From Halarcobacter bivalviorum (GTDB taxonomy: Bacteria > Campylobacterota > Campylobacteria > Campylobacterales > Arcobacteraceae): a DNA stretch of 64,000 nucleotides. Location of the stretch: positions 496,001-560,000 of the forward strand of contig NZ_CP031217.1 in the NCBI RefSeq assembly GCF_003346815.1. The letters run 5' to 3'. Shown piece by piece: positions 1-64,000 of this stretch. The stretch's first letter is position 1; every line of letters starts with the position of its first letter. Both the position numbers and the translations under genes were made by a program. The notes beneath the pieces were generated by a model. It did not search any database. It was not told the DNA's origin and saw only the letters and a list, made by a program, of their open reading frames with translations.

Positions 1-208
1 TAAAAAAGATTGCAGTTAAGAAGATTGTCATCAACATTGATGAAATAAACTGACTTGGAATTTGTCTTTTTAAATATATATTTAATGAGTTTGTTGCCAC
101 AGCTAGAAGGAGGGCAACAAACATAGGTTTTAAAAATGGGCTAAAAAGCTCAAACATAAAAAAGAGTGTAACAGCTGTAAGGGCTATTAGAAAATATTGT
201 GGTTTCAA
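1..208 (-). CDS. AI-2E family (PerM/YdiK-like) permease, N-terminal part
   Basis: Only the first 69 codons are inside the window; the gene runs off the left edge. Reading on the minus strand from a TTG at 208 gives [17 protein letters not shown] followed by [20 protein letters not shown], two hydrophobic stretches separated by a short turn and then a basic NIYLKR segment, which is the usual N-terminus of the AI-2E/PerM permease family. The TTG overlaps the ruvB stop as TTGA, so the two genes are translationally coupled. The family contains exporters of diverse or unknown substrates and some Na+/H+ antiporters; no substrate can be assigned here. Confidence 0.7.
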
Positions 209-1230
209 AAAAGTGTTCCTTCATCTAGTTTTTCACTTCCTGGATAATTTAACCTAAATAGTTCATAGGTTTTTACACTTGCAACTCTTCCTCTTGCAGT
301 CCTTTCAATATAACCATTTGCTAATAAATATGGTTCAATAGCATCTTCAATTGTACCTTCATCTTCACTAAGTGCAGCAGCAATTGTAGAAAGACCCATT
401 GGTTTACCTTTATTTGAAACTAGAAGTTCAAGTAAATTGATATCCATCTCATCAAAACCTGTATCATTTACTCCTAATTCATCAAGGGCATATTTACATC
501 TTTCAATTTTGATTGTATTCTCATTTTCAACTTCTGCAAAATCTCTAACACGTCTAAGAAGTCTTAGGGCAACCCTTGGTGTTCCTCTACTTCTTTTAGA
601 TACTTCTAAAGCAGCATTATCTTCACAAAATTTATCAAGTTTTATAGAAGCTTTTTGAATAATTTTTGCTAACTCTTCAAAGGTATAAAATTGCATTCTA
701 AAATGCATACCAAATCTCTCTCGTAAAGGGTTTGAAAGCATACCAGCTCTTGTTGTCGCTCCAATAAGAGTAAATCTTGGAAGGTCAATCTTAACTGTTT
801 GTGCTGCTGGTCCAGAACCAATAATTATATCGAGTCTATAATCCTCCATAGCAGGATATAAAATCTCTTCAACTGCAGGACTTAAACGGTGAATTTCATC
901 AATAAAAAGAATATCTCCTTCTTCAAGATTAGTTAAAATAGCTGCTAAATCACCACTTTTTTCAATCATTGGTCCAGCAGTTACTTTTATATTTGAATTC
1001 ATCTCATTTGAAATTAGATATGAGATTGTAGTTTTACCAAGTCCAGGAGGTCCATAAAAAAGGATATGGTCTAAGGCTTCACCTCTTTTTTTACTAGCTT
1101 CAATAAATACTTTTAGATTTTTTTTGATTTTTTCTTGACCAATATAATCATCCCAAGAAGAGGGTCTTAGATTAACTTCTGCATTATCTTCTTCAAATGA
1201 TACTTGTTCTACTTCTACAACTCTTTCCAT
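205..1230 (-). CDS. ruvB: Holliday junction branch migration helicase RuvB
   Basis: RuvB is the hexameric AAA+ motor that drives branch migration of Holliday junctions with RuvA during recombinational repair. The 341-residue product is of usual family length. It has the N-terminal [12 protein letters not shown], Walker [10 protein letters not shown], Walker [10 protein letters not shown], the sensor region LIGATTRAG, the arginine-finger region NPLRERFG, and the C-terminal winged-helix with the conserved [16 protein letters not shown]. The start is ATG at 1230, three bases after the panB stop, so it appears to be co-transcribed with panB. The downstream permease overlaps its stop codon. ruvA and ruvC are not in this window. 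Confidence 0.97.
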
Positions 1231-1233
1231 CTT

Positions 1234-2043
1234 TTAATACTCTTCTTCTTTTGAAGGGAATGTTTTTGATTGAACATCACTTCTATATTGATTTACAGCA
1301 TCTTTTACTAATTGAGCCCCATTTAAATAATGTCTTACAAATTTTGGTTTAAACTCTTCAAAGAAACCTAACATATCTGACCATACAAGAACTTGTCCAT
1401 CAGTTACATTTCCTGCTCCAATTCCTATTACTGGAATAGAAATTGCTTCTGTGATTTTTTGTGCAGCTTCTGACATCACTCCTTCAACTACAATACAAAA
1501 AGCACCAGCTTTTTCAATAGCAATAGCATCTTTGATTAATTGTTCTGTATCCTCTTTTGTTTTTCCTCTAACTTTATATCCACCTTCACTTCGTACATAT
1601 TGAGGCATTAACCCAATATGTCCCATAACTGCAATTGAATTTGAAGTAAGATGTTTTACAATATCTGCTCTATCTTCTCCACCTTCAATTTTTACAGCAG
1701 CAGCATTTGTCTCTTGATAAACTCTTACTGCATTTTTTAAGGCTTCATCTTTATTTATATAAGTTCCAAAAGGCATATCTAAAACTACAAAAGCTTTTGG
1801 TGCTCCAGCACAAACGGCATTTGTGTGATAAATCATTTGTTCTAAAGTAGCAGAAAGAGTATCAGGTTTTCCTGCGAAACTCATATTTAGGCTATCTCCT
1901 ACTAAGATAATATCAGCTATCTCTTCAAAAAGTTTTGCAAAAAGTGCATCATAAGCTGTAATCATTGTTAAGTTTTTACTATTTTTAGCTTTTTTGATTT
2001 TAGTTACATTCATTTTTTCAAAGTCATTTTTAATAATACTCAT
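1234..2043 (-). CDS. panB: 3-methyl-2-oxobutanoate hydroxymethyltransferase PanB
   Basis: PanB makes ketopantoate from 2-oxoisovalerate and methylene-tetrahydrofolate, the first committed step of pantothenate synthesis. The 269-residue TIM-barrel protein shows LTMITAYDALFAK near the N-terminus, the metal- and substrate-binding DIILVGDSLNMS, AVKIEGG, GHIGLMPQ and IPVIGIGAG, all hallmarks of the family. It is the first gene of a minus-strand unit with ruvB and the permease and is divergent from trpA across about 140 bases. On the minus strand a TACAAT about 35 bases upstream could serve as -10. The partner panD is about 32 kb away at 34137, so pantothenate genes are dispersed here. Confidence 0.96.
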   Translation of the reverse strand: MSIIKNDFEKMNVTKIKKAKNSKNLTMITAYDALFAKLFEEIADIILVGDSLNMSFAGKPDTLSATLEQMIYHTNAVCAGAPKAFVVLDMPFGTYINKDEALKNAVRVYQETNAAAVKIEGGEDRADIVKHLTSNSIAVMGHIGLMPQYVRSEGGYKVRGKTKEDTEQLIKDAIAIEKAGAFCIVVEGVMSEAAQKITEAISIPVIGIGAGNVTDGQVLVWSDMLGFFEEFKPKFVRHYLNGAQLVKDAVNQYRSDVQSKTFPSKEEEY

Positions 2044-2183
2044 AAAGTTCCCTAATAATTTATAATATTTTGTAATTATTGTATCAAAAATATCCTTTTT
2101 ATTTTAGTTAGGGGAATACTCATACCCTTACAAGATAAATTTTGATAGAATAATTGGATTTAATAATTTATATAGGATTTATT

Positions 2184-2924
2184 TTGAAAAAATTAGTTGG
2201 TTATATTACATGTTCAGTTCCTAACAATAATTTTTCTGTTGATTTGGCTTTAAGTATGAAAGAAGCAGGTGTTGATATTTTAGAACTAGGTGTTCCTTTC
2301 TCTGACCCAGTTGCTGATGGACCAGTTATTGAAAAAGCAAACCAAATTGCATTAGAAAACAAATTTAGTTTAAATGATTTATTTGAAGTTTCTTCAAAAA
2401 TAGCACCAAATATGGATATGTTATGGATGGGATATATGAATCCTTTTTATAACTATGGAATAGAAAATTTCTTAAAAAAAGCAGATGAGTTTGGTGTAAA
2501 TGGAATGATTATTCCTGATGTACCTTTTGAGGAAGCACAATTAATAAAACCTTTATTTGATAAGTATAAAAAAGCAAATATAAGTTTTGTAGCTCCAACT
2601 CATAGTGAAAATAGAATTAAGCAAATAGTTCAAAATGCACAAAAGTTTATTTATATGGTTGCTTATGCAGGAATTACAGGAAGTGGTCAACAAGAGGATT
2701 TAAGTTTTATTATTGAAACGGTTAAAAAGTACTCAGATACCCCTCTTTATATAGGTTTTGGGGTAGATGAAAAAACTTGTAAAGAAAAAGCAAAAAATGT
2801 TGATGGAGTAATCGTTGGAAGTGCTTTTGTTAAACATTTAATTGATGACTCATTGTCAAATAGTGAAAAAATTGATAAAATAACAAAAATTGTTAGAGAA
2901 ATAAAAGAAAAGATTAACGAATAA
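2184..2924 (+). CDS. trpA: Tryptophan synthase alpha subunit TrpA
   Basis: TrpA cleaves indole-3-glycerol phosphate to indole, which the beta subunit condenses with serine. I place the start at TTG 2184, eight bases after TAGGA at 2172-2176, giving KKLVGYITCSVPN and 246 residues; a start at 2154 would add ten hydrophobic residues without a good ribosome site. Catalytic motifs are visible: LELGVPFSDPVADGP (with the catalytic Glu and Asp), the MGYMNPFYNYG strand, GMIIPDVPFEEA, and YAGITGSGQQ phosphate-binding loop, then GFGVDEK and GVIVGSAFV. No trpB lies next to it, so it is separated from the rest of the trp pathway. Six bases separate it from the next gene. Confidence 0.93.
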   Translation: MKKLVGYITCSVPNNNFSVDLALSMKEAGVDILELGVPFSDPVADGPVIEKANQIALENKFSLNDLFEVSSKIAPNMDMLWMGYMNPFYNYGIENFLKKADEFGVNGMIIPDVPFEEAQLIKPLFDKYKKANISFVAPTHSENRIKQIVQNAQKFIYMVAYAGITGSGQQEDLSFIIETVKKYSDTPLYIGFGVDEKTCKEKAKNVDGVIVGSAFVKHLIDDSLSNSEKIDKITKIVREIKEKINE

Positions 2925-2930
2925 ATTAAT

Positions 2931-3668
2931 ATGCATATTTTAGAACGAGATGTAGAGTTTATAGAAGAACAAAGAGAGTGTTCCTATTTTGATGATGAAG
3001 TATCTGATATTAGATATAGATATATAAGTAATTGTAAAAAAGAGGATTACCAAAATATGCTTGAACATGGTTGGCGTAGATTTGGTAAAATGCATTTTGT
3101 ACCTGAATGCAAAGCTTGTACAAAATGTATCTCTATGCGAATTGATGTAAAAAATTACAAATTCTCTCGTTCCGAAAAAAGGGTATTTAAAAAGAACTTG
3201 GATACAAAACTATATATTCAAGCTCCTTCTTTAACTTTAGATCACTTAAAACTTTATGATAAATATCACTACCATATGAATAAAAAGAAGGATTGGAACT
3301 ATTTCCCTATTGAACCTGCAGAATATGACAGGTCATATGTACAAGGTAAAGATGAGTTCACAAAAGAGTTTTTATATGTAAGAGATGGTAAATTAATTGG
3401 AGTTGCTTTAGTAGATATTTTATCAGAATCAATCTCTTCAATTTATTGCTTTTATGACCATGATTATGAAGATTTATCAATTGGTAAATTCTCTATCTTG
3501 GCTCAAATAAAAATTGCAAAAGAATTAAATATTCCATATATCTATTTAGGTTACTGGATAAAAGATCATTTATCAATGGGTTATAAAGAAGCGTATACTC
3601 CTTTTGAAATTTTAACTAACAGAGTAAGCCTTGAAGAAGAGGCTATATGGGAAAAGTACAAATCGTAA
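2931..3668 (+). CDS. bpt: Aspartate/glutamate leucyltransferase (Bpt/ATE family)
   Basis: This family transfers an amino acid from charged tRNA to the N-terminus of proteins, marking them for ClpAP-type N-end-rule degradation. The 245-residue protein has the N-terminal ATE domain with RECSYFDDEVSDIRYRY and the cysteine cluster PECKACTKCISMRID, followed by the GNAT-like C-terminal half with FLYVRDGKLIGVALVDIL, SIYCFYDH and LGYWIKDHLSMGYK. In bacteria with Asp/Glu N-degrons the amino acid is leucine (Bpt), which is the likely activity here but is inferred from family, not visible in the sequence. It follows trpA by six bases and is probably co-transcribed. Confidence 0.88.
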   Translation: MHILERDVEFIEEQRECSYFDDEVSDIRYRYISNCKKEDYQNMLEHGWRRFGKMHFVPECKACTKCISMRIDVKNYKFSRSEKRVFKKNLDTKLYIQAPSLTLDHLKLYDKYHYHMNKKKDWNYFPIEPAEYDRSYVQGKDEFTKEFLYVRDGKLIGVALVDILSESISSIYCFYDHDYEDLSIGKFSILAQIKIAKELNIPYIYLGYWIKDHLSMGYKEAYTPFEILTNRVSLEEEAIWEKYKS

Positions 3669-3713
3669 TCAAAATATGATATAATTTCTGCAATATTAAT
3701 AAAGCGAGAAGAT

Positions 3714-4052
3714 ATGAAAAAGATTATTCTAATATCTCTTTTTTTATTTTCAACTATTTTTGCAGAAACAATTGATGAAGATACAAAATATAGTGCAGAT
3801 TGTCTTATTTTAGAAGATGAAAACTCAATAGTTTGTAAATATATTCACGAACGTTCAGATGAGGACAAAGAGATTCAAGTTTTATGGATTGATCCAAATG
3901 GAGAAATCTCTAGAGATAGAACGGTATTGATTCCTGCAGGACATGGGTCAATTTATGATTTTAGATATATTGCAGGAAGATTACCTGGAATATGGCAATT
4001 TAAAGTTATAGATAATAAAAGAGAAACAGTAACAACTTTTGAAATAAAGTAA
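3714..4052 (+). CDS. Small secreted protein of unknown function
   Basis: I do not recognise a named family. The 112-residue product starts with a clear Sec signal peptide (MKKIILISLFLFSTIFAE, likely cut after the Ala) and should be periplasmic. The mature part is acidic, with two cysteines (ADCLIL and VCKYI) that could form a disulfide, and a C-terminal beta-rich stretch with GRLPGIWQFKVID reminiscent of a small beta-sandwich. A GCGAGAAGAT ribosome site precedes the ATG. It lies 45 bases after bpt and ends inside a perfect palindrome shared with the convergent feoB stop. Function unknown. Confidence 0.75.
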   Translation: MKKIILISLFLFSTIFAETIDEDTKYSADCLILEDENSIVCKYIHERSDEDKEIQVLWIDPNGEISRDRTVLIPAGHGSIYDFRYIAGRLPGIWQFKVIDNKRETVTTFEIK

Positions 4053-4077
4053 TAGTTATTTAAATAACTATTACTTT
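4046..4077. terminator. Perfect 32-nt palindrome, bidirectional terminator between convergent genes
   Basis: The sequence 4046-4077 equals its own reverse complement over all 32 bases, starting AAAGTAATAG and ending CTATTACTTT. It contains the stop codon of the small secreted protein (4050-4052) and the stop codon of feoB on the other strand (4060-4062). Runs of T follow on the plus side. A hairpin can therefore form in either transcript. Confidence 0.75.
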
Positions 4078-6168
4078 TGCTATGTTGTATGCTATAAAAG
4101 ATAATACCCATGCTGTAGTAGTTGTAAATATAAATAGATAAACAAAATATTTCCAACCCCCAGCTTCCCTTGTAAATACCATTGATGCTGCTAAACAAGG
4201 TAAATAAATCATTACAAAAACAATAAATGCTACAGCTGAAGTAAAAGGTATATTAGCTCTTACTTTGTCTATTAAACTATCACTCTCTTCTGATAGTTCT
4301 TCACCTAAACCATAAAGTATTCCTAAAGTAGATACTACAATTTCTTTTGCAGCAAGCCCTGTTTCAAGTGCTACTGTCATTCTCCAATCAAAACCTAAAG
4401 GTTCAAAAAGAGGTTGAGAAAATTTACCAATTTTTCCTAAATAAGAGTTTTCTAAATTATATAAAGCAATCTCATTTTCTAGTTTTTCAACTTCTTGAAT
4501 ATTTACAGCTTTTTCAATTTTTTTATTCATCATCTCTTCATAATCAAGGTGCTTTGGATAGTTTGAAGCAAACCAAATAAGAATAGAAGCTGCTAAAATA
4601 AAAGTACCAGCCTTTTTTAAATACATTAAAGCTTGATTTGAAACAGTATGCCAAATAAGTTTAAAGGAAGGAAGTCTATATTTAGGCATCTCCATTACAA
4701 AAGGCTCATCTTCATTTTTAAATACTGTTATTTTTAATACTTTTGCGGCAATAAGACCTAATAGGGCACCTGAAATATAGATTAGAAATAGGATATTTCC
4801 AGCTTGTTCTTGAGAGAAAAAAGCTCCAGTAAAAAGTACATAAATTGGAAGTCTAGCTCCACAAGACATAAAACCAATGATAAATAGTGTAAGAAGTCTA
4901 TCTTTTTCATTTTTTAGTGTTCTTGCTGACATATAAGCAGGAACGGAACAACCAAATCCAGTAACTAAAGGGATAAAAGATTTTCCATGTAAACCAAATT
5001 TATGAAAAAATCCATCTAACAAAAAAGCAACTCTACTCATATAACCAGTAGTCTCTAAAAGGGCAATTCCAAAAAATAAAATTACAATGTTTGGTAGAAA
5101 TAAAATTACAGAACCAACTCCTGCAATAGCTCCATCTGCAATAATAGAAGAGAGTTGATTCTCTCCTAAAGCATTTTTTGTACTCTCAATTAAAGTTGCA
5201 AAAAAGCTATCAATAATATCCATTGGAATATTACCAAGTTCAAAGGTTAATTGAAAAAGAACCCACATCAAAAATAAAAAGATGGGAAGTCCTAAAAATT
5301 TATTGATTAAGAGATTATCTATTTTATCACTTAGCGTTTTATTTTCTATTTTTTCATTTAAAACTACAGTCTCTTTTACAGCTCCTTTTGCAAAAGCAAA
5401 TTTTTCATCATCAAAAATATCTTTCATATTTTTAGTATGAAAATGAATATAAAGATGTTCAAAAGCATTGTTTAATAGAGGTTGTAATTCAATCCATATT
5501 GGTTCATCGTGAAAACTAAGAAAAGTCTTTTTATCTTCTTGTAGAAGTTTTATGGCTAACTCTCTATAAGTTACTTCTGTTTTATAGTTTTTAGCTTCTA
5601 AAAGTTTGATAATATTATTTATCTCTTCTTCAACAACATCTGAAAAAATAAGTTTTGATTCAAGTTTTGGTGTTTCAAATTTATCTATTAAGGCTTTAAC
5701 AAGTTCATTAATACCTATTTTATTTTTTGCAGAAGTTTTAATACAAGGTTTTCCAATGATTTTACTTAATTGTAATTCATCAATCTCAATATTCTCTTTT
5801 TTTGCTTCATCAATCATATTTAAAGCAATAACCATTTTTTTATTTAAAGCTAAAAGTTCACTTGTAAGATATAAGTTTCTCTCTAAATTTGTTGAGTCAA
5901 CAACATTTAAAATAATATCATACTCATCATCTTCTAAATATTTTTTAGTAACTTTTTCTTCTAAAGTATAGTCATTTAAAGCATAAGAACCTGGTAAATC
6001 TGTAATATGGAAAAGGTAATCTTTGTATTCAAACTCAACAACAGCCTTCTCAACTGTAACTCCTGAGAAATTTCCAACTTTCAATCTTGAATTAGAAATA
6101 GAGTTAATAAGCATTGATTTACCAACATTTGGTTGACCTACAAGAGCAATTTTTATTAGTTTTTGCAT
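4060..6168 (-). CDS. feoB: Ferrous iron transporter FeoB
   Basis: FeoB is the inner-membrane Fe(II) permease with a cytosolic G-protein domain. The 702-residue protein has G1 GQPNVGKS at about residue 10, the switch region NFSGVTVEK, G3 DLPGSY and G4 NMID, followed by a spacer domain and a membrane part with LFLPNIVILFFGIALLE, GFGCSVPAYMSART and GFMSCGARLPIYVL, carrying the conserved membrane Cys and the family gate motifs. It overlaps feoA by 13 bases and so belongs to a feoAB operon behind a Fur box, consistent with iron repression. No feoC-like gene follows. Its last codons lie in a palindromic terminator. Confidence 0.97.
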   Translation of the reverse strand: MQKLIKIALVGQPNVGKSMLINSISNSRLKVGNFSGVTVEKAVVEFEYKDYLFHITDLPGSYALNDYTLEEKVTKKYLEDDEYDIILNVVDSTNLERNLYLTSELLALNKKMVIALNMIDEAKKENIEIDELQLSKIIGKPCIKTSAKNKIGINELVKALIDKFETPKLESKLIFSDVVEEEINNIIKLLEAKNYKTEVTYRELAIKLLQEDKKTFLSFHDEPIWIELQPLLNNAFEHLYIHFHTKNMKDIFDDEKFAFAKGAVKETVVLNEKIENKTLSDKIDNLLINKFLGLPIFLFLMWVLFQLTFELGNIPMDIIDSFFATLIESTKNALGENQLSSIIADGAIAGVGSVILFLPNIVILFFGIALLETTGYMSRVAFLLDGFFHKFGLHGKSFIPLVTGFGCSVPAYMSARTLKNEKDRLLTLFIIGFMSCGARLPIYVLFTGAFFSQEQAGNILFLIYISGALLGLIAAKVLKITVFKNEDEPFVMEMPKYRLPSFKLIWHTVSNQALMYLKKAGTFILAASILIWFASNYPKHLDYEEMMNKKIEKAVNIQEVEKLENEIALYNLENSYLGKIGKFSQPLFEPLGFDWRMTVALETGLAAKEIVVSTLGILYGLGEELSEESDSLIDKVRANIPFTSAVAFIVFVMIYLPCLAASMVFTREAGGWKYFVYLFIFTTTTAWVLSFIAYNIAKVIVI

Positions 6169-6392
6169 GAGCTTTTTTCTACTTCAATAAGTTTTGCCTC
6201 TGATTTTCTTAAAGCAATTTTTGTATTGTTTATTTTAATTTCAATTGTATTTTTTGATAATGTATGTTCGATAATAAAAACATCAGAGCCTCGTGTAATT
6301 CCAAAAGAAGAGAGTCTAGCTTTTAATTTATCAGTACATTTTATAGCAACGATTTTTGCACATTCATTTTTTGATAGTTCATTAAGATACAA
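6156..6392 (-). CDS. feoA: Ferrous iron transport accessory protein FeoA
   Basis: FeoA is a small SH3-like cytosolic protein needed for FeoB activity. The 78-residue product has the family core KARLSSFGITRGSDVFIIEH and ends with IALRKSEAKLIEVE, typical of a single FeoA domain. The start is a TTG at 6392, supported by AAGGA about nine bases upstream on the minus strand; no ATG lies in a suitable place. The end overlaps feoB. A Fur-box-like palindrome lies 20 bases upstream of the start. Confidence 0.93.
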   Translation of the reverse strand: MYLNELSKNECAKIVAIKCTDKLKARLSSFGITRGSDVFIIEHTLSKNTIEIKINNTKIALRKSEAKLIEVEKSSCKN

Positions 6393-6408
6393 AATTAAGT
6401 CCTTCTTT

Positions 6409-6427
6409 AATAATGATTATCATTCAA
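6409..6427. promoter_or_regulatory. Fur box upstream of feoAB
   Basis: The 19-mer at 6409-6427 matches the classical GATAATGATAATCATTATC Fur box at 14 of 19 positions, with a perfect inner palindrome AATGATTATCATT at 6412-6424. It lies 20 bases upstream of the feoA TTG and about 170 bases upstream of the divergent fur-type gene. Iron-dependent repression of feoAB is the simple reading; autoregulation of the fur gene through the same site is possible but less certain given the distance. Confidence 0.8.
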
Positions 6428-6593
6428 ATGAAATGATACTGAACATCGACTTAATTTTCATAGTTAATTTAATATTGCTCTGCTAGTTTTTTGGAAATAT
6501 AACTAAAATTAATGTTCTTTACAAATCATTTTAAGTAAAATTGAACTGTTTTTTGTAATAATTATTAAGTAATAAATATTTAAGGGTAAACTT

Positions 6594-7034
6594 ATGGCAA
6601 ATAGCAATGAAGTAATTGATGAATTAAAGAAAATTGTTAAACAAAAAGGCTTAAAATATACAGAACAAAGAGAAGTTGTTTTGAATGTTTTACTTCATGC
6701 TGAGGAACACTTAACTGCAGAAGAAATTTATAATCTTATTAAAGCTAAAAATCCTGACTCAAATATTGGTATTGCAACAGTATATAGAGCACTAAGCTTT
6801 TTAGAAGAGGTTAATTTAATCACATCAATTAATTTTGGTGTAGACGGTAAAAAGTATGAAAGCAATAAAAAAGAACATCATGATCATTTAATTTGTACAG
6901 GTTGTGGAAAAATTATTGAATTTTTAGATGATGAGATAGAAAAAAGACAAGAAAGAATTGCAAAGAAAAATAAATTTAAGATTACAAGTCACTCTATGCA
7001 ATTATATGGTACTTGTCCTGAGTGTCAAGAGTAA
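6594..7034 (+). CDS. fur: Fur family transcriptional regulator (ferric uptake regulator)
   Basis: The 146-residue protein has an N-terminal winged helix (LKYTEQREVVLNVLLHAEEHLTAEEIY, then NIGIATVYRALSFLEE) and the C-terminal dimerisation and metal domain with the KKEHHDHLICTGCGKIIEF segment and a final CPEC, giving two CxxC pairs for structural zinc. These features match true Fur rather than PerR or Zur, though family members are hard to separate by eye. Its position divergent from feoAB, with a Fur box between them, supports an iron role. It is preceded by an AGGGTAAACTT ribosome site and followed by a hairpin shared with the convergent flavodoxin. Confidence 0.92.
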   Translation: MANSNEVIDELKKIVKQKGLKYTEQREVVLNVLLHAEEHLTAEEIYNLIKAKNPDSNIGIATVYRALSFLEEVNLITSINFGVDGKKYESNKKEHHDHLICTGCGKIIEFLDDEIEKRQERIAKKNKFKITSHSMQLYGTCPECQE

Positions 7035-7055
7035 AATAGGATAAAACTCCTATTT
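7034..7055. terminator. Hairpin between convergent fur and flavodoxin genes
   Basis: AAATAGGA (7034-7041) pairs with TCCTATTT (7048-7055) across a six-base loop. The hairpin begins at the last base of the fur stop codon and includes the flavodoxin stop codon (7050-7052, minus strand), so it can end both transcripts. A short T run follows on the plus strand. Confidence 0.6.
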
Positions 7056-7547
7056 GAACTCTCTTTTTAAAATTGTAGTCCACTCTTCAATTTTTTTCAA
7101 ATTATCTTCTTTATTTTCTAAATCTAATGCTAATCCAACAAAACTATTTTCAATTACTGCCTCAGATTTTTCAAACTCATACCCAATAGTAGAAGTGAAA
7201 CCTATTACTTGAGCATTTGCTTTAATTAGTTGCTTATATAACTTTCCCATTGCATCTAAAAAATTATTTTTATATTTTTTTTGATTGCCTAGTCCAAATA
7301 TTGCAACTTTTTTATTTTTAAAATCTATTCTGGAAAACTCTTCCCAACTTTTTTCCCAGTCTTCTTGCATTTTTCCATCTTCCCAGGTTGAAATACCTAG
7401 AATAAGGTTTTCATAGTCTCTCATATATTCGCAACCAGTGAGTTTTATATTGTACTCTTTTATTCCATCTAAATTTTTAGATAACTGTTCTGCTATTGCT
7501 TTTGTATTACCTGTGCTACTAGCATAAAAAATTGCTATATTTTTCAT
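7050..7547 (-). CDS. fldA: Flavodoxin
   Basis: Flavodoxin is a soluble FMN one-electron carrier, in Campylobacterota the usual partner of pyruvate and 2-oxoglutarate oxidoreductases. The 165-residue protein starts MKNIAIFYASSTGNTKAIAE with the FMN phosphate-binding loop SSTGNT, then ENLILGISTWEDGKMQEDWE, where the Trp and acidic residues stack near the flavin, and the VAIFGLGNQKKYKNNF strand. It is a long-chain flavodoxin by length. Its promoter lies in the 90-base gap divergent from the cytochrome c peroxidase gene. Its closeness to fur suggests regulation linked to iron, but no Fur box is evident directly upstream. Confidence 0.93.
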   Translation of the reverse strand: MKNIAIFYASSTGNTKAIAEQLSKNLDGIKEYNIKLTGCEYMRDYENLILGISTWEDGKMQEDWEKSWEEFSRIDFKNKKVAIFGLGNQKKYKNNFLDAMGKLYKQLIKANAQVIGFTSTIGYEFEKSEAVIENSFVGLALDLENKEDNLKKIEEWTTILKREFK

Positions 7548-7637
7548 AGATAATCCTTGATGGTTTTTTATTATTATATCAAAATTTTTGTTTTTGTTTG
7601 GTATAATCGCGATTTATTATAGAAGCTAGGAATTTCA

Positions 7638-8546
7638 TTGTTTTTTAAAAAAATTCTTTTTTTACAAATTGCTATTGTATATCTTTTAGGCTCAAGTATT
7701 GAACCTATCCCTCAAACAGTCGATTATAATTATGAAAAAGCATTATTAGGGAAGAAACTCTTTTTTGATCCAATACTCTCAAAAGATAGTTCAATTTCTT
7801 GTGCTACTTGCCATGATTTAAACAATGGTGGAGATGATGGTTTAAAATTTTCTGTAGGAATTGATGGTCAAGAAGGTGATATAAATGCTCCTACTGTATT
7901 AAACTCTTTTTTCAATTTTAGACAATTTTGGGATGGTAGAGCGCACAATTTAGAAGAGCAAGCCTTAGGTCCTATAGAAAATCCTATAGAAATGGGTCAT
8001 GACTTTGCTACTTTAGTAGAAAAACTAAAAACTACTACATATAATAAAGATTTTAAAAAAATATATATTGATGGAATTACAAAAGAAAATCTTGCTGATG
8101 CAATTGCTGAATTTGAAAAAACTCTAATTACTCCAAACTCTGCTTTTGATAGATTTTTAAGAGGTGATGAAACTGCAATTACTTCTTTTGAAAAAGAAGG
8201 ATATGAACTCTTTAGAAGTAAAGGTTGTATCTCTTGTCATAATGGGGTAAATATTGGAGGGAATCTTTATAGTAAATTTGGAATGATAGTTGATATTGAT
8301 AGTAAACATTTAGGTAAATATAATATTACAAAAAATGAATGGGATAAATACTATTTTAAAGTTCCAAGTTTAAGAAATATTAGTTTAACAGCTCCATACT
8401 TTCATGATGGACGTTATGATAATCTTAAAGATGCTGTAAAGACAATGTCTTTAGTTCAATTAGGAAGACCAATAACAGAAAAAGAAATAGAAAAAATTGT
8501 AGCCTTTCTAAAAACATTAAATGGGGAATTAATAATAATAAAATAG
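7638..8546 (+). CDS. Di-haem cytochrome c peroxidase, periplasmic
   Basis: The enzyme reduces hydrogen peroxide in the periplasm using cytochrome c electrons. The 302-residue product starts at TTG 7638 (ribosome site TAGGAA) with a signal peptide through LLGSS. It has two c-type haem motifs, CATCH at residues 55-59 and CISCH at 197-201, plus the family segments GKKLFFDPILSKD, APTVLNSFFNFRQFWDGRA and PSLRNISLTAPYFHDGRYDNL, the latter with the His-containing domain for the high-potential haem. It is slightly short for the family but complete. The stop is directly followed by the ATG of a GGDEF-EAL protein, suggesting co-transcription. Confidence 0.93.
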   Translation: MFFKKILFLQIAIVYLLGSSIEPIPQTVDYNYEKALLGKKLFFDPILSKDSSISCATCHDLNNGGDDGLKFSVGIDGQEGDINAPTVLNSFFNFRQFWDGRAHNLEEQALGPIENPIEMGHDFATLVEKLKTTTYNKDFKKIYIDGITKENLADAIAEFEKTLITPNSAFDRFLRGDETAITSFEKEGYELFRSKGCISCHNGVNIGGNLYSKFGMIVDIDSKHLGKYNITKNEWDKYYFKVPSLRNISLTAPYFHDGRYDNLKDAVKTMSLVQLGRPITEKEIEKIVAFLKTLNGELIIIK

Positions 8547-11399
8547 ATGAAGAAATTTATTGCAACATTTGAAATGAAGCTAATCTTTTTTGCTTTTTTT
8601 ATAGGTTCGCTTTTTGCATATTTATACCATATAGAAAATAGTATTAAAAATTATAGCTTTTATAAAAAAGGGATTCATGAATTAAAATTTATAAATTTAT
8701 ATTTAGATAATTTTTTAGAAAAACAAGATAAATTTGTAAATTTTGATGAGATTGTAAAAAAGACAAATGGCTTTGATGAGATATTAAATGGTATTTTAAA
8801 AAGTAAAATCAAAACAGAATTTTCTCCAATTATTTATATTGAATTAGCTGAAATTCACTCTTTATTTGCAGAAAAGTTAGATTATATTGAAAGATATAAA
8901 TCTTTACAAGCTTCAAATTTAAGTTCGATCTATTTTATTTATGATTTGAATCAATATTTTAATAAAAGTAGAATTTCTAATGACCATAAAGTTTTAATAA
9001 ATCAAACACTATTTTTGTTAATGCAAAGTTTTATCAATCTAAGTGATAATCAAAAAACTTTGAATAAAAATCTAAATAAAATAGATATCTTAGTAAAAGA
9101 GATTCAAGATAAAAGATTAGAATTATTATATATACATACAAAAAAAACTATTAATAAAATAGTTCAAATAAATAAATTAAAAGATAATGTAACAAATTTA
9201 GATTTAGCACAAAAATTAGAAAGAGTAGATACTCTTTTAATAGAGAGTTATAATAAAAAAATGTTGATGCAGTTAATAATTGCTTCAATATTTTTCCTAT
9301 TTTTAATCTTTATGATAATAGTGATTTATTTAGAGCATAAAAGAACAAGAAAAATAAAAAATGAACTTTTAGCTTTTAAATATGCAGTTGAAAACTCTGA
9401 TAATTCTATTATTTTAACTGACCCAGAACAAAATATTTTATATGTGAATGAAAATTTTGAAAAAATAAGTGGATATAAAAAAGAGGATGTTCTTGGAAAT
9501 AATCCTAGATTTTTAAATTCAGGAGATACCCCTGTTAATACTTATTCTGAATTAAATAATAAATTACAAAATGGTGAGAAATGGGAAGGAGAGTTTGTTA
9601 ATAAAAGAAAAGATGGAACTATCTTTTATGAAAAAGCTTCAATTGTTCCTATTTTACTTAATAAAAAAATTGTAAATTATCTTGCAATAAAACTTGATAT
9701 TACTAAATATGTAAAACAAAAAGAGAGTTTGGAGTTATCTTCTATTGCTTTTGATAATATTCAAGAAGGTGTTTTAATTTGTGATAAAAATAAAAAGATT
9801 ATTACTGTAAATAATGCTTTTGAGAATATTAGTGGCTATGAAAGATTAGAACTTTTAGGTAAAACTCCAAGAATTCTTCAATCTGGTTATCATGATAAAG
9901 TTTTTTATAATAAGATGTGGACTTCAATAAATGAGAATAATTATTGGAGAGGTAAAATTTATGATAAAAGAAAAGATGGAGAAATTATTCCTATTTGGTT
10001 AAATATTTCAGCTTTACGAGATAAAGATGGAAAGTTTTCTAAATTTATTGCTGTTCATACAAATTTAAAAGAGATTATTGAAACACAAGAAAAGGCTGAT
10101 TTTTTAGCTTATCATGACCCTTTAACAAAACTTCCAAATAGAGCAAAACTAGAAGAAGATTTAGCTTATAATATCTCTATTGCAAAGAGAAATGAATCAA
10201 ATCTTTTTGTACTATTTATTGACCTTGATAGATTTAAAATAATCAATGATACTTTAGGTCATCAAATAGGAGATGAATTATTAAAAGTTTTAGCTCAAAG
10301 ATTAAAAAAAGTCTTAAGAGATACTGATACTATTGCTAGAATGGGTGGAGACGAGTTTATTGTAGTTTTAGATTCAAGTAAAACTAAAAAAGCAGCTGGT
10401 TATGTTTGCCAAAGAATTTTAGAATTAATAAAAGAGCCAATAAAAGTTAAAAGCCATGTTCTAAATACAAGTGCAAGTATTGGGGTTTCTATGTATCCTA
10501 ATGATGGAACAGATATCTCAACACTTATAAAAAATGCAGATACTGCAATGTATCATGCAAAAGAGAAAGGTAAAGACAATTATCAATATTATGATAAGCA
10601 GTTATCAATTGATGTTCATGAACAATTAAAAATTGAACAGGCTTTAAAAGGAGTTTTACAAAGAGGTGAAATGTTTTTATGTTATCAACCTCAATATTTA
10701 CTTGAAACTAAAGAAGTAGTCTCTTTTGAAGCTTTAGTTCGATGGGAACACCCTGTTCTAGGTTTTATTAGACCTGATAAATTTATAAGTATTGCTGAAG
10801 ATACAGGAATGATTGTAGAAGTGGGTAAATTTATTTTTGAAACAGCTTGTAAAGATTTTATTGAGTTTAGAAAATTAAAGAAAAACCTAAAATATATGGC
10901 AATAAACATCTCAAGTGTACAATTTAAAGACAAAAACTTTGTATCGGATATTTTAGAGATAGTAAATAGATATAATCTTCAACCAAATGAAATAGAGCTA
11001 GAAGTTACAGAAAGATATATCATGGAGTTTTCTAAGACTAATATGCAGTGTATGTCAAAACTAAGAGAATTAGGTTTTAGGTTTTCAATTGATGATTTTG
11101 GTACAGGATACTCTTCTATGAGTTATTTAACAAAACTTCCTATCGATGTTATAAAAGTTGATAAAGCTTTTATTGATAATACTCCTCATGATAATGGAAA
11201 TGTTCAAATTTCTAAAGCAATAGTAGCACTATCAAAAAGTTTAGGTTATAGTGTAATCGCAGAGGGAATTGAATATGAAGAACAAGAAGAGTATTTAAAA
11301 GGTATTGATTGTAATATGGGACAAGGATATCTTTTCTCTAAACCTTTAAATTTTCAAGAGACAAAAGAGTTATTGATAAAGTATCAATTAGATAATTGA
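8547..11399 (+). CDS. Membrane PAS-PAS-GGDEF-EAL cyclic-di-GMP protein
   Basis: The 950-residue protein should control cyclic-di-GMP. Order: TM segment at about 11-28, an extracytoplasmic helical region rich in Lys and Asn, TM at about 241-263, PAS 1 (about 275-390), PAS 2 (395-510), GGDEF domain with an intact GGDEF at 600-604 and an RDTD inhibitory site five residues before it, and an EAL domain with intact EAL at 728-730 and DDFGTGYSS. Both cyclase and phosphodiesterase signatures are therefore intact, so net activity cannot be predicted. It starts immediately after the peroxidase stop and ends in a hairpin overlapping the convergent GGDEF gene by 12 bases. Confidence 0.93.
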   Translation: MKKFIATFEMKLIFFAFFIGSLFAYLYHIENSIKNYSFYKKGIHELKFINLYLDNFLEKQDKFVNFDEIVKKTNGFDEILNGILKSKIKTEFSPIIYIELAEIHSLFAEKLDYIERYKSLQASNLSSIYFIYDLNQYFNKSRISNDHKVLINQTLFLLMQSFINLSDNQKTLNKNLNKIDILVKEIQDKRLELLYIHTKKTINKIVQINKLKDNVTNLDLAQKLERVDTLLIESYNKKMLMQLIIASIFFLFLIFMIIVIYLEHKRTRKIKNELLAFKYAVENSDNSIILTDPEQNILYVNENFEKISGYKKEDVLGNNPRFLNSGDTPVNTYSELNNKLQNGEKWEGEFVNKRKDGTIFYEKASIVPILLNKKIVNYLAIKLDITKYVKQKESLELSSIAFDNIQEGVLICDKNKKIITVNNAFENISGYERLELLGKTPRILQSGYHDKVFYNKMWTSINENNYWRGKIYDKRKDGEIIPIWLNISALRDKDGKFSKFIAVHTNLKEIIETQEKADFLAYHDPLTKLPNRAKLEEDLAYNISIAKRNESNLFVLFIDLDRFKIINDTLGHQIGDELLKVLAQRLKKVLRDTDTIARMGGDEFIVVLDSSKTKKAAGYVCQRILELIKEPIKVKSHVLNTSASIGVSMYPNDGTDISTLIKNADTAMYHAKEKGKDNYQYYDKQLSIDVHEQLKIEQALKGVLQRGEMFLCYQPQYLLETKEVVSFEALVRWEHPVLGFIRPDKFISIAEDTGMIVEVGKFIFETACKDFIEFRKLKKNLKYMAINISSVQFKDKNFVSDILEIVNRYNLQPNEIELEVTERYIMEFSKTNMQCMSKLRELGFRFSIDDFGTGYSSMSYLTKLPIDVIKVDKAFIDNTPHDNGNVQISKAIVALSKSLGYSVIAEGIEYEEQEEYLKGIDCNMGQGYLFSKPLNFQETKELLIKYQLDN

Positions 11400-11405
11400 T
11401 ACTTT
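11378..11405. terminator. 12-bp perfect hairpin across overlapping stops of convergent genes
   Basis: AAAGTATCAATT (11378-11389) pairs perfectly with AATTGATACTTT (11394-11405) over a four-base loop AGAT. The two convergent coding regions overlap by 12 bases (11388-11399), so the hairpin is built entirely from coding sequence of both genes. Confidence 0.7.
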
Positions 11406-13493
11406 GTTTCTTCCTTCTTGTTTTGCTTTATATAAAGCTTTATCTGCTTTTATATAAAGCTCCTTACTTTCCATTTCTTTTTCTAAGAAAGCAAGTCCTG
11501 TTGAGCTTGTCATATATGATGAAACTTCACTTTTTTCATGAATAATTTTTAAATCTTCTATTCCTTCTTTAAGAGAATTTGCTAAATAAACAGCTTCTTC
11601 TTTATCTTTTGAAATAAGTAAAATAGCAAACTCTTCGCCTCCCAATCTAAATACATAAGATTTATACTCTTTGAAAAAAGATTTTAAAAAAGTAGAGATT
11701 TTTATTAAAGCCTCATCTCCTTCTTGATGTCCATAAGTATCATTATATTTTTTAAAATAATCAACATCCATTATAAAAAGAGATAAAACCTGCTCTTTTT
11801 TAGTAGCTTTTAATATTAATTCTTCAATCTTGATATTAAAATATCTTCTATTGTAAAGTTTTGTTAGCTCATCTGTAATTGATAATTCTTCAATTCTTTT
11901 TTTATCAGTAATATCATGTTTTATTGCTGTATAACCTATTTTAACTCCATTTTCAAAAATAGGTTGAATAATAATATCTACCCAATAACTTTCACCACTT
12001 TTTTTTCTATTTTTTATTTCACCTTTAAAAGAATTGTTTTTATTTAGTTGTTCCCAAACCTCTTCATAAAACTCTTTAGATAAACTAGGATCTCTAATAA
12101 TATTATGATTCTGTCCAATTAGTTCCTCTTTTGTAAAACCAGAAATCTCACAGAAAGCTTGAGAAACATCAGTTATCATACCATTTAAATCAGTACTTGA
12201 ACTTATTATATGTTCATTAATAATTTTTGTATAATTGTTAAGTTTTTCATAATCCTTATTTCTTTGCTCTAAAGTTTGGTTAAGGCTATTTGCTAAAGTT
12301 TTAAATTCATCATAGACTAGATTATAAGTATTTATTTTTTTAAACTCTTTTGTAGCTATTTTAAACTCATTAATAAAGTTTTCAATATGCATATTTATTA
12401 AAGAAGAGGTTTTTTTTGAAATAAAATAGATTATTAAAATAACTAACAAAATAAAAATAAAAGCAAGCTCTAATTGAAAAAAGACACTATTTTTTAAGAA
12501 GAGTTTTTTTTGTTCAATAATCTCATCAATTTCATCAATATAAGCACCTGTTCCAATCATCCAACCCCATTTCTCATATCTTTTTACATAAGCAATTTTG
12601 GGATACTCTTTTTTTGAATCTAATTTTGTGAAGTTATATCTTATAAAACCACCTTCACTATTTGTTGAAACATCTAATTGTTTTTTAAAAAGTTCATAAT
12701 CAGGATAAATCTTTATAGGGTTTTGTTTTTCTCCACTAAAAATTAAAGCTTTTTTATCTAAAGTATTAATAAAAATATAGCCACTTTTATCATACCTTAT
12801 AGAAGCAACATAGTTTAAAATAGTATCTTGAACTTGTTTCTCAATATCATCAAGATATTCTCCAATTCCTATGTGCCAATTAAAAGGTTCAAAATGTTTT
12901 ATATATGAAAGTTTAGGATATTGTTTGTTATTTGTTAAATCAGGTTTTACAAAATGGTTTGTAATATAACCTGAACCATGATTTAAAGCAATAGTACTTT
13001 GTTTTTGTATGATATATTCACCTTTTACATCATATAAATTCCAAACATCTTTGTAAGAATCAAGATAAGACTCTTTATTAAATAAAATAGCTCTACCTTT
13101 ATTACTATTAATAAAATAATAAGATCTTTCATTTGTAAAGCTATAGTTTTTAAGAACATTTACAATAAGCTCTTTTATCTCTTGTTCACTCTTTTTATTT
13201 TTGTTTTCATTATAGATATATAAAGCAGTATTATAAGCATTCTCTACTTTTTGTTTTAACTCTTTTTTTAAGTTATCAATAATTTCTTTATCTCTAAATT
13301 CAATATATTTATATACTTTATCAACTTCTTTTTTTAGATGTCTTTTTTTTTGTTCAATATAAGTAGTTTTAATCTCTTGACTCTCTTGTAAGAAATTATT
13401 ATATTGAAGCAAAATAGTGATTAACAAAACTAAAATAATTGAAACAGTAGAAACTATAAAGATAGATTTTGAAATGGTATTAGAAATTTTCAT
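11388..13493 (-). CDS. dCache-PAS-GGDEF diguanylate cyclase
   Basis: The 701-residue membrane protein is probably a diguanylate cyclase controlled by a periplasmic ligand. Order: TM at about 10-28, a periplasmic part with two repeated Cache_2-like modules (YFINSNKGRAILFNKES and YIFINTLDKKALIFSGE, each ending in a W-containing IGIGEYLDDIE or IGTGAYIDEID motif), TM at about 335-357, PAS domain with ITDVSQAFCEISGFTKEEL, and a GGDEF domain with active-site GGEEF at about 618-622. No RxxD inhibitory site is seen before it, so product inhibition is probably absent. It has no EAL domain, unlike the convergent neighbour. Confidence 0.9.
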   Translation of the reverse strand: MKISNTISKSIFIVSTVSIILVLLITILLQYNNFLQESQEIKTTYIEQKKRHLKKEVDKVYKYIEFRDKEIIDNLKKELKQKVENAYNTALYIYNENKNKKSEQEIKELIVNVLKNYSFTNERSYYFINSNKGRAILFNKESYLDSYKDVWNLYDVKGEYIIQKQSTIALNHGSGYITNHFVKPDLTNNKQYPKLSYIKHFEPFNWHIGIGEYLDDIEKQVQDTILNYVASIRYDKSGYIFINTLDKKALIFSGEKQNPIKIYPDYELFKKQLDVSTNSEGGFIRYNFTKLDSKKEYPKIAYVKRYEKWGWMIGTGAYIDEIDEIIEQKKLFLKNSVFFQLELAFIFILLVILIIYFISKKTSSLINMHIENFINEFKIATKEFKKINTYNLVYDEFKTLANSLNQTLEQRNKDYEKLNNYTKIINEHIISSSTDLNGMITDVSQAFCEISGFTKEELIGQNHNIIRDPSLSKEFYEEVWEQLNKNNSFKGEIKNRKKSGESYWVDIIIQPIFENGVKIGYTAIKHDITDKKRIEELSITDELTKLYNRRYFNIKIEELILKATKKEQVLSLFIMDVDYFKKYNDTYGHQEGDEALIKISTFLKSFFKEYKSYVFRLGGEEFAILLISKDKEEAVYLANSLKEGIEDLKIIHEKSEVSSYMTSSTGLAFLEKEMESKELYIKADKALYKAKQEGRNKVSII

Positions 13494-13521
13494 GGGCTGA
13501 TTATATCATAAAATCAGAGTT

Positions 13522-13560
13522 GGTTAATATTAGGTTAATATAAAATTTAAAAGTGGTTAA
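13522..13560 (+). promoter_or_regulatory. Three phased GGTTAA direct repeats, probable response-regulator binding region
   Basis: GGTTAATAT occurs at 13522-13530 and again at 13533-13541, exactly 11 bases apart; a third GGTTAA is at 13555-13560, 22 bases later, so all three lie on the same face of the helix. The last copy ends 11 bases before a CATAAT -10-like hexamer (13572-13577). This geometry resembles boxes of OmpR/PhoB-type activators overlapping the -35. The operon it precedes encodes such a regulator, so autoregulation is inferred. Confidence 0.6.
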
Positions 13561-13600
13561 AACATAGATGTCATAATTTTAAAAATAAAAGGAGTTAATA

Positions 13601-14092
13601 ATGAAAAGAAAAATGATTATTTCAGTAGCATTAGCTACAGTTTTAGCAAGTGGTTTATATGCATCATGCTATAATAATATGTCTGGTGGTAACAATATGT
13701 GCGGAGGAAATGGAAACTATAATAATGCTCCTCATAAAATGATGAAAAAAGGTTCTTCAGGTTTTATGTCAATGGTTTATCAATTAAATTTAAATGAAAA
13801 ACAAAAAGAACAAATTTCAGCAATCAGACAAGAGATGTTTAAAAACAGATTTCAAAAAGAGAGTGCTTTTACAGAATCATCTTTTGATAAAGATAAGTAT
13901 ATTGAGTTAATGAAACAAAGAAGAGAGAATATGATAGAATCTAAAGCTGAAATGATTGATAAAGTTTATAAGCTTTTAGATAAAGAGCAAAAAAAAGAGC
14001 TTAAAGCAATGATGGATAGAAAAAAAGAGAGAATCTCTTTCATGATGAATAAAAGGATGAACTTTGATCAAAATTGCTATGGTAGAAGATGA
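13601..14092 (+). CDS. Spy/CpxP-like periplasmic protein
   Basis: The 163-residue product has a signal peptide (MKRKMIISVALATVLASGLYA) and should be periplasmic. The mature N-terminus is rich in Asn, Gly, Met and Cys (CYNNMSGG, NNMCGGNGN), then comes a basic helical part with LNLNEKQKEQISAIRQEM, resembling the LTxxQ repeats of the Spy/CpxP family, and a second KVYKLLDKEQKKELKAMM copy. Spy-type proteins are chaperones or stress sensors and CpxP inhibits its cognate kinase. Here it is the first gene of an operon with a response regulator and kinase, overlapping the regulator by 29 bases, so feedback onto that kinase is plausible. The Met/Cys-rich segment could bind metal; this is inference. Confidence 0.75.
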   Translation: MKRKMIISVALATVLASGLYASCYNNMSGGNNMCGGNGNYNNAPHKMMKKGSSGFMSMVYQLNLNEKQKEQISAIRQEMFKNRFQKESAFTESSFDKDKYIELMKQRRENMIESKAEMIDKVYKLLDKEQKKELKAMMDRKKERISFMMNKRMNFDQNCYGRR

Positions 14093-14747
14093 TTTAGAAT
14101 TAGCAGATGTTCTAACTCAATATTTAAAGCAATATAATATTGAAGTAACGAATTACGAAGAGCCTTTTTTGGCTCTAAGTAGTTTGAAATTCAATAAATT
14201 TGATTTATTAATACTAGATTTAACACTTCCAGGAATGGATGGTCTTGATGTATGTAAAGAGGTTGTTAAAAATTTTGATATTCCTATTATTATTTCAAGT
14301 GCCAGAAGTGATATTACTGATAAAGTCACAGCTTTACAATTAGGAGCTGATGATTATCTTCCAAAACCTTATGACCCAAGAGAATTAGAAGTTCGAATAA
14401 AAACAATTTTAAGAAGATTTAACCATAATAGTGTAGAAGAAAAAAATGATATTAAAAGAGTTTTTGAGCTAAATTGTGATAAAAAAGAGATTACAAAAAA
14501 TGGTAAATTCATTAAATTAACAGCAGCTGAGTATGAAGTATTATCTTTGATGGTACAAAGAGATGGCTTTGTAATAAGTAGAGAAGATATCTTTGAAAAT
14601 TCAAATTTATTGAACTCAGATTATGAAAACTCAGGTTCTTTAGCTGTTATAATAAATAGAATTAGACAAAAAATTGAGGATAATCCAAAAGAACCAAAAT
14701 ATCTTCATACTATAAGAGGAATGGGGTACAAATTTACAAATGAATAG
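14064..14747 (+). CDS. OmpR-family response regulator (ArsR-like two-component regulator)
   Basis: The 227-residue protein has a receiver domain with acidic pocket EDD at 8-10, phospho-acceptor Asp52 (LLILDLTLPGMDG) and Lys101 (LPKPYDPREL), followed by an OmpR-type winged helix with KLTAAEYEVLSLM, INRIRQKIE and YLHTIRGMGYKF. I take TTG 14064 as start, supported by AAAAGGATG at 14051-14059; it lies inside the 3' end of the spy-like gene. It overlaps the kinase by eight bases. In Campylobacterota the equivalent pair ArsRS responds to acid in Helicobacter pylori; the stimulus in this organism is unknown. It probably binds the GGTTAA repeats at 13522-13560. Confidence 0.9.
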   Translation: MIKIAMVEDDLELADVLTQYLKQYNIEVTNYEEPFLALSSLKFNKFDLLILDLTLPGMDGLDVCKEVVKNFDIPIIISSARSDITDKVTALQLGADDYLPKPYDPRELEVRIKTILRRFNHNSVEEKNDIKRVFELNCDKKEITKNGKFIKLTAAEYEVLSLMVQRDGFVISREDIFENSNLLNSDYENSGSLAVIINRIRQKIEDNPKEPKYLHTIRGMGYKFTNE

Positions 14748-15975
14748 ACAATCTTTATTTTTTACAGTTACTGTTACATTTATAATATCACTTATTTTAG
14801 TTGTTGTAAGTTTTATAATCATTATGATTGGAAATCAAAAAAGATTAGAAAGTACTCTCTTTGAAAGATATCAACCTTTGACAAAGATGGTTTATAGACA
14901 ACATCATAGATTTGGAAATATAAATGAGGAATTTAAACAGAGTTTAGAGCCTTTTAATTATGATTTATATTTAAAGAAAAGTAGAATTGATTCAATAACT
15001 TATAATCCAAATACTAAGGTAATTGTAGAAAAAAGATTTAAAAATAATACTATGAGAGTTTTACAATTAGATAATAGACAATTTTTATACTTAAATAGAA
15101 AAGATATGACTTTCTTAGTTGAAGATAAAAATGAATTTACTGAAAGTAGTGCTATTTATATAATATTGATTTTTGCAATAATTTTAATCACTTTAATTCT
15201 CTCATTTTTAGTAACACTTAGAAAATTAATGCCTTTAAAAATCTTAAAAGATAAGGTTAGTACTTTAGGTGATGAAAACTTTGATTTTGAGTGCTGTAAT
15301 ACAGATAGAAAAGATGAGGTTTCTTTACTTGCTTTAGAGTTTAAAAAGAGTGCAAAAAAATTAAAAGAGCTAAAAGAAGCAAGAAATATTTTTATTAGAA
15401 ATATTATGCATGAGTTAAAAACTCCAATTACAAAAGGTAAGTTTTTAACTGAAATTCAAAGAAATGAAGAAAATGATGCAAAATTAAAAGAGGTTTTTAA
15501 TAGATTAGAGGCTTTAATTAATGAGTTTGCTTCAATTGAAGAGTTAATCTCTTCAAAAAATGTAGATAAAAAAATATACTTTTTAAATGATATCTTAGAT
15601 AACGCAAAAGATATTTTAATGATTGATGAAGATAGAGTTATTGAACAACATGATAATTTAAAACTAGAAGTTAATTTTAAACTATTTTCAATTGCAATTA
15701 AAAATCTACTAGATAATGCAATTAAATACTCAAAAGATAAAAAAGTTACTGTAAGAACGGAGAATGATAATATCATTTTTGAAAATAGTGGAGAGGCTTT
15801 AGCTTATGATTTAGAAAAATATTATGAGCCATTTTTTGCAAATGAGCAGAAAACAGATAACTCATTTGGTTTAGGTTTATATATTGTGCATAATATTTTA
15901 AAAGCAAATGCTTATGACTTAGAGTATAAGTATGAAAATGAAAAAAATATTTTTATTTGTAAAAAGGAACAATAA
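14740..15975 (+). CDS. ArsS-type sensor histidine kinase
   Basis: The 411-residue kinase has TM segments at about 7-29 and 131-154 around a short periplasmic sensor of roughly 100 residues, a HAMP-like linker, then the H-box NIMHELKTPITKGKF with phospho-acceptor His224, whose ITKGK extension is typical of the ArsS family of Campylobacterota, and an HATPase with N-box LLDNAIKY and a shortened G2 FGLGLYIVHNIL. The G1 box appears degenerate (IIFENSGEALAY), also usual in this family. It pairs with the overlapping response regulator. Its stop codon TAA overlaps the proposed ATA start of the next gene by one base. Confidence 0.9.
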   Translation: MNRQSLFFTVTVTFIISLILVVVSFIIIMIGNQKRLESTLFERYQPLTKMVYRQHHRFGNINEEFKQSLEPFNYDLYLKKSRIDSITYNPNTKVIVEKRFKNNTMRVLQLDNRQFLYLNRKDMTFLVEDKNEFTESSAIYIILIFAIILITLILSFLVTLRKLMPLKILKDKVSTLGDENFDFECCNTDRKDEVSLLALEFKKSAKKLKELKEARNIFIRNIMHELKTPITKGKFLTEIQRNEENDAKLKEVFNRLEALINEFASIEELISSKNVDKKIYFLNDILDNAKDILMIDEDRVIEQHDNLKLEVNFKLFSIAIKNLLDNAIKYSKDKKVTVRTENDNIIFENSGEALAYDLEKYYEPFFANEQKTDNSFGLGLYIVHNILKANAYDLEYKYENEKNIFICKKEQ

Positions 15976-17108
15976 TAGAATACGATATTTTAGTAATAGG
16001 AGCTGGTGCAAGTGGTTTAATGTTTGCATCACAAATTAAGAATAAAAGAGTTGCTTTAGTTGATACAAATGCAAAAATAGGTCAAAAGATTAAAATTAGT
16101 GGTGGAGCTAAGTGTAATATTACAAATGAAAATGTAAGTGAAAATAACTACTTAGGAGATAAAGAGTTTATTAAAAATAGCCTTGACTTTTTTTCAAATA
16201 AAGATTTATTAACTTTTTTAAATAAAAATGGTGTTTACCCTAAAGTTAATCCTAAAATTGTTAAAGGAACTTACTTTTGTAATGCCTCTTCTGATGTAAT
16301 TGATATGTTCAATAAACTTACTTCTCATACTAAAAAGATTTTGAACACAAAAGTTTTAGATGTAGATTATGATAAAGAGTTTATTGTTAAAACAGAAAAA
16401 GGAATAATAAAAGCTAAAAAATTGGTTGTAGCAAGTGGTGGACTTTCATATACAACTGTGGGAGCTTCTTCTTTGGCTTTTGATCTTGCAAAAAAGTTTG
16501 GACATACAATAATTCCAACTAAACCTGCACTTGTAGGCTTTACTGTACAAAAAGAGCAGTTTTGGTTTAAAAATCTTAGTGGTATCTCTTGTGATGTTGA
16601 AATAAAAGTAGAGAATAAAAAATTTAATGGAAAACTACTTTTTGCCCATAAAGGTTGTTCTGGACCAGCAGTTTTAAATGCCTCTTTATATTGGCAAAAA
16701 GGAAAATTAACCATAGATTTTTTACCTAAAAAAAGATTAGACTCTTTATTAAAGGGAAATAAAAATATATCGACTGCTTTACCTCTTCCTAAAAGATTTA
16801 TGCAAGAGTTTTTAGAATCAATTGACTTAAAAGATAAAGCAGTTAGTTCTTTATCTAAAGAGGAAAAAGAGAAACTTAATATTTTAAAAGAGTATGACTT
16901 CTCACCTGCTGGAACTTTTGGATTTTCAAAGGCAGAAGTAACAAGTGGTGGAATAGATACTTCAGAAGTAGATAAAAATAGTTTTGAAAGTAAATTTCAA
17001 AAAAATCTCTTTTTTATAGGAGAGTGTTTAAATGCAACAGGAGAGTTAGGCGGTTATAACTTTCAGTTATATTTTTCACAAGCAAGCTTATGTGCGAGCC
17101 GATTTTAA
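15975..17108 (+). CDS. BaiN/HI0933-family FAD-dependent oxidoreductase with probable ATA start
   Basis: The product is a NAD(P)/FAD-dependent flavoprotein of the HI0933/BaiN family, of unknown substrate. The dinucleotide-binding motif ILVIGAGASGLM lies upstream of the first ATG (16020), so a model starting there loses the essential FAD loop. In frame before it there is no ATG, GTG or TTG: only ATA codons at 15972 and 15975, seven bases after AAGGA (15964-15968), and a stop at 15960. ATA 15975 overlaps the kinase stop as TAATA, where TAATG would be usual. Other family parts are present: KISGGAKCNITN, LVVASGGLSY, GCSGPAVLNAS and the C-terminal FIGECLNATGELGGYNFQ. About 377 residues. The start is inference. 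Confidence 0.8.
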   Translation: MEYDILVIGAGASGLMFASQIKNKRVALVDTNAKIGQKIKISGGAKCNITNENVSENNYLGDKEFIKNSLDFFSNKDLLTFLNKNGVYPKVNPKIVKGTYFCNASSDVIDMFNKLTSHTKKILNTKVLDVDYDKEFIVKTEKGIIKAKKLVVASGGLSYTTVGASSLAFDLAKKFGHTIIPTKPALVGFTVQKEQFWFKNLSGISCDVEIKVENKKFNGKLLFAHKGCSGPAVLNASLYWQKGKLTIDFLPKKRLDSLLKGNKNISTALPLPKRFMQEFLESIDLKDKAVSSLSKEEKEKLNILKEYDFSPAGTFGFSKAEVTSGGIDTSEVDKNSFESKFQKNLFFIGECLNATGELGGYNFQLYFSQASLCASRF

Positions 17109-17198
17109 AAGCACTTTAAAAAACTTTTTTGATTATAAAGCCCTATTAAGATATAATATTTACTTAATTTTACAAAATATTTTAAAGGCATAATAGAG

Positions 17199-18605
17199 AT
17201 GTTTTTTTCGAATACAAAGAAAAATAACCAAGAATTAAAAAGTTTAAAAAATGAGCTTGAACTACTAAGAGAAGAATTATCTTTAAAAGATAAAAAAATT
17301 GAAAATCTTGAAAAGAAAATTGAACTATCTTTTAAAGATGAACAAAAAATTTTAGAGCTAGAAAAAGAGAAAGAGTTTTATAAAAGATTAGCTGAAATTT
17401 CTCAAGAAGAAGGCTTAGTTGCTTTTAATACAAATGATGAAGTATTATTTATAAATAGAAGAGCAAAATCTCATGAATTAGATACAAAGATATTATTAAC
17501 AGCAATAAAACAAGGAAATCAAACAGTTGTTTTAAATGACTGTGAGGCTTCAATTTTATTAGAAAAATATGAAGATAAAGTTATTGCTTCATTAAGACAA
17601 ACTTCAGTACATGACAATAAAGAGGGTGGCTTATTAGAAAGACACAATCAAAATATGACTAACTCTTTAACAACTACACAAAATGCTTATTTAGACCTTT
17701 TAGATGAACTTCAAAGTATGATGAAAGAATCAAAAGATACAGCAGAAGGTTCTACAAAAGGTTTAGAACTTACAAATGAAATTGTAAGTGATACAGAAAA
17801 CCTTCATAAAGAAATAGAAATTGAACATGAAGTAGTAAACTCTTTAGTTGCAAAAAGTAAAGATATAGCTGATGTTATTAATATTATTCAAGAGATAGCT
17901 TTTCAAACAAATATACTTTCATTAAATGCAGCAGTAGAAGCAGCAACAGCAGGGGAAGCAGGAAAAGGGTTTGCGGTAGTAGCACAAGAAGTTAGAAATC
18001 TTGCTAATAGATCAGCAGAAGCAGCTTCTCAGATTAAAAATGTTGTTGATTTAATTCAACATGAAACTCATAAAATAAAAAATAGTTCAGATGTAGTTTC
18101 AGAAGTTGTTGCCGAAACAAAAAATAGAGTAGAAGTATTAAGTGATTTAATGAATGGTTTCCAAAGAAACTCTAGTAGGTCTGTATATGAAGTTGAGAGT
18201 GTTTCAAATAAAATTTTTATTAATCTAGCAAAATTAGATCACGTAATTTATAAAAACAATCTATATCAACTAATTTTTGGAGCGGAACATAACTTTAAAG
18301 CAGTTGACCATCATAATTGTAGATTAGGTAAGTGGTATGATACAGGATTAGGTAAAGAACAGTTTAGTTTTGTTCCTTCATATAGACATTTAGAACATTG
18401 CCATTCAATAGTACATAAAGAGGCAAATGAATTAGCAAGTGAATGTTCTGGAAATGAAATCTCTTGTTCTAAACAGCTAATTGAACAAAAAATTGCTTTA
18501 GTTGAAGATGCGAGTGAAGATGTATTTAAATATCTAGATAAAATTTTAGAAGAAAAAAATAATGCAGTAATGAAAGATGCTGCAGCTAAACTATTTAATT
18601 CATAG
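17199..18605 (+). CDS. Soluble chemoreceptor with C-terminal CZB zinc-binding domain (TlpD-like)
   Basis: A 468-residue methyl-accepting chemotaxis protein with no TM segment, so cytoplasmic. Order: N-terminal coiled coil (about 5-70), a small uncharacterised region, the MCP signalling hairpin with [19 protein letters not shown] and [17 protein letters not shown], then a CZB (chemoreceptor zinc-binding) domain at about 345-425 with [18 protein letters not shown] (Cys374) and [13 protein letters not shown], which supply the usual His3Cys zinc site. This architecture matches Helicobacter TlpD, which mediates responses to oxidants and energy state; the same role here is inference. It is first in a signalling operon with a receiver protein and two kinase-like proteins. 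Confidence 0.9.
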
Positions 18606-18613
18606 GATTAATG

Positions 18614-18991
18614 ATGGAAAAAAAGATTTATGAAATAGCAATTATAGATGATGAAGTAGAAATTCTACAACTAATTGACAAATATTTAAAAAGAACTCAA
18701 GAGTATAAAATAACAACTTTTTCAAATCCAAAAGTTGCTCTTGATTCTTGTATTAGAACAAAATATGATTTAATATTATTAGATATTATGATGCCAGGAA
18801 TGGATGGTTTAGAATTTTTAGAAGGAATAAAAAAAGAGATTCCTTCTCAAAAAGTTTGTATGATGACAGCATATTCAACTTTAGATAAAGTTTTAAAGTC
18901 TCACAAACAAGGTGCTGAAAATTATATAATGAAACCCTTTCCTTCATTAGATGCTTTAGGTCAGAAAGTTAGAACTTTACTAGAAAAGTAG
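18614..18991 (+). CDS. Single-domain response regulator (receiver only)
   Basis: About 125 residues, a stand-alone receiver domain with acidic pocket IIDDEVE, phospho-acceptor Asp in LILLDIMMPGMDG, conserved MMTAYST and Lys in YIMKPFPS. There is no output domain. ATG 18614 is preferred to ATG 18611 because it sits six bases after AGGA; the difference is one residue. It follows the soluble chemoreceptor by eight bases and precedes two kinase-like genes, so it may be a phosphate sink or a CheY-like messenger between the receptor and these kinases. No specific partner can be proven from sequence. Confidence 0.9.
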   Translation: MEKKIYEIAIIDDEVEILQLIDKYLKRTQEYKITTFSNPKVALDSCIRTKYDLILLDIMMPGMDGLEFLEGIKKEIPSQKVCMMTAYSTLDKVLKSHKQGAENYIMKPFPSLDALGQKVRTLLEK

Positions 18992-18997
18992 TTTAAA

Positions 18998-21139
18998 ATG
19001 AATAATAATAAGTTGGTTTTTAGATATAGTTTTCTATTTCTTATTTTATCAACTATCTCTTTAGTTGTACTTCTCTTTTCTAAAGCTAATTTAATTGAAA
19101 AGCAAAAAGAAGATGTACAAGTTAAAAATAAAAATATAATTAATCTTTACAAGAAGAAGAGTCTTGATGTATCAGAGCTCTTCTTTTTTACTTATGTTCA
19201 TAATAATAAAAATCTTGAAAACATAATAAAAAGTAGTTATTCAAAAGAAGAAAAGTTTGCTTCTTTGGATAAATTATATGAGAAAAAATTAACATTTTTT
19301 AAAAAGCATCATCTAAAAGAGATAAACTTTTATGCCTTAGATGGAACACCTTTATATAAAAGTTCTTTTGAAAAATATAATAAGAACTTAAGTAATGAAT
19401 ATAAAAAAGAGATTCAAGAAGTCTCAAAAGAGTTTAATTCAAAGGTTATTCTTTCAGTTAATGATACAAATGCTTCTATTCAATATTTAAGAACTATTTT
19501 TGACAAAAATCTAAATCCCCTTGCAATATTTGAAGTATCTATGGATTTACCAAAACTTGTTCATGAAACCTTTATTGAAAAAAACTTTCAAATAGATTTT
19601 ATTTTTGATAGATTAACTCTAAAAAAAAGAGTAAATAAAGAATTCATAAAAAATTATTCTCCTCACTATATAAATCCAAATTTTATGTATCAAAACTCTT
19701 TTTATACTAATAGATTTATTACTAAGAAAATTCCTTCAGAAGCTTTAAAACAAATTCGAGAAAAGATGAAAAATATGCATAGTTTTGTTGTTGACTATAG
19801 GTTAGATGACAAATATTATATTACAAGTTTTATTCCTGTAAGTGACTATTCATATTTAATGTTAAATGTAAAATGTGATGAATATGAAAATATTGTTAAG
19901 AGATATGATTTATATATTTATGTTTTAATTGCAACCATTTTTATAATAACTCTTTTACTTTTTATAATCAACCTTTTTTATAATAGATTTAGAATTACAA
20001 AATCAAAACTAGATAGTATAAGTAAAAGTATAGATAAGTATGTAATTGTGGCTGAAACTGATTTAAGAGGGACTATTACTTATGTTTCTGAAGCTTTTTG
20101 TAATGTAAGTGGATATAAAAAAGATGAACTTATTGGTAAATCAATTAATGTGGTAAGACATCCTGATATCTCAAAAAGATTTTATGAAAATATGTGGTCA
20201 AAACTAAGTAATGATGAAGTTTGGGAAGGTGAGATAAAAAATATTGATAAAAATGGAAACTCATATTGGGTAAGAGGAAATATTTTACCAATTTATGACC
20301 TTAAAAATGAAAAAGTAGGGTATCGATCAATTAGAGTTAATATTAGTGATGAAAAACAACTTTTAAAAGTAAACTCTTTATTAAAAAGAGACCTGTTTTT
20401 AAAACTAAATGAGATAAAAACAAGAGATAGAATGAATATTGATCAATCCAAAATTGTTTTAATGGGACAGATATTAGATGCTTTCTCTAATGAGTGGAAA
20501 AAGCCTATTTCAAATCTTTCTTCAAAAATACTTGCCTTTGAAAATAGTGTTGCAGAAGATTCTTATAATAAAAACTATCTTAATACTTTAGCAAAAGAGC
20601 TAGGAATAGAGTTGAAAATTTTATCTATGCATTTAAATGAGTTTAAAACGCTCTTTTCTCATAATTCAAGTGAAGATAAATATAATGTTTATAATGCAAT
20701 AAAAACTGCAATTGCCTCAGTATCTCAAAAAGATGTGACTATTTCTTTATTGGGAGATGAAACTTTAGAAACTTTTGGAGTTTCATATGATTTAAGAAAG
20801 ATTATTTTAGGAATAATTTATAACTCAATAGAAGAGTTTAGAAAGAAAAAAATTCCCCATGGCAAAATAACTATTACAATAAATAAAACCAATGATAATT
20901 TATTAATCAAATGTAAAGATAATGCAGGTGGAATTCCTCAAGAATTTTTAAGTAAAATTTTTGAAACAGGCTTTAGTACAAAAGAGAATCTATCTTCAAG
21001 AGGCTTACCTTTACATATAGCAAAACTTATTGTTAGAAAATTAGATGGTGATATTTGGGCTAAAAATGAAGATAATGGTTGTTGCTTTTATATAAAATTA
21101 ATTACAAAAGATAGAAGAGAAAATAGGAGAGAACAATAA
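18998..21139 (+). CDS. Membrane Cache-PAS histidine kinase-like protein lacking the phospho-acceptor His
   Basis: The 713-residue protein has TM at about 9-27, a periplasmic Cache-like sensor with EINFYALDGTPLYKSSF, TM at about 303-328, a PAS domain with TYVSEAFCNVSGYKKDEL (345-460), a HisKA-like helix region and an HATPase domain. The H-box aligns exactly with the local family pattern MGEMISNIAHQWRQPLN but reads MGQILDAFSNEWKKPIS, with Asn498 in place of the His. The ATP-binding side keeps the N-box Asn (IIYNSIEEF) and G1 DNAGGIP, but G2 is altered (SSRGLPLHIAK). It cannot autophosphorylate in the normal way and may be an allosteric partner of the kinase two bases downstream. Confidence 0.88.
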   Translation: MNNNKLVFRYSFLFLILSTISLVVLLFSKANLIEKQKEDVQVKNKNIINLYKKKSLDVSELFFFTYVHNNKNLENIIKSSYSKEEKFASLDKLYEKKLTFFKKHHLKEINFYALDGTPLYKSSFEKYNKNLSNEYKKEIQEVSKEFNSKVILSVNDTNASIQYLRTIFDKNLNPLAIFEVSMDLPKLVHETFIEKNFQIDFIFDRLTLKKRVNKEFIKNYSPHYINPNFMYQNSFYTNRFITKKIPSEALKQIREKMKNMHSFVVDYRLDDKYYITSFIPVSDYSYLMLNVKCDEYENIVKRYDLYIYVLIATIFIITLLLFIINLFYNRFRITKSKLDSISKSIDKYVIVAETDLRGTITYVSEAFCNVSGYKKDELIGKSINVVRHPDISKRFYENMWSKLSNDEVWEGEIKNIDKNGNSYWVRGNILPIYDLKNEKVGYRSIRVNISDEKQLLKVNSLLKRDLFLKLNEIKTRDRMNIDQSKIVLMGQILDAFSNEWKKPISNLSSKILAFENSVAEDSYNKNYLNTLAKELGIELKILSMHLNEFKTLFSHNSSEDKYNVYNAIKTAIASVSQKDVTISLLGDETLETFGVSYDLRKIILGIIYNSIEEFRKKKIPHGKITITINKTNDNLLIKCKDNAGGIPQEFLSKIFETGFSTKENLSSRGLPLHIAKLIVRKLDGDIWAKNEDNGCCFYIKLITKDRRENRREQ

Positions 21140-21140
21140 T

Positions 21141-23669
21141 TTGAAAGTCCAATTTTCATTAAAACTATTTTTAGCATTTTTGCTATTTTCATTAATCTTT
21201 TTTGTTTTTACCTCTTTTTTGACATATAAAACTTTTCAAACAAAAGTTGAACAAAAAAATATTGAAAACTTCTTAACAAAAGCAGAACTATTTCAAGAAA
21301 GATTAGATGATATTATTAGCTCAAATGAGACACTTATGTATGCAATCTCTAATGCACCTTCTTTTAAAAAAATCAATAATAAGGAGATTTTGGAAGAAGA
21401 GATTAAAATCTTAGTAGAGAGTAATGATAATATCCACTCTTTAAAGATTATAAAAAATAGTGGAGAAAGTATATTGTCTTTAGAAAAGAAAGATAGAAAA
21501 GTATATAAAACACCACTTGAATTAAGTCATTTAATCCATTTTTATTTAAATAATGAAGAGATAGAAAAAAACAGACTATTTGTTACAGAACCTTATTTAT
21601 TAAAAGAAAAAGAAGAGATAAAACTACCAATTGAAACAGTAGTTGATTTGATTTATAAAGTTGAAGAAAAAACAATATTTGTCTCTTATAAAATAGATAC
21701 ACTTCTTGAATCAATTAAAAAAATAGATTATTTAATAGATAAAGATTTAAATATAGTTTATGATAAAACAGGCTTAAACTCTTGGTCAAAATATTATAAC
21801 CCTAATTTAAACATTCAAGATTTAATAAGAGGTTTTAGTAATAGAATCTTTAGTGATAGTTTTATTGTAACTAATTCACATTATTTAAAACAGATATTTT
21901 TTAATAAAGAACATTTTTTTACCCTTGTTGATGATAATGAAAGATTAACTTATAAAGACTTTTTTTTAAAGTATGAAAACTCTTTTTATAATGTAGCTTT
22001 TCTAATGTTCATTATAACTTTTATAATGTCAATGATTTTTACAACTCCCTTATCAAATATCAATAAAAAATTAGAGAGTGAAAAAAATGTTTTAAGTGAC
22101 TCTATAAAAAGAAATAGTTTAATGCTAAATGATAGCCTTGCTTTACTTGATCAACATGTAATGTATATAAAATTAGATACAAATTTTATAATTCTTGATA
22201 CAAGCTCTTATTTATCTAGAGTTACAGGCTTTGAAAAACAAGAACTTTTAGGTCAGAAATATAGTTCACTTCTTACTAAAAATAGCGCAAAACATTTTGA
22301 AGAACATATTATTAATATTTTAAATAGCATTGGAACTTGGAATGGAGAGCTTCAAGGAATTAAAAAAATTGCAGGAGATTATTGGGTTAAATCAAATATT
22401 CAACCAGATTTTAATGAATTTGGAGAGTTAATAGGATATACCGATATTAGAAATGATATTAGTGATAATAAGAGAATAGAAAAACTATATAATGAATTAA
22501 ACTATCAAATAGAACAGTTAAATACAATTTTTCAAAATGCAAATAGTGGAATAGCATTAATAGATTTTGATGGAAACTTTAGAAGATTTAATGAAAAGTT
22601 TTTTAATCTTTTTAAGTATACAGAAAATGAAATAGTAGAGAAAAAAATTTTTGATTTAGTTGATAGTGGAAGTCTTGATTTATTAAAAAAAATAATAGAA
22701 GAGGTTAAAGAATATGGTTCAATTTTAAATATAGAGCTAGTTTTTATTTGTAAAAATCAAGAAGAGTTATATTTAGATGTATCATTAAATCTTTTACCTG
22801 ATAGAAAAAATATAGTTATGGTTGCAAACTCTTTAGAAGATAAAAGAAAACTTCAAGAACTTAATCATAATTTAGAATCAAGAGTTGCACAAGAAGTTAA
22901 AAAGAATATAGAAAAAGATAGAATCCACCAAGAAGAGCAGATAAAAAATGCAAAACTTACTTCTATTGGGACTTTAGCAGCTGGAATTACTCATGAAATA
23001 AATACTCCATTAACATATTTAAAAGGTAATTTTGAGATGTTAACTATGGATATTGAAGATTTAGAAGATAAAACAGCAAGAGATAATATGCTTGAAAGCT
23101 GTGAAAAAATAGAAGAAGCAATTAATCGTATTGCTGTAACAGTAGAATCAATGAGAGAGATATCTCAAAGCTCTTCTGAAGCAAGAGAAAGAGTTAATAT
23201 CTTTGCTACATTATTTACTTCTTTAACAATGGCATACAATGTTTCTAAACAGATTTCTAAAATATATCTAAATAATAAAGAGTTTACTCCAACAACTATT
23301 GATAAAAATGATTTTGAAATCTTTGCAAAAGTTCAAAAACAAAGAATTGAACAAGTCTGGATTATAATCATTAATAATGCTCTAGATGAATTAAAGAATA
23401 TGCAAGATTATGAACAAAGAGAGTTAAGAGTAGATGTTTATCAGCAAGAAGATGAGGTAATTGTAAAGTTTTCAGATAATGCAGGTGGAATTAATGAAGC
23501 AATAATTGATAAAATTTTTGATCCTTTTGTTAGTTCAAAAACTCATAGTGGAATGGGAGTTGGATTAAATATTGCTAAAAAAATTATTAATGACCAAGAA
23601 GGAGAGATTTTAGCTTATAATAGTGAGATAGGTGCAGTATTTGAAGTAAAGTTGAAATTACAAGAATAA
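21141..23669 (+). CDS. Membrane PAS-PAS sensor histidine kinase
   Basis: An 842-residue intact kinase. Order: TM at about 7-28, a periplasmic sensor region (Cache-like fold suspected) to about 285, TM at 287-308, PAS 1 (about 335-450), PAS 2 (465-570), a short coiled coil, HisKA with H-box AAGITHEINTPLTYLKG (His618), and HATPase with N-box IIIINNALDEL, G1 SDNAGGIN and G2 HSGMGVGLNIAKKI. The start is TTG 21141, after a GGAGAGAACAAT ribosome site. It lies two bases after the kinase-like protein without His, and no response regulator follows, so its likely targets are the receiver at 18614 or an unlinked regulator. Confidence 0.91.
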   Translation: MKVQFSLKLFLAFLLFSLIFFVFTSFLTYKTFQTKVEQKNIENFLTKAELFQERLDDIISSNETLMYAISNAPSFKKINNKEILEEEIKILVESNDNIHSLKIIKNSGESILSLEKKDRKVYKTPLELSHLIHFYLNNEEIEKNRLFVTEPYLLKEKEEIKLPIETVVDLIYKVEEKTIFVSYKIDTLLESIKKIDYLIDKDLNIVYDKTGLNSWSKYYNPNLNIQDLIRGFSNRIFSDSFIVTNSHYLKQIFFNKEHFFTLVDDNERLTYKDFFLKYENSFYNVAFLMFIITFIMSMIFTTPLSNINKKLESEKNVLSDSIKRNSLMLNDSLALLDQHVMYIKLDTNFIILDTSSYLSRVTGFEKQELLGQKYSSLLTKNSAKHFEEHIINILNSIGTWNGELQGIKKIAGDYWVKSNIQPDFNEFGELIGYTDIRNDISDNKRIEKLYNELNYQIEQLNTIFQNANSGIALIDFDGNFRRFNEKFFNLFKYTENEIVEKKIFDLVDSGSLDLLKKIIEEVKEYGSILNIELVFICKNQEELYLDVSLNLLPDRKNIVMVANSLEDKRKLQELNHNLESRVAQEVKKNIEKDRIHQEEQIKNAKLTSIGTLAAGITHEINTPLTYLKGNFEMLTMDIEDLEDKTARDNMLESCEKIEEAINRIAVTVESMREISQSSSEARERVNIFATLFTSLTMAYNVSKQISKIYLNNKEFTPTTIDKNDFEIFAKVQKQRIEQVWIIIINNALDELKNMQDYEQRELRVDVYQQEDEVIVKFSDNAGGINEAIIDKIFDPFVSSKTHSGMGVGLNIAKKIINDQEGEILAYNSEIGAVFEVKLKLQE

Positions 23670-23707
23670 GTAGCTACAATTTCAACTATTTTAATTAAAG
23701 GACTATT

Positions 23708-24520
23708 TTGAAAATAGCATTTATAGGTGATATTGTAGGCAGACCTGGTCGAAAAATTATAAAACAGCACTTAGAAAATATTAGAAGAGAATTTAAAATT
23801 GATGCTGTAATCGCAAATGCAGAGAATGCTAGCCATGGTTTTGGACTTACTGTAAAAAATTGTCAAGAACTTTTAAATAGTGGCATAGATATTATAACAG
23901 GAGGAAATCACTCTTTTGATAAAAAAGGTGAAATGTTCATTCTTTTAGATACTAAACCAGTATTAAGACCTGATAACTACCCAAAAGGACTTCCTGGTTC
24001 TGGTTGTAAAATATTTGAAATAAATGGTGAAAAACTAGCAGTTATAAATTTAATGGGTCAATTTGCAATGCCAACTGTAGAGAATCCTTTTAATTGGGCT
24101 ATCTCTTTAGTAGATGAGTTAGAGAAAAAAGAAGTAAAAAATATTTTTGTAGATTTTCATGGAGAAGCTACAAGTGAAAAAAGAGTTATTTTTACAATGT
24201 TAAAAGGTCGTGTAAGTGGAGTTTGTGGAACACATACTCATGTGGGAACTGATGATTTACAAGTTGTTGATGGGACAGCATACTTAACAGATATTGGCTT
24301 AACAGGTTGTAGAGATAATATAATAGGAATGGATAGTAAAATTCCTATTGAAAAAGCTACAACTGGTATTGGTGGTCATTTCTCTATTCCAAGTAATTGT
24401 AAAACAATTTTACAACTAATGATAATAGATATAAAAGATGGAAAAGCAGTTGATTGTTTTAAATTAAAAAAATATTGCAATAAATCTGATATTATAAAAA
24501 CAGAGGCAATCTTTGATTGA
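23708..24520 (+). CDS. YmdB-family metallophosphoesterase (TIGR00282 type)
   Basis: The 270-residue protein matches the YmdB family of dimetal phosphoesterases, some of which hydrolyse 2',3'-cyclic nucleotides. Metal-site motifs are visible: IGDIVGRPGRK at the N-terminus, ANAENASHGFGLT, DIITGGNHSFDKK, VDFHGEATSEK and GTHTHVGTDD, with YLTDIGLTG near the end. Start is TTG 23708 in ATTTTGAAAATAG, preceded by AAAGGA. It begins a compact unit with the DNA glycosylase, ParA-like and ubiE genes, with an eight-base overlap to the next gene. Confidence 0.92.
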   Translation: MKIAFIGDIVGRPGRKIIKQHLENIRREFKIDAVIANAENASHGFGLTVKNCQELLNSGIDIITGGNHSFDKKGEMFILLDTKPVLRPDNYPKGLPGSGCKIFEINGEKLAVINLMGQFAMPTVENPFNWAISLVDELEKKEVKNIFVDFHGEATSEKRVIFTMLKGRVSGVCGTHTHVGTDDLQVVDGTAYLTDIGLTGCRDNIIGMDSKIPIEKATTGIGGHFSIPSNCKTILQLMIIDIKDGKAVDCFKLKKYCNKSDIIKTEAIFD

Positions 24521-25172
24521 AATAAGTAACAGTTTTGAATTATTAAAATATCTAAAAGAAGAGAGTCTACTAGAAAAATATCCTGAGTTTTGGTGGCCAA
24601 ATGAAAACTCTTTTGAAATATTTTTAGGTGCAATCTTAACTCAAAATACAAAATGGGAAAATGTTGAAAAATCCCTAGCTAATTTACGAGAAAAAAACCT
24701 TTTAAGCTTAGAAGCTATAAATAGAGTAGATTTAGAGACTTTGGTTTTAGCAATTACTCCAAGTGGTTTTAAAAATCAAAAATCAATAAGAATTAAAAAA
24801 ATAGTTTCAAATATTTTAGAAGAGTTTTTTACTTTTGAATCTTTTTGCAAAAGTGTTGGTAAAGAGTGGCTTTTAGAACAAAAAGGAATAGGTTTAGAAA
24901 CAGCAGATGCTATTCTTTGTTATGCTTGTAGACAAGAGATAATGGTTGTAGATAAGTATACTCAGAAATTAGTAAGCTCTTTTGGCTACGAGTTTGAAAC
25001 ATATGAGGATTTGCAAGCTTGGTGTGAATATGGAATTAATGATAATTTAGATAAAATATTTGACCTATATGGATATGAAATATCACTTAATAAGCTATAT
25101 TGCCGATTTCATGGCAAAATTGTTGAGTATATGAAAACAAGAAATAAACAGTTTAATAAGGGAAAAAAATGA
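24513..25172 (+). CDS. Endonuclease III-like DNA glycosylase (MagIII type)
   Basis: A 219-residue HhH-GPD base-excision glycosylase. It has LLEKYPEFWWPN, EIFLGAILTQNTKWENVEKSL, helix-hairpin-helix KGIGLETADAILCYA and the catalytic Asp in IMVVDKYTQ. It lacks the four-Cys iron-sulfur cluster of Nth; only scattered Cys occur near the C-terminus. This fits MagIII, the 3-methyladenine glycosylase described in Helicobacter pylori, better than true endonuclease III. The start is TTG 24513, overlapping the ymdB-like gene by eight bases. Its stop overlaps the ParA-like gene by four bases. Confidence 0.85.
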   Translation: MIEISNSFELLKYLKEESLLEKYPEFWWPNENSFEIFLGAILTQNTKWENVEKSLANLREKNLLSLEAINRVDLETLVLAITPSGFKNQKSIRIKKIVSNILEEFFTFESFCKSVGKEWLLEQKGIGLETADAILCYACRQEIMVVDKYTQKLVSSFGYEFETYEDLQAWCEYGINDNLDKIFDLYGYEISLNKLYCRFHGKIVEYMKTRNKQFNKGKK

Positions 25173-25960
25173 TAATAATTCCACAGACTAAAGGTGGTGT
25201 TGGTAAATCTACTGTTGCAATGCAAGTAATTGCTCCTTATTTATTTAAAAAGCATGGTAAAAAAATCACATACATTGAAATTGATGATGAAAACAATGAT
25301 AGTAAGTCTTTTACAAGAACTGAAATTGTTGAAAAAAGAATGTTAGGAACAAATAAGCTAACAGAATTAGATGAGCTTATTTTAATGGATGACAAACATG
25401 AAATTATTGTTGATGTTGGTGGAAATAAAACCTCTTCATTAGTACTAGAAGAGATTAAAAAAGTAGGTTCATTTGGAAATATCAAATGGATTATTCCTTT
25501 AGGTGATGGGGAGTTAGATGGTAAAAATGCCATTGCTACAATGAAAAAAATCAAAAAAATTGAAAATAACCTTGAAGAGAATACTTTATTTGCTTTAAAT
25601 AGAGCTATTTCAATGGATCAAGAGTATATTGAAGAACAATTTATTAACTTCTTTGGACATAAATATTTAGATAGTAATTCTGTACTTTGTGATTTTTTAA
25701 AAGACCCAAAATATTTTGCAGTTAAAAATGATAAAGTAATTACTATGAGTAGATATTTAGGAAGTACTGTTTGGGAAATGGCTTATAACAATACTGACTT
25801 TGCTAAAAAAGCAATGCAAGCAAAAGAGTTAGGTGACTTAGATAGTGCTAGAAAATATCTTTTCTTTAGAAGAATTCAAACAGAAGCAAAAGATTATGTA
25901 CTTGGAACATTAAATAAAATCTTTTTTGATTTAGATAAGTGGTTAGATATTAAAAAATGA
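25169..25960 (+). CDS. Orphan ParA/MinD-like ATPase
   Basis: A 263-residue P-loop protein with the deviant Walker A of the ParA/MinD group (QTKGGVGKSTVAM), a Walker B-like HEIIVDVGGNKTSSL, and a helical C-terminal part ending DLDKWLDIKK. The usual acidic switch residues after the Walker A strand appear as IEIDDENNDS. There is no parB or parS-like repeat nearby and the gene sits between a DNA glycosylase and ubiE, so chromosome partition is unlikely. It overlaps both neighbours by four bases (ATGA), which links it tightly with the small tail-anchored protein downstream. Function unknown; positioning of a membrane or protein cargo would fit the class. Confidence 0.82.
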   Translation: MIIIPQTKGGVGKSTVAMQVIAPYLFKKHGKKITYIEIDDENNDSKSFTRTEIVEKRMLGTNKLTELDELILMDDKHEIIVDVGGNKTSSLVLEEIKKVGSFGNIKWIIPLGDGELDGKNAIATMKKIKKIENNLEENTLFALNRAISMDQEYIEEQFINFFGHKYLDSNSVLCDFLKDPKYFAVKNDKVITMSRYLGSTVWEMAYNNTDFAKKAMQAKELGDLDSARKYLFFRRIQTEAKDYVLGTLNKIFFDLDKWLDIKK

Positions 25961-26205
25961 GTGATATGACTTTTAAACAAGCCAAAGAGATTGTAGAAAG
26001 GCTTGAATTAGCAGAACTTAGTCTAAGAAACTCATTTGATAGCATGGATCATGCAAGAAGATCACTTGATGATTCAGTAATTCAACAAAAAAAAGTATTA
26101 AAACAGCTACCTGAAAAAGATAAAAAAATATCAATCTTATATTTAATTATTATGCTTAATATTGGTTTTATAGCTGGCTTATTTGTTGGAAAATATTTAT
26201 TATAA
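25957..26205 (+). CDS. Small tail-anchored coiled-coil protein, partner candidate of ParA-like ATPase
   Basis: I do not recognise this 82-residue protein. Residues 1-55 form a charged, heptad-like helix (IVERLELAELSLRNSFDSMD), then a single hydrophobic segment ISILYLIIMLNIGFIAG and LFVGKYLL ends the protein. It should be a tail-anchored inner-membrane protein with its N-terminal helix in the cytoplasm. The start overlaps the ParA-like stop as ATGA. The two probably function together, with the small protein providing a membrane anchor; this is inferred from gene coupling only. Confidence 0.78.
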   Translation: MSDMTFKQAKEIVERLELAELSLRNSFDSMDHARRSLDDSVIQQKKVLKQLPEKDKKISILYLIIMLNIGFIAGLFVGKYLL

Positions 26206-26218
26206 TTTAGGATAATTG

Positions 26219-26929
26219 ATGGATAAACAAGAAAAAATTGTATCTATGTTTAATGATATTGCGGGAAGATATGATATTGCAAATAGAATTTTAAGTATGG
26301 GAATTGATAAGTCTTGGAGAAACAAGGCTTGTAATAAAGCATTAAGTTTATATAACAAAGATAGTTTAGAAAAAATTGTTGATGTTGCTTGTGGTACAGG
26401 TGATATGATTGATTTTTGGAAAACAGTTGCTAGAAAAAATGGAATTGAACTAAAAAATATTGTTGGTGTAGACCCTAGTGTTGGGATGATGGATGTTGCA
26501 AAGAATAAATTTCCAGAAGTAGAATTTATTGAAGCAGGTGCTGCTCAAATGCCACTTGATAGTAATAGTGCAGATCTTATCTCTATTTCATATGGAATTA
26601 GAAATGTAGTACAAAGACAAGAGGCTTTTGATGAGTTTGCAAGAGTACTTAAAAAAGATGGTCTTGTAGTTATCTCAGAGTTTACAAAACAAGAAAAAAC
26701 AAATATCTTAGACCACGTTACTGATTTTTATATGAATAAAGTTTTACCTACAATTGGTGGAATTATTTCAAAAAATAAAGAAGCATATAGATATTTACCT
26801 GATTCAATTGATGAATTTTTAACAACTGATAATCTATGTAAAGAGTTAAAACAAGCTGGACTTGAGCCAATTCATGTTCAATCTTTCTCTATGAAAATCT
26901 CTACACTTATTATTGCAAGAAAAATTTAA
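26219..26929 (+). CDS. ubiE: Demethylmenaquinone methyltransferase UbiE/MenG
   Basis: A SAM-dependent C-methyltransferase acting late in menaquinone synthesis (and ubiquinone, where present). The 236-residue protein has MFNDIAGRYDIANRILSMGID, the SAM motif I VDVACGTGDM, and NVVGVDPSVG-like, SISYGIRNV and SEFTKQE motifs characteristic of UbiE, and ends with KISTLIIARKI. I use ATG 26219 rather than the TTG three bases before it, since it lies six bases after TAGGA. Campylobacterota use menaquinone, so the menaquinone role is likely. Confidence 0.94.
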   Translation: MDKQEKIVSMFNDIAGRYDIANRILSMGIDKSWRNKACNKALSLYNKDSLEKIVDVACGTGDMIDFWKTVARKNGIELKNIVGVDPSVGMMDVAKNKFPEVEFIEAGAAQMPLDSNSADLISISYGIRNVVQRQEAFDEFARVLKKDGLVVISEFTKQEKTNILDHVTDFYMNKVLPTIGGIISKNKEAYRYLPDSIDEFLTTDNLCKELKQAGLEPIHVQSFSMKISTLIIARKI

Positions 26930-26959
26930 TTTCTTGCAATAATATTGCAAAGGAAAAAT

Positions 26960-28147
26960 TTGAATTCTGCAATTTCTGTTTCAACATTAAATACTCAAAT
27001 AAAATCTCTACTTGAAACTACTTTTATCAATGTTTATGTAGAAGGTGAAATCTCTAATTTAACTTACCATAATTCTGGACACATCTATTTTTCAATCAAA
27101 GATGAAAATTCAACAATCTCTTGTGTGATGTTTAAAGGTAATGCAAAATATTTAAAGTTTCAACTTGAAGTAGGCCAAAAAGTCACTATTACAGGGACAA
27201 TAACAGTATACACCCCAAGGGGAAGTTATCAACTTATGTGTACTAAAGTTGAACCCTCTGGACAAGGAGCTTTGGCTCTTGCTTTTGAACAATTAAAAGC
27301 AAAACTTCAAGCAAAGGGTTATTTTGAACAAGAAAGAAAGAAAAAACTTCCAAGCTATCCTAAAAAGATTGCATTAGTTACTTCTCCTACTGGTGCAGCA
27401 ATTGAAGATATGAAAAAAGTTGCAACAAATAGGTGGCCTTTAGTTGAACTTATACTTATACCTACTTTAGTTCAAGGAGAGAGTTCAAAATTTGATATTG
27501 TTGAATCAATCAAATATGCAGATAGACTTGAGGTTGACTTATTAGTTGTAGGAAGAGGTGGAGGAAGTATTGAAGATTTATGGGCTTTCAATGAAGAGAT
27601 AGTTGCAGATGCAATTTATAATTGTGAAAAACCTGTAATATCTGCAGTTGGACATGAAATAGATTTTTTAATTTCTGATTTTGTTGCTGATGTAAGGGCT
27701 GCAACTCCTTCAAATGCGATGGAAATTTCACTTCCTGATATTAATGAACATAGAATTTATTTAGACAATTTTAGTACAGATTTAGAAAATAGATTAAAAA
27801 ATCTTTTAAATAAAAAAGAAGTAGATTTAAAAAATATGTATAAACTTTTTGAACAAAATTCTTTAGATTCAAAATTTAATTTTATTTCAGAGCAAATAAA
27901 AGTATTAAAAGAGCGTTATTTTAATATCTTAAAGAATTATTTCCAGAATAAACAAAGCCGACTTGATTTATTAAAAGAGCAATTAAAATTAAGCAATCCT
28001 GATAATAAATATAAAAATGGATATGCACAATTATCAATAGATAATAAAATAGTTAACTTAGAAAATCTTGACCTTAATGATAAAGTTACACTACAAACCC
28101 CTAAAACAATTGCTTTGTGTACCATTGAAGATATAAAAAAGCAATAG
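26960..28147 (+). CDS. xseA: Exodeoxyribonuclease VII large subunit XseA
   Basis: The large subunit of exonuclease VII, a single-strand-specific nuclease. The 395-residue protein has an N-terminal OB fold (ISVSTLNTQIKSLL, SFSGHIYFSIKD-like NSGHIYFSIKDENS, SCVMFKGN), then the nuclease core with LVTSPTGAAIEDM, VGRGGGSIEDLWAFNEE and AVGHEIDFLISDFVADVRA, and a long C-terminal coiled coil. I place the start at TTG 26960, five bases after AAAGGA (26950-26954), giving NSAISVSTLN; the TTG at 26945 precedes that ribosome site. xseB is not adjacent. Confidence 0.94.
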   Translation: MNSAISVSTLNTQIKSLLETTFINVYVEGEISNLTYHNSGHIYFSIKDENSTISCVMFKGNAKYLKFQLEVGQKVTITGTITVYTPRGSYQLMCTKVEPSGQGALALAFEQLKAKLQAKGYFEQERKKKLPSYPKKIALVTSPTGAAIEDMKKVATNRWPLVELILIPTLVQGESSKFDIVESIKYADRLEVDLLVVGRGGGSIEDLWAFNEEIVADAIYNCEKPVISAVGHEIDFLISDFVADVRAATPSNAMEISLPDINEHRIYLDNFSTDLENRLKNLLNKKEVDLKNMYKLFEQNSLDSKFNFISEQIKVLKERYFNILKNYFQNKQSRLDLLKEQLKLSNPDNKYKNGYAQLSIDNKIVNLENLDLNDKVTLQTPKTIALCTIEDIKKQ

Positions 28148-28198
28148 TATTTTAAGTTTACAGTAGATAAAATATAGCAACATTCTTAAGGAGCGGGC

Positions 28199-30376
28199 AT
28201 GAAGGAAAGTTCTATTGCAAGTAAAATTCTAAGTAGAATTTTAGTAGTTGCTGCATTTATCATTGTAATTGCTGCAGGAATCTCATACTATATTGTTATG
28301 GGAATGAAGAAAGATATTGAGCTTCAAACAAAAAATCATTTTGAACTTCTTATTCAAGAAAGAATCAAAGCAAAGCTTGATATAGGTATCTCAAATGCAG
28401 TTACAATCTCAAAAAACAGTGATATTATTGAAGCCCTAGAAACAAATAATAGAGAATTAGCAGTTGAAGCATTAGCTGGAATCTCTAGTGCAATGAAAAA
28501 TGGAACCTCTTTCAAAAATGTAAAAATTCATATCCACGATAAAGATGTAAACTCATTTTTAAGAAATTGGAAGCCAGAAAAATTTGGTGATGAATTAAGC
28601 TCTTTTAGAAAAACTATCCTGGAAGTTAAAAATACTCAAAAACCTTTAGCTGCAATTGAAGTAGGGCGAGCAGGTTTAGTATTAAGAGGACTTTCTCCTA
28701 TTTTTAGTAGTAGTGGAGAATATATTGGTTCTTTAGAATTTATTCAAGGTTTTAATTCTGTTGTTAAAGATTTTAAAGCAGAAGATGAATTTCTTTTAGT
28801 TTTAATGAATGAGAGTCTAAAAAGAGGAGATGCTTTAACAGAACAAAACAAAGTTGGTAAATATTATATCTCACAAAAAGAAGTTGATGAAAAGTTTAAG
28901 AATGCAGCAACTTCTTTAGATTTTAATGATTTATTAACTAAAGGATATTTTACTGATAGTTCGTATTTTTATTCAAGTTTCCCTATTAAAGATTTTCAAG
29001 GTAATGTAATTGGTCAATACTTAACAGGAGACCATATTAAACATGTAGATAATAGTTTCAATGAATCTGCAAATTTAGTTTATTTTATGCTTATAATGAT
29101 GGTTATATTAACTTTAGTTTTAGTTAGTGTAACAGTAATTTTATTTAAGAAAATTGTAACGGGTGGATTAAATAAGTTTAAAAGTTCATTTGCTCATTTT
29201 TTAGATTTTATCTCATTTAAAACAAATACTTTTAAAAAACCAGCTGTTTATACAAATGATGAAGTTGGTCAAATGTTGACAATGTTAAATGAAACAGCAG
29301 ATATTTTTGATAAAAAATTAAAAGATGATATGAAAGTAATTGGAGAGATTGTTCTTACTACAGATAAAGTAGAACAAGGTATTTATAAGTGTAGAATTCA
29401 TGCAAGTTCTGATAATCCAATGATTGTTACTTTGAAAAATACTCTTAATAAAATGCTTGATGAAAATGAAAAAAATATGAGTGAAGTTGTGAGAACAGTA
29501 ACTCACTTTGCAAATGATGATTATACAGATAAAGTAAATATCTCTCCAAAACTTCAAGATAAAATGTTAGAAGTTATGGAAAGTATAAATAAGCTAGGAG
29601 AGGCATTAGGGAGTAACGCAAGATTAAACTTAAATAATGGACAAACCTTAGAGAATAATTCAGCAACAATGACAGCCTCAATGAATAACCTAGCAGCAAA
29701 AGCGAATGAACAAGCAGCCTCATTAGAAGAGACAGCAGCAGCAGTAGAAGAGATTACTTCAATAACAAGAAATAATGCAGAGAATGCTACAAAAATGGCT
29801 GAGCTAGGAAAAACAGTAAGAACATCAGTAACAACAGGAGAAGAGTTAGCAAGCAAAACAGCAAGCTCAATGGATGAGATAAATGAAAAAGTAACTTCAA
29901 TTAATGAAGCAATTACTGTTATTGATCAAATAGCCTTCCAAACAAATATTCTTTCACTTAATGCAGCAGTAGAAGCAGCAACAGCAGGAGAAGCAGGGAA
30001 AGGATTTGCAGTAGTAGCACAAGAAGTTAGAAATCTAGCAAATAGAAGTGCAGAAGCAGCAAGAGAAATAAAAGACTTAGTAGAAGATGCAAACCAAAAA
30101 GCAAATGATGGTAAAAAGATATCAGATGAGATGATAAACGGATATAAAGAATTAAATACACATATATCAGAAACAATCCATATCATAGAAGATGTGTCAA
30201 AAGCAAGTAAAGAACAGATGACAGGAATAGAACAAATAAATGATGCAGTAACAATGCTAGACCGAGTAACACAAGAGAACGCAAGTGAAGCGAATCAAGT
30301 AAAAGCAATAGCAGATGAAGTAGCAACAATGGCAAATGAACTAGTAAGTGACGCAAAAAGTAAAAAGTTTAACTAA
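28199..30376 (+). CDS. Methyl-accepting chemotaxis protein with periplasmic Cache-type sensor
   Basis: A 725-residue transmembrane chemoreceptor. Order: TM at about 15-35, a periplasmic domain with the segment [18 protein letters not shown] and [19 protein letters not shown] (double-Cache type), TM at about 292-315, a long HAMP-like linker, and the signalling hairpin with [19 protein letters not shown] and [17 protein letters not shown]. The ribosome site is AAGGAG. From about 29590 onward codon use changes, with almost all Ala as GCA and more CTA and AGC, and this continues into the PAS gene. It is followed at 12 bases by an Aer-type PAS gene, recalling the cetA/cetB arrangement of Campylobacter, though CetA has no periplasmic domain. 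Confidence 0.93.
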
Positions 30377-30388
30377 AGGAAGAGATAG

Positions 30389-30793
30389 ATGGCAGCAGGA
30401 CAAGAGACAGTATTAGATGAATACGCATTCCTAGTTAGTGAGACAGATGCAAAAGGGATGATAAGATTTGCAAATGATGATTTTTGTAAAATAGCAGAAT
30501 ACTCACTAGAAGAGTTAGTAGGGAATCCGCATAGTATGGTAAGACACAAAGATATGCCAAAGAAAGCATTTAAAAGCTTGTGGGAGACAGTACAAAAAGG
30601 TGATACCTGGACAGGATATGTGAAGAATGCAACAAAAACAGGAGGGTATTATTGGGTATTTGCAACAGTATATCCATTTGAGAGTTGTGATGGAACAAAA
30701 GGATATTTATCTTGTAGAAGAAAACCATCAAGAGAAGAGATTTTAGCCGCTGAAAAACTTTATGCTCAGTGGAATTTAGAAGAAGGAAGGTAA
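30389..30793 (+). CDS. Aer/CetB-type PAS domain protein
   Basis: A 134-residue soluble single PAS domain. It has YAFLVSETDAKGMIRFAND, DFCKIAEYSLEELVGNPHSMVRH, and the typical WTGYVKNATKTGGYYWVFATVYPF of Aer/CetB sensors that bind FAD or haem and report redox or energy state to a partner receptor. It lies between an MCP and cheW, so it may relay energy signals to the upstream chemoreceptor. Which cofactor it binds cannot be seen. Its first about 330 bases share the codon bias of the upstream MCP signalling domain, while its last codons return to the local style. Confidence 0.9.
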   Translation: MAAGQETVLDEYAFLVSETDAKGMIRFANDDFCKIAEYSLEELVGNPHSMVRHKDMPKKAFKSLWETVQKGDTWTGYVKNATKTGGYYWVFATVYPFESCDGTKGYLSCRRKPSREEILAAEKLYAQWNLEEGR

Positions 30794-30794
30794 C

Positions 30795-31280
30795 ATGGAA
30801 AAAAATAAAATGAATAAAGAAGAAATTGTAAATAATGCTAATACAAGTGAGTATATGACATTTGAACTTGGTAAAATGAAATATGCAATTGAATTACCAA
30901 AAATAAGAGAGATTTTAACTTATCCTGATTTAATTACTACTCTGCCAAATACAAAAAAATGGGTAAAAGGTTTAATCAATCTAAGAGGTGAAGTTGTTCC
31001 TATTTTAGATATTAGAATCAAATTTAAAACTGGTGAACCAATTTATAATGAGAGTACTGCTGTAATTGCAGTTATTACAGAAGATAAAAGAATGATTGGA
31101 TTAGTAGTTGATAAAGTTGATGATGTACAAAGAATTGATATCTCGTCTTTAGCTCCTGTATCAGATATGGGGTCTGCAATTCCCTCTAAATATTTAAAAG
31201 GTTTTGTAAGATTAGAAAACAATCAAATGTTAGTAATTATGGATGTTGAATCTGTTGTTGATAAAGAAGAACTTCGATAG
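30795..31280 (+). CDS. cheW: Chemotaxis coupling protein CheW
   Basis: A 161-residue CheW domain protein that links chemoreceptors to the CheA kinase. It has EYMTFELGKMKYAIELPKI, the conserved VKGLINLRGEVVPILDIR, and a C-terminal IGLVVDKVDDVQRID with LKGFVRLENNQMLVIMDVE. It follows the PAS gene by one base and is downstream of the MCP, so this looks like a self-contained receptor cassette. CheA is not in the window; several CheW paralogues are expected in such genomes. Confidence 0.93.
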   Translation: MEKNKMNKEEIVNNANTSEYMTFELGKMKYAIELPKIREILTYPDLITTLPNTKKWVKGLINLRGEVVPILDIRIKFKTGEPIYNESTAVIAVITEDKRMIGLVVDKVDDVQRIDISSLAPVSDMGSAIPSKYLKGFVRLENNQMLVIMDVESVVDKEELR

Positions 31281-31290
31281 GTAGGTTTTC

Positions 31291-31686
31291 ATGATGGAAG
31301 AAAAAATCAAAAAACTTAGGTCAATGAAACTTCTTTTTGTAGAAGATGAAGAGGATTTAATTGAAATAATATCTGATACATTAGATAAATTAGATAGTAA
31401 TTATCTAACTGCAAAAAATGGGGAAGAAGCCTTAAAACTTGTAGAAGATAATCCTGATTTATCTATGATAATAACAGATATTAATATGCCCGTAATGAAT
31501 GGCTTAGAGATGATTGAAGAGTTAAAAGCAAAAAATATTAATCTTCCAATAATTGTAATGTCAGCTCATACAGAATTAGAGTATATAAATAAAGCAAAAG
31601 AACTTGGTGTAAATGATTATTTACTAAAGCCTTTTGATTTTATTAAATTTATAAATTTAATTGTTGAATTGGATAAAAATAACTAA
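31291..31686 (+). CDS. CheY-like response regulator
   Basis: A 131-residue receiver domain with acidic FVEDEED near the N-terminus, phospho-acceptor Asp in MIITDINMPVMNG, VMSAHTE and Lys in YLLKPFDF. No output domain. Together with the next gene, which begins with a similar receiver (EDD, ADINMPNLNG, TKPID), it forms a tandem of receivers at the end of the chemoreceptor cassette. Its stop codon shares one base with the next gene's ATG. Confidence 0.9.
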   Translation: MMEEKIKKLRSMKLLFVEDEEDLIEIISDTLDKLDSNYLTAKNGEEALKLVEDNPDLSMIITDINMPVMNGLEMIEELKAKNINLPIIVMSAHTELEYINKAKELGVNDYLLKPFDFIKFINLIVELDKNN

Positions 31687-33062
31687 TGTCTAATATTGAT
31701 AAAAATCTTTTAAAAAGATTAAAGGTTTTATATGTGGAGGATGATGCTAGTGTTAGAAATGACCTAGTTAGTCTTTTATCAAATTTTTTTCAAAATGTTT
31801 TTTTTGCAGAAGATGGCAAAGAAGGACTTAGAGTCTATGAAGAAAATAAAGATGAAATCGATGTAATAATTGCAGATATCAATATGCCAAATTTAAATGG
31901 TATTGATATGGTAAAAAAAATTAGAGAAATAGACAAAGATGTTTTTGTACTTTTTGCAACTGCTTATTCAGATAATGAATTTCTTAGTGAAGCTATAAAG
32001 TTAAAGGTATTTGAATATGTAACTAAGCCTATTGATATAAGAAAGCTTATGAATATTTTAAATGATTTAGCACTTATGAAATATCAAGAATTTTTATTAG
32101 ATCAGCAAACAAAAGAACTAAAAAAGTATAAAGATATTATCTATAATAATAATATTGTAATTAGAACTGATAGTGATTTTAAAATCAAATATGTAAATCC
32201 TCTTTTTTGTGATATTACAGGTTTTTCAAATGAAGAGTTACTTGATAAAGATATTGATACTCTTAGACATCCTGAAACAGATAAAAAAATCTATGAAAAA
32301 ATAAAAATGATGGTTCCTGTTAATAAGCAATTTGAAGAGAGAGTTAAAAATATAAAAAAAGATGGAAGTTTTTATATTTCAAATACTTCTGTAGTTGCTG
32401 TTTTAAACGACTCTGGTGAGTTTGTTGGTTCTTTAATGATTCAAAAAGATGAGACACAAGAACTTACTAAAAGAAGAGAAGTTCAAACACATTTAATAAA
32501 AGACAAAGGTGAAATTTTTATTAAAGGTAAGGAAGCAAGTGCAGAATTACAATATGAAATAAATAGATTAAAATTTGAAATTGAAAAATTAGAAAAAGAG
32601 CTAAGAGTATCAAAATCAGATAAAGATAAATATATTTATAGTCTTGAAAAATATAGAGTAGAAAATAAAAAAGTAAAACTACAATATAAACAACTTAAAA
32701 ATGAAACTGATATGATAGAAGAGAAACATACTCTTGTAAAAAAAGTAAATAAAGAGAATGCTGATTTAAAAATCGAAAATAAAATGTTAAGTACTAAGTT
32801 AGAAAATATTGAAACAAATCATGAAAAAGAGTGTAAACAAATAAAAGTAAATTATGAAGTTGAATTAGATGATTTAGAACAAGAACTTAATACTTTAAAA
32901 GAGAAACTTGAAAATGTAGAAAATGCAGAAGCTGTATCTCAAAAACTTTCATATTGGAAAGAGAAAGCAAAAGCTGAAGCAAAAAGAGTAGAAAGACTTG
33001 AAAAAGAGCTTTTAAATATAGCTCCAAAAGATGTTTTAGTTAGAATATTTGGAAGCTCTTAA
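31686..33062 (+). CDS. Receiver-PAS-coiled-coil signalling protein
   Basis: A 458-residue soluble protein: receiver domain (1-125; VEDDASVRND, IIADINMPNLNG, YVTKPID), PAS domain (about 145-255; YVNPLFCDITGFSNEELLDKD), then a long coiled coil (about 275-445) with LQYEINRLKFEIEKLEKEL and many Lys/Glu, ending KDVLVRIFGSS. There is no kinase, GGDEF or HD domain, so the output is probably protein binding through the coiled coil. As the last gene of the MCP-PAS-cheW-receiver unit it may organise or regulate the receptor complex. It ends in a hairpin. Confidence 0.85.
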   Translation: MSNIDKNLLKRLKVLYVEDDASVRNDLVSLLSNFFQNVFFAEDGKEGLRVYEENKDEIDVIIADINMPNLNGIDMVKKIREIDKDVFVLFATAYSDNEFLSEAIKLKVFEYVTKPIDIRKLMNILNDLALMKYQEFLLDQQTKELKKYKDIIYNNNIVIRTDSDFKIKYVNPLFCDITGFSNEELLDKDIDTLRHPETDKKIYEKIKMMVPVNKQFEERVKNIKKDGSFYISNTSVVAVLNDSGEFVGSLMIQKDETQELTKRREVQTHLIKDKGEIFIKGKEASAELQYEINRLKFEIEKLEKELRVSKSDKDKYIYSLEKYRVENKKVKLQYKQLKNETDMIEEKHTLVKKVNKENADLKIENKMLSTKLENIETNHEKECKQIKVNYEVELDDLEQELNTLKEKLENVENAEAVSQKLSYWKEKAKAEAKRVERLEKELLNIAPKDVLVRIFGSS

Positions 33063-33074
33063 AAAGCTTCCAAA
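33048..33074. terminator. Hairpin at convergent 3' ends
   Basis: TTTGGAAGCT (33048-33057) pairs perfectly with AGCTTCCAAA (33065-33074) around a seven-base loop. It spans the stop codon of the receiver-PAS-coiled-coil gene and sits just before the convergent cyclophilin stop at 33081. Confidence 0.65.
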
Positions 33075-33080
33075 ATAAGA

Positions 33081-33611
33081 TTATTTAATCTCAATAGAGA
33101 TAATTTTTTGATCACTTAAAGGTTTATCACCTTGATATCTTCCTGAAGTAGGAACATTTTCTATTTTTTTAACAATATCCATACCACTTTTCACATATCC
33201 AAAAATAGTATGTCTACCATTTAACCAATAAGTTGGAACTGTTGTAATAAAAAATTGGCTTCCATTTGTATTTGGTCCTGCATTAGCCATAGCTAAAATT
33301 CCTGCTTTATCAAATAAAGCTTTTGAAGAGAATTCATCTTTAAAAGGTTTCCCCCAAATAGATTCACCACCTCTACCTGTGGCAGTAGGATCTCCACCTT
33401 GAATCATAAAACCTTTAATAACTCTATGAAAAACTGTACCATTATAGTATCCGTTTTTTGAATGAGTAACAAAATTTTCAACTGCTTTTGGAGCTAAATC
33501 TGCTCTAAGCTCAATTTCAATATCACCTTGATTAGTTTTAATTGTTGCAATAGGGTTATTTGCTTCTAAAAACATTACAAGTGAAAATAAAAAAAGAAAA
33601 ATCTTTTTCAT
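33081..33611 (-). CDS. Periplasmic cyclophilin-type peptidyl-prolyl isomerase
   Basis: A 176-residue cyclophilin that isomerises Xaa-Pro bonds during protein folding. Residues 1-17 form a signal peptide ([17 protein letters not shown]), so it is probably periplasmic. The catalytic core has [16 protein letters not shown] (catalytic Arg and Phe, then Gln), [34 protein letters not shown] and [12 protein letters not shown]. The length suits a single domain. It is transcribed alone, divergent from the ferredoxin-like gene at 33757. Confidence 0.95.
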
Positions 33612-33756
33612 TTTAATCTATCCTTTATCTATTTTATAAAGAAATTAGTATATTCTTTGAAGATTTAAAACATTATTAAAGCTTATACTTTAGATGAGTT
33701 TAATAAAGATTTGTTAAAATTCAAATAATAATTTCATATAGGTTAAAGGATTAATT

Positions 33757-34116
33757 ATGATGCCTCAAATGCCTCAACCAACATTTTATATTTTTAAGTG
33801 TGAACAAAGTGCTCCTCCAGGAATGCCAAAACCTTCATGTGTAAATGAACAAACGCAAGATTTATTTAACTATCTTGCTCAAAGTTTAATGCAAAAGGGT
33901 ATAATGGGACCAGTTCAAGCAATAAGAACTTCATGTTTAGGAAGATGTCAAATGGGACCAGTAATGATGGTAGAACCAGGTCATTATATGTATAGCAATT
34001 TATCTAAGGAAAAAATAGATAAAATAGTGCAAGAACATATTATAGGCGGTACTCCTGTACAAGAATATTTAATTCCAGAACAGTTCTGGGGTGAACCTAT
34101 AAATTTAGCTCAATAG
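33757..34116 (+). CDS. Thioredoxin-like [2Fe-2S] ferredoxin domain protein
   Basis: A 119-residue protein with the thioredoxin-like 2Fe-2S fold: the first Cys pair is spread in YIFKCEQSAPPGMPKPSC and the second in TSCLGRCQMGPVMMVEP, which matches the C-x(11-12)-C and C-x3-C pattern of this family, also seen in NuoE-like domains. It ends with a conserved tail (VQEYLIPEQFWGEP). Start ATG 33757 lies six bases after AAAGGA. Electron-transfer role inferred; partner unknown. It precedes panD by 20 bases. Confidence 0.88.
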   Translation: MMPQMPQPTFYIFKCEQSAPPGMPKPSCVNEQTQDLFNYLAQSLMQKGIMGPVQAIRTSCLGRCQMGPVMMVEPGHYMYSNLSKEKIDKIVQEHIIGGTPVQEYLIPEQFWGEPINLAQ

Positions 34117-34136
34117 AGTAAAAGGGAAAAGACAAA

Positions 34137-34520
34137 ATGACATTTGATATGCTGTATAGTAAAATACACAGAGCGACTGTTTCAGATGCAAATCTTAATT
34201 ATGTAGGCTCAATTACAATTGATGAAGACTTAATGAAAGCTGCAAAGCTTAGAGTTGGTCAAAAAGTAGAGATTGTAAATGTGAATAATGGTGAGAGATT
34301 TGCTACATATGTTATTAAAGGAAAAGCTGGCAGTAAAGATATGTGCTTAAATGGTGCAGCTGCTAGAAAAGTAGAAATTGGTGATAAAATTATTGTTATC
34401 TCTTATGCTTCGTATACAGAAGAAGAGCTAGAAAATTATTTACCAACAGTTGTAATTGTTGATGAAAAAAATAATATTGAAACAATTACAAATGAATTAG
34501 TAGGAAGTGATCATGTTTGA
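34137..34520 (+). CDS. panD: Aspartate 1-decarboxylase PanD proenzyme
   Basis: PanD makes beta-alanine for pantothenate synthesis and activates itself by cleavage to form a pyruvoyl group. The 127-residue proenzyme has [21 protein letters not shown], with the Gly-Ser cleavage site in YVGSI around residues 24-25, the catalytic Lys9 in YSKIHRA, and [20 protein letters not shown]. It overlaps the ebfC gene frame end-to-start. PanB is at 1234 in this window, separated by 32 kb. Confidence 0.96.
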
Positions 34521-34836
34521 TGGTATTGATTTAAGTAAAATCAATTTAAATGATGTGATGGGTCAAGTTCAAGAGATGGCTGATAAAGCTAAAGAAGAGA
34601 ATGCAAATAGAATTTTCACTGCAAAAGCTGGTGGAGGAATGGTAGAAATCTCAATTAATGGAAATAGTGAAGTAATTGATTTACAAATTGATGACTCTTT
34701 ATTAGAAGATAAAGACTCTTTACAAATCCTTTTAATCTCTTGTATGAATGATGTAATTAAACAAAGTGATGAAAATAAAAAAGCTATGGCAATGAGTATG
34801 ATGGGTGGATTTGGCTCTTTTGGTCAAAAATCTTAA
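34513..34836 (+). CDS. YbaB/EbfC family nucleoid-associated protein
   Basis: A 107-residue small DNA-binding protein of the YbaB/EbfC family, usually dimeric and nucleoid associated. It has [18 protein letters not shown], the central [25 protein letters not shown] and a C-terminal Met-rich [11 protein letters not shown] choose ATG 34513, five bases after TAGGAAG, over the GTG at 34507 which lies in that ribosome site. It overlaps the panD stop by eight bases. In many bacteria it neighbours dnaX or recR; here it lies between panD and ispA. Confidence 0.92.
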
Positions 34837-34839
34837 ATC

Positions 34840-35703
34840 ATGAAAAAACTACTAGAAACTTTTGAATCTCATTTATTAAATAATTTACCAAAATCTAAAA
34901 CTTTTCACCCCCATTTTGAAGAAGCTTTAGCAGATATGCTAAAAGCTGGGGGAAAAAGATTTAGACCTATGCTACTTTTAGCTGTAGTTAAATCAAGAAA
35001 ACCACTTCTTATAGCAAACTCTTTAGATGTTGCTCTTGGAATAGAGATGTTACATACATACTCTCTAGTTCATGATGATTTACCTGCTATGGATAATGCT
35101 GATTTAAGAAGAGGTTTTCAAACTCTTCATAAAAAGTATGATGAAGTAACAGCTATTTTAGTTGGTGATGCTTTAAATACTGAAAGTTTTAATAAAATAG
35201 TAAACGCTTCACTACATAATGATATTAAAATTGAATTAATCAAAACTTTAAGTAGTGATGGTGGAATTGATGGAATGATTATAGGTCAAGCTATTGATTG
35301 TCATTTTGAAAACCAAAAAATTGAGTTAGAACAATTAGAGTTTTTGCATATAAATAAAACTGCAAAATTAATTGCTGGTTCACTTAAAATGGGTGCAACT
35401 ATTGCTGAATATAGTGATGAAATAAAAGATAAACTTTATTCATTTGGGCTTGATTTAGGTTTATTATTTCAAATTCAAGATGATATTATTGATGAGACGC
35501 AAACTGAAGAAGAAGCAGGTAAAACTACACAAAACGATGAGGCTAAAAACTCATTTGTAAATCTTTTAGGTTTACAAGGTGCAAAAGAGGCAGCTGATAA
35601 TTTAGCCAAAAAGTGTGAAAATCAATTAGAAAAATTTGATGAAACTTTAAAAGAAAACTTGATAGAACTACTGTCAAAATACCTTTTTAGACACAATTCA
35701 TAA
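34840..35703 (+). CDS. ispA: Polyprenyl (farnesyl/geranylgeranyl) diphosphate synthase IspA
   Basis: A trans-isoprenyl diphosphate synthase adding isopentenyl units to allylic diphosphates. The 287-residue protein has the first Asp-rich motif LVHDDLPAMDNADLRRG and the second FQIQDDIIDET, with GGKRFRPMLLL and VGDALNTESF between. Length fits the short-chain synthases. It follows ebfC by three bases and is the last gene before the groES promoter. Product chain length cannot be read with certainty. Confidence 0.93.
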   Translation: MKKLLETFESHLLNNLPKSKTFHPHFEEALADMLKAGGKRFRPMLLLAVVKSRKPLLIANSLDVALGIEMLHTYSLVHDDLPAMDNADLRRGFQTLHKKYDEVTAILVGDALNTESFNKIVNASLHNDIKIELIKTLSSDGGIDGMIIGQAIDCHFENQKIELEQLEFLHINKTAKLIAGSLKMGATIAEYSDEIKDKLYSFGLDLGLLFQIQDDIIDETQTEEEAGKTTQNDEAKNSFVNLLGLQGAKEAADNLAKKCENQLEKFDETLKENLIELLSKYLFRHNS

Positions 35704-35730
35704 AACTTTAGTCAATTATACTCATACCTC

Positions 35731-35759
35731 TTGACAAATTATCAAAAATTTTATAAAAT
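35731..35759 (+). promoter_or_regulatory. groES promoter
   Basis: TTGACA at 35731-35736 and TAAAAT at 35754-35759 are 17 bases apart, a good sigma-70-type match. Predicted transcription start lies about 35766, inside the CIRCE element, which fits repression by HrcA. Confidence 0.7.
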
Positions 35760-35786
35760 TTGGCACTCTATTTTTTTGAGTGCTAA
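35760..35786. promoter_or_regulatory. CIRCE element (HrcA operator)
   Basis: TTGGCACTC at 35760-35768, nine bases, then GAGTGCTAA at 35778-35786, matching the CIRCE consensus TTAGCACTC-N9-GAGTGCTAA with one mismatch. It overlaps the expected transcription start of groES and lies about 35 bases before the ATG. No hrcA gene is in the window. Confidence 0.9.
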
Positions 35787-35818
35787 TATTTTAAATATAG
35801 ACTTTATAGGAGAATTAA

Positions 35819-36076
35819 ATGAATTTTAAACCATTAGGAAAAAGAGTTCTTGCTCAAAGAACTGAAGTTGAAGAAAAAACTGCGAGCGGAATCATCCTAG
35901 TAGATTCTGCAAAAGAAAAACCTAATACTGCAAAAGTAATTGCTGTTGGTTCTGAAGTATCAGAATTAAAAGAAGGTGATATTATTGTATTTGAACAATA
36001 CAGAGGATCAGAACTTTCATTAGAAGGTGAAGATTATTTAGTATTAGATATTGAAAATATTATAGGGGTTATGTAA
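35819..36076 (+). CDS. groES: Co-chaperonin GroES
   Basis: The 85-residue heptameric lid of the GroEL cage. It has FKPLGKRVLAQRTE, KTASGIILVDSAKEKPN, the mobile loop region TASGIIL and GDIIVFEQYRGSEL. It is slightly short compared with Escherichia coli GroES (97), within the normal range for Campylobacterota. ATG 35819 follows AGGAG. It is cotranscribed with groEL under the CIRCE-controlled promoter. Confidence 0.97.
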   Translation: MNFKPLGKRVLAQRTEVEEKTASGIILVDSAKEKPNTAKVIAVGSEVSELKEGDIIVFEQYRGSELSLEGEDYLVLDIENIIGVM

Positions 36077-36159
36077 TAAATAGGTTACTTAGCAACCTAA
36101 GCACTTACATAAAATTATTTTACATAGTAAAATTTTTAATAAATAAAAAACGTTTATAA

Positions 36160-37803
<1,644 letters not shown>

Positions 37804-37817
37804 GAAAAGGAATAATT

Positions 37818-37839
37818 GAAAGCCAATAGTTTGGCTTTC
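37818..37839 (+). terminator. groEL terminator-like hairpin
   Basis: GAAAGCCAA (37818-37826) pairs perfectly with TTGGCTTTC (37831-37839) over the loop TAGT, 14 bases after the groEL stop. The T tract that follows is weak (ATCCTTTTC), so termination may be completed by the next hairpin. Confidence 0.6.
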
Positions 37840-37863
37840 ATCCTTTTCGCAAGCGTAGGATAT

Positions 37864-37887
37864 ATGCAAAAGTAATTTGCATTTTTT
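37864..37887 (+). terminator. Intrinsic terminator, second hairpin after groEL
   Basis: ATGCAAA (37864-37870) pairs with TTTGCAT (37876-37882) over five bases and is directly followed by a T run to 37887, a textbook intrinsic terminator for plus-strand transcripts. Confidence 0.65.
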
Positions 37888-37931
37888 GAAGCTTAAATAT
37901 TTATAACAGCTTTGTTCTGAAATATAGCCAT

Positions 37932-37963
37932 AAAAAAAGGGAAGATTTTCATCTTCCCTTTTT
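37932..37963. terminator. Symmetric A-stem-T hairpin, bidirectional terminator
   Basis: AAAGGGAAGAT (37936-37946) pairs perfectly with ATCTTCCCTTT (37951-37961) around TTTC. It is preceded by an A run and followed by a T run, so it can terminate transcripts from either strand, including the convergent YkgJ-type gene. Confidence 0.75.
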
Positions 37964-37993
37964 CCCTTATCTATAAATAAAACTCATATTTAT

Positions 37994-38019
37994 AAATTTA
38001 CTTTCTAGTAAATTTTTTT
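37994..38019 (+). terminator. Hairpin with T tail
   Basis: AAATTTACT (37994-38002) pairs with AGTAAATTT (38007-38015) over TTCT and is followed by more T to 38019. AT-rich but perfect over nine pairs. It could end a short transcript arising between 37890 and 37990 or be a back-up terminator. Confidence 0.45.
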
Positions 38020-38110
38020 AACTAAGTTTTTAACAATACTAAAATAGAAGTTCCTTTGTCATTCGCACCTCCAGTAGTGTTTTCTTAAAACAATTATGCT
38101 CCTATTAAGC

Positions 38111-38728
38111 TTAAAATTTTATAAAGTCAGTTTCTTTTTTTGAGATAAGATTTTTTAGATTTTCTATTGACTCTTTATGCATTTTAAGATACTCACTTGA
38201 GCTTTGCCCTGTATATATATAAAAATCCATATTTCTAATTTTAAGAATATTTTTAAAGTCTTCTTTTTTTAAATTTTCAAATTCAAAATGGGTATTAATA
38301 TATTTTTCTTGATAGTTATTAAATATCTCATTTTTATATGAATCATCAATAATTTGATTATTCTCAACTAATACATTTGAAGATTGATTTATTTGAGGAC
38401 ATGAACTATCTACATAGATATTATTATCTAGATTTGGACTTAAGGGATAAGTTCTACATACAGTCGGTCTATTTTCATAAATAGTACATCTTTGATTTTT
38501 TTGATATGGACAGTAGTCTTTGCCATTTGTTAAAATAATTACCGGTTTAATAAAGCCTAAATCTCCAAAGATAAAAAGGATAGGAAAATTTTTATATATC
38601 TTAACAAACTCTTCTTTTAAAATTTGAGAGTAAGTTGTTCCTCTTAAACCATTACAACAATTTGCTTCACAATTACTACATGAACCAAAAGTAAATTTTA
38701 AATTTGATGTTTCAATAAATTCTTTCAT
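38111..38728 (-). CDS. YkgJ-type cysteine cluster protein
   Basis: A 205-residue soluble protein with the N-terminal cysteine cluster FGSCSNCEANCCNGLRG and CPYQKNQRCTIYENRPTVCRTYPLSP, the signature of the YkgJ (zinc/iron-chelating) family. The eight Cys suggest one or two metal sites. The C-terminal half is helical and lysine-rich, without recognised motif. Function unknown. It is transcribed alone, convergent with groEL. Confidence 0.88.
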   Translation of the reverse strand: MKEFIETSNLKFTFGSCSNCEANCCNGLRGTTYSQILKEEFVKIYKNFPILFIFGDLGFIKPVIILTNGKDYCPYQKNQRCTIYENRPTVCRTYPLSPNLDNNIYVDSSCPQINQSSNVLVENNQIIDDSYKNEIFNNYQEKYINTHFEFENLKKEDFKNILKIRNMDFYIYTGQSSSEYLKMHKESIENLKNLISKKETDFIKF

Positions 38729-38804
38729 ATTCTCTCTTAATTTATTAATTTAAGTGTAACAAAGTTTTGTTAAAATGCCTAAAACTATTTTAATGGAAGA
38801 TAAA

Positions 38805-39578
38805 ATGAAAGAAAAATTAGTAGAAATTATAAAAGAAGCAGGAAAATTATTAAAAGAGGGATATTTTTCTAATAAAGAAGTTAACTTTAAAGCAAAAAAA
38901 GATTTAGTTACTAAATATGATGTTGCAGTAGAAAACTATTTAAAAAAAGAGTTTTTAAAAGAGTTTACTGATTTTAATATTATTGCAGAGGAATCAGATA
39001 ATACAAATATAGAGTTTAATAATTCAATAATTATTGATCCAATCGATGGAACTACAAACTTTGTAAATCAAGTACCGCATACTTGTATCTCAGTTGGAGT
39101 TTATAAGGATAAAAAACCCTTTATTGGAATAGTCTATAATCCTATTTTAGATGAATTATATGAAGCACAAATTGGCCAAGGAGCTTTTTTAAATGGAGAA
39201 AAACTAGAAGTTTCAAAAGAGAATGATTTTCAAAAATCTTTATTAGCTACGGGTTTTCCTTATAGTAATAGTACAAATCAAGATGATTTAAATGATGTAA
39301 TAGAAAAAATAAGAGTCATTCTTCCACGATGTCAAGATATTAGAAGGCTTGGAAGTGCTGCAATTGATTTATGTTTTATCGCTCGAGGGACTTATGAAGG
39401 CTATTATGAGATGAATTTAAAAGCGTGGGATGTAAGTGCAGGTATTATTATTTTACAAGAAGCAGGTGGTAAGTTTACAAGTTTAACAGGAAGTGAATAT
39501 ACCCTTTTTGAAGATAAATATATAGTTGCATCAAATGGTTTAATTCATGATGAGCTTGTTGAACTACTAAATCAGTAA
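38805..39578 (+). CDS. Inositol monophosphatase family protein
   Basis: A 257-residue Mg2+-dependent phosphatase of the inositol monophosphatase/SuhB/CysQ superfamily. Metal-binding motifs: NIIAEESDN, IIDPIDGTTNFVNQVPHTC and LKAWDVSAGIIILQEAGG. I place the start at ATG 38805, seven bases after GGAAG, because the in-frame ATG at 38775 is part of a probable -10 (TTAAAAT). Substrate cannot be assigned; bacterial members can act on inositol-phosphate, sugar phosphates or 3'-phosphoadenosine-phosphate. It is 64 bases before glmS. Confidence 0.9.
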   Translation: MKEKLVEIIKEAGKLLKEGYFSNKEVNFKAKKDLVTKYDVAVENYLKKEFLKEFTDFNIIAEESDNTNIEFNNSIIIDPIDGTTNFVNQVPHTCISVGVYKDKKPFIGIVYNPILDELYEAQIGQGAFLNGEKLEVSKENDFQKSLLATGFPYSNSTNQDDLNDVIEKIRVILPRCQDIRRLGSAAIDLCFIARGTYEGYYEMNLKAWDVSAGIIILQEAGGKFTSLTGSEYTLFEDKYIVASNGLIHDELVELLNQ

Positions 39579-39642
39579 AGTAACAATTTAGAACTTTTTA
39601 GGTAATATATCTGATTTTAAAAAAAATGAAGGCTGTAAAAGA

Positions 39643-41445
39643 ATGTGTGGAATAGTTGGATATATAGGAAAGCAAAATACAACAAAAATTTTATTAGATG
39701 GGCTAAAAGAACTAGAATATAGAGGATATGATTCTGCAGGAATTGCTCTTTTAAATAAAGAAAAGATTGATGTATTTAAAGCTTTAGGAAAATTATCTAA
39801 TTTAGAAGAAAAAGTTCAAAAAGCTACATTAAGTGAGTATTCTATAGGAATAGGTCACACAAGATGGGCAACACATGGTAAGCCAACAGAACTTAATGCA
39901 CATCCTCATTTAGGAGAGTTTTCATATGTAGTTCATAATGGAATTATTGAAAACTATAAAGAGATAAAAGATGAATTAATTCAAAAAGGTCATAAGTTTG
40001 TTTCTCAAACTGATACAGAAGTTATTGTGCACCTTTTTGAAAACTATTATAATCTTTGTAATGATGAAGATAAAGCTTTTAAGCAAACAATTGAAAGACT
40101 TGAAGGTGCTTTTTCTATTCTTTTAATCACAAAAGCAAATATTGAAAAAATATTTTTCTTTAAACATGGAAGCCCATTGATAATAGCACGTGGTAATGAA
40201 GAAGGAGAAGTTCTTTTTGCATCTTCTGATGCTCCTTTAATTGGTTTAGCTAATGATGTAGTTTATTTAGAAGATGGAGTTGGTGGAATTGCAACTGCTT
40301 CAAATATTGAATTTTTCTCAGATAACTACTCTTGGAGCACTTTACCAACTTCAAAGCAGTTTGCTCAAAAAGATGGTTTTAGATTTTTTATGGAAAAAGA
40401 AATCTATGAACAAAGTAATGTTGTAAGTGATTGTATGCTTGGAAGAATACAAGATGAAGAGATTTTATTTGATGAAATTGATTCTTCTATTATAGAAGGA
40501 ATTAATGAGATTAAAATCTGTGCTTGTGGAACATCATATCATGCAGGACTTACAGCTTCATATCTTTTTGAAAGATTAGCAAAAGTTAGATGTAATGTTG
40601 TAATTGCAAGTGAATTTAGATATAAAGAACCTCTTTTAACAAAAGATACTCTTTTCATCGTAATTAGCCAAAGTGGAGAAACAGCAGATACCTTAGAAGC
40701 TTTAAAGATGGCAAAAAATGCTGGACTTAAAACTTTAGTTGTATGTAATGTTGATAACTCTTCTATGACTAGACTTGCAGACCATACAATTTTAACAAGA
40801 GCAGGCATTGAAAAAGGTGTTGCTTCAACAAAAGCATTCTCAACTCAAACAGTTGTTCTTTGGATGCTCTCTTTGTACTTTGCTAAACAAAATGATAAAA
40901 TCTCAAAAGAGACTTTACAAAAAGAGATTCATGCATTAAGAGAAGTGCCAAAATCACTTATAGTAAGTGATAAAATGCATGAAAAAACAAAAAGATTATC
41001 AAAACGATATCTACATGGCCATGGTTTTTTCTTTATAGGACGAGATGTCTTTTTCCCATTAGCTCTTGAAGGTGCTTTAAAATTAAAAGAAATTTCATAT
41101 TTACATGCAGAGGGTTATCCAGCAGGTGAAATGAAACACGGTCCAATTGCATTAGCAGATCCTGAATTATTCACGATTGCTCTAATGCCTGAAAATTTAT
41201 TATATGACAAAATTAAATCTAATGTTGAAGAGTTAAGTGCTAGAGACTCTACTATTTGTACAATCTCTCCACTTGAATTTGAACTTAGTGATGATTTTAT
41301 TAAAACTCAAAAAACTGATCATTATATGTTAGAGTTTTTTGAAATGTTAGTTGTATTGCAACTTCTATCTATGGAGATTTCAGTACGATTAGGAAATGAT
41401 GTTGACATGCCAAGAAACTTGGCTAAGTCGGTAACTGTTGAATAA
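39643..41445 (+). CDS. glmS: Glutamine-fructose-6-phosphate aminotransferase GlmS
   Basis: GlmS makes glucosamine-6-phosphate, the entry to peptidoglycan and LPS amino sugars. The 600-residue protein has N-terminal nucleophile Cys2 (MCGIVGYIG), HTRWATHGKPT and HNGIIENYKE in the glutaminase half, and two SIS domains with CACGTSYHAGL, ISQSGETADTLEAL, STKAFSTQ and the C-terminal PRNLAKSVTVE. No glmS ribozyme is expected or seen in the 64-base gap upstream. Full length, intact. Confidence 0.97.
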   Translation: MCGIVGYIGKQNTTKILLDGLKELEYRGYDSAGIALLNKEKIDVFKALGKLSNLEEKVQKATLSEYSIGIGHTRWATHGKPTELNAHPHLGEFSYVVHNGIIENYKEIKDELIQKGHKFVSQTDTEVIVHLFENYYNLCNDEDKAFKQTIERLEGAFSILLITKANIEKIFFFKHGSPLIIARGNEEGEVLFASSDAPLIGLANDVVYLEDGVGGIATASNIEFFSDNYSWSTLPTSKQFAQKDGFRFFMEKEIYEQSNVVSDCMLGRIQDEEILFDEIDSSIIEGINEIKICACGTSYHAGLTASYLFERLAKVRCNVVIASEFRYKEPLLTKDTLFIVISQSGETADTLEALKMAKNAGLKTLVVCNVDNSSMTRLADHTILTRAGIEKGVASTKAFSTQTVVLWMLSLYFAKQNDKISKETLQKEIHALREVPKSLIVSDKMHEKTKRLSKRYLHGHGFFFIGRDVFFPLALEGALKLKEISYLHAEGYPAGEMKHGPIALADPELFTIALMPENLLYDKIKSNVEELSARDSTICTISPLEFELSDDFIKTQKTDHYMLEFFEMLVVLQLLSMEISVRLGNDVDMPRNLAKSVTVE

Positions 41446-41502
41446 ATATTAATTTTTTATTTTTTTAGTGTAGTTTAAAGATAAAAAGTAAGTATGAATT
41501 TG

Positions 41503-41554
41503 ATGGAAAACAAAAATGGAAAACAATATAGGAAAACAAAGATGGAAAACAAAA
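41503..41554 (+). repeat. Four tandem copies of a 13-bp repeat across the metK start
   Basis: Units begin at 41503, 41516, 41529 and 41542, exactly 13 bases apart: ATGGAAAACAAAA, ATGGAAAACAATA, TAGGAAAACAAAG, ATGGAAAACAAAA. The third unit supplies the AGGA ribosome site and the fourth the likely metK start codon. Because 13 is not a multiple of three, a change in copy number would alter in-frame upstream starts and spacing. Confidence 0.9.
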
Positions 41555-42750
41555 CAAGCTACTTATTTACAAGTGAAGTTGTAAGTCCTGGACACCCAGA
41601 CAAATGTGCAGATATTATTGCAGATACAATAGTTGATAAATTAATTATTGAAGACTCTGAGAGTAGAGTTGCTTCAGAAGTATTTGTTGCAGGAAAGCAC
41701 GTTGTTATTGGTGGAGAGGTTAAATCGAAATGTCAACTTTCACAAGAAGAATATGAAACACTAGTAAAAGATGCACTAGCAAAAATTGGATATGACGGTA
41801 AGTCTGCATTTACAAAAGAGCAATGTCTTCACCCAGATGATGTACAAGTTCAAGTTTTATTAAATCAACAATCTCCTGATATCTCTCAAGGTGTTGACCA
41901 AGAGACAGGTGAAATAGGAGCAGGGGACCAAGGAATTATGTTCGGTTTCGCTTCTTCTGAAACTGCTGATTTAATGCCTGCAGCTATTACATATGCAAGA
42001 ATGCTTTGTGATAAAGTATATAATTATGCATTAAAACATAATCAAAAACTTGGAGTTGATATTAAAACTCAAGTTACTGTTGATTATGGAACAAAAGAGA
42101 ATTTTGAGAATTGTAAACCTCAAAAAATTCATACAATTGTTGTAAGTGCACCTTCAGTTGAAGGTATGCCAATTGAAGAAGTAAGAGCTTTAATTCAAGG
42201 TCTTATTGATGATACTGGTTTACCAACTGATATGTATAATAAAGATGAGACAATTATTCATATTAATCCTACAGGAAGATATGTAAATCATTCATCTTTA
42301 CATGATTCAGGATTAACTGGAAGAAAACTGATTGTAGACTCTTTTGGTGGATATTCTCCTATTGGTGGAGGAGCTCAGTCTTCAAAAGATTATACAAAAG
42401 TTGATAGATCTGGTCTTTATGCTGCAAGATGGATTGCAAAAAATATCGTAGCAGCAGGACTTGCTAAAAAAGCAATTGTACAAATTTCATATGCAATTGG
42501 AGTTGCTAGACCAACTTCTGTTGCTGTTGATACAATGGGTACTTTTACAAAACATAATGATGATAAATTATCTCAAGTTATAATGAGTGAGTATCCTTTA
42601 ACTCCTAAGTGGATTACTGAAAAATTTGGTTTAGATAAACCAAGTGAAAAAACTTTCCTTTATGCAGATGTTGCATCAAGAGGACAAGTTGGACAAAGTG
42701 ATTATCCTTGGGAAAAACTTGACGAAGTTGAGAAACTGAAAAATATTTAA
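41542..42750 (+). CDS. metK: S-adenosylmethionine synthetase MetK
   Basis: MetK makes S-adenosylmethionine from methionine and ATP. The 402-residue protein has FTSEVVSPGHPDKCADIIAD, the ATP motif GAGDQGIMFG and the P-loop-like GGGAQSSKDYTKVDRS (many family members have GGGAFSGKD; this is a small difference also seen in related bacteria as far as I recall). I choose ATG 41542, seven bases after AGGA, giving MENKTSYLFTSE. Longer in-frame starts at 41494 and 41503 would add the translated tandem repeat, which is not family-like. Confidence 0.95.
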   Translation: MENKTSYLFTSEVVSPGHPDKCADIIADTIVDKLIIEDSESRVASEVFVAGKHVVIGGEVKSKCQLSQEEYETLVKDALAKIGYDGKSAFTKEQCLHPDDVQVQVLLNQQSPDISQGVDQETGEIGAGDQGIMFGFASSETADLMPAAITYARMLCDKVYNYALKHNQKLGVDIKTQVTVDYGTKENFENCKPQKIHTIVVSAPSVEGMPIEEVRALIQGLIDDTGLPTDMYNKDETIIHINPTGRYVNHSSLHDSGLTGRKLIVDSFGGYSPIGGGAQSSKDYTKVDRSGLYAARWIAKNIVAAGLAKKAIVQISYAIGVARPTSVAVDTMGTFTKHNDDKLSQVIMSEYPLTPKWITEKFGLDKPSEKTFLYADVASRGQVGQSDYPWEKLDEVEKLKNI

Positions 42751-42777
42751 AAAGATAAATTTTAAAAAGGATTTATA

Positions 42778-43644
42778 ATGGATTTAAAAAACTTATTTAG
42801 TAAAATTTCATTTGATAATAAAGAGCAACAAGCTACAAAAAAAGATGCTCCAACACACTGGATTAAATGTCCTGAATGTTCATCTTTAATGTTTTTTAAA
42901 GAGGTAGAGAACCAAAATAATATCTGCCCTAAGTGTAATTTTCATATGAGAATTGGAGCAAAAAGAAGAATTGAGATTTTAGCAGATAGTGACTCATTTG
43001 TTGAGTATGATGCTGATTTAAGACCTATAGATCCTTTAAAATTTGTTGATAAAAAGTCTTATAAAAAAAGAGTTGATGAAGCTGAGAAAAAAACAGGAAG
43101 AACTTCTGCTGTTGTAAGTGGAGAGTGTAATATTAATGGTGTTCCTGTTCAAATAGTTGTATTTGATTTTGCCTTTATGGGTGGTTCTTTAGGTTCTGTA
43201 GAGGGTGAAAAAATTGTTAGAGCTGTAAATAGAGCTATGGAAAAGCATCAAGGGTTAATTATTGTTTCTGCTTCAGGAGGTGCAAGAATGCAAGAGTCAA
43301 CTTTCTCATTAATGCAAATGGCAAAAACATCTGCAGCACTGAAGAAAATGGACCAAGCTAAACTACCTTATATTTCTGTATTAACAGACCCAACTATGGG
43401 TGGAGTATCTGCTTCATTTGCTTTCTTAGGTGATATTATAATGGCTGAACCAGGTGCATTAGTAGGTTTCGCTGGACAAAGAGTTATTAAGCAAACTATT
43501 GGTGCAGATTTACCAGAAGGTTTCCAAAGAGCTGAATTCTTACTAGAAAAAGGTTCAATTGATATGGTTGTTAATAGAAGTGATATGAAGAAAACTCTAT
43601 CTGACCTATTAACAATGTTTTATAAAAATATCTCAGCAAGTTAA
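42778..43644 (+). CDS. accD: Acetyl-CoA carboxylase carboxyltransferase subunit beta AccD
   Basis: AccD with AccA transfers CO2 from biotin to acetyl-CoA to begin fatty acid synthesis. The 288-residue protein has the N-terminal four-Cys zinc ribbon ([10 protein letters not shown] and [12 protein letters not shown]), and the crotonase-like body with [52 protein letters not shown] and [13 protein letters not shown] strong hairpin follows its stop at 43651-43675. ATG 42778 follows AAAAGGA. Confidence 0.96.
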
Positions 43645-43650
43645 TTTTTT

Positions 43651-43675
43651 ATAAAGTTCCTTTTTGGAACTTTAT
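43651..43675 (+). terminator. Terminator-like hairpin after accD
   Basis: ATAAAGTTCC (43651-43660) pairs perfectly with GGAACTTTAT (43666-43675) over a T5 loop, six bases after the accD stop and nine before the rlmH ATG. It may attenuate read-through into rlmH and, because of its position, could cover the rlmH ribosome-binding region. Confidence 0.6.
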
Positions 43676-43683
43676 ATCTTCTT

Positions 43684-44139
43684 ATGAAAATAAATATTTA
43701 TGCAATAGTAAAACCAAGTAGTGATGATTTTGATAAACTAAATAAAGAGTTTATTAAAATGTGTTCAAAATATGCTAAAGTTGAAGTTCATCACATCTTT
43801 GATAAGAATATTGCAAAAGCTCAAAATATCTCTCAAAATGAAGCACAAAAATCTTATACACAAGCTTTCGAAAAGTATTTAACAGGTCACTGTATAGCAC
43901 TTGACGTTTTAGGAAAAAAGATTGATAGTTTTAAATTCTCTGAATTAATTTCAAATGATAGTGAAGTTAATTTCTTCATTGGTGGAGCTTATGGCTTTGA
44001 AAGGGAATTTTTAAATAGATGTCAAAGTGTTATTAGTCTTAGTGATTTAACTATGGCTCACAAAGTTGTTACAGTCGTCTTACTAGAACAAATCTTCAGA
44101 GGATTAGCAATAAAGAATAATCACCCATATCATAAATAA
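43684..44139 (+). CDS. rlmH: 23S rRNA pseudouridine methyltransferase RlmH
   Basis: RlmH (SPOUT family) methylates pseudouridine 1915 of 23S rRNA. The 151-residue protein has INIYAIVKPSSDDF, YLTGHCIALDVLGKKIDSF, the SAM-binding NFFIGGAYGFEREFL, SLSDLTMAHKVVTVVLLEQIFRGLAI and the C-terminal NHPYHK typical of the family. The ribosome site is poor and lies in the 3' arm of the upstream hairpin, with ATG nine bases after it. Confidence 0.94.
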   Translation: MKINIYAIVKPSSDDFDKLNKEFIKMCSKYAKVEVHHIFDKNIAKAQNISQNEAQKSYTQAFEKYLTGHCIALDVLGKKIDSFKFSELISNDSEVNFFIGGAYGFEREFLNRCQSVISLSDLTMAHKVVTVVLLEQIFRGLAIKNNHPYHK

Positions 44140-44188
44140 TTTATAATATTTTCAGTATAATTGCAAAATTTTTTAAATAAGGTATAAT

Positions 44189-44542
44189 ATGGCTAATGCA
44201 AAACAGATTGAAGAGTTGAAAAATATTCTCTTGGAAAGAAAAGAATTAATCACTCGAAATATCCAAGGAAGCAGGGACAGTATCGATTCTTTAAAGAATT
44301 CTGAGTGTAATGATGAATATGATTATGCAGAGGTTTCAAGTGATAGTTTTAAGGAAGGGATTATCGCAAACCAACAAATTAAAGAGTTAAATGAGATTGA
44401 AGATGCACTAAAAAGAATTGATAAAGGTACTTATGGTATTTGTGAAATGTGTGATGAGTCTATAGCTATTGGAAGACTTAGAGCAAAACCATTTGCAAAA
44501 TATTGTACTCCTTGTAGAGAGATTCACGAACAAGAACAATAA
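44189..44542 (+). CDS. DksA/TraR-family zinc finger regulator
   Basis: A 117-residue protein with an N-terminal coiled coil (IEELKNILLERKELITRN) and a C-terminal C4 zinc finger (GICEMCDESIAIGRLRA and YCTPCREIHE). DksA-type proteins bind the RNA polymerase secondary channel and tune stable-RNA and stress promoters. It is shorter than E. coli DksA (151) but of usual size for Campylobacterota DksA. A TATAAT at 44156-44161 is a good -10 for its own promoter. The coiled-coil tip acidic pair is present as SDSFKEG-like sequence, less clear by eye. Confidence 0.9.
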   Translation: MANAKQIEELKNILLERKELITRNIQGSRDSIDSLKNSECNDEYDYAEVSSDSFKEGIIANQQIKELNEIEDALKRIDKGTYGICEMCDESIAIGRLRAKPFAKYCTPCREIHEQEQ

Positions 44543-44555
44543 TAAAGGATTTTAT

Positions 44556-45575
44556 GTGGGACTTAAAAAATATATAGGGTTTTCCCTTTTATTAATAATT
44601 GCTATTGGACTTTATGTTTATAGTGTAGAAAGTGGTAGTTATGAAATTACAATTTTAGATTATACTATGCAGTTGCCTACAGTATTGTGGGTTATTATTC
44701 CAGTTACAGCATTATTCTTTTTTACAGTTCTGCATCTAATATTTTATGGTTCACTAAATTTCTTTAAAACAAGAAATTTTGTTAAAGATGAAGAATCAAT
44801 TATTGAAACAGTAAAAGCTTTACTACTTGAAAAAGAGGATAAAAGAAGATTTAAAACTGAAGGTTATAAAAACTTAGCTTCAATTTTAAAACAATTAAAT
44901 ATCTCAATAAAAGAAGGTACATTTACTTCTTCAAATGAAGAATTAAATAATATCGTTGCTTCAATAAAAGATATTGAAGATGGTAAATATGTTTCAGAGA
45001 AAACTCTAAAACTTAATCCAGATTCATCTTTAGCTAAAAAGAATTTAATAAATAAAATCAATGAACAAGTTGATTATGCAGTTGATATTCTGAAAAAACA
45101 AGATAATTTTTCAGAAGAGGTTGTTAAAGCAGCTTTTTATACTGTTTTAGAAAATAAAAGCATGACAACTGTTAAAAAAGTATATTCTAGTGTAAAACTT
45201 ACAAAAGATATGGCTTTAAAACTATTTTTAAAAGATATTGATAATACAGAATTTGGATTATCAAAAGATGAAATACAAAAAATTACAAAAACTTTAAATT
45301 ATACAAATGAAGAGTATTTAACTCTTGCGAAATTATATAAAGATGCATTAAACCCAGATAAATTATTAGACCTTTTTGAAACATTATCAACAGATAATGA
45401 AGATGCAATTGGTGCATACTTTTATATTCTATTAGAGCTTGAAATGATTGATCAATTAAAAGATTTATTATCAGGATATAATGATGATGATGAACATAAA
45501 GCAATTAGAGCTTTACTAGATTTAAAAGATGCTGGAAAACATTACTCTTTCGAAGATATAACTAACATAAATTAA
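44556..45575 (+). CDS. Two-TM membrane protein of unknown function
   Basis: A 339-residue product not recognised as a named family. I place the start at GTG 44556, six bases after AAAGGA (44545-44549), giving GLKKYIGFSLLLIIAIGLYVY; the open frame extends upstream into dksA but without a site. There are two TM segments (about 7-24 and 45-66) separated by a short loop, then a large soluble acidic and helical domain (about 75-339) with KNLASILKQLNISIKEG and tetratricopeptide-like spacing towards the end (NTEEYLTLAKLYKDALN-like). It lies between dksA and dusB with two bases to the latter, an order likely to be conserved. Function unknown. Confidence 0.8.
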   Translation: MGLKKYIGFSLLLIIAIGLYVYSVESGSYEITILDYTMQLPTVLWVIIPVTALFFFTVLHLIFYGSLNFFKTRNFVKDEESIIETVKALLLEKEDKRRFKTEGYKNLASILKQLNISIKEGTFTSSNEELNNIVASIKDIEDGKYVSEKTLKLNPDSSLAKKNLINKINEQVDYAVDILKKQDNFSEEVVKAAFYTVLENKSMTTVKKVYSSVKLTKDMALKLFLKDIDNTEFGLSKDEIQKITKTLNYTNEEYLTLAKLYKDALNPDKLLDLFETLSTDNEDAIGAYFYILLELEMIDQLKDLLSGYNDDDEHKAIRALLDLKDAGKHYSFEDITNIN

Positions 45576-45577
45576 TA

Positions 45578-46510
45578 ATGACAAAAAAAATTGACTTTAG
45601 CCAGCCACTTATTGTGCTGGCACCGCTTGCAGGATATACAGACTTACCTTTTAGATCTGTTGTTAAAAAATTTGGTGCTGATGTAACTATTTCTGAAATG
45701 ATTTCTTCAAATGCTCTTGTTTATAAATCTGAAAAAACAAGAAAAATGATAGAAAAATCTCCTGAAGAGGATCCTTATATTGTACAAATTGCAGGAAATA
45801 AACCAGAATTAGTTAGAGATGCTGTTGAAATATTGAATGATATTGAAGGAATAGATGGGATTGACTTAAATTGTGGTTGCCCAGCTCCAAAAGTATTTAA
45901 TCATGGTTCAGGTTCAAATCTTTTAGGAGATTTAAAAAAGCTTGAAGAGATTTTAAGTACAGTAAAAAGATATTCTAAGAAACAATATACAAGTGCAAAA
46001 GTAAGACTTGGTGTTGATACAAAAATTCCAGTAGAGATTGGAAAAGCAGTTGAAGCTTGTGGAATAGATTTTGTATCAGTTCATGGAAGAACAAGAGCAG
46101 GAAAATATAAAGCACCTGTTGATTATGACGCAATTAAAATGATGAAAGAAGCTATTTCAATTCCAGTGATTGCCAACGGGGATATAAAAGACTACACGAA
46201 AGCTCAAGAGGTATTAAAGTATACTAATGCTGATGGTGTAATGATTGGACGTGGTGCTATTGGTAAACCTTGGGTTTTTTATCAATTAAAGCATGGTATT
46301 GAAGATATAAGTGCTGATAAAAAAAGAGAGATAATCTTAGAACATTTTGATGCTGTAATTAAATTCCATGGTATTCATGGGGCAATAATGTTTAGAAAAC
46401 TTCTACACTCGTACTCAAAAGGGTATCAAGGTGCAGCAGAATTCAGAGATATCATAAATAGAGTAACTGATGAAAAAGTTATGAGAGATATGATAGAAAA
46501 CTTTTTTTAA
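45578..46510 (+). CDS. tRNA-dihydrouridine synthase DusB-type
   Basis: An FMN enzyme reducing uridines in tRNA D-loops. The 310-residue protein has VLAPLAGYTDLPFRSV, DLNCGCPAPKVFNHGSGSNLL with the catalytic Cys, VKVRLG-like SAKVRLGVD, FVSVHGRTRAGKY and IANGDIKDY, plus VMIGRGAIGKPW. It is of the DusB type by size and motifs; which uridine is modified is not certain. ATG 45578 is two bases after the upstream stop. Confidence 0.93.
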   Translation: MTKKIDFSQPLIVLAPLAGYTDLPFRSVVKKFGADVTISEMISSNALVYKSEKTRKMIEKSPEEDPYIVQIAGNKPELVRDAVEILNDIEGIDGIDLNCGCPAPKVFNHGSGSNLLGDLKKLEEILSTVKRYSKKQYTSAKVRLGVDTKIPVEIGKAVEACGIDFVSVHGRTRAGKYKAPVDYDAIKMMKEAISIPVIANGDIKDYTKAQEVLKYTNADGVMIGRGAIGKPWVFYQLKHGIEDISADKKREIILEHFDAVIKFHGIHGAIMFRKLLHSYSKGYQGAAEFRDIINRVTDEKVMRDMIENFF

Positions 46511-46556
46511 CAGCTATTTAGTTAGAATAAATTTTATCTAAAAAATAAGGAAGAAA

Positions 46557-47372
46557 TTGACAGATTATTATTATGAGTTGATAGTTGAGCCTGATGATAA
46601 CTTAGAAGTTTTTATTGATTTGCTTGCTGCTTTAACAAATGAAGCAATAGAAGAATCAGATGGCAAAGTTATTGCAAGAAGTGAAGAAGATTTAATAGAT
46701 GTAAAAGAGGGAATTGAAAAGTTTTCACAAGCAATAAATATTAATTGTACTATTACTCTAACAAAAAAAGAGAATGAAGATTGGATAAAACAGTATCAAG
46801 AATCTGTAAAATCTGTAGAAGTTGGTAAATTCTTTGTAAGACCTTCTTGGGATGAAAAAAAAGAAGATAAAATTGATATAATAATTAATCCTGCACTATC
46901 TTTTGGTTCAGGACATCATGAGACTACTTCTTCTTGTTTAGAGGCAATAAGCACTTATGCAAAAGAAAATTATGAAGTATTAGATGTAGGAACAGGAAGT
47001 GGAATTTTAGCAATTGCTGCTTCAAAGCTAGGGTGTAAAGTAGATATTTGTGATACAGATGAAATTTGTATAGAAGATACTAAATCAAACTTTGAATTAA
47101 ATAACAGTAATTTTAATGAAGCATGGATTGGTTCAGCAAATAGTGTTAAAGATAAAAAGTATGATATGGTAATTGCAAATATAGTTGCTGATGTTTTAAT
47201 GTTTATTCATAAAGATTTAAAAAAATGCTTAAAAGATGATGGTATCCTAGTTATATCAGGTATTTTAGATAAACATAAAGATAAGGTACTTAAAAAATTT
47301 AATGATTTAGAACAGTTAGAGCTTATTCATAAAAATGAGTGGATAACAGTTATATTTAAAAATAGGAGTTAA
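46557..47372 (+). CDS. prmA: Ribosomal protein L11 methyltransferase PrmA
   Basis: A SAM-dependent methyltransferase that trimethylates ribosomal protein L11. The 271-residue protein has an N-terminal L11-binding domain, KFFVRPSWD, LSFGSGHHETTSSCLEAI, the SAM motif VLDVGTGSGILAIAASKLG and the NPPF-like region IANIVADVLMF. Start at TTG 46557, after AAGGAAG. It precedes ftsH by five bases. Confidence 0.95.
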   Translation: MTDYYYELIVEPDDNLEVFIDLLAALTNEAIEESDGKVIARSEEDLIDVKEGIEKFSQAININCTITLTKKENEDWIKQYQESVKSVEVGKFFVRPSWDEKKEDKIDIIINPALSFGSGHHETTSSCLEAISTYAKENYEVLDVGTGSGILAIAASKLGCKVDICDTDEICIEDTKSNFELNNSNFNEAWIGSANSVKDKKYDMVIANIVADVLMFIHKDLKKCLKDDGILVISGILDKHKDKVLKKFNDLEQLELIHKNEWITVIFKNRS

Positions 47373-47377
47373 CTTAA

Positions 47378-49483
47378 ATGAACAATCGACCAGATAAAAA
47401 TGGCCAAGATAATAACAATAACAATAACAATAACTTTTTTAATAATAATCCTTTATTAGTATTTGTTATTTTCTCAATAGTTACTATTTTTGTTTTCAAA
47501 GCAGTATTTCCAGAAGGAAATTCTCAAGTAGGAGCTACAAATCAAAATATTGCAGCTTTTGGACAAGCAAAAAATCAAACAGTTGCATATTCAGAGCTTA
47601 AAAAATTAATCTCTAATGGTAGTATTCAATATGTAGGAATTGGAAATACTCAAATTAAAGCAGTAAGTAAACCAACAAATGGTCAAGTTACTACATTTAC
47701 AGCAAGAAGAGTAGTTCCTGATAATACTTTAATTCCTTCATTAGAGGAAAAAGGTATTGCTTATGGTGGAATTAATGAAGAAAATCTTTTAGCAGATGTT
47801 CTTTTTGGATGGGTTTTACCAATTTTTATTTTCTTTGCAATTTGGATGTTCTTAGCAAGAAGAATGTCTAAATCAATGGGTGGAGGTTCTGGAGGAATTC
47901 TTGGAATAGGAAGTTCTAAGAAGATGATTAATTCAGAAAAACCAAATGTAAAATTTGAAGATATGGCTGGAAATAAAGAAGCAAAAGAAGAAGTTCAAGA
48001 AGTTGTTGACTTCTTATCTGATCCAGAAAGATATGTAAAACTAGGAGCTCAGATTCCTAAAGGTGTTCTTTTAGTAGGACCTCCGGGTACAGGTAAAACT
48101 CTTTTAGCAAAGGCAGTTGCTGGAGAAGCAGATGTTCAGTTTTTATCAGTTTCTGGTTCAGCATTTATTGAAATGTTTGTTGGAGTTGGTGCAAGTAGAG
48201 TAAGAGATCTTTTCGAACAAGCTAAAAAAAGTGCTCCTGCAATTATTTTTATTGATGAGATTGATGCCATAGGTAAAAGTAGAGCAAGTGGTGGTCCAAT
48301 GGGTGGAAATGATGAGAGAGAACAGACTCTAAATCAACTTTTAGCAGAGATGGATGGATTCTCTACAGAAGCTGCTCCTGTTATTGTTTTAGCTGCAACT
48401 AATAGACCAGAAGTATTAGACCCAGCACTTCTTAGACCAGGAAGATTTGATAGGCAAGTTTTAGTTGATAAACCTGATTATGAAGGAAGAATTGAAATTC
48501 TTAAAGTTCATATCAAAGATGTTAAATTAGCTAAAGATGTTGATTTAAAAGAAGTTGCAAAAATGACAGCAGGTCTTGCTGGTGCAGATTTAGCAAATAT
48601 TATTAATGAAGCAGCTCTTTTAGCTGGACGTGCTTTAAAAGAACAAGTTGAACCAAGTGACTTTAAAGAAGCTGTTGAGAGACAAATTGCAGGTTTAGAA
48701 AAAAAATCAAGAAGAATCTCTCCAAAAGAGAGAAAAATTGTTGCTTATCATGAATCTGGACATGCTTTAATTGCAGAGATTACAAAAGGTGCTAAAAAAG
48801 TAAATAAAGTATCTATTGTTCCTAGAGGACTTGCTGCACTTGGATATACACTAAATACTCCAGAAGAGAATAAATATCTAATGCAAAAACATGAGTTAAT
48901 AGCTGAAGTTGATACTTTACTTGGAGGACGTGCAGCAGAAGAGGTTTTCATTGGAGAAATTTCAACTGGTGCTGGAAATGACCTTGAAAGGGCAACTGAT
49001 ATTATTAAAGCAATGGCTTCTATTTATGGAATGAGTGATGTTGCAGGTTTAATGGTTTTAGAAAAAAGAACAAATCAATTCCTTGGTGGACAAACTCAAA
49101 AAGATTTCTCTAATGAGATGGCTAAAAATCTTGATGAACATGTTAAAAGTGTTTTAAATGAGAGATATCAAGCTGTATTAAAAGAGTTAAGAGACCATAA
49201 AGAAGCAATTGAGCAAATGACAGCAGAACTTTTAGACATTGAAGTTATTTCAGGTGAAAGAGTAAGAGAAATTATTAAAGAAAATGGTGGAACTGTTTTT
49301 GAAGATGAAGACTTACATACTGAGGCTTTAAATGAAGAAGTAAAAGAGACTTCTACTGAGAATGAAGAAGAAAATAAAGAGAATGAAAAAGAAGTTTCAA
49401 CAGAAACTGATACTAACCTTGAATCTAATGAAAATGAAACATTAGATGACGAAAATAAATCTACTAAAGACGACTCTAAATAA
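47378..49483 (+). CDS. ftsH: ATP-dependent zinc metalloprotease FtsH
   Basis: FtsH is the membrane AAA+ protease that degrades damaged membrane proteins and short-lived regulators. The 701-residue protein starts with an Asn-rich tract encoded by four AATAAC units (47411-47434), TM at about 29-44 and 144-162, then AAA+ motifs [18 protein letters not shown] and [26 protein letters not shown], and the zinc protease HESGH. The C-terminal about 70 residues are very acidic ([12 protein letters not shown]). It follows prmA by five bases and ends at a strong hairpin. Confidence 0.97.
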
Positions 49484-49502
49484 TAATCTCATAAAATATA
49501 TT

Positions 49503-49536
49503 TATTAAAAAGTAAGAATTCCCTTACTTTTTAATA
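49503..49536 (+). terminator. ftsH terminator
   Basis: TATTAAAAAGTAAG (49503-49516) pairs perfectly with CTTACTTTTTAATA (49523-49536) over AATTCC; the 3' arm contains a T5 run. It lies about 20 bases after the ftsH stop. Confidence 0.75.
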
Positions 49537-49623
49537 TTAAAATATAAATATCTACTAAACTGTAAATAAATATGTTACATTTATTATGGTACTATATAAA
49601 AGATACAACTGTAGGATTAAGTT

Positions 49624-50625
49624 ATGATTGATAAATTAAATACTATACGAGATTTAATCATAGTTTTGGTGTTAGGTGTAATAATTTGGGGTATTTTATC
49701 AAGTATTGATGGATTTGAGTTACTAATAGAGTATTTAAAAACTTATGAAGATTATGAACTCGATGAATTACTATTATTGCTATTAATTTTAAGTCCTTTT
49801 TTAATTATTTACTCTCTGTTAAGAATAAAAGAAGCAATACATTTTAATAAACAACTAAAAGAATTAAATGAGTCACTGGAAAAAAGAGTTCAAGCAGAGC
49901 TTAAAAAAAGAGAAGAGAGTGAGATTTTATTAATTCAACAATCAAGATATGCTGCTTTAGGAGAGATGATTTCAAATATAGCACATCAATGGAGACAACC
50001 TTTAAATGCTTTAAGCTTAATTGTTCAAAATTTAAACTTTTTATATAAAGGTCAACTTTTAAATGATGAACAGATGGAAAGGGCAATGGAAAAAATAAAA
50101 ATTTTGACTAATTCCATGTCTCAAACAATAGATGATTTTAGAAACTTTTTCAAACCAGAAAAAGTAAAAAGAGAGTTTATTGTTAAAAATACAGTAAAAA
50201 AAGCTTTAAAAATTATTGATGCCTCTTTTGAAAACTTAAATATTGAAATTGATTCTTCAAAAGTAGAACTTGATACTCAAGCATATGGATATGAAAATGA
50301 GTTTTCTCAGGTATTAGTAAATGTACTAATAAATGCAAAAGATGCAATTAAAGAAAATGAGATAGAAGAACCTAAAATTATAATAGAACTTGTTGAGAAT
50401 GATGATATGATTGATTTAATTGTTAAAGATAATGCAGGAGGAATACCTGAAGATGTTATCTCCAAGGTTTTCGACCCATATTTTTCAACAAAAGAGAAAG
50501 GTACAGGTATTGGTCTTTATATGTCAAAAATAATTATAGAAAAAAATATGCAAGGACATATAAGTATTAAAAATTTAGATGATGGAGTTCAATTCATTAT
50601 CTCTCTTCCTACTTATAAGGAGTAA
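49624..50625 (+). CDS. Sensor histidine kinase with two TM segments, no periplasmic sensor
   Basis: A 333-residue kinase. TM at about 12-27 and 48-66 with only a short loop between, then a coiled coil and HisKA H-box EMISNIAHQWRQPLNALSL with His121, and HATPase with N-box VNVLINAKDAI, G1 KDNAGGIPEDV and G2 GTGIGLYMSKIII. There is no sizeable sensor, so it may read membrane state or a partner. It precedes the RR-PAS-PAS-HD-GYP gene by two bases and is probably one of two kinases feeding its receiver. Confidence 0.9.
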   Translation: MIDKLNTIRDLIIVLVLGVIIWGILSSIDGFELLIEYLKTYEDYELDELLLLLLILSPFLIIYSLLRIKEAIHFNKQLKELNESLEKRVQAELKKREESEILLIQQSRYAALGEMISNIAHQWRQPLNALSLIVQNLNFLYKGQLLNDEQMERAMEKIKILTNSMSQTIDDFRNFFKPEKVKREFIVKNTVKKALKIIDASFENLNIEIDSSKVELDTQAYGYENEFSQVLVNVLINAKDAIKENEIEEPKIIIELVENDDMIDLIVKDNAGGIPEDVISKVFDPYFSTKEKGTGIGLYMSKIIIEKNMQGHISIKNLDDGVQFIISLPTYKE

Positions 50626-50627
50626 TA

Positions 50628-52466
50628 ATGCTTCAAATGAAAAGTGAGTTAAGCCTTCTAAATGAGTTAAATGTATTATATGTAGAAGATGACAAATATA
50701 TTCAAGAAGAGTTAGAATTCTTTTTATCTGGAAAAGTAAAAAGTCTAACAATTGCTTCAAATGGACAAGAGGGTTTAGAAGCTTATAAAAACAATCAAAT
50801 TGATTTGATTATTACTGATATTCAAATGCCTAAAATGAATGGTTTAGAAATGAGTAGAAAAATCAGAGAAATTAATAAAGATGCTAAAATTATAATTACT
50901 ACGGCTTTTAATGATACTGAATATTTAATGGAAGCAATAAAATTAAATTTAGGAAATTATCTTACAAAACCACTAGACTTAAACTATTTAATTGAAATAA
51001 TGATTGAGAGTGCTAAAAATATACTTTTAGAAAAAGAGAATAGAAGAATACTAAATACTTTTGAGCAATATAAAAGTGTAGTTGATGAAAGATCAATTGT
51101 TTCAAAAACTGATATAAATGGAATAATTACATATATAAATAAGCCTTTTGAAGAGATTTCAGGTTATACAGTTAGTGAATTAATTGGAAAATCACATAAT
51201 ATAATTAGACATGAAGATACACCTATAGAGGTTTTTGAAGATATGTGGCAAACTATTTTAGCTAAAAAAGTTTGGCAAGGAAAAATTAAAAATAAAAAGA
51301 AAAATGGTGATTATTATATAGTTGATACGATTATAAAACCTATAGTAAATATTGATGGAGAGATTGAAGAATTTATTGCTTTAAGAAATGATATTACAGA
51401 ATTAGAGATGTCTAAAGAGTACTTTAAACATAGAAATGAAAAGACTTCAACTAACTTAAAAGAGTCAATTCGTGTAGCTAAAACCTATAAAGATATAGTT
51501 GATAAATCAAATATGATAATTAGAATAGATTTAGATAGAAATATCACTTTTGTAAATGATGCTTTTTGTGAAGTTAGTGGCTATTCAAAAGATGAACTAA
51601 TAGGTAAACCTTATGCAATGCTAAAAGATAGCAATGTTACTATGGAAGAGTATCAAACAGAGATAAATGCGATGTTTGATGCTATGGATGGGAAAAGAGT
51701 ATTAAGACGAAAACTTGCAAATAGAGCAAAAGATGGTTCAACTTTTTATTGTAAAGCAATCTCTTATCCTTTAGTAGATAAAAATGGAGAAATATCTGAG
51801 TATATGGGTGTTAGACATGATATTACAGATATTGAAAAACTTCATAAAGAGTTAGAGGATACTCAACGAGAGCTTATCTATAGACTAGGTGAGGTAGGAG
51901 AAACTAGAAGTAAAGAGACTGGAAATCATGTAAAAAGAGTTGCAAATTATTCAAAACTTTTAGCAAAACATTATGGTTTAAGTAAAGAGGAAGAAAATCA
52001 TCTATTTAGTGCCTCTCCTATGCATGATATTGGAAAGGTTGGAATTCCTGATAATGTTCTAAATAAGCCAGGAAAGCTTGATGAAAAAGAGTGGGAAATA
52101 ATGAGGACACACTCTGAAATAGGTTATGAGATTTTAAAAAATTCAGCAAGACCTATTTTAAAAGCAGCAGCAATAGTCTCTTATACTCACCATGAAAAAT
52201 GGGATGGTACAGGTTATCCTAAAGGTTTAAAAGGTAAAGATATTCATATTTTTGGAAGAATAACTGCTATTGCAGATGTATTTGATGCATTAGGAAGTGA
52301 TAGAGTTTATAAAAAAGCTTGGCCCCTAGAACAAATATTAGATTATTTTAAAGAACAAAAGGGCAAACATTTTGACCCTACTTTAGTAGATATCTTTTTA
52401 GAAAACTTAGATGAATTTTTAGAAATTAGAGATAAATATAAAGATAACTTTGGTAAGAACTCGTGA
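50628..52466 (+). CDS. Receiver-PAS-PAS-HD-GYP cyclic-di-GMP phosphodiesterase
   Basis: A 612-residue soluble protein. Receiver (about 12-125; YVEDDKYIQ, IITDIQMPKMNG, LTKPLD), PAS 1 (about 150-265; YINKPFEEISGYTVSEL), PAS 2 (about 285-405; FVNDAFCEVSGYSKDEL), then HD-GYP with HDIGKVGIPDNVLNKPGKL and HHEKWDGTGYPKGLKG, the family catalytic and GYP motifs. It should degrade cyclic-di-GMP under control of phosphorylation and PAS ligands. ATG 50628 follows AAGGAG. It sits between two histidine kinases, overlapping the second by four bases. Confidence 0.93.
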   Translation: MLQMKSELSLLNELNVLYVEDDKYIQEELEFFLSGKVKSLTIASNGQEGLEAYKNNQIDLIITDIQMPKMNGLEMSRKIREINKDAKIIITTAFNDTEYLMEAIKLNLGNYLTKPLDLNYLIEIMIESAKNILLEKENRRILNTFEQYKSVVDERSIVSKTDINGIITYINKPFEEISGYTVSELIGKSHNIIRHEDTPIEVFEDMWQTILAKKVWQGKIKNKKKNGDYYIVDTIIKPIVNIDGEIEEFIALRNDITELEMSKEYFKHRNEKTSTNLKESIRVAKTYKDIVDKSNMIIRIDLDRNITFVNDAFCEVSGYSKDELIGKPYAMLKDSNVTMEEYQTEINAMFDAMDGKRVLRRKLANRAKDGSTFYCKAISYPLVDKNGEISEYMGVRHDITDIEKLHKELEDTQRELIYRLGEVGETRSKETGNHVKRVANYSKLLAKHYGLSKEEENHLFSASPMHDIGKVGIPDNVLNKPGKLDEKEWEIMRTHSEIGYEILKNSARPILKAAAIVSYTHHEKWDGTGYPKGLKGKDIHIFGRITAIADVFDALGSDRVYKKAWPLEQILDYFKEQKGKHFDPTLVDIFLENLDEFLEIRDKYKDNFGKNS

Positions 52467-55033
52467 AAAATCTTAGTATAAAAATAAAGCTGATAATAAT
52501 TTTTGTATTAATTAAAATTGTACCTCTTTTAATTATCTCTTATATAGCATATCAAGGAGTAATCCAGTTAGATAAATATATTCATAATAGTACAGATTAT
52601 CTATTTAAAGAGAGTAAAAATATTATAAATCAAACTGCAAAAGCTTCTATTGATGATAGTATTAAGTTCTTAGACAAAAAATCTCAACTTTCACTGGAGA
52701 GACTATCTTATGAAATAGCAAATAATGTAGCTCAATTTTTATATCAAAGGGATGAAGATTTACTTTTTTTATCAAAAGTAGATTTAAATCAAGAACTTCT
52801 AGAAAAGTTTTACAACTCAAAACAAAGAGAGATAATTGTTCATGGTGAATATATTTATAATGAAAATACTAAAGTTTGGGTGTTAAAAAATAAAAAAGAT
52901 AGTCAAGAAGAAATAAAAAGAACTATTCTTGAAGATAATAAAAGAGAGTTTCATTTTACTGATGCTAAAAACTTTAAAAAGAAAAAAATACCAATTTATA
53001 AAGAGATTAGTTTTTTTAATTTAAAAGGAGAAGAACTTTATAAAATATCTTCAATTGATAATAAATTAAAAAATATTTCACTTCAAAAAAATACCTATGT
53101 AAATGCAGAAAACTATTTTCAAGAGATACAAAAATTAAAAAAAGATGAAATATATGTTTCTAATGTTATTGGAGAGTATGTAAAATCAAAAATTATTGGT
53201 AAATATACTAAAGAGAGAACAGATAAATTAAATATAGAGTTTGAACCTGAAAAATCAGCTTATGCAGGAAAAGAAAACCCAATAGGTAAAAAATTTGAAG
53301 GAATTATTAGATTTATAACTCCTGTATATAAAAACAATAAAAAAGTAGGTTTTTTATCTTTAGCTTTAGACCATGAACATATTATGCAGTTTACTGATAC
53401 AGTAAATCCTACAGGAAAAGAACCTGTACAAGATATTACTGATGCAAGTTCTGGTAATTATGCTTTTATGTGGGACTACAAAGGAAGAAATATTTCTCAT
53501 GTAAGAGATTTTTTTATAGTAGGTTATGATAAAACAACTGGAAAAGAAGTAATGCCTTGGTTAAGTGAGAGTTTAGCTAAAAAATATGAAGACTCAAAAC
53601 TTGAAATTAATGAATTTTTATCTTCTTATCCAACTTTTGAAAATCAAACTTTAACAAAAAAGCCAAATATTCAACAAGTAATAAAAGAAGGAAATGTAGG
53701 TTTGGATTGTAGATATTTAAACTTTGCACCTCAATGTCATGGTTGGATGGAAGTTACTAAAAATGGTGGATATGGCTCTTTTATTATCTATTGGAGTAAT
53801 GTTTGGAAATTATCAACAGCTGCAACAATTCCTTATTATACTGGACAATATGCCTCTTCAAAAAGAGGTTTTGGTTTTGTAACAATAGGTGCAAATGTAG
53901 ATGAATTTCATGCTGCTGCAAATGAGACTAAAAGAAGTGTAACTAAAATTTTAAATCAACAAACAGATAGTATGAAAGAAGTTGTTGAACAAAATGGTTT
54001 TGAAATTCATAAATTTATAATTATGTTAATAAATGAACTAACTATAGTAACTTTAATAATGGTCTTAATAATTATATTAATAGCTTTAGCTTTATCTTCT
54101 TACATAAGTAAAAAAATAGAAAAACTATTAATTGGTACAACTAAGTTTTCAAAAAATGAACTTGATTATCGAATAGAAGTTACAACAAATGATGAAATAG
54201 GAAAACTAGAAAAATCATTTAATACCATGGCTTCTAAACTTGAAGAACATATTAAAAAAGAAAAAGAGATAAATAAAACTTTAAAAATTAAAGTAGAACA
54301 AGAAGTTGCAAAACAAAGAAAACAAGAACAAATTTTAATCCAACAATCTAAGCATGCAGCAATGGGGGAAATGATTTCAAATATTGCACATCAATGGAGA
54401 CAACCTTTAAATGCAGTCTCTTTAGTTATTCAAAATTTGAAGTTTTCATATTATGCTGGGGATTTAACAAAGGAATCTTTAGACCGTTCAGTTGAAAAAG
54501 CAACAATGCTAACAAATAGTATGTCTAAAACAATTGATGATTTTAGAGACTTTTTTAAACCAAATAAAGTAAAAGTTGAGTTCTCTTTACAAAAAAGTAT
54601 AAATAGAGTTATCTCTTTAGTTGAAGCAAGCTTTAATAGTAGTGATATAAAAATTGAACAAGAAATACCTAAAAAAGAATTAACTATTTTTGGATATGAA
54701 AATGAGTTTTCTCAAGCATTACTTAATATTGTAAATAATGCCAAAGATATAATTCTTGAAAATGATATTAAAAATGGTTTAATTAAAATCTCCTCTTTTG
54801 AAGAAAAAGGCCTTTATGTTATTGAGGTTTCAGATAATGCAAATGGAATAAAAAAAGAGAATCAAGAGAAAATATTTAATCCTTATTTTACTACAAAAGA
54901 AGAGGGTAAAGGTACAGGAATAGGTCTTTATATGACAAAAACCATTATTGAAAATAATATGGAAGGTAAAATCTTCTTAAAAGAGTCTTCTTCTAAAGGA
55001 ACTATCTTTAGAATTGAGTTTAAAAAACTTTAA
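52463..55033 (+). CDS. Sensor histidine kinase with large periplasmic sensor and HAMP
   Basis: An 856-residue kinase. TM at about 9-29, a large periplasmic region to about 520 including a Cache-like part (IIRFITPVYKNNKKVGFLS) and an insertion with two conserved-looking Cys (NVGLDCRYLNFAPQCHGW) and SNVWKLSTAATIPYYTG, TM at about 525-548, HAMP, coiled coil, H-box EMISNIAHQWRQPLNAVSL with His643, and HATPase with NIVNNAKDII, SDNANGIKK and GTGIGLYMTKTII. Start is GTG 52463, overlapping the HD-GYP stop by four bases. The nearest partner is the HD-GYP receiver. Confidence 0.9.
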   Translation: MKNLSIKIKLIIIFVLIKIVPLLIISYIAYQGVIQLDKYIHNSTDYLFKESKNIINQTAKASIDDSIKFLDKKSQLSLERLSYEIANNVAQFLYQRDEDLLFLSKVDLNQELLEKFYNSKQREIIVHGEYIYNENTKVWVLKNKKDSQEEIKRTILEDNKREFHFTDAKNFKKKKIPIYKEISFFNLKGEELYKISSIDNKLKNISLQKNTYVNAENYFQEIQKLKKDEIYVSNVIGEYVKSKIIGKYTKERTDKLNIEFEPEKSAYAGKENPIGKKFEGIIRFITPVYKNNKKVGFLSLALDHEHIMQFTDTVNPTGKEPVQDITDASSGNYAFMWDYKGRNISHVRDFFIVGYDKTTGKEVMPWLSESLAKKYEDSKLEINEFLSSYPTFENQTLTKKPNIQQVIKEGNVGLDCRYLNFAPQCHGWMEVTKNGGYGSFIIYWSNVWKLSTAATIPYYTGQYASSKRGFGFVTIGANVDEFHAAANETKRSVTKILNQQTDSMKEVVEQNGFEIHKFIIMLINELTIVTLIMVLIIILIALALSSYISKKIEKLLIGTTKFSKNELDYRIEVTTNDEIGKLEKSFNTMASKLEEHIKKEKEINKTLKIKVEQEVAKQRKQEQILIQQSKHAAMGEMISNIAHQWRQPLNAVSLVIQNLKFSYYAGDLTKESLDRSVEKATMLTNSMSKTIDDFRDFFKPNKVKVEFSLQKSINRVISLVEASFNSSDIKIEQEIPKKELTIFGYENEFSQALLNIVNNAKDIILENDIKNGLIKISSFEEKGLYVIEVSDNANGIKKENQEKIFNPYFTTKEEGKGTGIGLYMTKTIIENNMEGKIFLKESSSKGTIFRIEFKKL

Positions 55034-55100
55034 AATAATATAGAAAGTATTTATTAAAATATAAGATGATAATATCATAATAAAAATTTAGGGAAAAATG

Positions 55101-55688
55101 ATGTTTAATAATTTAATTGCAAAAGAAGGACAAAGTAAAGTTTTTTATCTGTTTTTAGCTTTTGTTTTATTTTTTATTTTAGATTGTGAGTTTTTATCTT
55201 TTATCTTTTTTGTGCTTACTATATGGTTTGCATTAATTTATAGAAACAAAAGATTAGAAAAAGATTATGATATTTCTGATATTTTAGCTCCTATTTCAGG
55301 AAAAGTATCAACAATTGATAAAAGAGATAATAAAATACAAATTATAATTGATGTTTCTTTATGTGATAATCACATTTTAAGAGCACCAAAAAACGGTAAT
55401 TTTATCTTAATACATCAAAAAGGTTTAAATACTTTATTAGATTCATTAAAAGCAAAAAAATTAAATGAAAAAGCAACAATAAAATATTCTGATATGAATA
55501 TAGAATTAATCTCATCTTTATATGGAACAGATATTTCTATTTTTTCAAATGAAGCTCTTATGGGAGATAAGCTTGGAGTTTTTTTACATGGACAAGTTAT
55601 TGTAGAATTAGATAATTCACAAGAGATTTTAGTAAATATAGGTAATAAAGTAGAATCAGGAAAGACTGTTTTAGCGAGAGCTAAATAA
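55101..55688 (+). CDS. Phosphatidylserine decarboxylase-related membrane protein without processing Ser
   Basis: A 195-residue product. N-terminal hydrophobic segments (about 12-46), then ILAPISGKVSTIDKRD, an IIDVSLCDNHILRAPKNG segment and LGVFLHGQVIVELDNSQEI with NIGNKVESGKTVLARAK, which resemble the core and end of phosphatidylserine decarboxylase proenzymes (family ending G-S-T-V before the C-terminal strands). Here the Gly-Ser processing site is replaced by HGQVIVEL, so pyruvoyl formation by self-cleavage should not occur. I take ATG 55101, six bases after AGGGA; ATG 55098 is too close. Function is unknown; scaffold or lipid-binding relative are guesses. Confidence 0.65.
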   Translation: MFNNLIAKEGQSKVFYLFLAFVLFFILDCEFLSFIFFVLTIWFALIYRNKRLEKDYDISDILAPISGKVSTIDKRDNKIQIIIDVSLCDNHILRAPKNGNFILIHQKGLNTLLDSLKAKKLNEKATIKYSDMNIELISSLYGTDISIFSNEALMGDKLGVFLHGQVIVELDNSQEILVNIGNKVESGKTVLARAK

Positions 55689-55691
55689 GTC

Positions 55692-55720
55692 TTGACAAAA
55701 AAATCTTAAAAGATTATAAT
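55692..55720 (+). promoter_or_regulatory. Consensus sigma-70 promoter for leuA leader
   Basis: TTGACA at 55692-55697 and TATAAT at 55715-55720 are separated by exactly 17 bases, both hexamers matching consensus. Predicted transcription start is near 55727, about 20 bases before the leader-peptide ATG. Confidence 0.85.
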
Positions 55721-55747
55721 AGGCTCATAATTTTAAAGGAGAGTAAA

Positions 55748-55825
55748 ATGAAAATATTTGATTTTTATAAAAACCATTTCATCAAAAGTGTTAATACTCT
55801 TCTACTTCTTAAAAACTTCCTCTAA
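55748..55825 (+). CDS. Leucine-rich leader peptide upstream of leuA
   Basis: A 25-codon frame (ATG 55748, TAA 55823) with a strong AAAGGAGAG ribosome site, placed just after a consensus promoter and 97 bases before leuA. It ends TLLLLKNFL: codons CTT CTA CTT CTT AAA AAC TTC CTC, so five of the last eight are Leu. This is the layout of amino-acid leader peptides that sense leucine charge by ribosome stalling. No strong terminator hairpin follows, so the mechanism could be translation-linked or Rho-dependent instead. Not a functional protein by itself. Confidence 0.75.
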   Translation: MKIFDFYKNHFIKSVNTLLLLKNFL

Positions 55826-55922
55826 TATATAACATATTACAGAACAAATAATCACACGACTTAGTTTTTCTTTTTTAAATAAAAAAAGATATAATATTTC
55901 ACATTTTTAAAGGTTACACACT

Positions 55923-57476
55923 ATGGATAAGAATAAAATTATAGTTTTTGATACTACATTAAGGGATGGTGAACAATCTCCTGGTTGTTCGATGAATACG
56001 GAAGAGAAGATTAAAGTTGCATTACAATTAGAGAAATTAGGTGTAGATGTAATTGAAGCTGGTTTTGCAGCAGCAAGCCCAGGAGATTTTGATGCAGTTT
56101 CAAGAATTGCAGAAAGAGTTACAAACTCATCAATCTGTTCATTAAGTAGAGCAGTTGAAAATGATATTAAACAAGCTGGTTTAGCAGTACAAAAAGCGGC
56201 AATGCATAGAATTCACACATTTATTGCTACTTCACCAATTCATATGAAATATAAATTAAAAATGAGTGAAGAAGAAGTTATTAAAAGAGCAGTTCATGCA
56301 GTAGAATATGCTAGAACATTTGTAGATGATGTTGAATTCTCTTTAGAAGATGCTGGAAGATCAGAGATTCCATTTATGAAAGAAGTTATGGATGCAGTTA
56401 TCGCTGCTGGTGCTTCAACTATTAATTTACCAGATACAGTTGGATATAGATTACCAACAGAATTAGGTGCAATGGTAAAAGAATTATCAGATTTTGCAGG
56501 CGATAGAGCTAGAATCTCTGTTCATAATCACAATGACTTAGGATTAGCAACAGCAAATACTTTAGCAGCTGTATTAAATGGTGCAAGACAAATTGAAGTA
56601 ACAATTAATGGTTTAGGTGAAAGAGCAGGAAACTCTGCTTTAGAAGAGGCTGTAATGGCTATTAAAACAAGAAGAGATGCTTTTGGAGATTTATATACAG
56701 ATATAAATACAAAAGAGATTTATGCTACATCTAAATTAGTTGCAACTATTACTGGTGTTGAGCCACAACAAAACAAAGCAATTGTAGGTAAAAATGCTTT
56801 TGCTCACGAAAGTGGTATTCACCAAGATGGTGTATTAAAACATCAAGAAACATATGAGATTATGAGACCTGAAGATGTAGGTGTTATTAAAGACTCTACA
56901 TTAATCTTAGGTAAACACTCTGGACGTGCAGCATTTAGAGATAAAATCAATCAATTAGGATTTGATAAAGTAAGTGATGAAGAGTTAAATTCTGCATTTG
57001 AAAAATTCAAAGTATTAGCTGATAAGAAAAAAGATGTTACTGATGATGATGTAAGAATGTTAATTACAGATGAGTCTTTAAATCAAGATAAAACTTATGA
57101 ATTAGTAGGATTACAAATCTCTGACTGTTCAAATGGTGTTCCCACAGCAGCAGTATCTATTAAACACAATGATGAGGTATTAACAGATGCAAATATTGGT
57201 AATGGAACAATGGATGCAATCTTTAAAACAATTGATAGACTTACAGGCTACAATGGAGAGTTACAAAGTTATAATGTAACTTCAGTAACAGAAGGTAAAG
57301 ATGCTTTAGCAAAAGTTACAACAAGAGTTGTTTTTGATGATACTTCTCCATCATTTGTTGGACATGGATTAAGTGTTGATACAATGCTTGCAACTGCAAA
57401 TGCATATGTTAGTGCATTAAACTCTTATCTTTCTCAAAAACAGAGATTATCTAAAAATACTACTCACCAAGTATAA
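55923..57476 (+). CDS. leuA: 2-isopropylmalate synthase LeuA
   Basis: LeuA condenses acetyl-CoA with 2-oxoisovalerate, the first step of leucine synthesis. The 517-residue protein has [17 protein letters not shown], the metal and substrate site [34 protein letters not shown] and the C-terminal allosteric LeuA dimer domain for leucine feedback. It is preceded by a consensus promoter and a leucine-rich leader peptide. leuB, leuC and leuD are not adjacent. ATG 55923 follows AAAGG. Confidence 0.97.
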
Positions 57477-57484
57477 TTTATAAA

Positions 57485-57509
57485 ACAAGGTAGCCATGGG
57501 CTGCTTTGT
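57485..57509 (+). terminator. Terminator-like hairpin after leuA
   Basis: ACAAGGTAGCC (57485-57495) pairs with GGCTGCTTTGT (57499-57509), 11 pairs including two GU wobbles, with a three-base loop, nine bases after the leuA stop. No T tract follows, so its role as terminator is uncertain. Confidence 0.5.
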
Positions 57510-57635
57510 AACTTAACTCTTCCTAAACTTTCAAAAAAAGAAGTTTTAAAATTACTTTTTTCAGCAAAAAATTTGAAAAATCATATTAAAATAAAATTTA
57601 AAGGTTATATTAAATTTATGTGAAAGAGAGAGTGT

Positions 57636-59669
57636 ATGACACAATTAAACTTCTTCTTGAAGCTGTTAAAAGAGTCTTTTAGGGACTTAGTTCCTATTAT
57701 TGTTGTAATTTTATTTTTTCAACTTGCAATTATTCAAGCTGTTCCAGATGGGTGGCTTAGTACTGCTATTGGTTTAGCAATTGTTGGAGTTGGTTTAGCA
57801 ATATTTTTACAAGGTTTAGAAATAGGTATTTTCCCTGTTGGTGAAGGATTAGCGAGGGATTTTGCAAAGCATGGAACAATGCTTTGGGTTCTATTTTTTG
57901 CCTTTTTAATTGGATTTGGTACAACTATTGCTGAGCCCGCACTTGCCGTTATTGCAGATAAAGCTGCTTCTATTTCAAGTGGAAGAATTGATGCTACTAT
58001 ACTTAGACTTGTAGTTGCAGGCTCTGTTGGTTTTGCTATATTTTTAGGTGTTTATAGAATTTATAAAGGTCATCCAATTCACTACTATATCATTGCTGGA
58101 TATATGTTAGTAGTTGGAGTTACTTTTTTTGCTCCACAAGAGATTATTGGTCTTGCTTATGACTTAGGTGGAGTTACTACTTCTACAGTTACAGTTCCCC
58201 TTGTTGCAGCTCTTGGAATTGGACTAGCAACTACTATAAAAGGAAGAAATCCAGTTATTGATGGATTTGGACTTATCGCTTTTGCTTCATTAACACCAAT
58301 GATTTTTGTACAGATTTATGGAATTGCTGTATATAATTTAGTTGAAGCTAAAGATGTTGCAGACGTTGCAGTTCAAGCAACAGTATCTACAAGTGCAAAT
58401 ATTACTTTTAATTCTTTATTAACTGGAATAATAAATGTAATTAAAGATGTTGCACCAATTTTACTTATTATTTTATTTTTCCAATATGCCGTATTAAAGA
58501 AAAGAATTGATAATTTAAAAACAGTATTATTAGGTTTTGTTCTTGTTATTTTAGGTTTAGATGCCTTTATCCTTGGTCTTGAAATGGGGTTATTTACTCT
58601 TGGTGAGACTATGGCTTATCAACTTACAAAATCTGATTCAGTAATGATGATTTATGCTTTTGCTTTTGCAATTGGTTTTTCTACAACAATGGCAGAACCA
58701 GCTCTTATGGCTATTGCAAAAAAAGCAAAAGAGATTAGTGATGGAAAGATTAATGATTTTGCTTTAAGAATTTTTGTTGCTTTTGGGGTTGCTGTTGGTA
58801 TTGCTTTAGGAGCATTTAGAATTGTAGATGGGGGACATATTCACTACTACATTATTTTTGGATATATTGTAGTTATTATCTTAACTTCAATTGCTCCAAA
58901 ATATATTATTCCTATTGCATATGATTCAGGAGGAGTTACAACTTCTACTGTTACAGTTCCTCTTGTTGCTGCACTTGGGATTGGATTAGCTACAAATATA
59001 GAAGGAAGAAGCCCACTTATTGATGGTTTTGGTCTTATTGCCTTTGCTTCACTTTTTCCAATGATTACTGTAATGCTTTATGGAATTATTATTGAAAAAC
59101 TTGGTGTTAAATCTGATACTGAAATTGAAACTGCAAATATCTTGAAAGATGCACTTATTGATGCAGAAAATATGGACTTAGCAACTGTAAATATTGATGG
59201 AAGTGATAGAAGACACTCTTTACCAATGGATTTTTCAGCAGTTGTAATTATTGTACCTAAAGATAAAAAAATTGATGCAATTCAAGCTGCAAGTAAAGCA
59301 GGAGCTTCAGGTGTTACAGTATTAAGAGCAGATGGGATTGGACTTGGAGAGATGGATAACTTCTATAGAACTTCATTTGAGGCAAATGATGCTCTATTAT
59401 TATTCTTACTTCCACAAAGTTTAGTGAATCCTGTGATAAAATCTATTATTCATTCACTACATATAACAACAAGTGGTAAAGGTATAGCTTTTGCTTTCCC
59501 ATTAACTCATATGAAAGGGATTAGTTTAAGTAGACATGATATTTTTGTAAATAGAAAAGATCATAAAAATCCAGAAAATAATGTAGAAAAATTAATAAAA
59601 GAGGAAGAGGAAAAAGTTCTTGAAAAATTACAAGAACATTCAAAAATTGTAAATGAAGAACCTAAATAG
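57636..59669 (+). CDS. DUF1538 duplicated membrane protein with C-terminal PII-like domain
   Basis: A 677-residue polytopic membrane protein made of two similar halves. Each half has a GxGLAIFLQGLE-like or FILGLEMGLF segment, TIAEPALAVIA or TMAEPALMAIA, and GGVTTSTVTVPLVAA (about residues 178 and 432, 254 residues apart), features of DUF1538, proposed as a transporter of unknown substrate. Residues about 515-640 form a soluble PII-like domain with AVVIIVPKDKKIDAIQ, AGASGVTVLRADGIG and ALLLFLLPQ, which may bind a nucleotide or small ligand to gate the membrane part. ATG 57636 is after AGAGAGAG. It is followed with overlap by a thioredoxin-like gene. Confidence 0.85.
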   Translation: MTQLNFFLKLLKESFRDLVPIIVVILFFQLAIIQAVPDGWLSTAIGLAIVGVGLAIFLQGLEIGIFPVGEGLARDFAKHGTMLWVLFFAFLIGFGTTIAEPALAVIADKAASISSGRIDATILRLVVAGSVGFAIFLGVYRIYKGHPIHYYIIAGYMLVVGVTFFAPQEIIGLAYDLGGVTTSTVTVPLVAALGIGLATTIKGRNPVIDGFGLIAFASLTPMIFVQIYGIAVYNLVEAKDVADVAVQATVSTSANITFNSLLTGIINVIKDVAPILLIILFFQYAVLKKRIDNLKTVLLGFVLVILGLDAFILGLEMGLFTLGETMAYQLTKSDSVMMIYAFAFAIGFSTTMAEPALMAIAKKAKEISDGKINDFALRIFVAFGVAVGIALGAFRIVDGGHIHYYIIFGYIVVIILTSIAPKYIIPIAYDSGGVTTSTVTVPLVAALGIGLATNIEGRSPLIDGFGLIAFASLFPMITVMLYGIIIEKLGVKSDTEIETANILKDALIDAENMDLATVNIDGSDRRHSLPMDFSAVVIIVPKDKKIDAIQAASKAGASGVTVLRADGIGLGEMDNFYRTSFEANDALLLFLLPQSLVNPVIKSIIHSLHITTSGKGIAFAFPLTHMKGISLSRHDIFVNRKDHKNPENNVEKLIKEEEEKVLEKLQEHSKIVNEEPK

Positions 59670-59982
59670 TTTAGAAGAAGTTAATTCGATTATAAGTACA
59701 GGTGAGCCTGTACTTATATATTTTTCAGGACAAAATTGTTCTGTATGTACTGCCTTAAAACCTAAAATTGAAGAGCAAATCAATCTTAATTTACCAAAAA
59801 TTGAAACTTATGAAGTAAAAGCTGATATCTATAAAGAAATAGCAAGCAATTTTTCGGTATTTTCTATACCAACTATCTTGGTATTTTTTGATTCAAAAGA
59901 GTTTAAAAGAGAGGGAAGAAATATCTCTGTTATAAACTTTATAAGAGAGTTAGAAAGACCATACAATTTATTTATGGATTAG
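59653..59982 (+). CDS. Thioredoxin-like protein
   Basis: A 109-residue thioredoxin fold protein without signal peptide. It has LIYFSGQNCSVCTALKPKIEE with the redox motif CSVC, and the cis-Pro in FSIPTILVFFD. Thioredoxin usually has CGPC, so this is an unusual member, perhaps with a dedicated partner. The start ATG 59653 overlaps the DUF1538-PII gene by 17 bases, so coupling is tight. Role unknown; it might reduce a cysteine of the neighbouring membrane or haem protein. Confidence 0.88.
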   Translation: MKNLNSLEEVNSIISTGEPVLIYFSGQNCSVCTALKPKIEEQINLNLPKIETYEVKADIYKEIASNFSVFSIPTILVFFDSKEFKREGRNISVINFIRELERPYNLFMD

Positions 59983-59987
59983 GATAT

Positions 59988-60407
59988 ATGAAAAGAACGC
60001 TTTTAATATTTTTAATAGTATTTATTGTAATGCAATTTATACAAACAGATAAAATAAATAGTGAAACAAAGCCAGAATTAGAGATGAAAACACCTCCTGA
60101 GATAAGTGCTATTTTTAAACCTGCTTGTTATGATTGCCACTCAAACTCTACAACATGGCCTTGGTATTCTTATATTGCTCCTTTTTCATGGATAATTGAT
60201 TCTCATGTTACAAATGGAAGAAAAGCTTTAAACTTCTCAATTTGGGAAAGCTATGATGAAGAGAAAAAAGAAGAGAAAATGAAAGCTATTTTTAGAACAG
60301 CTTATGCTTCTATGCCTTTACAAAGTTATATTAAAGCACATGATAAAGCTAATTTGACAAGAGAACAAAGAACATTAATCAGAGATTGGACTGGAGTAAA
60401 AAAGTAA
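59988..60407 (+). CDS. Haem-binding domain protein, membrane anchored
   Basis: A 139-residue protein with an N-terminal hydrophobic segment (MKRTLLIFLIVFIVMQFI), a signal anchor or signal peptide, then a periplasmic domain with a c-type haem motif CYDCH in FKPACYDCHSNSTTWPWYSY, and IAPFSWIIDSHVTNGRKALNFS. This matches the small haem-binding domain family (Haem_bd). It lies five bases after the thioredoxin-like gene and one base before mutS. Electron-transfer role inferred. Confidence 0.9.
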   Translation: MKRTLLIFLIVFIVMQFIQTDKINSETKPELEMKTPPEISAIFKPACYDCHSNSTTWPWYSYIAPFSWIIDSHVTNGRKALNFSIWESYDEEKKEEKMKAIFRTAYASMPLQSYIKAHDKANLTREQRTLIRDWTGVKK

Positions 60408-60408
60408 A

Positions 60409-63369
60409 TTGAGAGAAGAAGTTCAAGCCTTATTAGAGGATAAAAAAACCTTACTTACAATTACCTATTTTAAACTTCAACAACTTTTTGAAAAGAAGTA
60501 TGGAGAAAATACTGTAGTACTTATGGAAATAGGTACTTTTTTTGAAGTTTATGAAGTAAATAATGATGAAGAACAAATAGGAAAAGCAAAAGAGATTGCT
60601 GAACTATTAAATATACAATTAACAAGAAAAAATAAATCTATTTTAGAAAACTCAAAAGAGAATCCTATTATGGCTGGAGTTCCAGCAATCTCTTTAGAAA
60701 AACATCTTGCAAGAATTATTTCAGAACAAAAATATACAGTAGTACTAATAAGACAAAAAGGTGTTCCACCTAAAGTAAGTAGATACCTTGATACAGTTGT
60801 AAGTCCTGGTACAAACTTTGATTTTGTAATAGACCAAGATGAAAATAATATCACATCTTTAGTAGTAGACCAAATAAAAGGTATCTATCTTGTAGGATAT
60901 TCTGCTATTGATGTAACAACTGGTAAGTGTTATTATAATGAAATTCATGGAACAAGTGAAGATAAGTTTTACTCTTTAGATGAAGTATTTAATTATATGA
61001 ATATGCATCGTACAAATGAGGTAGTAATTACCTTTGCTGATAAAAATATAAATCAAAAAGAGGTAATTGATTATTTAGAATTAAAACTAAAGACTTTTCA
61101 TATAGGAAACTTTATTCCAAAAGTTACTTACCAAAATGAACTATTCAAAAATGTCTTTGATATAGAATCACTACTTACAGCAATAGAACATCTTGATATG
61201 GAAAGAGCTCCTCTTAGTTCACAAAGTTTAGCAATACTTATTGATTTTGTAATAGGACATGATTCAAATATTATTCAAAAACTTTCACTTCCTATAAAAC
61301 TTGATGTCTCAAAATATATCTATTTAGGAAATAATGCTTTAGAGCAATTAAATATCATAGAGACTTCTCATAATCCAAGTTTAATAAAACTAATCAATAA
61401 TACTTCAACCGCAATGGGTAAAAGATTATTAAAAGAGAGACTTACTCATCCTGTAAAAGATAGCAAAGAACTGTTAAGAAGATATGCTTTATCAAAAGAG
61501 TTATTTGATTATCATGGACCTATTGAAAATGAGTTAGCAAATATTTATGATATAGAAAGACTTACAAGAAGAATAAAACTTGCAAGACTACATCCTTTTG
61601 AGTTAAACTATTTATATGACTCTTTACTTAGTATAAAAGAAGTAGTTGCTTTCATGGAGAACTATAAATTTATAACTCCACCTTGTAGCTTAGCCCAACT
61701 TCAAATGTTTATTGATTCTATTGAGTCAACTTTTGATTTAGCAGTATCTGGTAAATATATGTTAAAAGATGTTGAATCAAATATGGTTTGTGATGGAATA
61801 AACCATGAGATAGATGAGTTAAATAAAGAGAATGAAAAACTTTTTGAAAAATTAGAGTTAATAAAAAATCATATTTTAAAACTTTTAAATGCAAAAGATT
61901 CAAACTTTGTAGGTATTAATAGACTTGATAAAGAGGGTTTCTTTTTAACACTTACAAAAAATAGGTTTAACCTAATAAAAGAAGAGTTATTAAACTCTCA
62001 CCTTATTATTGATGATGAGTTACTACTTTTCAAAGATTTTAATATAAAACTACAAACTACTTCAGTAAAAATCTCTTGTAAATTAAGTGATGAAATCTCA
62101 GATAAATATGTACATAATTTAAGAAAAATTATAGAGCTAAATAAACTTGTATTTAAAGAGAAACTAAATGAGTTTGAAAAGAAATTTGCAACACTACTTG
62201 AAGAGTTAGTTCAGTTTATTGCTGAGGTTGATTTAACAGTTTCAAATATCAAAACAGCAAAAAAATATAATTATGTTTGTCCAAAAATAGTAAAAACAAA
62301 AGATGATGAAAACTTTTTAGAACTAATAGACTTAAGACATCCAATTATTGAAGCAAATGAAGAGCAGGGAATTTATGTACCAAATGATATTATCTTAGGG
62401 GAGTTATCCCTTTCAAAAGATGAGTTTAAAAATAATGTAATTATTAAAAACTCAAACCCTGTAAATATTTATAATAATAAAATGCATGGAGTTTTACTTT
62501 ATGGTATAAACTCTTCTGGTAAATCTTCACTTATGAAATCAATTGGTATAGCAGTTATTTTAGCTCAAGCAGGTTTTTATGTACCTTGTAAGTCAATGAG
62601 ATTTTCTATTTTTGATTCTGTTTTTACAAGAATAAGTGGAGCTGATAATATAGCAAAAGGACTTTCATCTTTTGCAGTAGAGATGCTTGAACTAAAAAAT
62701 ATATTTAATAGAGCTACAAAACAATCTTTAATCTTAGGAGATGAGATTTCTCATAGTACAGAAACAATGAGTGGTTTATCTATTGTTGCAAGTGCTATTT
62801 TAAAGTTAGCAAAACTTGAATCAATCTTTGTTTTTGCAACACATCTTCATCAACTTCCAGAGATTAAAGAGATTGAAAATCTTAAAAATATAATTCCACT
62901 TCATCTTTCTGTGATGTATCAAGATGAGGAAGATAAGCTTATTTTTGATAGAAAATTAAAATATGGAAGTGGTTCATCAATGTATGGATTAGAGTATGCT
63001 AAATCACTCCATATGGATAGAGAGTTCTTAAGCGTTGCAAATGAGATAAGAAAACGATTAACAGATGATTACGATAAGATAGAGAGACTTACTCAAAAGA
63101 AAACCTCTAAATACAATAAAGATTTATTTGCCTCTACTTGTATTATTTGTGGAAGAGCTTGTGATGATGTACACCATATCAAAGAACAAGCAAGAGCAAA
63201 TAAAGATGGTTTTATAGGTCATATAAATCAAAACCATAAATATAATCTAATACCGCTTTGTAAACTTCATCATAAAATGGTACATGAGGGTAAAATCAAT
63301 GTAAATGGTTTTGTGGCAACTTCAAAAGGGTTAGAGCTTCATTATACTATGGCTGAAGAGCAAGAGTAA
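60409..63369 (+). CDS. MutS-family mismatch protein with C-terminal HNH nuclease (MutS7-like)
   Basis: A 986-residue MutS homologue. MutS domain I has GTFFEVY (residues 42-48), containing the Phe-x-Glu mismatch reader; then connector, lever and clamp regions, and the ATPase with Walker A GINSSGKSSLMK (about 699) and LGDEISHSTETMSGLSI (Walker B Asp-Glu 778-779). The C-terminal about 80 residues are an HNH domain: CIICGRACDDVHHIKEQ (Cys911, Cys914, His922-923), YNLIPLCKLHHKMVH (Asn946, Cys951, His954-955). The fusion matches MutS7, a subfamily known from some Campylobacterota, giant viruses and octocoral mitochondria. Start TTG 60409. No mutL is seen, which fits a self-contained cutter. Confidence 0.9.
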   Translation: MREEVQALLEDKKTLLTITYFKLQQLFEKKYGENTVVLMEIGTFFEVYEVNNDEEQIGKAKEIAELLNIQLTRKNKSILENSKENPIMAGVPAISLEKHLARIISEQKYTVVLIRQKGVPPKVSRYLDTVVSPGTNFDFVIDQDENNITSLVVDQIKGIYLVGYSAIDVTTGKCYYNEIHGTSEDKFYSLDEVFNYMNMHRTNEVVITFADKNINQKEVIDYLELKLKTFHIGNFIPKVTYQNELFKNVFDIESLLTAIEHLDMERAPLSSQSLAILIDFVIGHDSNIIQKLSLPIKLDVSKYIYLGNNALEQLNIIETSHNPSLIKLINNTSTAMGKRLLKERLTHPVKDSKELLRRYALSKELFDYHGPIENELANIYDIERLTRRIKLARLHPFELNYLYDSLLSIKEVVAFMENYKFITPPCSLAQLQMFIDSIESTFDLAVSGKYMLKDVESNMVCDGINHEIDELNKENEKLFEKLELIKNHILKLLNAKDSNFVGINRLDKEGFFLTLTKNRFNLIKEELLNSHLIIDDELLLFKDFNIKLQTTSVKISCKLSDEISDKYVHNLRKIIELNKLVFKEKLNEFEKKFATLLEELVQFIAEVDLTVSNIKTAKKYNYVCPKIVKTKDDENFLELIDLRHPIIEANEEQGIYVPNDIILGELSLSKDEFKNNVIIKNSNPVNIYNNKMHGVLLYGINSSGKSSLMKSIGIAVILAQAGFYVPCKSMRFSIFDSVFTRISGADNIAKGLSSFAVEMLELKNIFNRATKQSLILGDEISHSTETMSGLSIVASAILKLAKLESIFVFATHLHQLPEIKEIENLKNIIPLHLSVMYQDEEDKLIFDRKLKYGSGSSMYGLEYAKSLHMDREFLSVANEIRKRLTDDYDKIERLTQKKTSKYNKDLFASTCIICGRACDDVHHIKEQARANKDGFIGHINQNHKYNLIPLCKLHHKMVHEGKINVNGFVATSKGLELHYTMAEEQE

Positions 63370-63387
63370 AGTTTAGGCTTTACTCTT
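63362..63387. terminator. Hairpin shared by convergent mutS and HPP gene
   Basis: AAGAGTAAAG (63362-63371) pairs perfectly with CTTTACTCTT (63378-63387) over TTTAGG. It holds the mutS stop codon (63367-63369) and touches the first base of the stop codon of the HPP gene (63387-63389, minus strand). Confidence 0.7.
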
Positions 63388-63896
63388 TATATCCAGTAGT
63401 TTGGATAGACTCTTTTTTTGTGTAAATTGTTATAAAGAACACCAACTAAAATTATAATCATAGCCCCTAAAGCAGTAGGTAAGAATAGGAAATCCCAAGA
63501 AGCACCCATTAAGAATACTATAACAGGATTTGAACCTGCTGGAGGATGAACTGTTCTAGTAAGTAACATCATGGCAACTGCAGAGGCTAAAGCTAAGGCT
63601 AAACTCCACCAATAATCTCCCACAAAATGGAAAAAGAATAATCCCATAAATGTAGAAATTACATGTCCAAAAAAGATATTTCTTGGTTGAGAGAAGGGAC
63701 TCTCACTAAATCCAAATAGTAAAACACAAGTTGCTCCAAATGAACCCATGATAAAGATATTTTCATAACTATTTGTTAAGTAAGCAACAACTGATATTGC
63801 AATAAATGCACCAATAAAAGCAAAGGCAACCTCAATAGCCTCTACTTTTGGGGGAAGTTCTGCCTTATTTCCTTTTATTTTTTTTATATAACTCAT
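63387..63896 (-). CDS. HPP family integral membrane protein
   Basis: A 169-residue membrane protein with four TM segments. It has the family signature RTVHPPAGSNPVIVF with the His-Pro-Pro motif, and ends with LGAMIIILVGVLYNN and HKKRVYPNYWI. HPP proteins have been linked to nitrite transport in chloroplasts; the bacterial role is unsettled. The start is ATG 63896, preceded by AGGAGA on the minus strand. Only this domain is present, without a CBS pair. A TetR-type palindrome lies just upstream. Confidence 0.9.
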   Translation of the reverse strand: MSYIKKIKGNKAELPPKVEAIEVAFAFIGAFIAISVVAYLTNSYENIFIMGSFGATCVLLFGFSESPFSQPRNIFFGHVISTFMGLFFFHFVGDYWWSLALALASAVAMMLLTRTVHPPAGSNPVIVFLMGASWDFLFLPTALGAMIIILVGVLYNNLHKKRVYPNYWI

Positions 63897-63911
63897 AAAA
63901 TTCTCCTATAT

Positions 63912-63929
63912 CAAACAAACGATTGTTTG
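63912..63929. promoter_or_regulatory. TetR-type operator palindrome upstream of HPP gene
   Basis: CAAACAA (63912-63918), four bases, TTGTTTG (63923-63929) form a perfect inverted repeat located about 15 bases upstream of the HPP start codon. Arms and spacing resemble operators of TetR-family regulators. The regulator is not identified in this window. Confidence 0.5.
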
Positions 63930-63949
63930 GTTAAAAGGGCAAAAAAAAT

Positions 63950-64000
63950 TTAAACCTTAGCTAATAGTTTTTTTCCTATTTCTAAAAGTCTATTTTTATT
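63950..64000 (-). CDS. C-terminal tail of an unidentified gene
   Basis: Minus-strand reading from the window edge gives 16 codons, NKNRLLEIGKKLLAKV, then a TAA stop at 63950-63952. The helix looks like the N-terminal helix of TetR-type regulators, yet it ends at a stop. It is either the C-terminus of the upstream gene or a broken TetR start; sequence beyond the window is needed. It lies 53 bases upstream of the HPP gene on the same strand. Confidence 0.3.
   Translation of the reverse strand, partial: NKNRLLEIGKKLLAKV

Follow-up and report, generated by a model that had tools for sequence, protein, structure and literature searches.

The window analysed here is a stretch of 64,000 nucleotides from the single-contig genome (2.68 Mb) of Halarcobacter bivalviorum, and the features discussed below are collected in Table 1. 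Over one open reading frame encoding 677 aa, the DUF1538 profile (PF07556) scores 454.6 bits in two stretches, far above the Pfam cut-off of 22.6, and the Pfam P-II profile matches residues 535-627 with 27.8 bits (cut-off 25, E 3.4e-6). As the first-pass annotation had proposed, the membrane part is made of two homologous halves: GGVTTSTVTVPLVAA recurs at residues 178 and 432, TIAEPAL at 97 is answered by TMAEPAL at 351, and 121 of 234 positions (52%) are identical between the halves. The PII-like segment that was placed behind them is borne out by the profile match and by structure prediction, which gave a PII fold (Z about 12). The fused protein occurs in 16 of 16 genomes of the genus, the window's copy being 86-94% identical to the other 15, and its relatives include those of Halarcobacter sp. 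L021 (89%), Malaciobacter halophilus L028 (86%) and other Arcobacter-type bacteria. In the AlphaFold2 model of the full chain (81 rows, mean pLDDT 78.5, pTM 0.66), two alike helical halves are predicted. A sequence search of the PDB with the whole chain as query returned zero matches, and an Rfam scan of positions 55000-64000 returned two matches up to E 1, both under their gathering scores.

Table 1. Features of the umpAB-PII locus, in window coordinates.
Feature	Position	Strand	Evidence
umpA-umpB-PII fusion, 677 aa	57636..59669	+	ORF; two DUF1538 stretches and P-II; AlphaFold2 model
UmpA-like half, residues 1-254	57636..58397	+	NF041627 281.5 bits vs NF041628 186.5; conserved columns; helices
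UmpB-like half, residues 255-492	58398..59111	+	NF041628 246.8 bits vs NF041627 239.3, nearly equal; helices
Fusion-specific linker, about residues 493-530, with His-Ser pair H527/S528 in 47/47	59112..59225	+	
PII-like domain, about residues 531-637	59226..59546	+	P-II match 535-627; fold matches 531-636
Thioredoxin-like protein with CSVC; neighbouring gene, outside the antiporter	59653..59982	+	PF00085 39.6 bits
Terminator-like hairpin, inside the trx ORF	59691..59718	+	Terminator scan; covariation
Haem_bd protein, CYDCH, N-terminal hydrophobic stretch; neighbour	59988..60407	+	PF14376 140.7 bits
MutS-like protein, HNH-like C-terminus; trx-haem partner	60409..63369	+	PF00488, PF05192 and PF01624 over cut-off

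The DUF1538 family contains a characterized member. The umpAB pair of Halomonas zhaodongensis is described as a heterodimer of two 7-TM proteins with measured Na+(Li+,K+)/H+ antiport, and both subunits are required to rescue E. coli KNabc (PMC5484666); the earlier labels of an uncharacterised transporter and of no known function therefore no longer apply. As that report describes it, antiport in E. coli was seen without a PII gene on the construct, and the terms "PII" and "P-II" are absent from its main text. In the window, a single ORF stands in place of two separate subunits. When its halves were scanned apart, the order UmpA-like then UmpB-like was recovered, the margin of the second half being small (246.8 vs 239.3 bits). 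Both halves fall far under the NCBIfam equivalog cut-offs (281.5 of 490 for UmpA and 246.8 of 500 for UmpB), as do the split units of Vibrio (381.8 and 360.4), and the whole chain passes the UmpA cut-off solely through the summing of both halves; for this reason, the protein is named "UmpAB-like".

Grouping the predicted helices ourselves, we obtained seven TM segments per half, and our tally of basic residues is 18 in the predicted inner loops vs 7 in the outer loops. From the odd number of segments and this charge bias, we infer that the halves are antiparallel and that the PII-like domain is cytoplasmic. The Glu-Pro of the AEP motif is invariant in both halves (E100/P101 and E354/P355), and a broken-helix motif reads D176-x-G178-G179 in the first half and D430-S-G432-G433 in the second, D176 being nearly invariant and G178, D430 and G432 invariant among the conserved columns. 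These Glu-Pro and Asp/Gly residues are candidates for the cation and proton site. A Foldseek search of the TM part against the PDB gave nothing below 1e-3, which does not imply a new fold; the best VIA match reached Z 5.6, and the TM model aligned to NCX_Mj with Z 5.3 (rmsd 5.7, 174 aligned). As a possible origin of DUF1538, the CaCA exchanger family PF01699 was compared to it with hhalign; the probability was 1-3%, not significant and no better than the reversed control, with split units sorted crudely by length into UmpA and UmpB, and in the second half the register set AEP on GTSLPE.

Residues 533-631 are predicted by AlphaFold2 to follow the order beta-alpha-beta-beta-alpha-beta-beta with a low-confidence loop at 570-582, the T-loop region (about residues 565-584) being partly of low confidence in the model. 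The best Foldseek matches of this domain in the PDB were SbtB, CPII and PII (probability 1.00, with modest E values of 2.7e-3 and up), and VIA-align of model residues 531-636 to SbtB gave Z 12.0 with an rmsd of 2.0 over 83 aligned residues, a result tied by canonical PII. Based on the modelled topology and these matches, a PII-like fold is well supported, with SbtB and canonical PII tied as the nearest subgroup. With the P-II profile, the separate relative L041 scores 17.0 bits, under the cut-off of 25, and L048 scores 41.0 bits, and a sequence search of the PDB with the separate Vibrio PII as query returned RecG at E 0.45 only.

The T-loop and C-terminal signatures, in patterns that we take to be those of PROSITE for canonical GlnB/GlnK PII, are absent from all 47 fused proteins and from all 103 separate ORFs, a count in which overlapping loci contribute copies, and both are present in 2/2 of the genome's own canonical PII proteins. 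In addition, the Lys and Arg at what are presumably the phosphate contacts of canonical PII are replaced in the PII-like part. A canonical nitrogen PII was rejected on the absence of the signatures; canonical PII is encoded elsewhere in the genome by two separate genes, and a protein with a GlnD_UR_UTase domain is present too. As neither the signatures nor the phosphate-contact residues are kept, nucleotide binding is argued by analogy, and an adenine nucleotide is our best guess for the ligand, in view of SbtB, CPII and the CBS partner found elsewhere (see below). Cyclic-di-AMP as the cell's own ligand was rejected, since the DAC domain (cyclic-di-AMP synthase) was found in 0/16 genomes of the genus and in 11/14 controls.

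In many other bacteria, the PII part is encoded by a separate gene next to umpAB. DUF1538 is present in 88 of 397 genomes of Campylobacterota, 87 of them over the cut-off. The regions examined came from 39 of the 88, chosen for spread, plus G004, and they divide into 20 with an unfused UmpAB of about 500 aa and 20 with the fusion. A PII gene directly follows the unfused umpAB in 20/20 regions, with a spacing of -4 to +13 bp, and 17 of these also have a CBS-pair gene after PII; of the remaining three, L084 has a GAF protein, L089 has no CBS match, and L093, whose frame continues for 1714 aa, was left unclassified. Among the 20 fused regions, no CBS gene lies on the umpAB-PII strand except in L118, where the fusion coexists with a second, unfused umpAB that is accompanied by PII and CBS genes; L106 ends at the gene, and its downstream side is not assessable. 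In the Vibrio-centred sample, DUF1538 occurs in 90/274 genomes, and the Vibrio itself (L048) has the order umpA-umpB-PII-CBS. For 42 further genomes of this class (29 best-scoring loci and 13 chosen by us, hence not a random sample), PII lies within 301 bp of umpAB in 40, both misses being contig ends, and a CBS gene follows PII in 38. Plasmid records gave nine DUF1538 matches, and in all four that were opened (Methylocystis, Chelativorans, Peptoclostridium and Paraclostridium, that is, Alphaproteobacteria and Clostridia) a "P-II family nitrogen regulator" adjoins DUF1538, with no CBS gene.

Because a separate PII gene neighbours unfused umpAB in so many other bacteria, the association of PII with umpAB looks old. 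In a quick tree of 87 rows, from which two truncated rows (L034 and L140) were left out, the fused proteins make up one side of a branch with an SH-aLRT of 100, and the fusion looks like one event. When genes that lie side by side in other genomes are found fused, this is classically taken as evidence that the products act together.

These comparisons also bear on whether the domain has lost ligand binding and merely holds the antiporter together as a trimer. The absent signature patterns would fit such a loss, as would the altered T-loop of the fused clade, in which N575 and R578 are present in 47/47, whereas nearly all separate proteins have an FFG loop instead. Nevertheless, glycines G567, G569, G614 and G616, which belong to the loops from which PII builds its nucleotide cleft, are kept in 47/47 fused proteins, and the conservation of G567 and G614 is not general among the separate Campylobacterota proteins; moreover, in at least two phyla the separate PII is kept as a gene of its own, usually next to a CBS gene. 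A purely structural domain is therefore distinctly unlikely in our judgement.

The surroundings of the fusion were compared across 43 fused loci, which represent 42 distinct contigs since L033 and L101 share one. An RCK gene lies immediately upstream, with a Kch-type channel gene before it, in nine of them (eight distinct); K+ channel/RCK genes are absent beside the fusion in the other 34, which counts against the antiporter reading, and the window's own locus has no RCK-Kch pair upstream of umpAB-PII. In L028, a CPA antiporter with TrkA_N takes the place of the upstream RCK, and in L091 a TrkH gene is found three genes upstream, where umpAB overlaps with its neighbouring gene, which encodes a histidine kinase. 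These K+ channel, RCK, TrkH and CPA neighbours agree with a role in cation homeostasis. DUF1538 also appears in the gene table of a machine-learning study of growth pH (PMC13255231), and in two papers on cable bacteria UmpAB is treated as a candidate gene for salt adaptation (PMC12093952, PMC10030654).

A transporter of another substrate, such as bicarbonate, ammonium or an organic ion, with a PII domain that senses the carbon or nitrogen state, has to be weighed against this. Known partners of PII proteins do include AmtB and SbtA (PMC8352866), and only one assayed DUF1538 pair was found. The activity of that pair, however, is Na+(Li+,K+)/H+ antiport (PMC5484666), the adjoining genes in some genomes are K+ channel, RCK, TrkH and CPA genes, and the canonical PII signatures and contact residues are missing; another substrate thus seems unlikely.

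Downstream, the first-pass annotation had joined the fusion, the thioredoxin and the haem protein into one redox-linked membrane module. The gene spacing that it gave is correct: the thioredoxin ORF overlaps the fusion by 17 bases, and the haem gene begins 5 bases further on. The CSVC motif that it called unusual is in fact the usual form, present in 51/57 distinct thioredoxin relatives, and CYDCH is kept in 56/60 relatives of the haem protein. PHROGs gave a generic match for the thioredoxin and nothing for the haem protein, and the MutS-like protein has DUF968 and HNH_2 matches under the cut-off. The gene order is conserved within Arcobacteraceae, but the three genes also occur apart. A thioredoxin gene lies downstream in 26/43 and a haem gene downstream in 27/43 fused loci, all Arcobacteraceae-type by gene order; of 14 fused loci outside Arcobacteraceae, 13 are assessable, and within 700 bp downstream none of these has trx or a haem gene. 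This order, the short overlaps between the genes and a haem gene 97 bp upstream of the fusion in L116, which lies outside Arcobacteraceae, are what can be said for a redox module. On the other hand, in the 16 genomes fetched out of 20 listed for the family without DUF1538, all picked for having the haem gene, trx and haem are adjacent in 13/16 and mutS follows haem in 14/16, the order in L159 and L161 being leuA-Kch-RCK-trx-haem-mutS. G149 does have DUF1538, but its trx-haem-mutS block (L171) shows none within the surrounding 10 kb; G363 carries the fusion and gave no haem match. On this double dissociation the redox module was rejected, and we regard it as highly improbable. Since trx-haem-mutS is kept without DUF1538 and the fusion is found without trx-haem, umpAB-PII (in some loci together with Kch-RCK) behaves like a cassette that sits between leuA on one side and trx-haem-mutS, an independent block, on the other.

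A terminator-like hairpin separates umpAB-PII from trx-haem and likewise speaks against the module. It begins 21 nt after the umpAB-PII stop and consists of a perfect 12-bp stem and a 4-nt loop, TGAG, followed by TATTTTTC; the terminator scan found four such sites in the region vs 1.1 expected. Among distinct trx starts behind umpAB-PII, 30 of 41 have a stem of at least 10 bp, and all 17 trx starts without umpAB alongside have at most 8 bp (at least 10 bp in 0/17), although this tie is confounded by descent, with one supported independent pair and five on all branches. Where present, the hairpin starts -1 to +25 nt from the stop, and the next 10 bases hold 4-7 T. In an alignment of 40 sequences, from which L170 was left out for an N, 89.2% of cells pair vs 77.9 in shuffles, two-sided changes occur in 8/12 pairs, and covariation is 0.307, compared with 0.135 for shuffles (0/500) and a maximum of 0.080 in the slid control. 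The structure was taken from the window's own sequence, a choice that favours it somewhat in the slid control. A 12-bp stem would arise by synonymous chance in one sequence with a frequency of 0.8%. The covariation, two-sided changes and shuffle controls suggest that the structure is kept despite the coding frame of trx. Its most natural reading, from sequence comparison, is a predicted intrinsic terminator or attenuator of umpAB-PII that was forced into trx by the gene overlap; an element of this kind between the two genes would argue against their tight co-expression.

Taken together, the protein is probably, if far from certainly, an UmpAB-like antiporter that exchanges monovalent cations (Na+/K+) for H+ as a single chain, under the control of a PII-like sensor of its own. 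The basis computed here is the domain content, the UmpAB homology, the predicted PII fold, the conserved operon and the single fusion clade, from which we infer antiporter transport, ligand, trimer and gating in the fused protein. In the proposed mechanism, the two 7-TM DUF1538 halves would lie antiparallel in the membrane, one chain may exchange Na+ or K+ for H+, and the cytoplasmic C-terminal domain would sense an adenine nucleotide, probably AMP, ADP, ATP or cAMP; the cell's own c-di-AMP would hardly be the sensed ligand. The ligand state may shift the T-loop against the transporter and so open or close it, as is thought for SbtB/SbtA and GlnK/AmtB, and the chains would probably form trimers with a PII trimer at their core. 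The SbtA-SbtB complex serves as the model for this gating: there, the T-loop is described as sitting in the transporter's cleft and partly blocking the tunnel exit, its role in vivo being unsolved (PMC8352866). The fusion would have joined umpA, umpB and PII, which are still separate genes elsewhere; no CBS partner gene lies beside the fused form. More broadly, it is an evenly balanced proposition that the PII branch with a CBS partner provides adenine-nucleotide gating of DUF1538 Na+/K+:H+ antiporters for alkali-cation and pH homeostasis in several phyla, with sensor and antiporter in one polypeptide in Campylobacterota.

The best-known targets of PII control are transporters of nitrogen and carbon. 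If the proposal is correct, a PII-like sensor fused to an Na+/K+:H+ antiporter, or encoded alongside one as in many bacteria, would couple ion and pH homeostasis to the adenylate state, and the genes annotated as "P-II family nitrogen regulator" next to DUF1538 would gain a testable role other than nitrogen control. Being encoded by one gene, the fused chain is convenient for such tests. A search of titles and the openings of abstracts, largely from journals outside subscription, showed no study of an association of DUF1538 or UmpAB with PII. Among known systems, CPII of Thiomonas is a separate protein in another context. It shares the PII-like fold, and ADP, AMP and bicarbonate are bound according to PDB titles. 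AmtB-GlnK resembles the present case in the PII-type control of a membrane transporter, whereas the PII-like part of the fused protein lacks the signature motifs that a GlnK-type PII carries. SbtA-SbtB likewise combines a two-repeat transporter with a PII-like trimer (PMC8352866), and SbtB is among the best, tied fold matches; however, SbtB is a separate protein, and here the domain is fused. SbtA is not among the matches listed for the TM model of the fused protein, which excludes nothing. UmpAB of Halomonas zhaodongensis has the same two homologous 7-TM DUF1538 units, UmpA followed by UmpB, but they are described as the products of two genes (PMC5484666), whereas here one chain carries them together with a PII-like domain. 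With its conserved PII-like partner, the umpAB-PII fusion represents a new variant, in architecture, within a known antiporter family.

Across Arcobacteraceae, the thioredoxin gene, the Haem_bd gene and a MutS gene with an HNH-like C-terminus constitute a separate conserved block (in the window at 59653-63369, at the 3' side of the fused umpAB-PII gene). An octocoral mtMutS paper (PMC3166940) names MutS7, HNH and Epsilonproteobacteria, and points to this type for the MutS of the block. A covarying, terminator-like hairpin lies at the junction between umpAB-PII and thioredoxin, and at locus L013 the longest stem of the junction hairpin reaches 16 bp. Outside Arcobacteraceae, a Haem_bd gene is located immediately 5' of the fused gene in one locus (L116:3369-3827), the sole counter-example seen.

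Features located in the window
Feature	Position	Strand	Remark
Phosphatidylserine-decarboxylase-like ORF	55098-55688	+	Pfam match barely above cut-off
Terminator-like hairpin, covarying	59691-59718	+	Inside the thioredoxin ORF, at its 5' end, shortly 3' of the umpAB-PII stop
HPP membrane protein	63387-63896	-	Pfam

Other arrangements of PII and DUF1538 were observed. In two clostridial loci (L204 and L206), DUF1538 is adjoined by a PII gene of 222 aa, whose protein in L204 contains two P-II stretches. In an unfused Campylobacterota region, a GAF-domain protein (L084:3277-3768, minus strand) follows the PII gene in the usual position of the CBS-domain gene, and in a locus from the Vibrio-centred sample, a second DUF1538 gene is found directly 3' of umpAB-PII (L226:1543-4406).

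The fused chain (57636-59669) passes the cut-off of the NCBIfam UmpA model NF041627 only because the scores of both halves are added together. In a profile comparison, the similarity between DUF1538 and CaCA exchangers was not significant; the GFGTTIAEP/GFSTTMAEP motif of the two halves (57636-59111) looks like the GTSLPE motif of CaCA exchangers.
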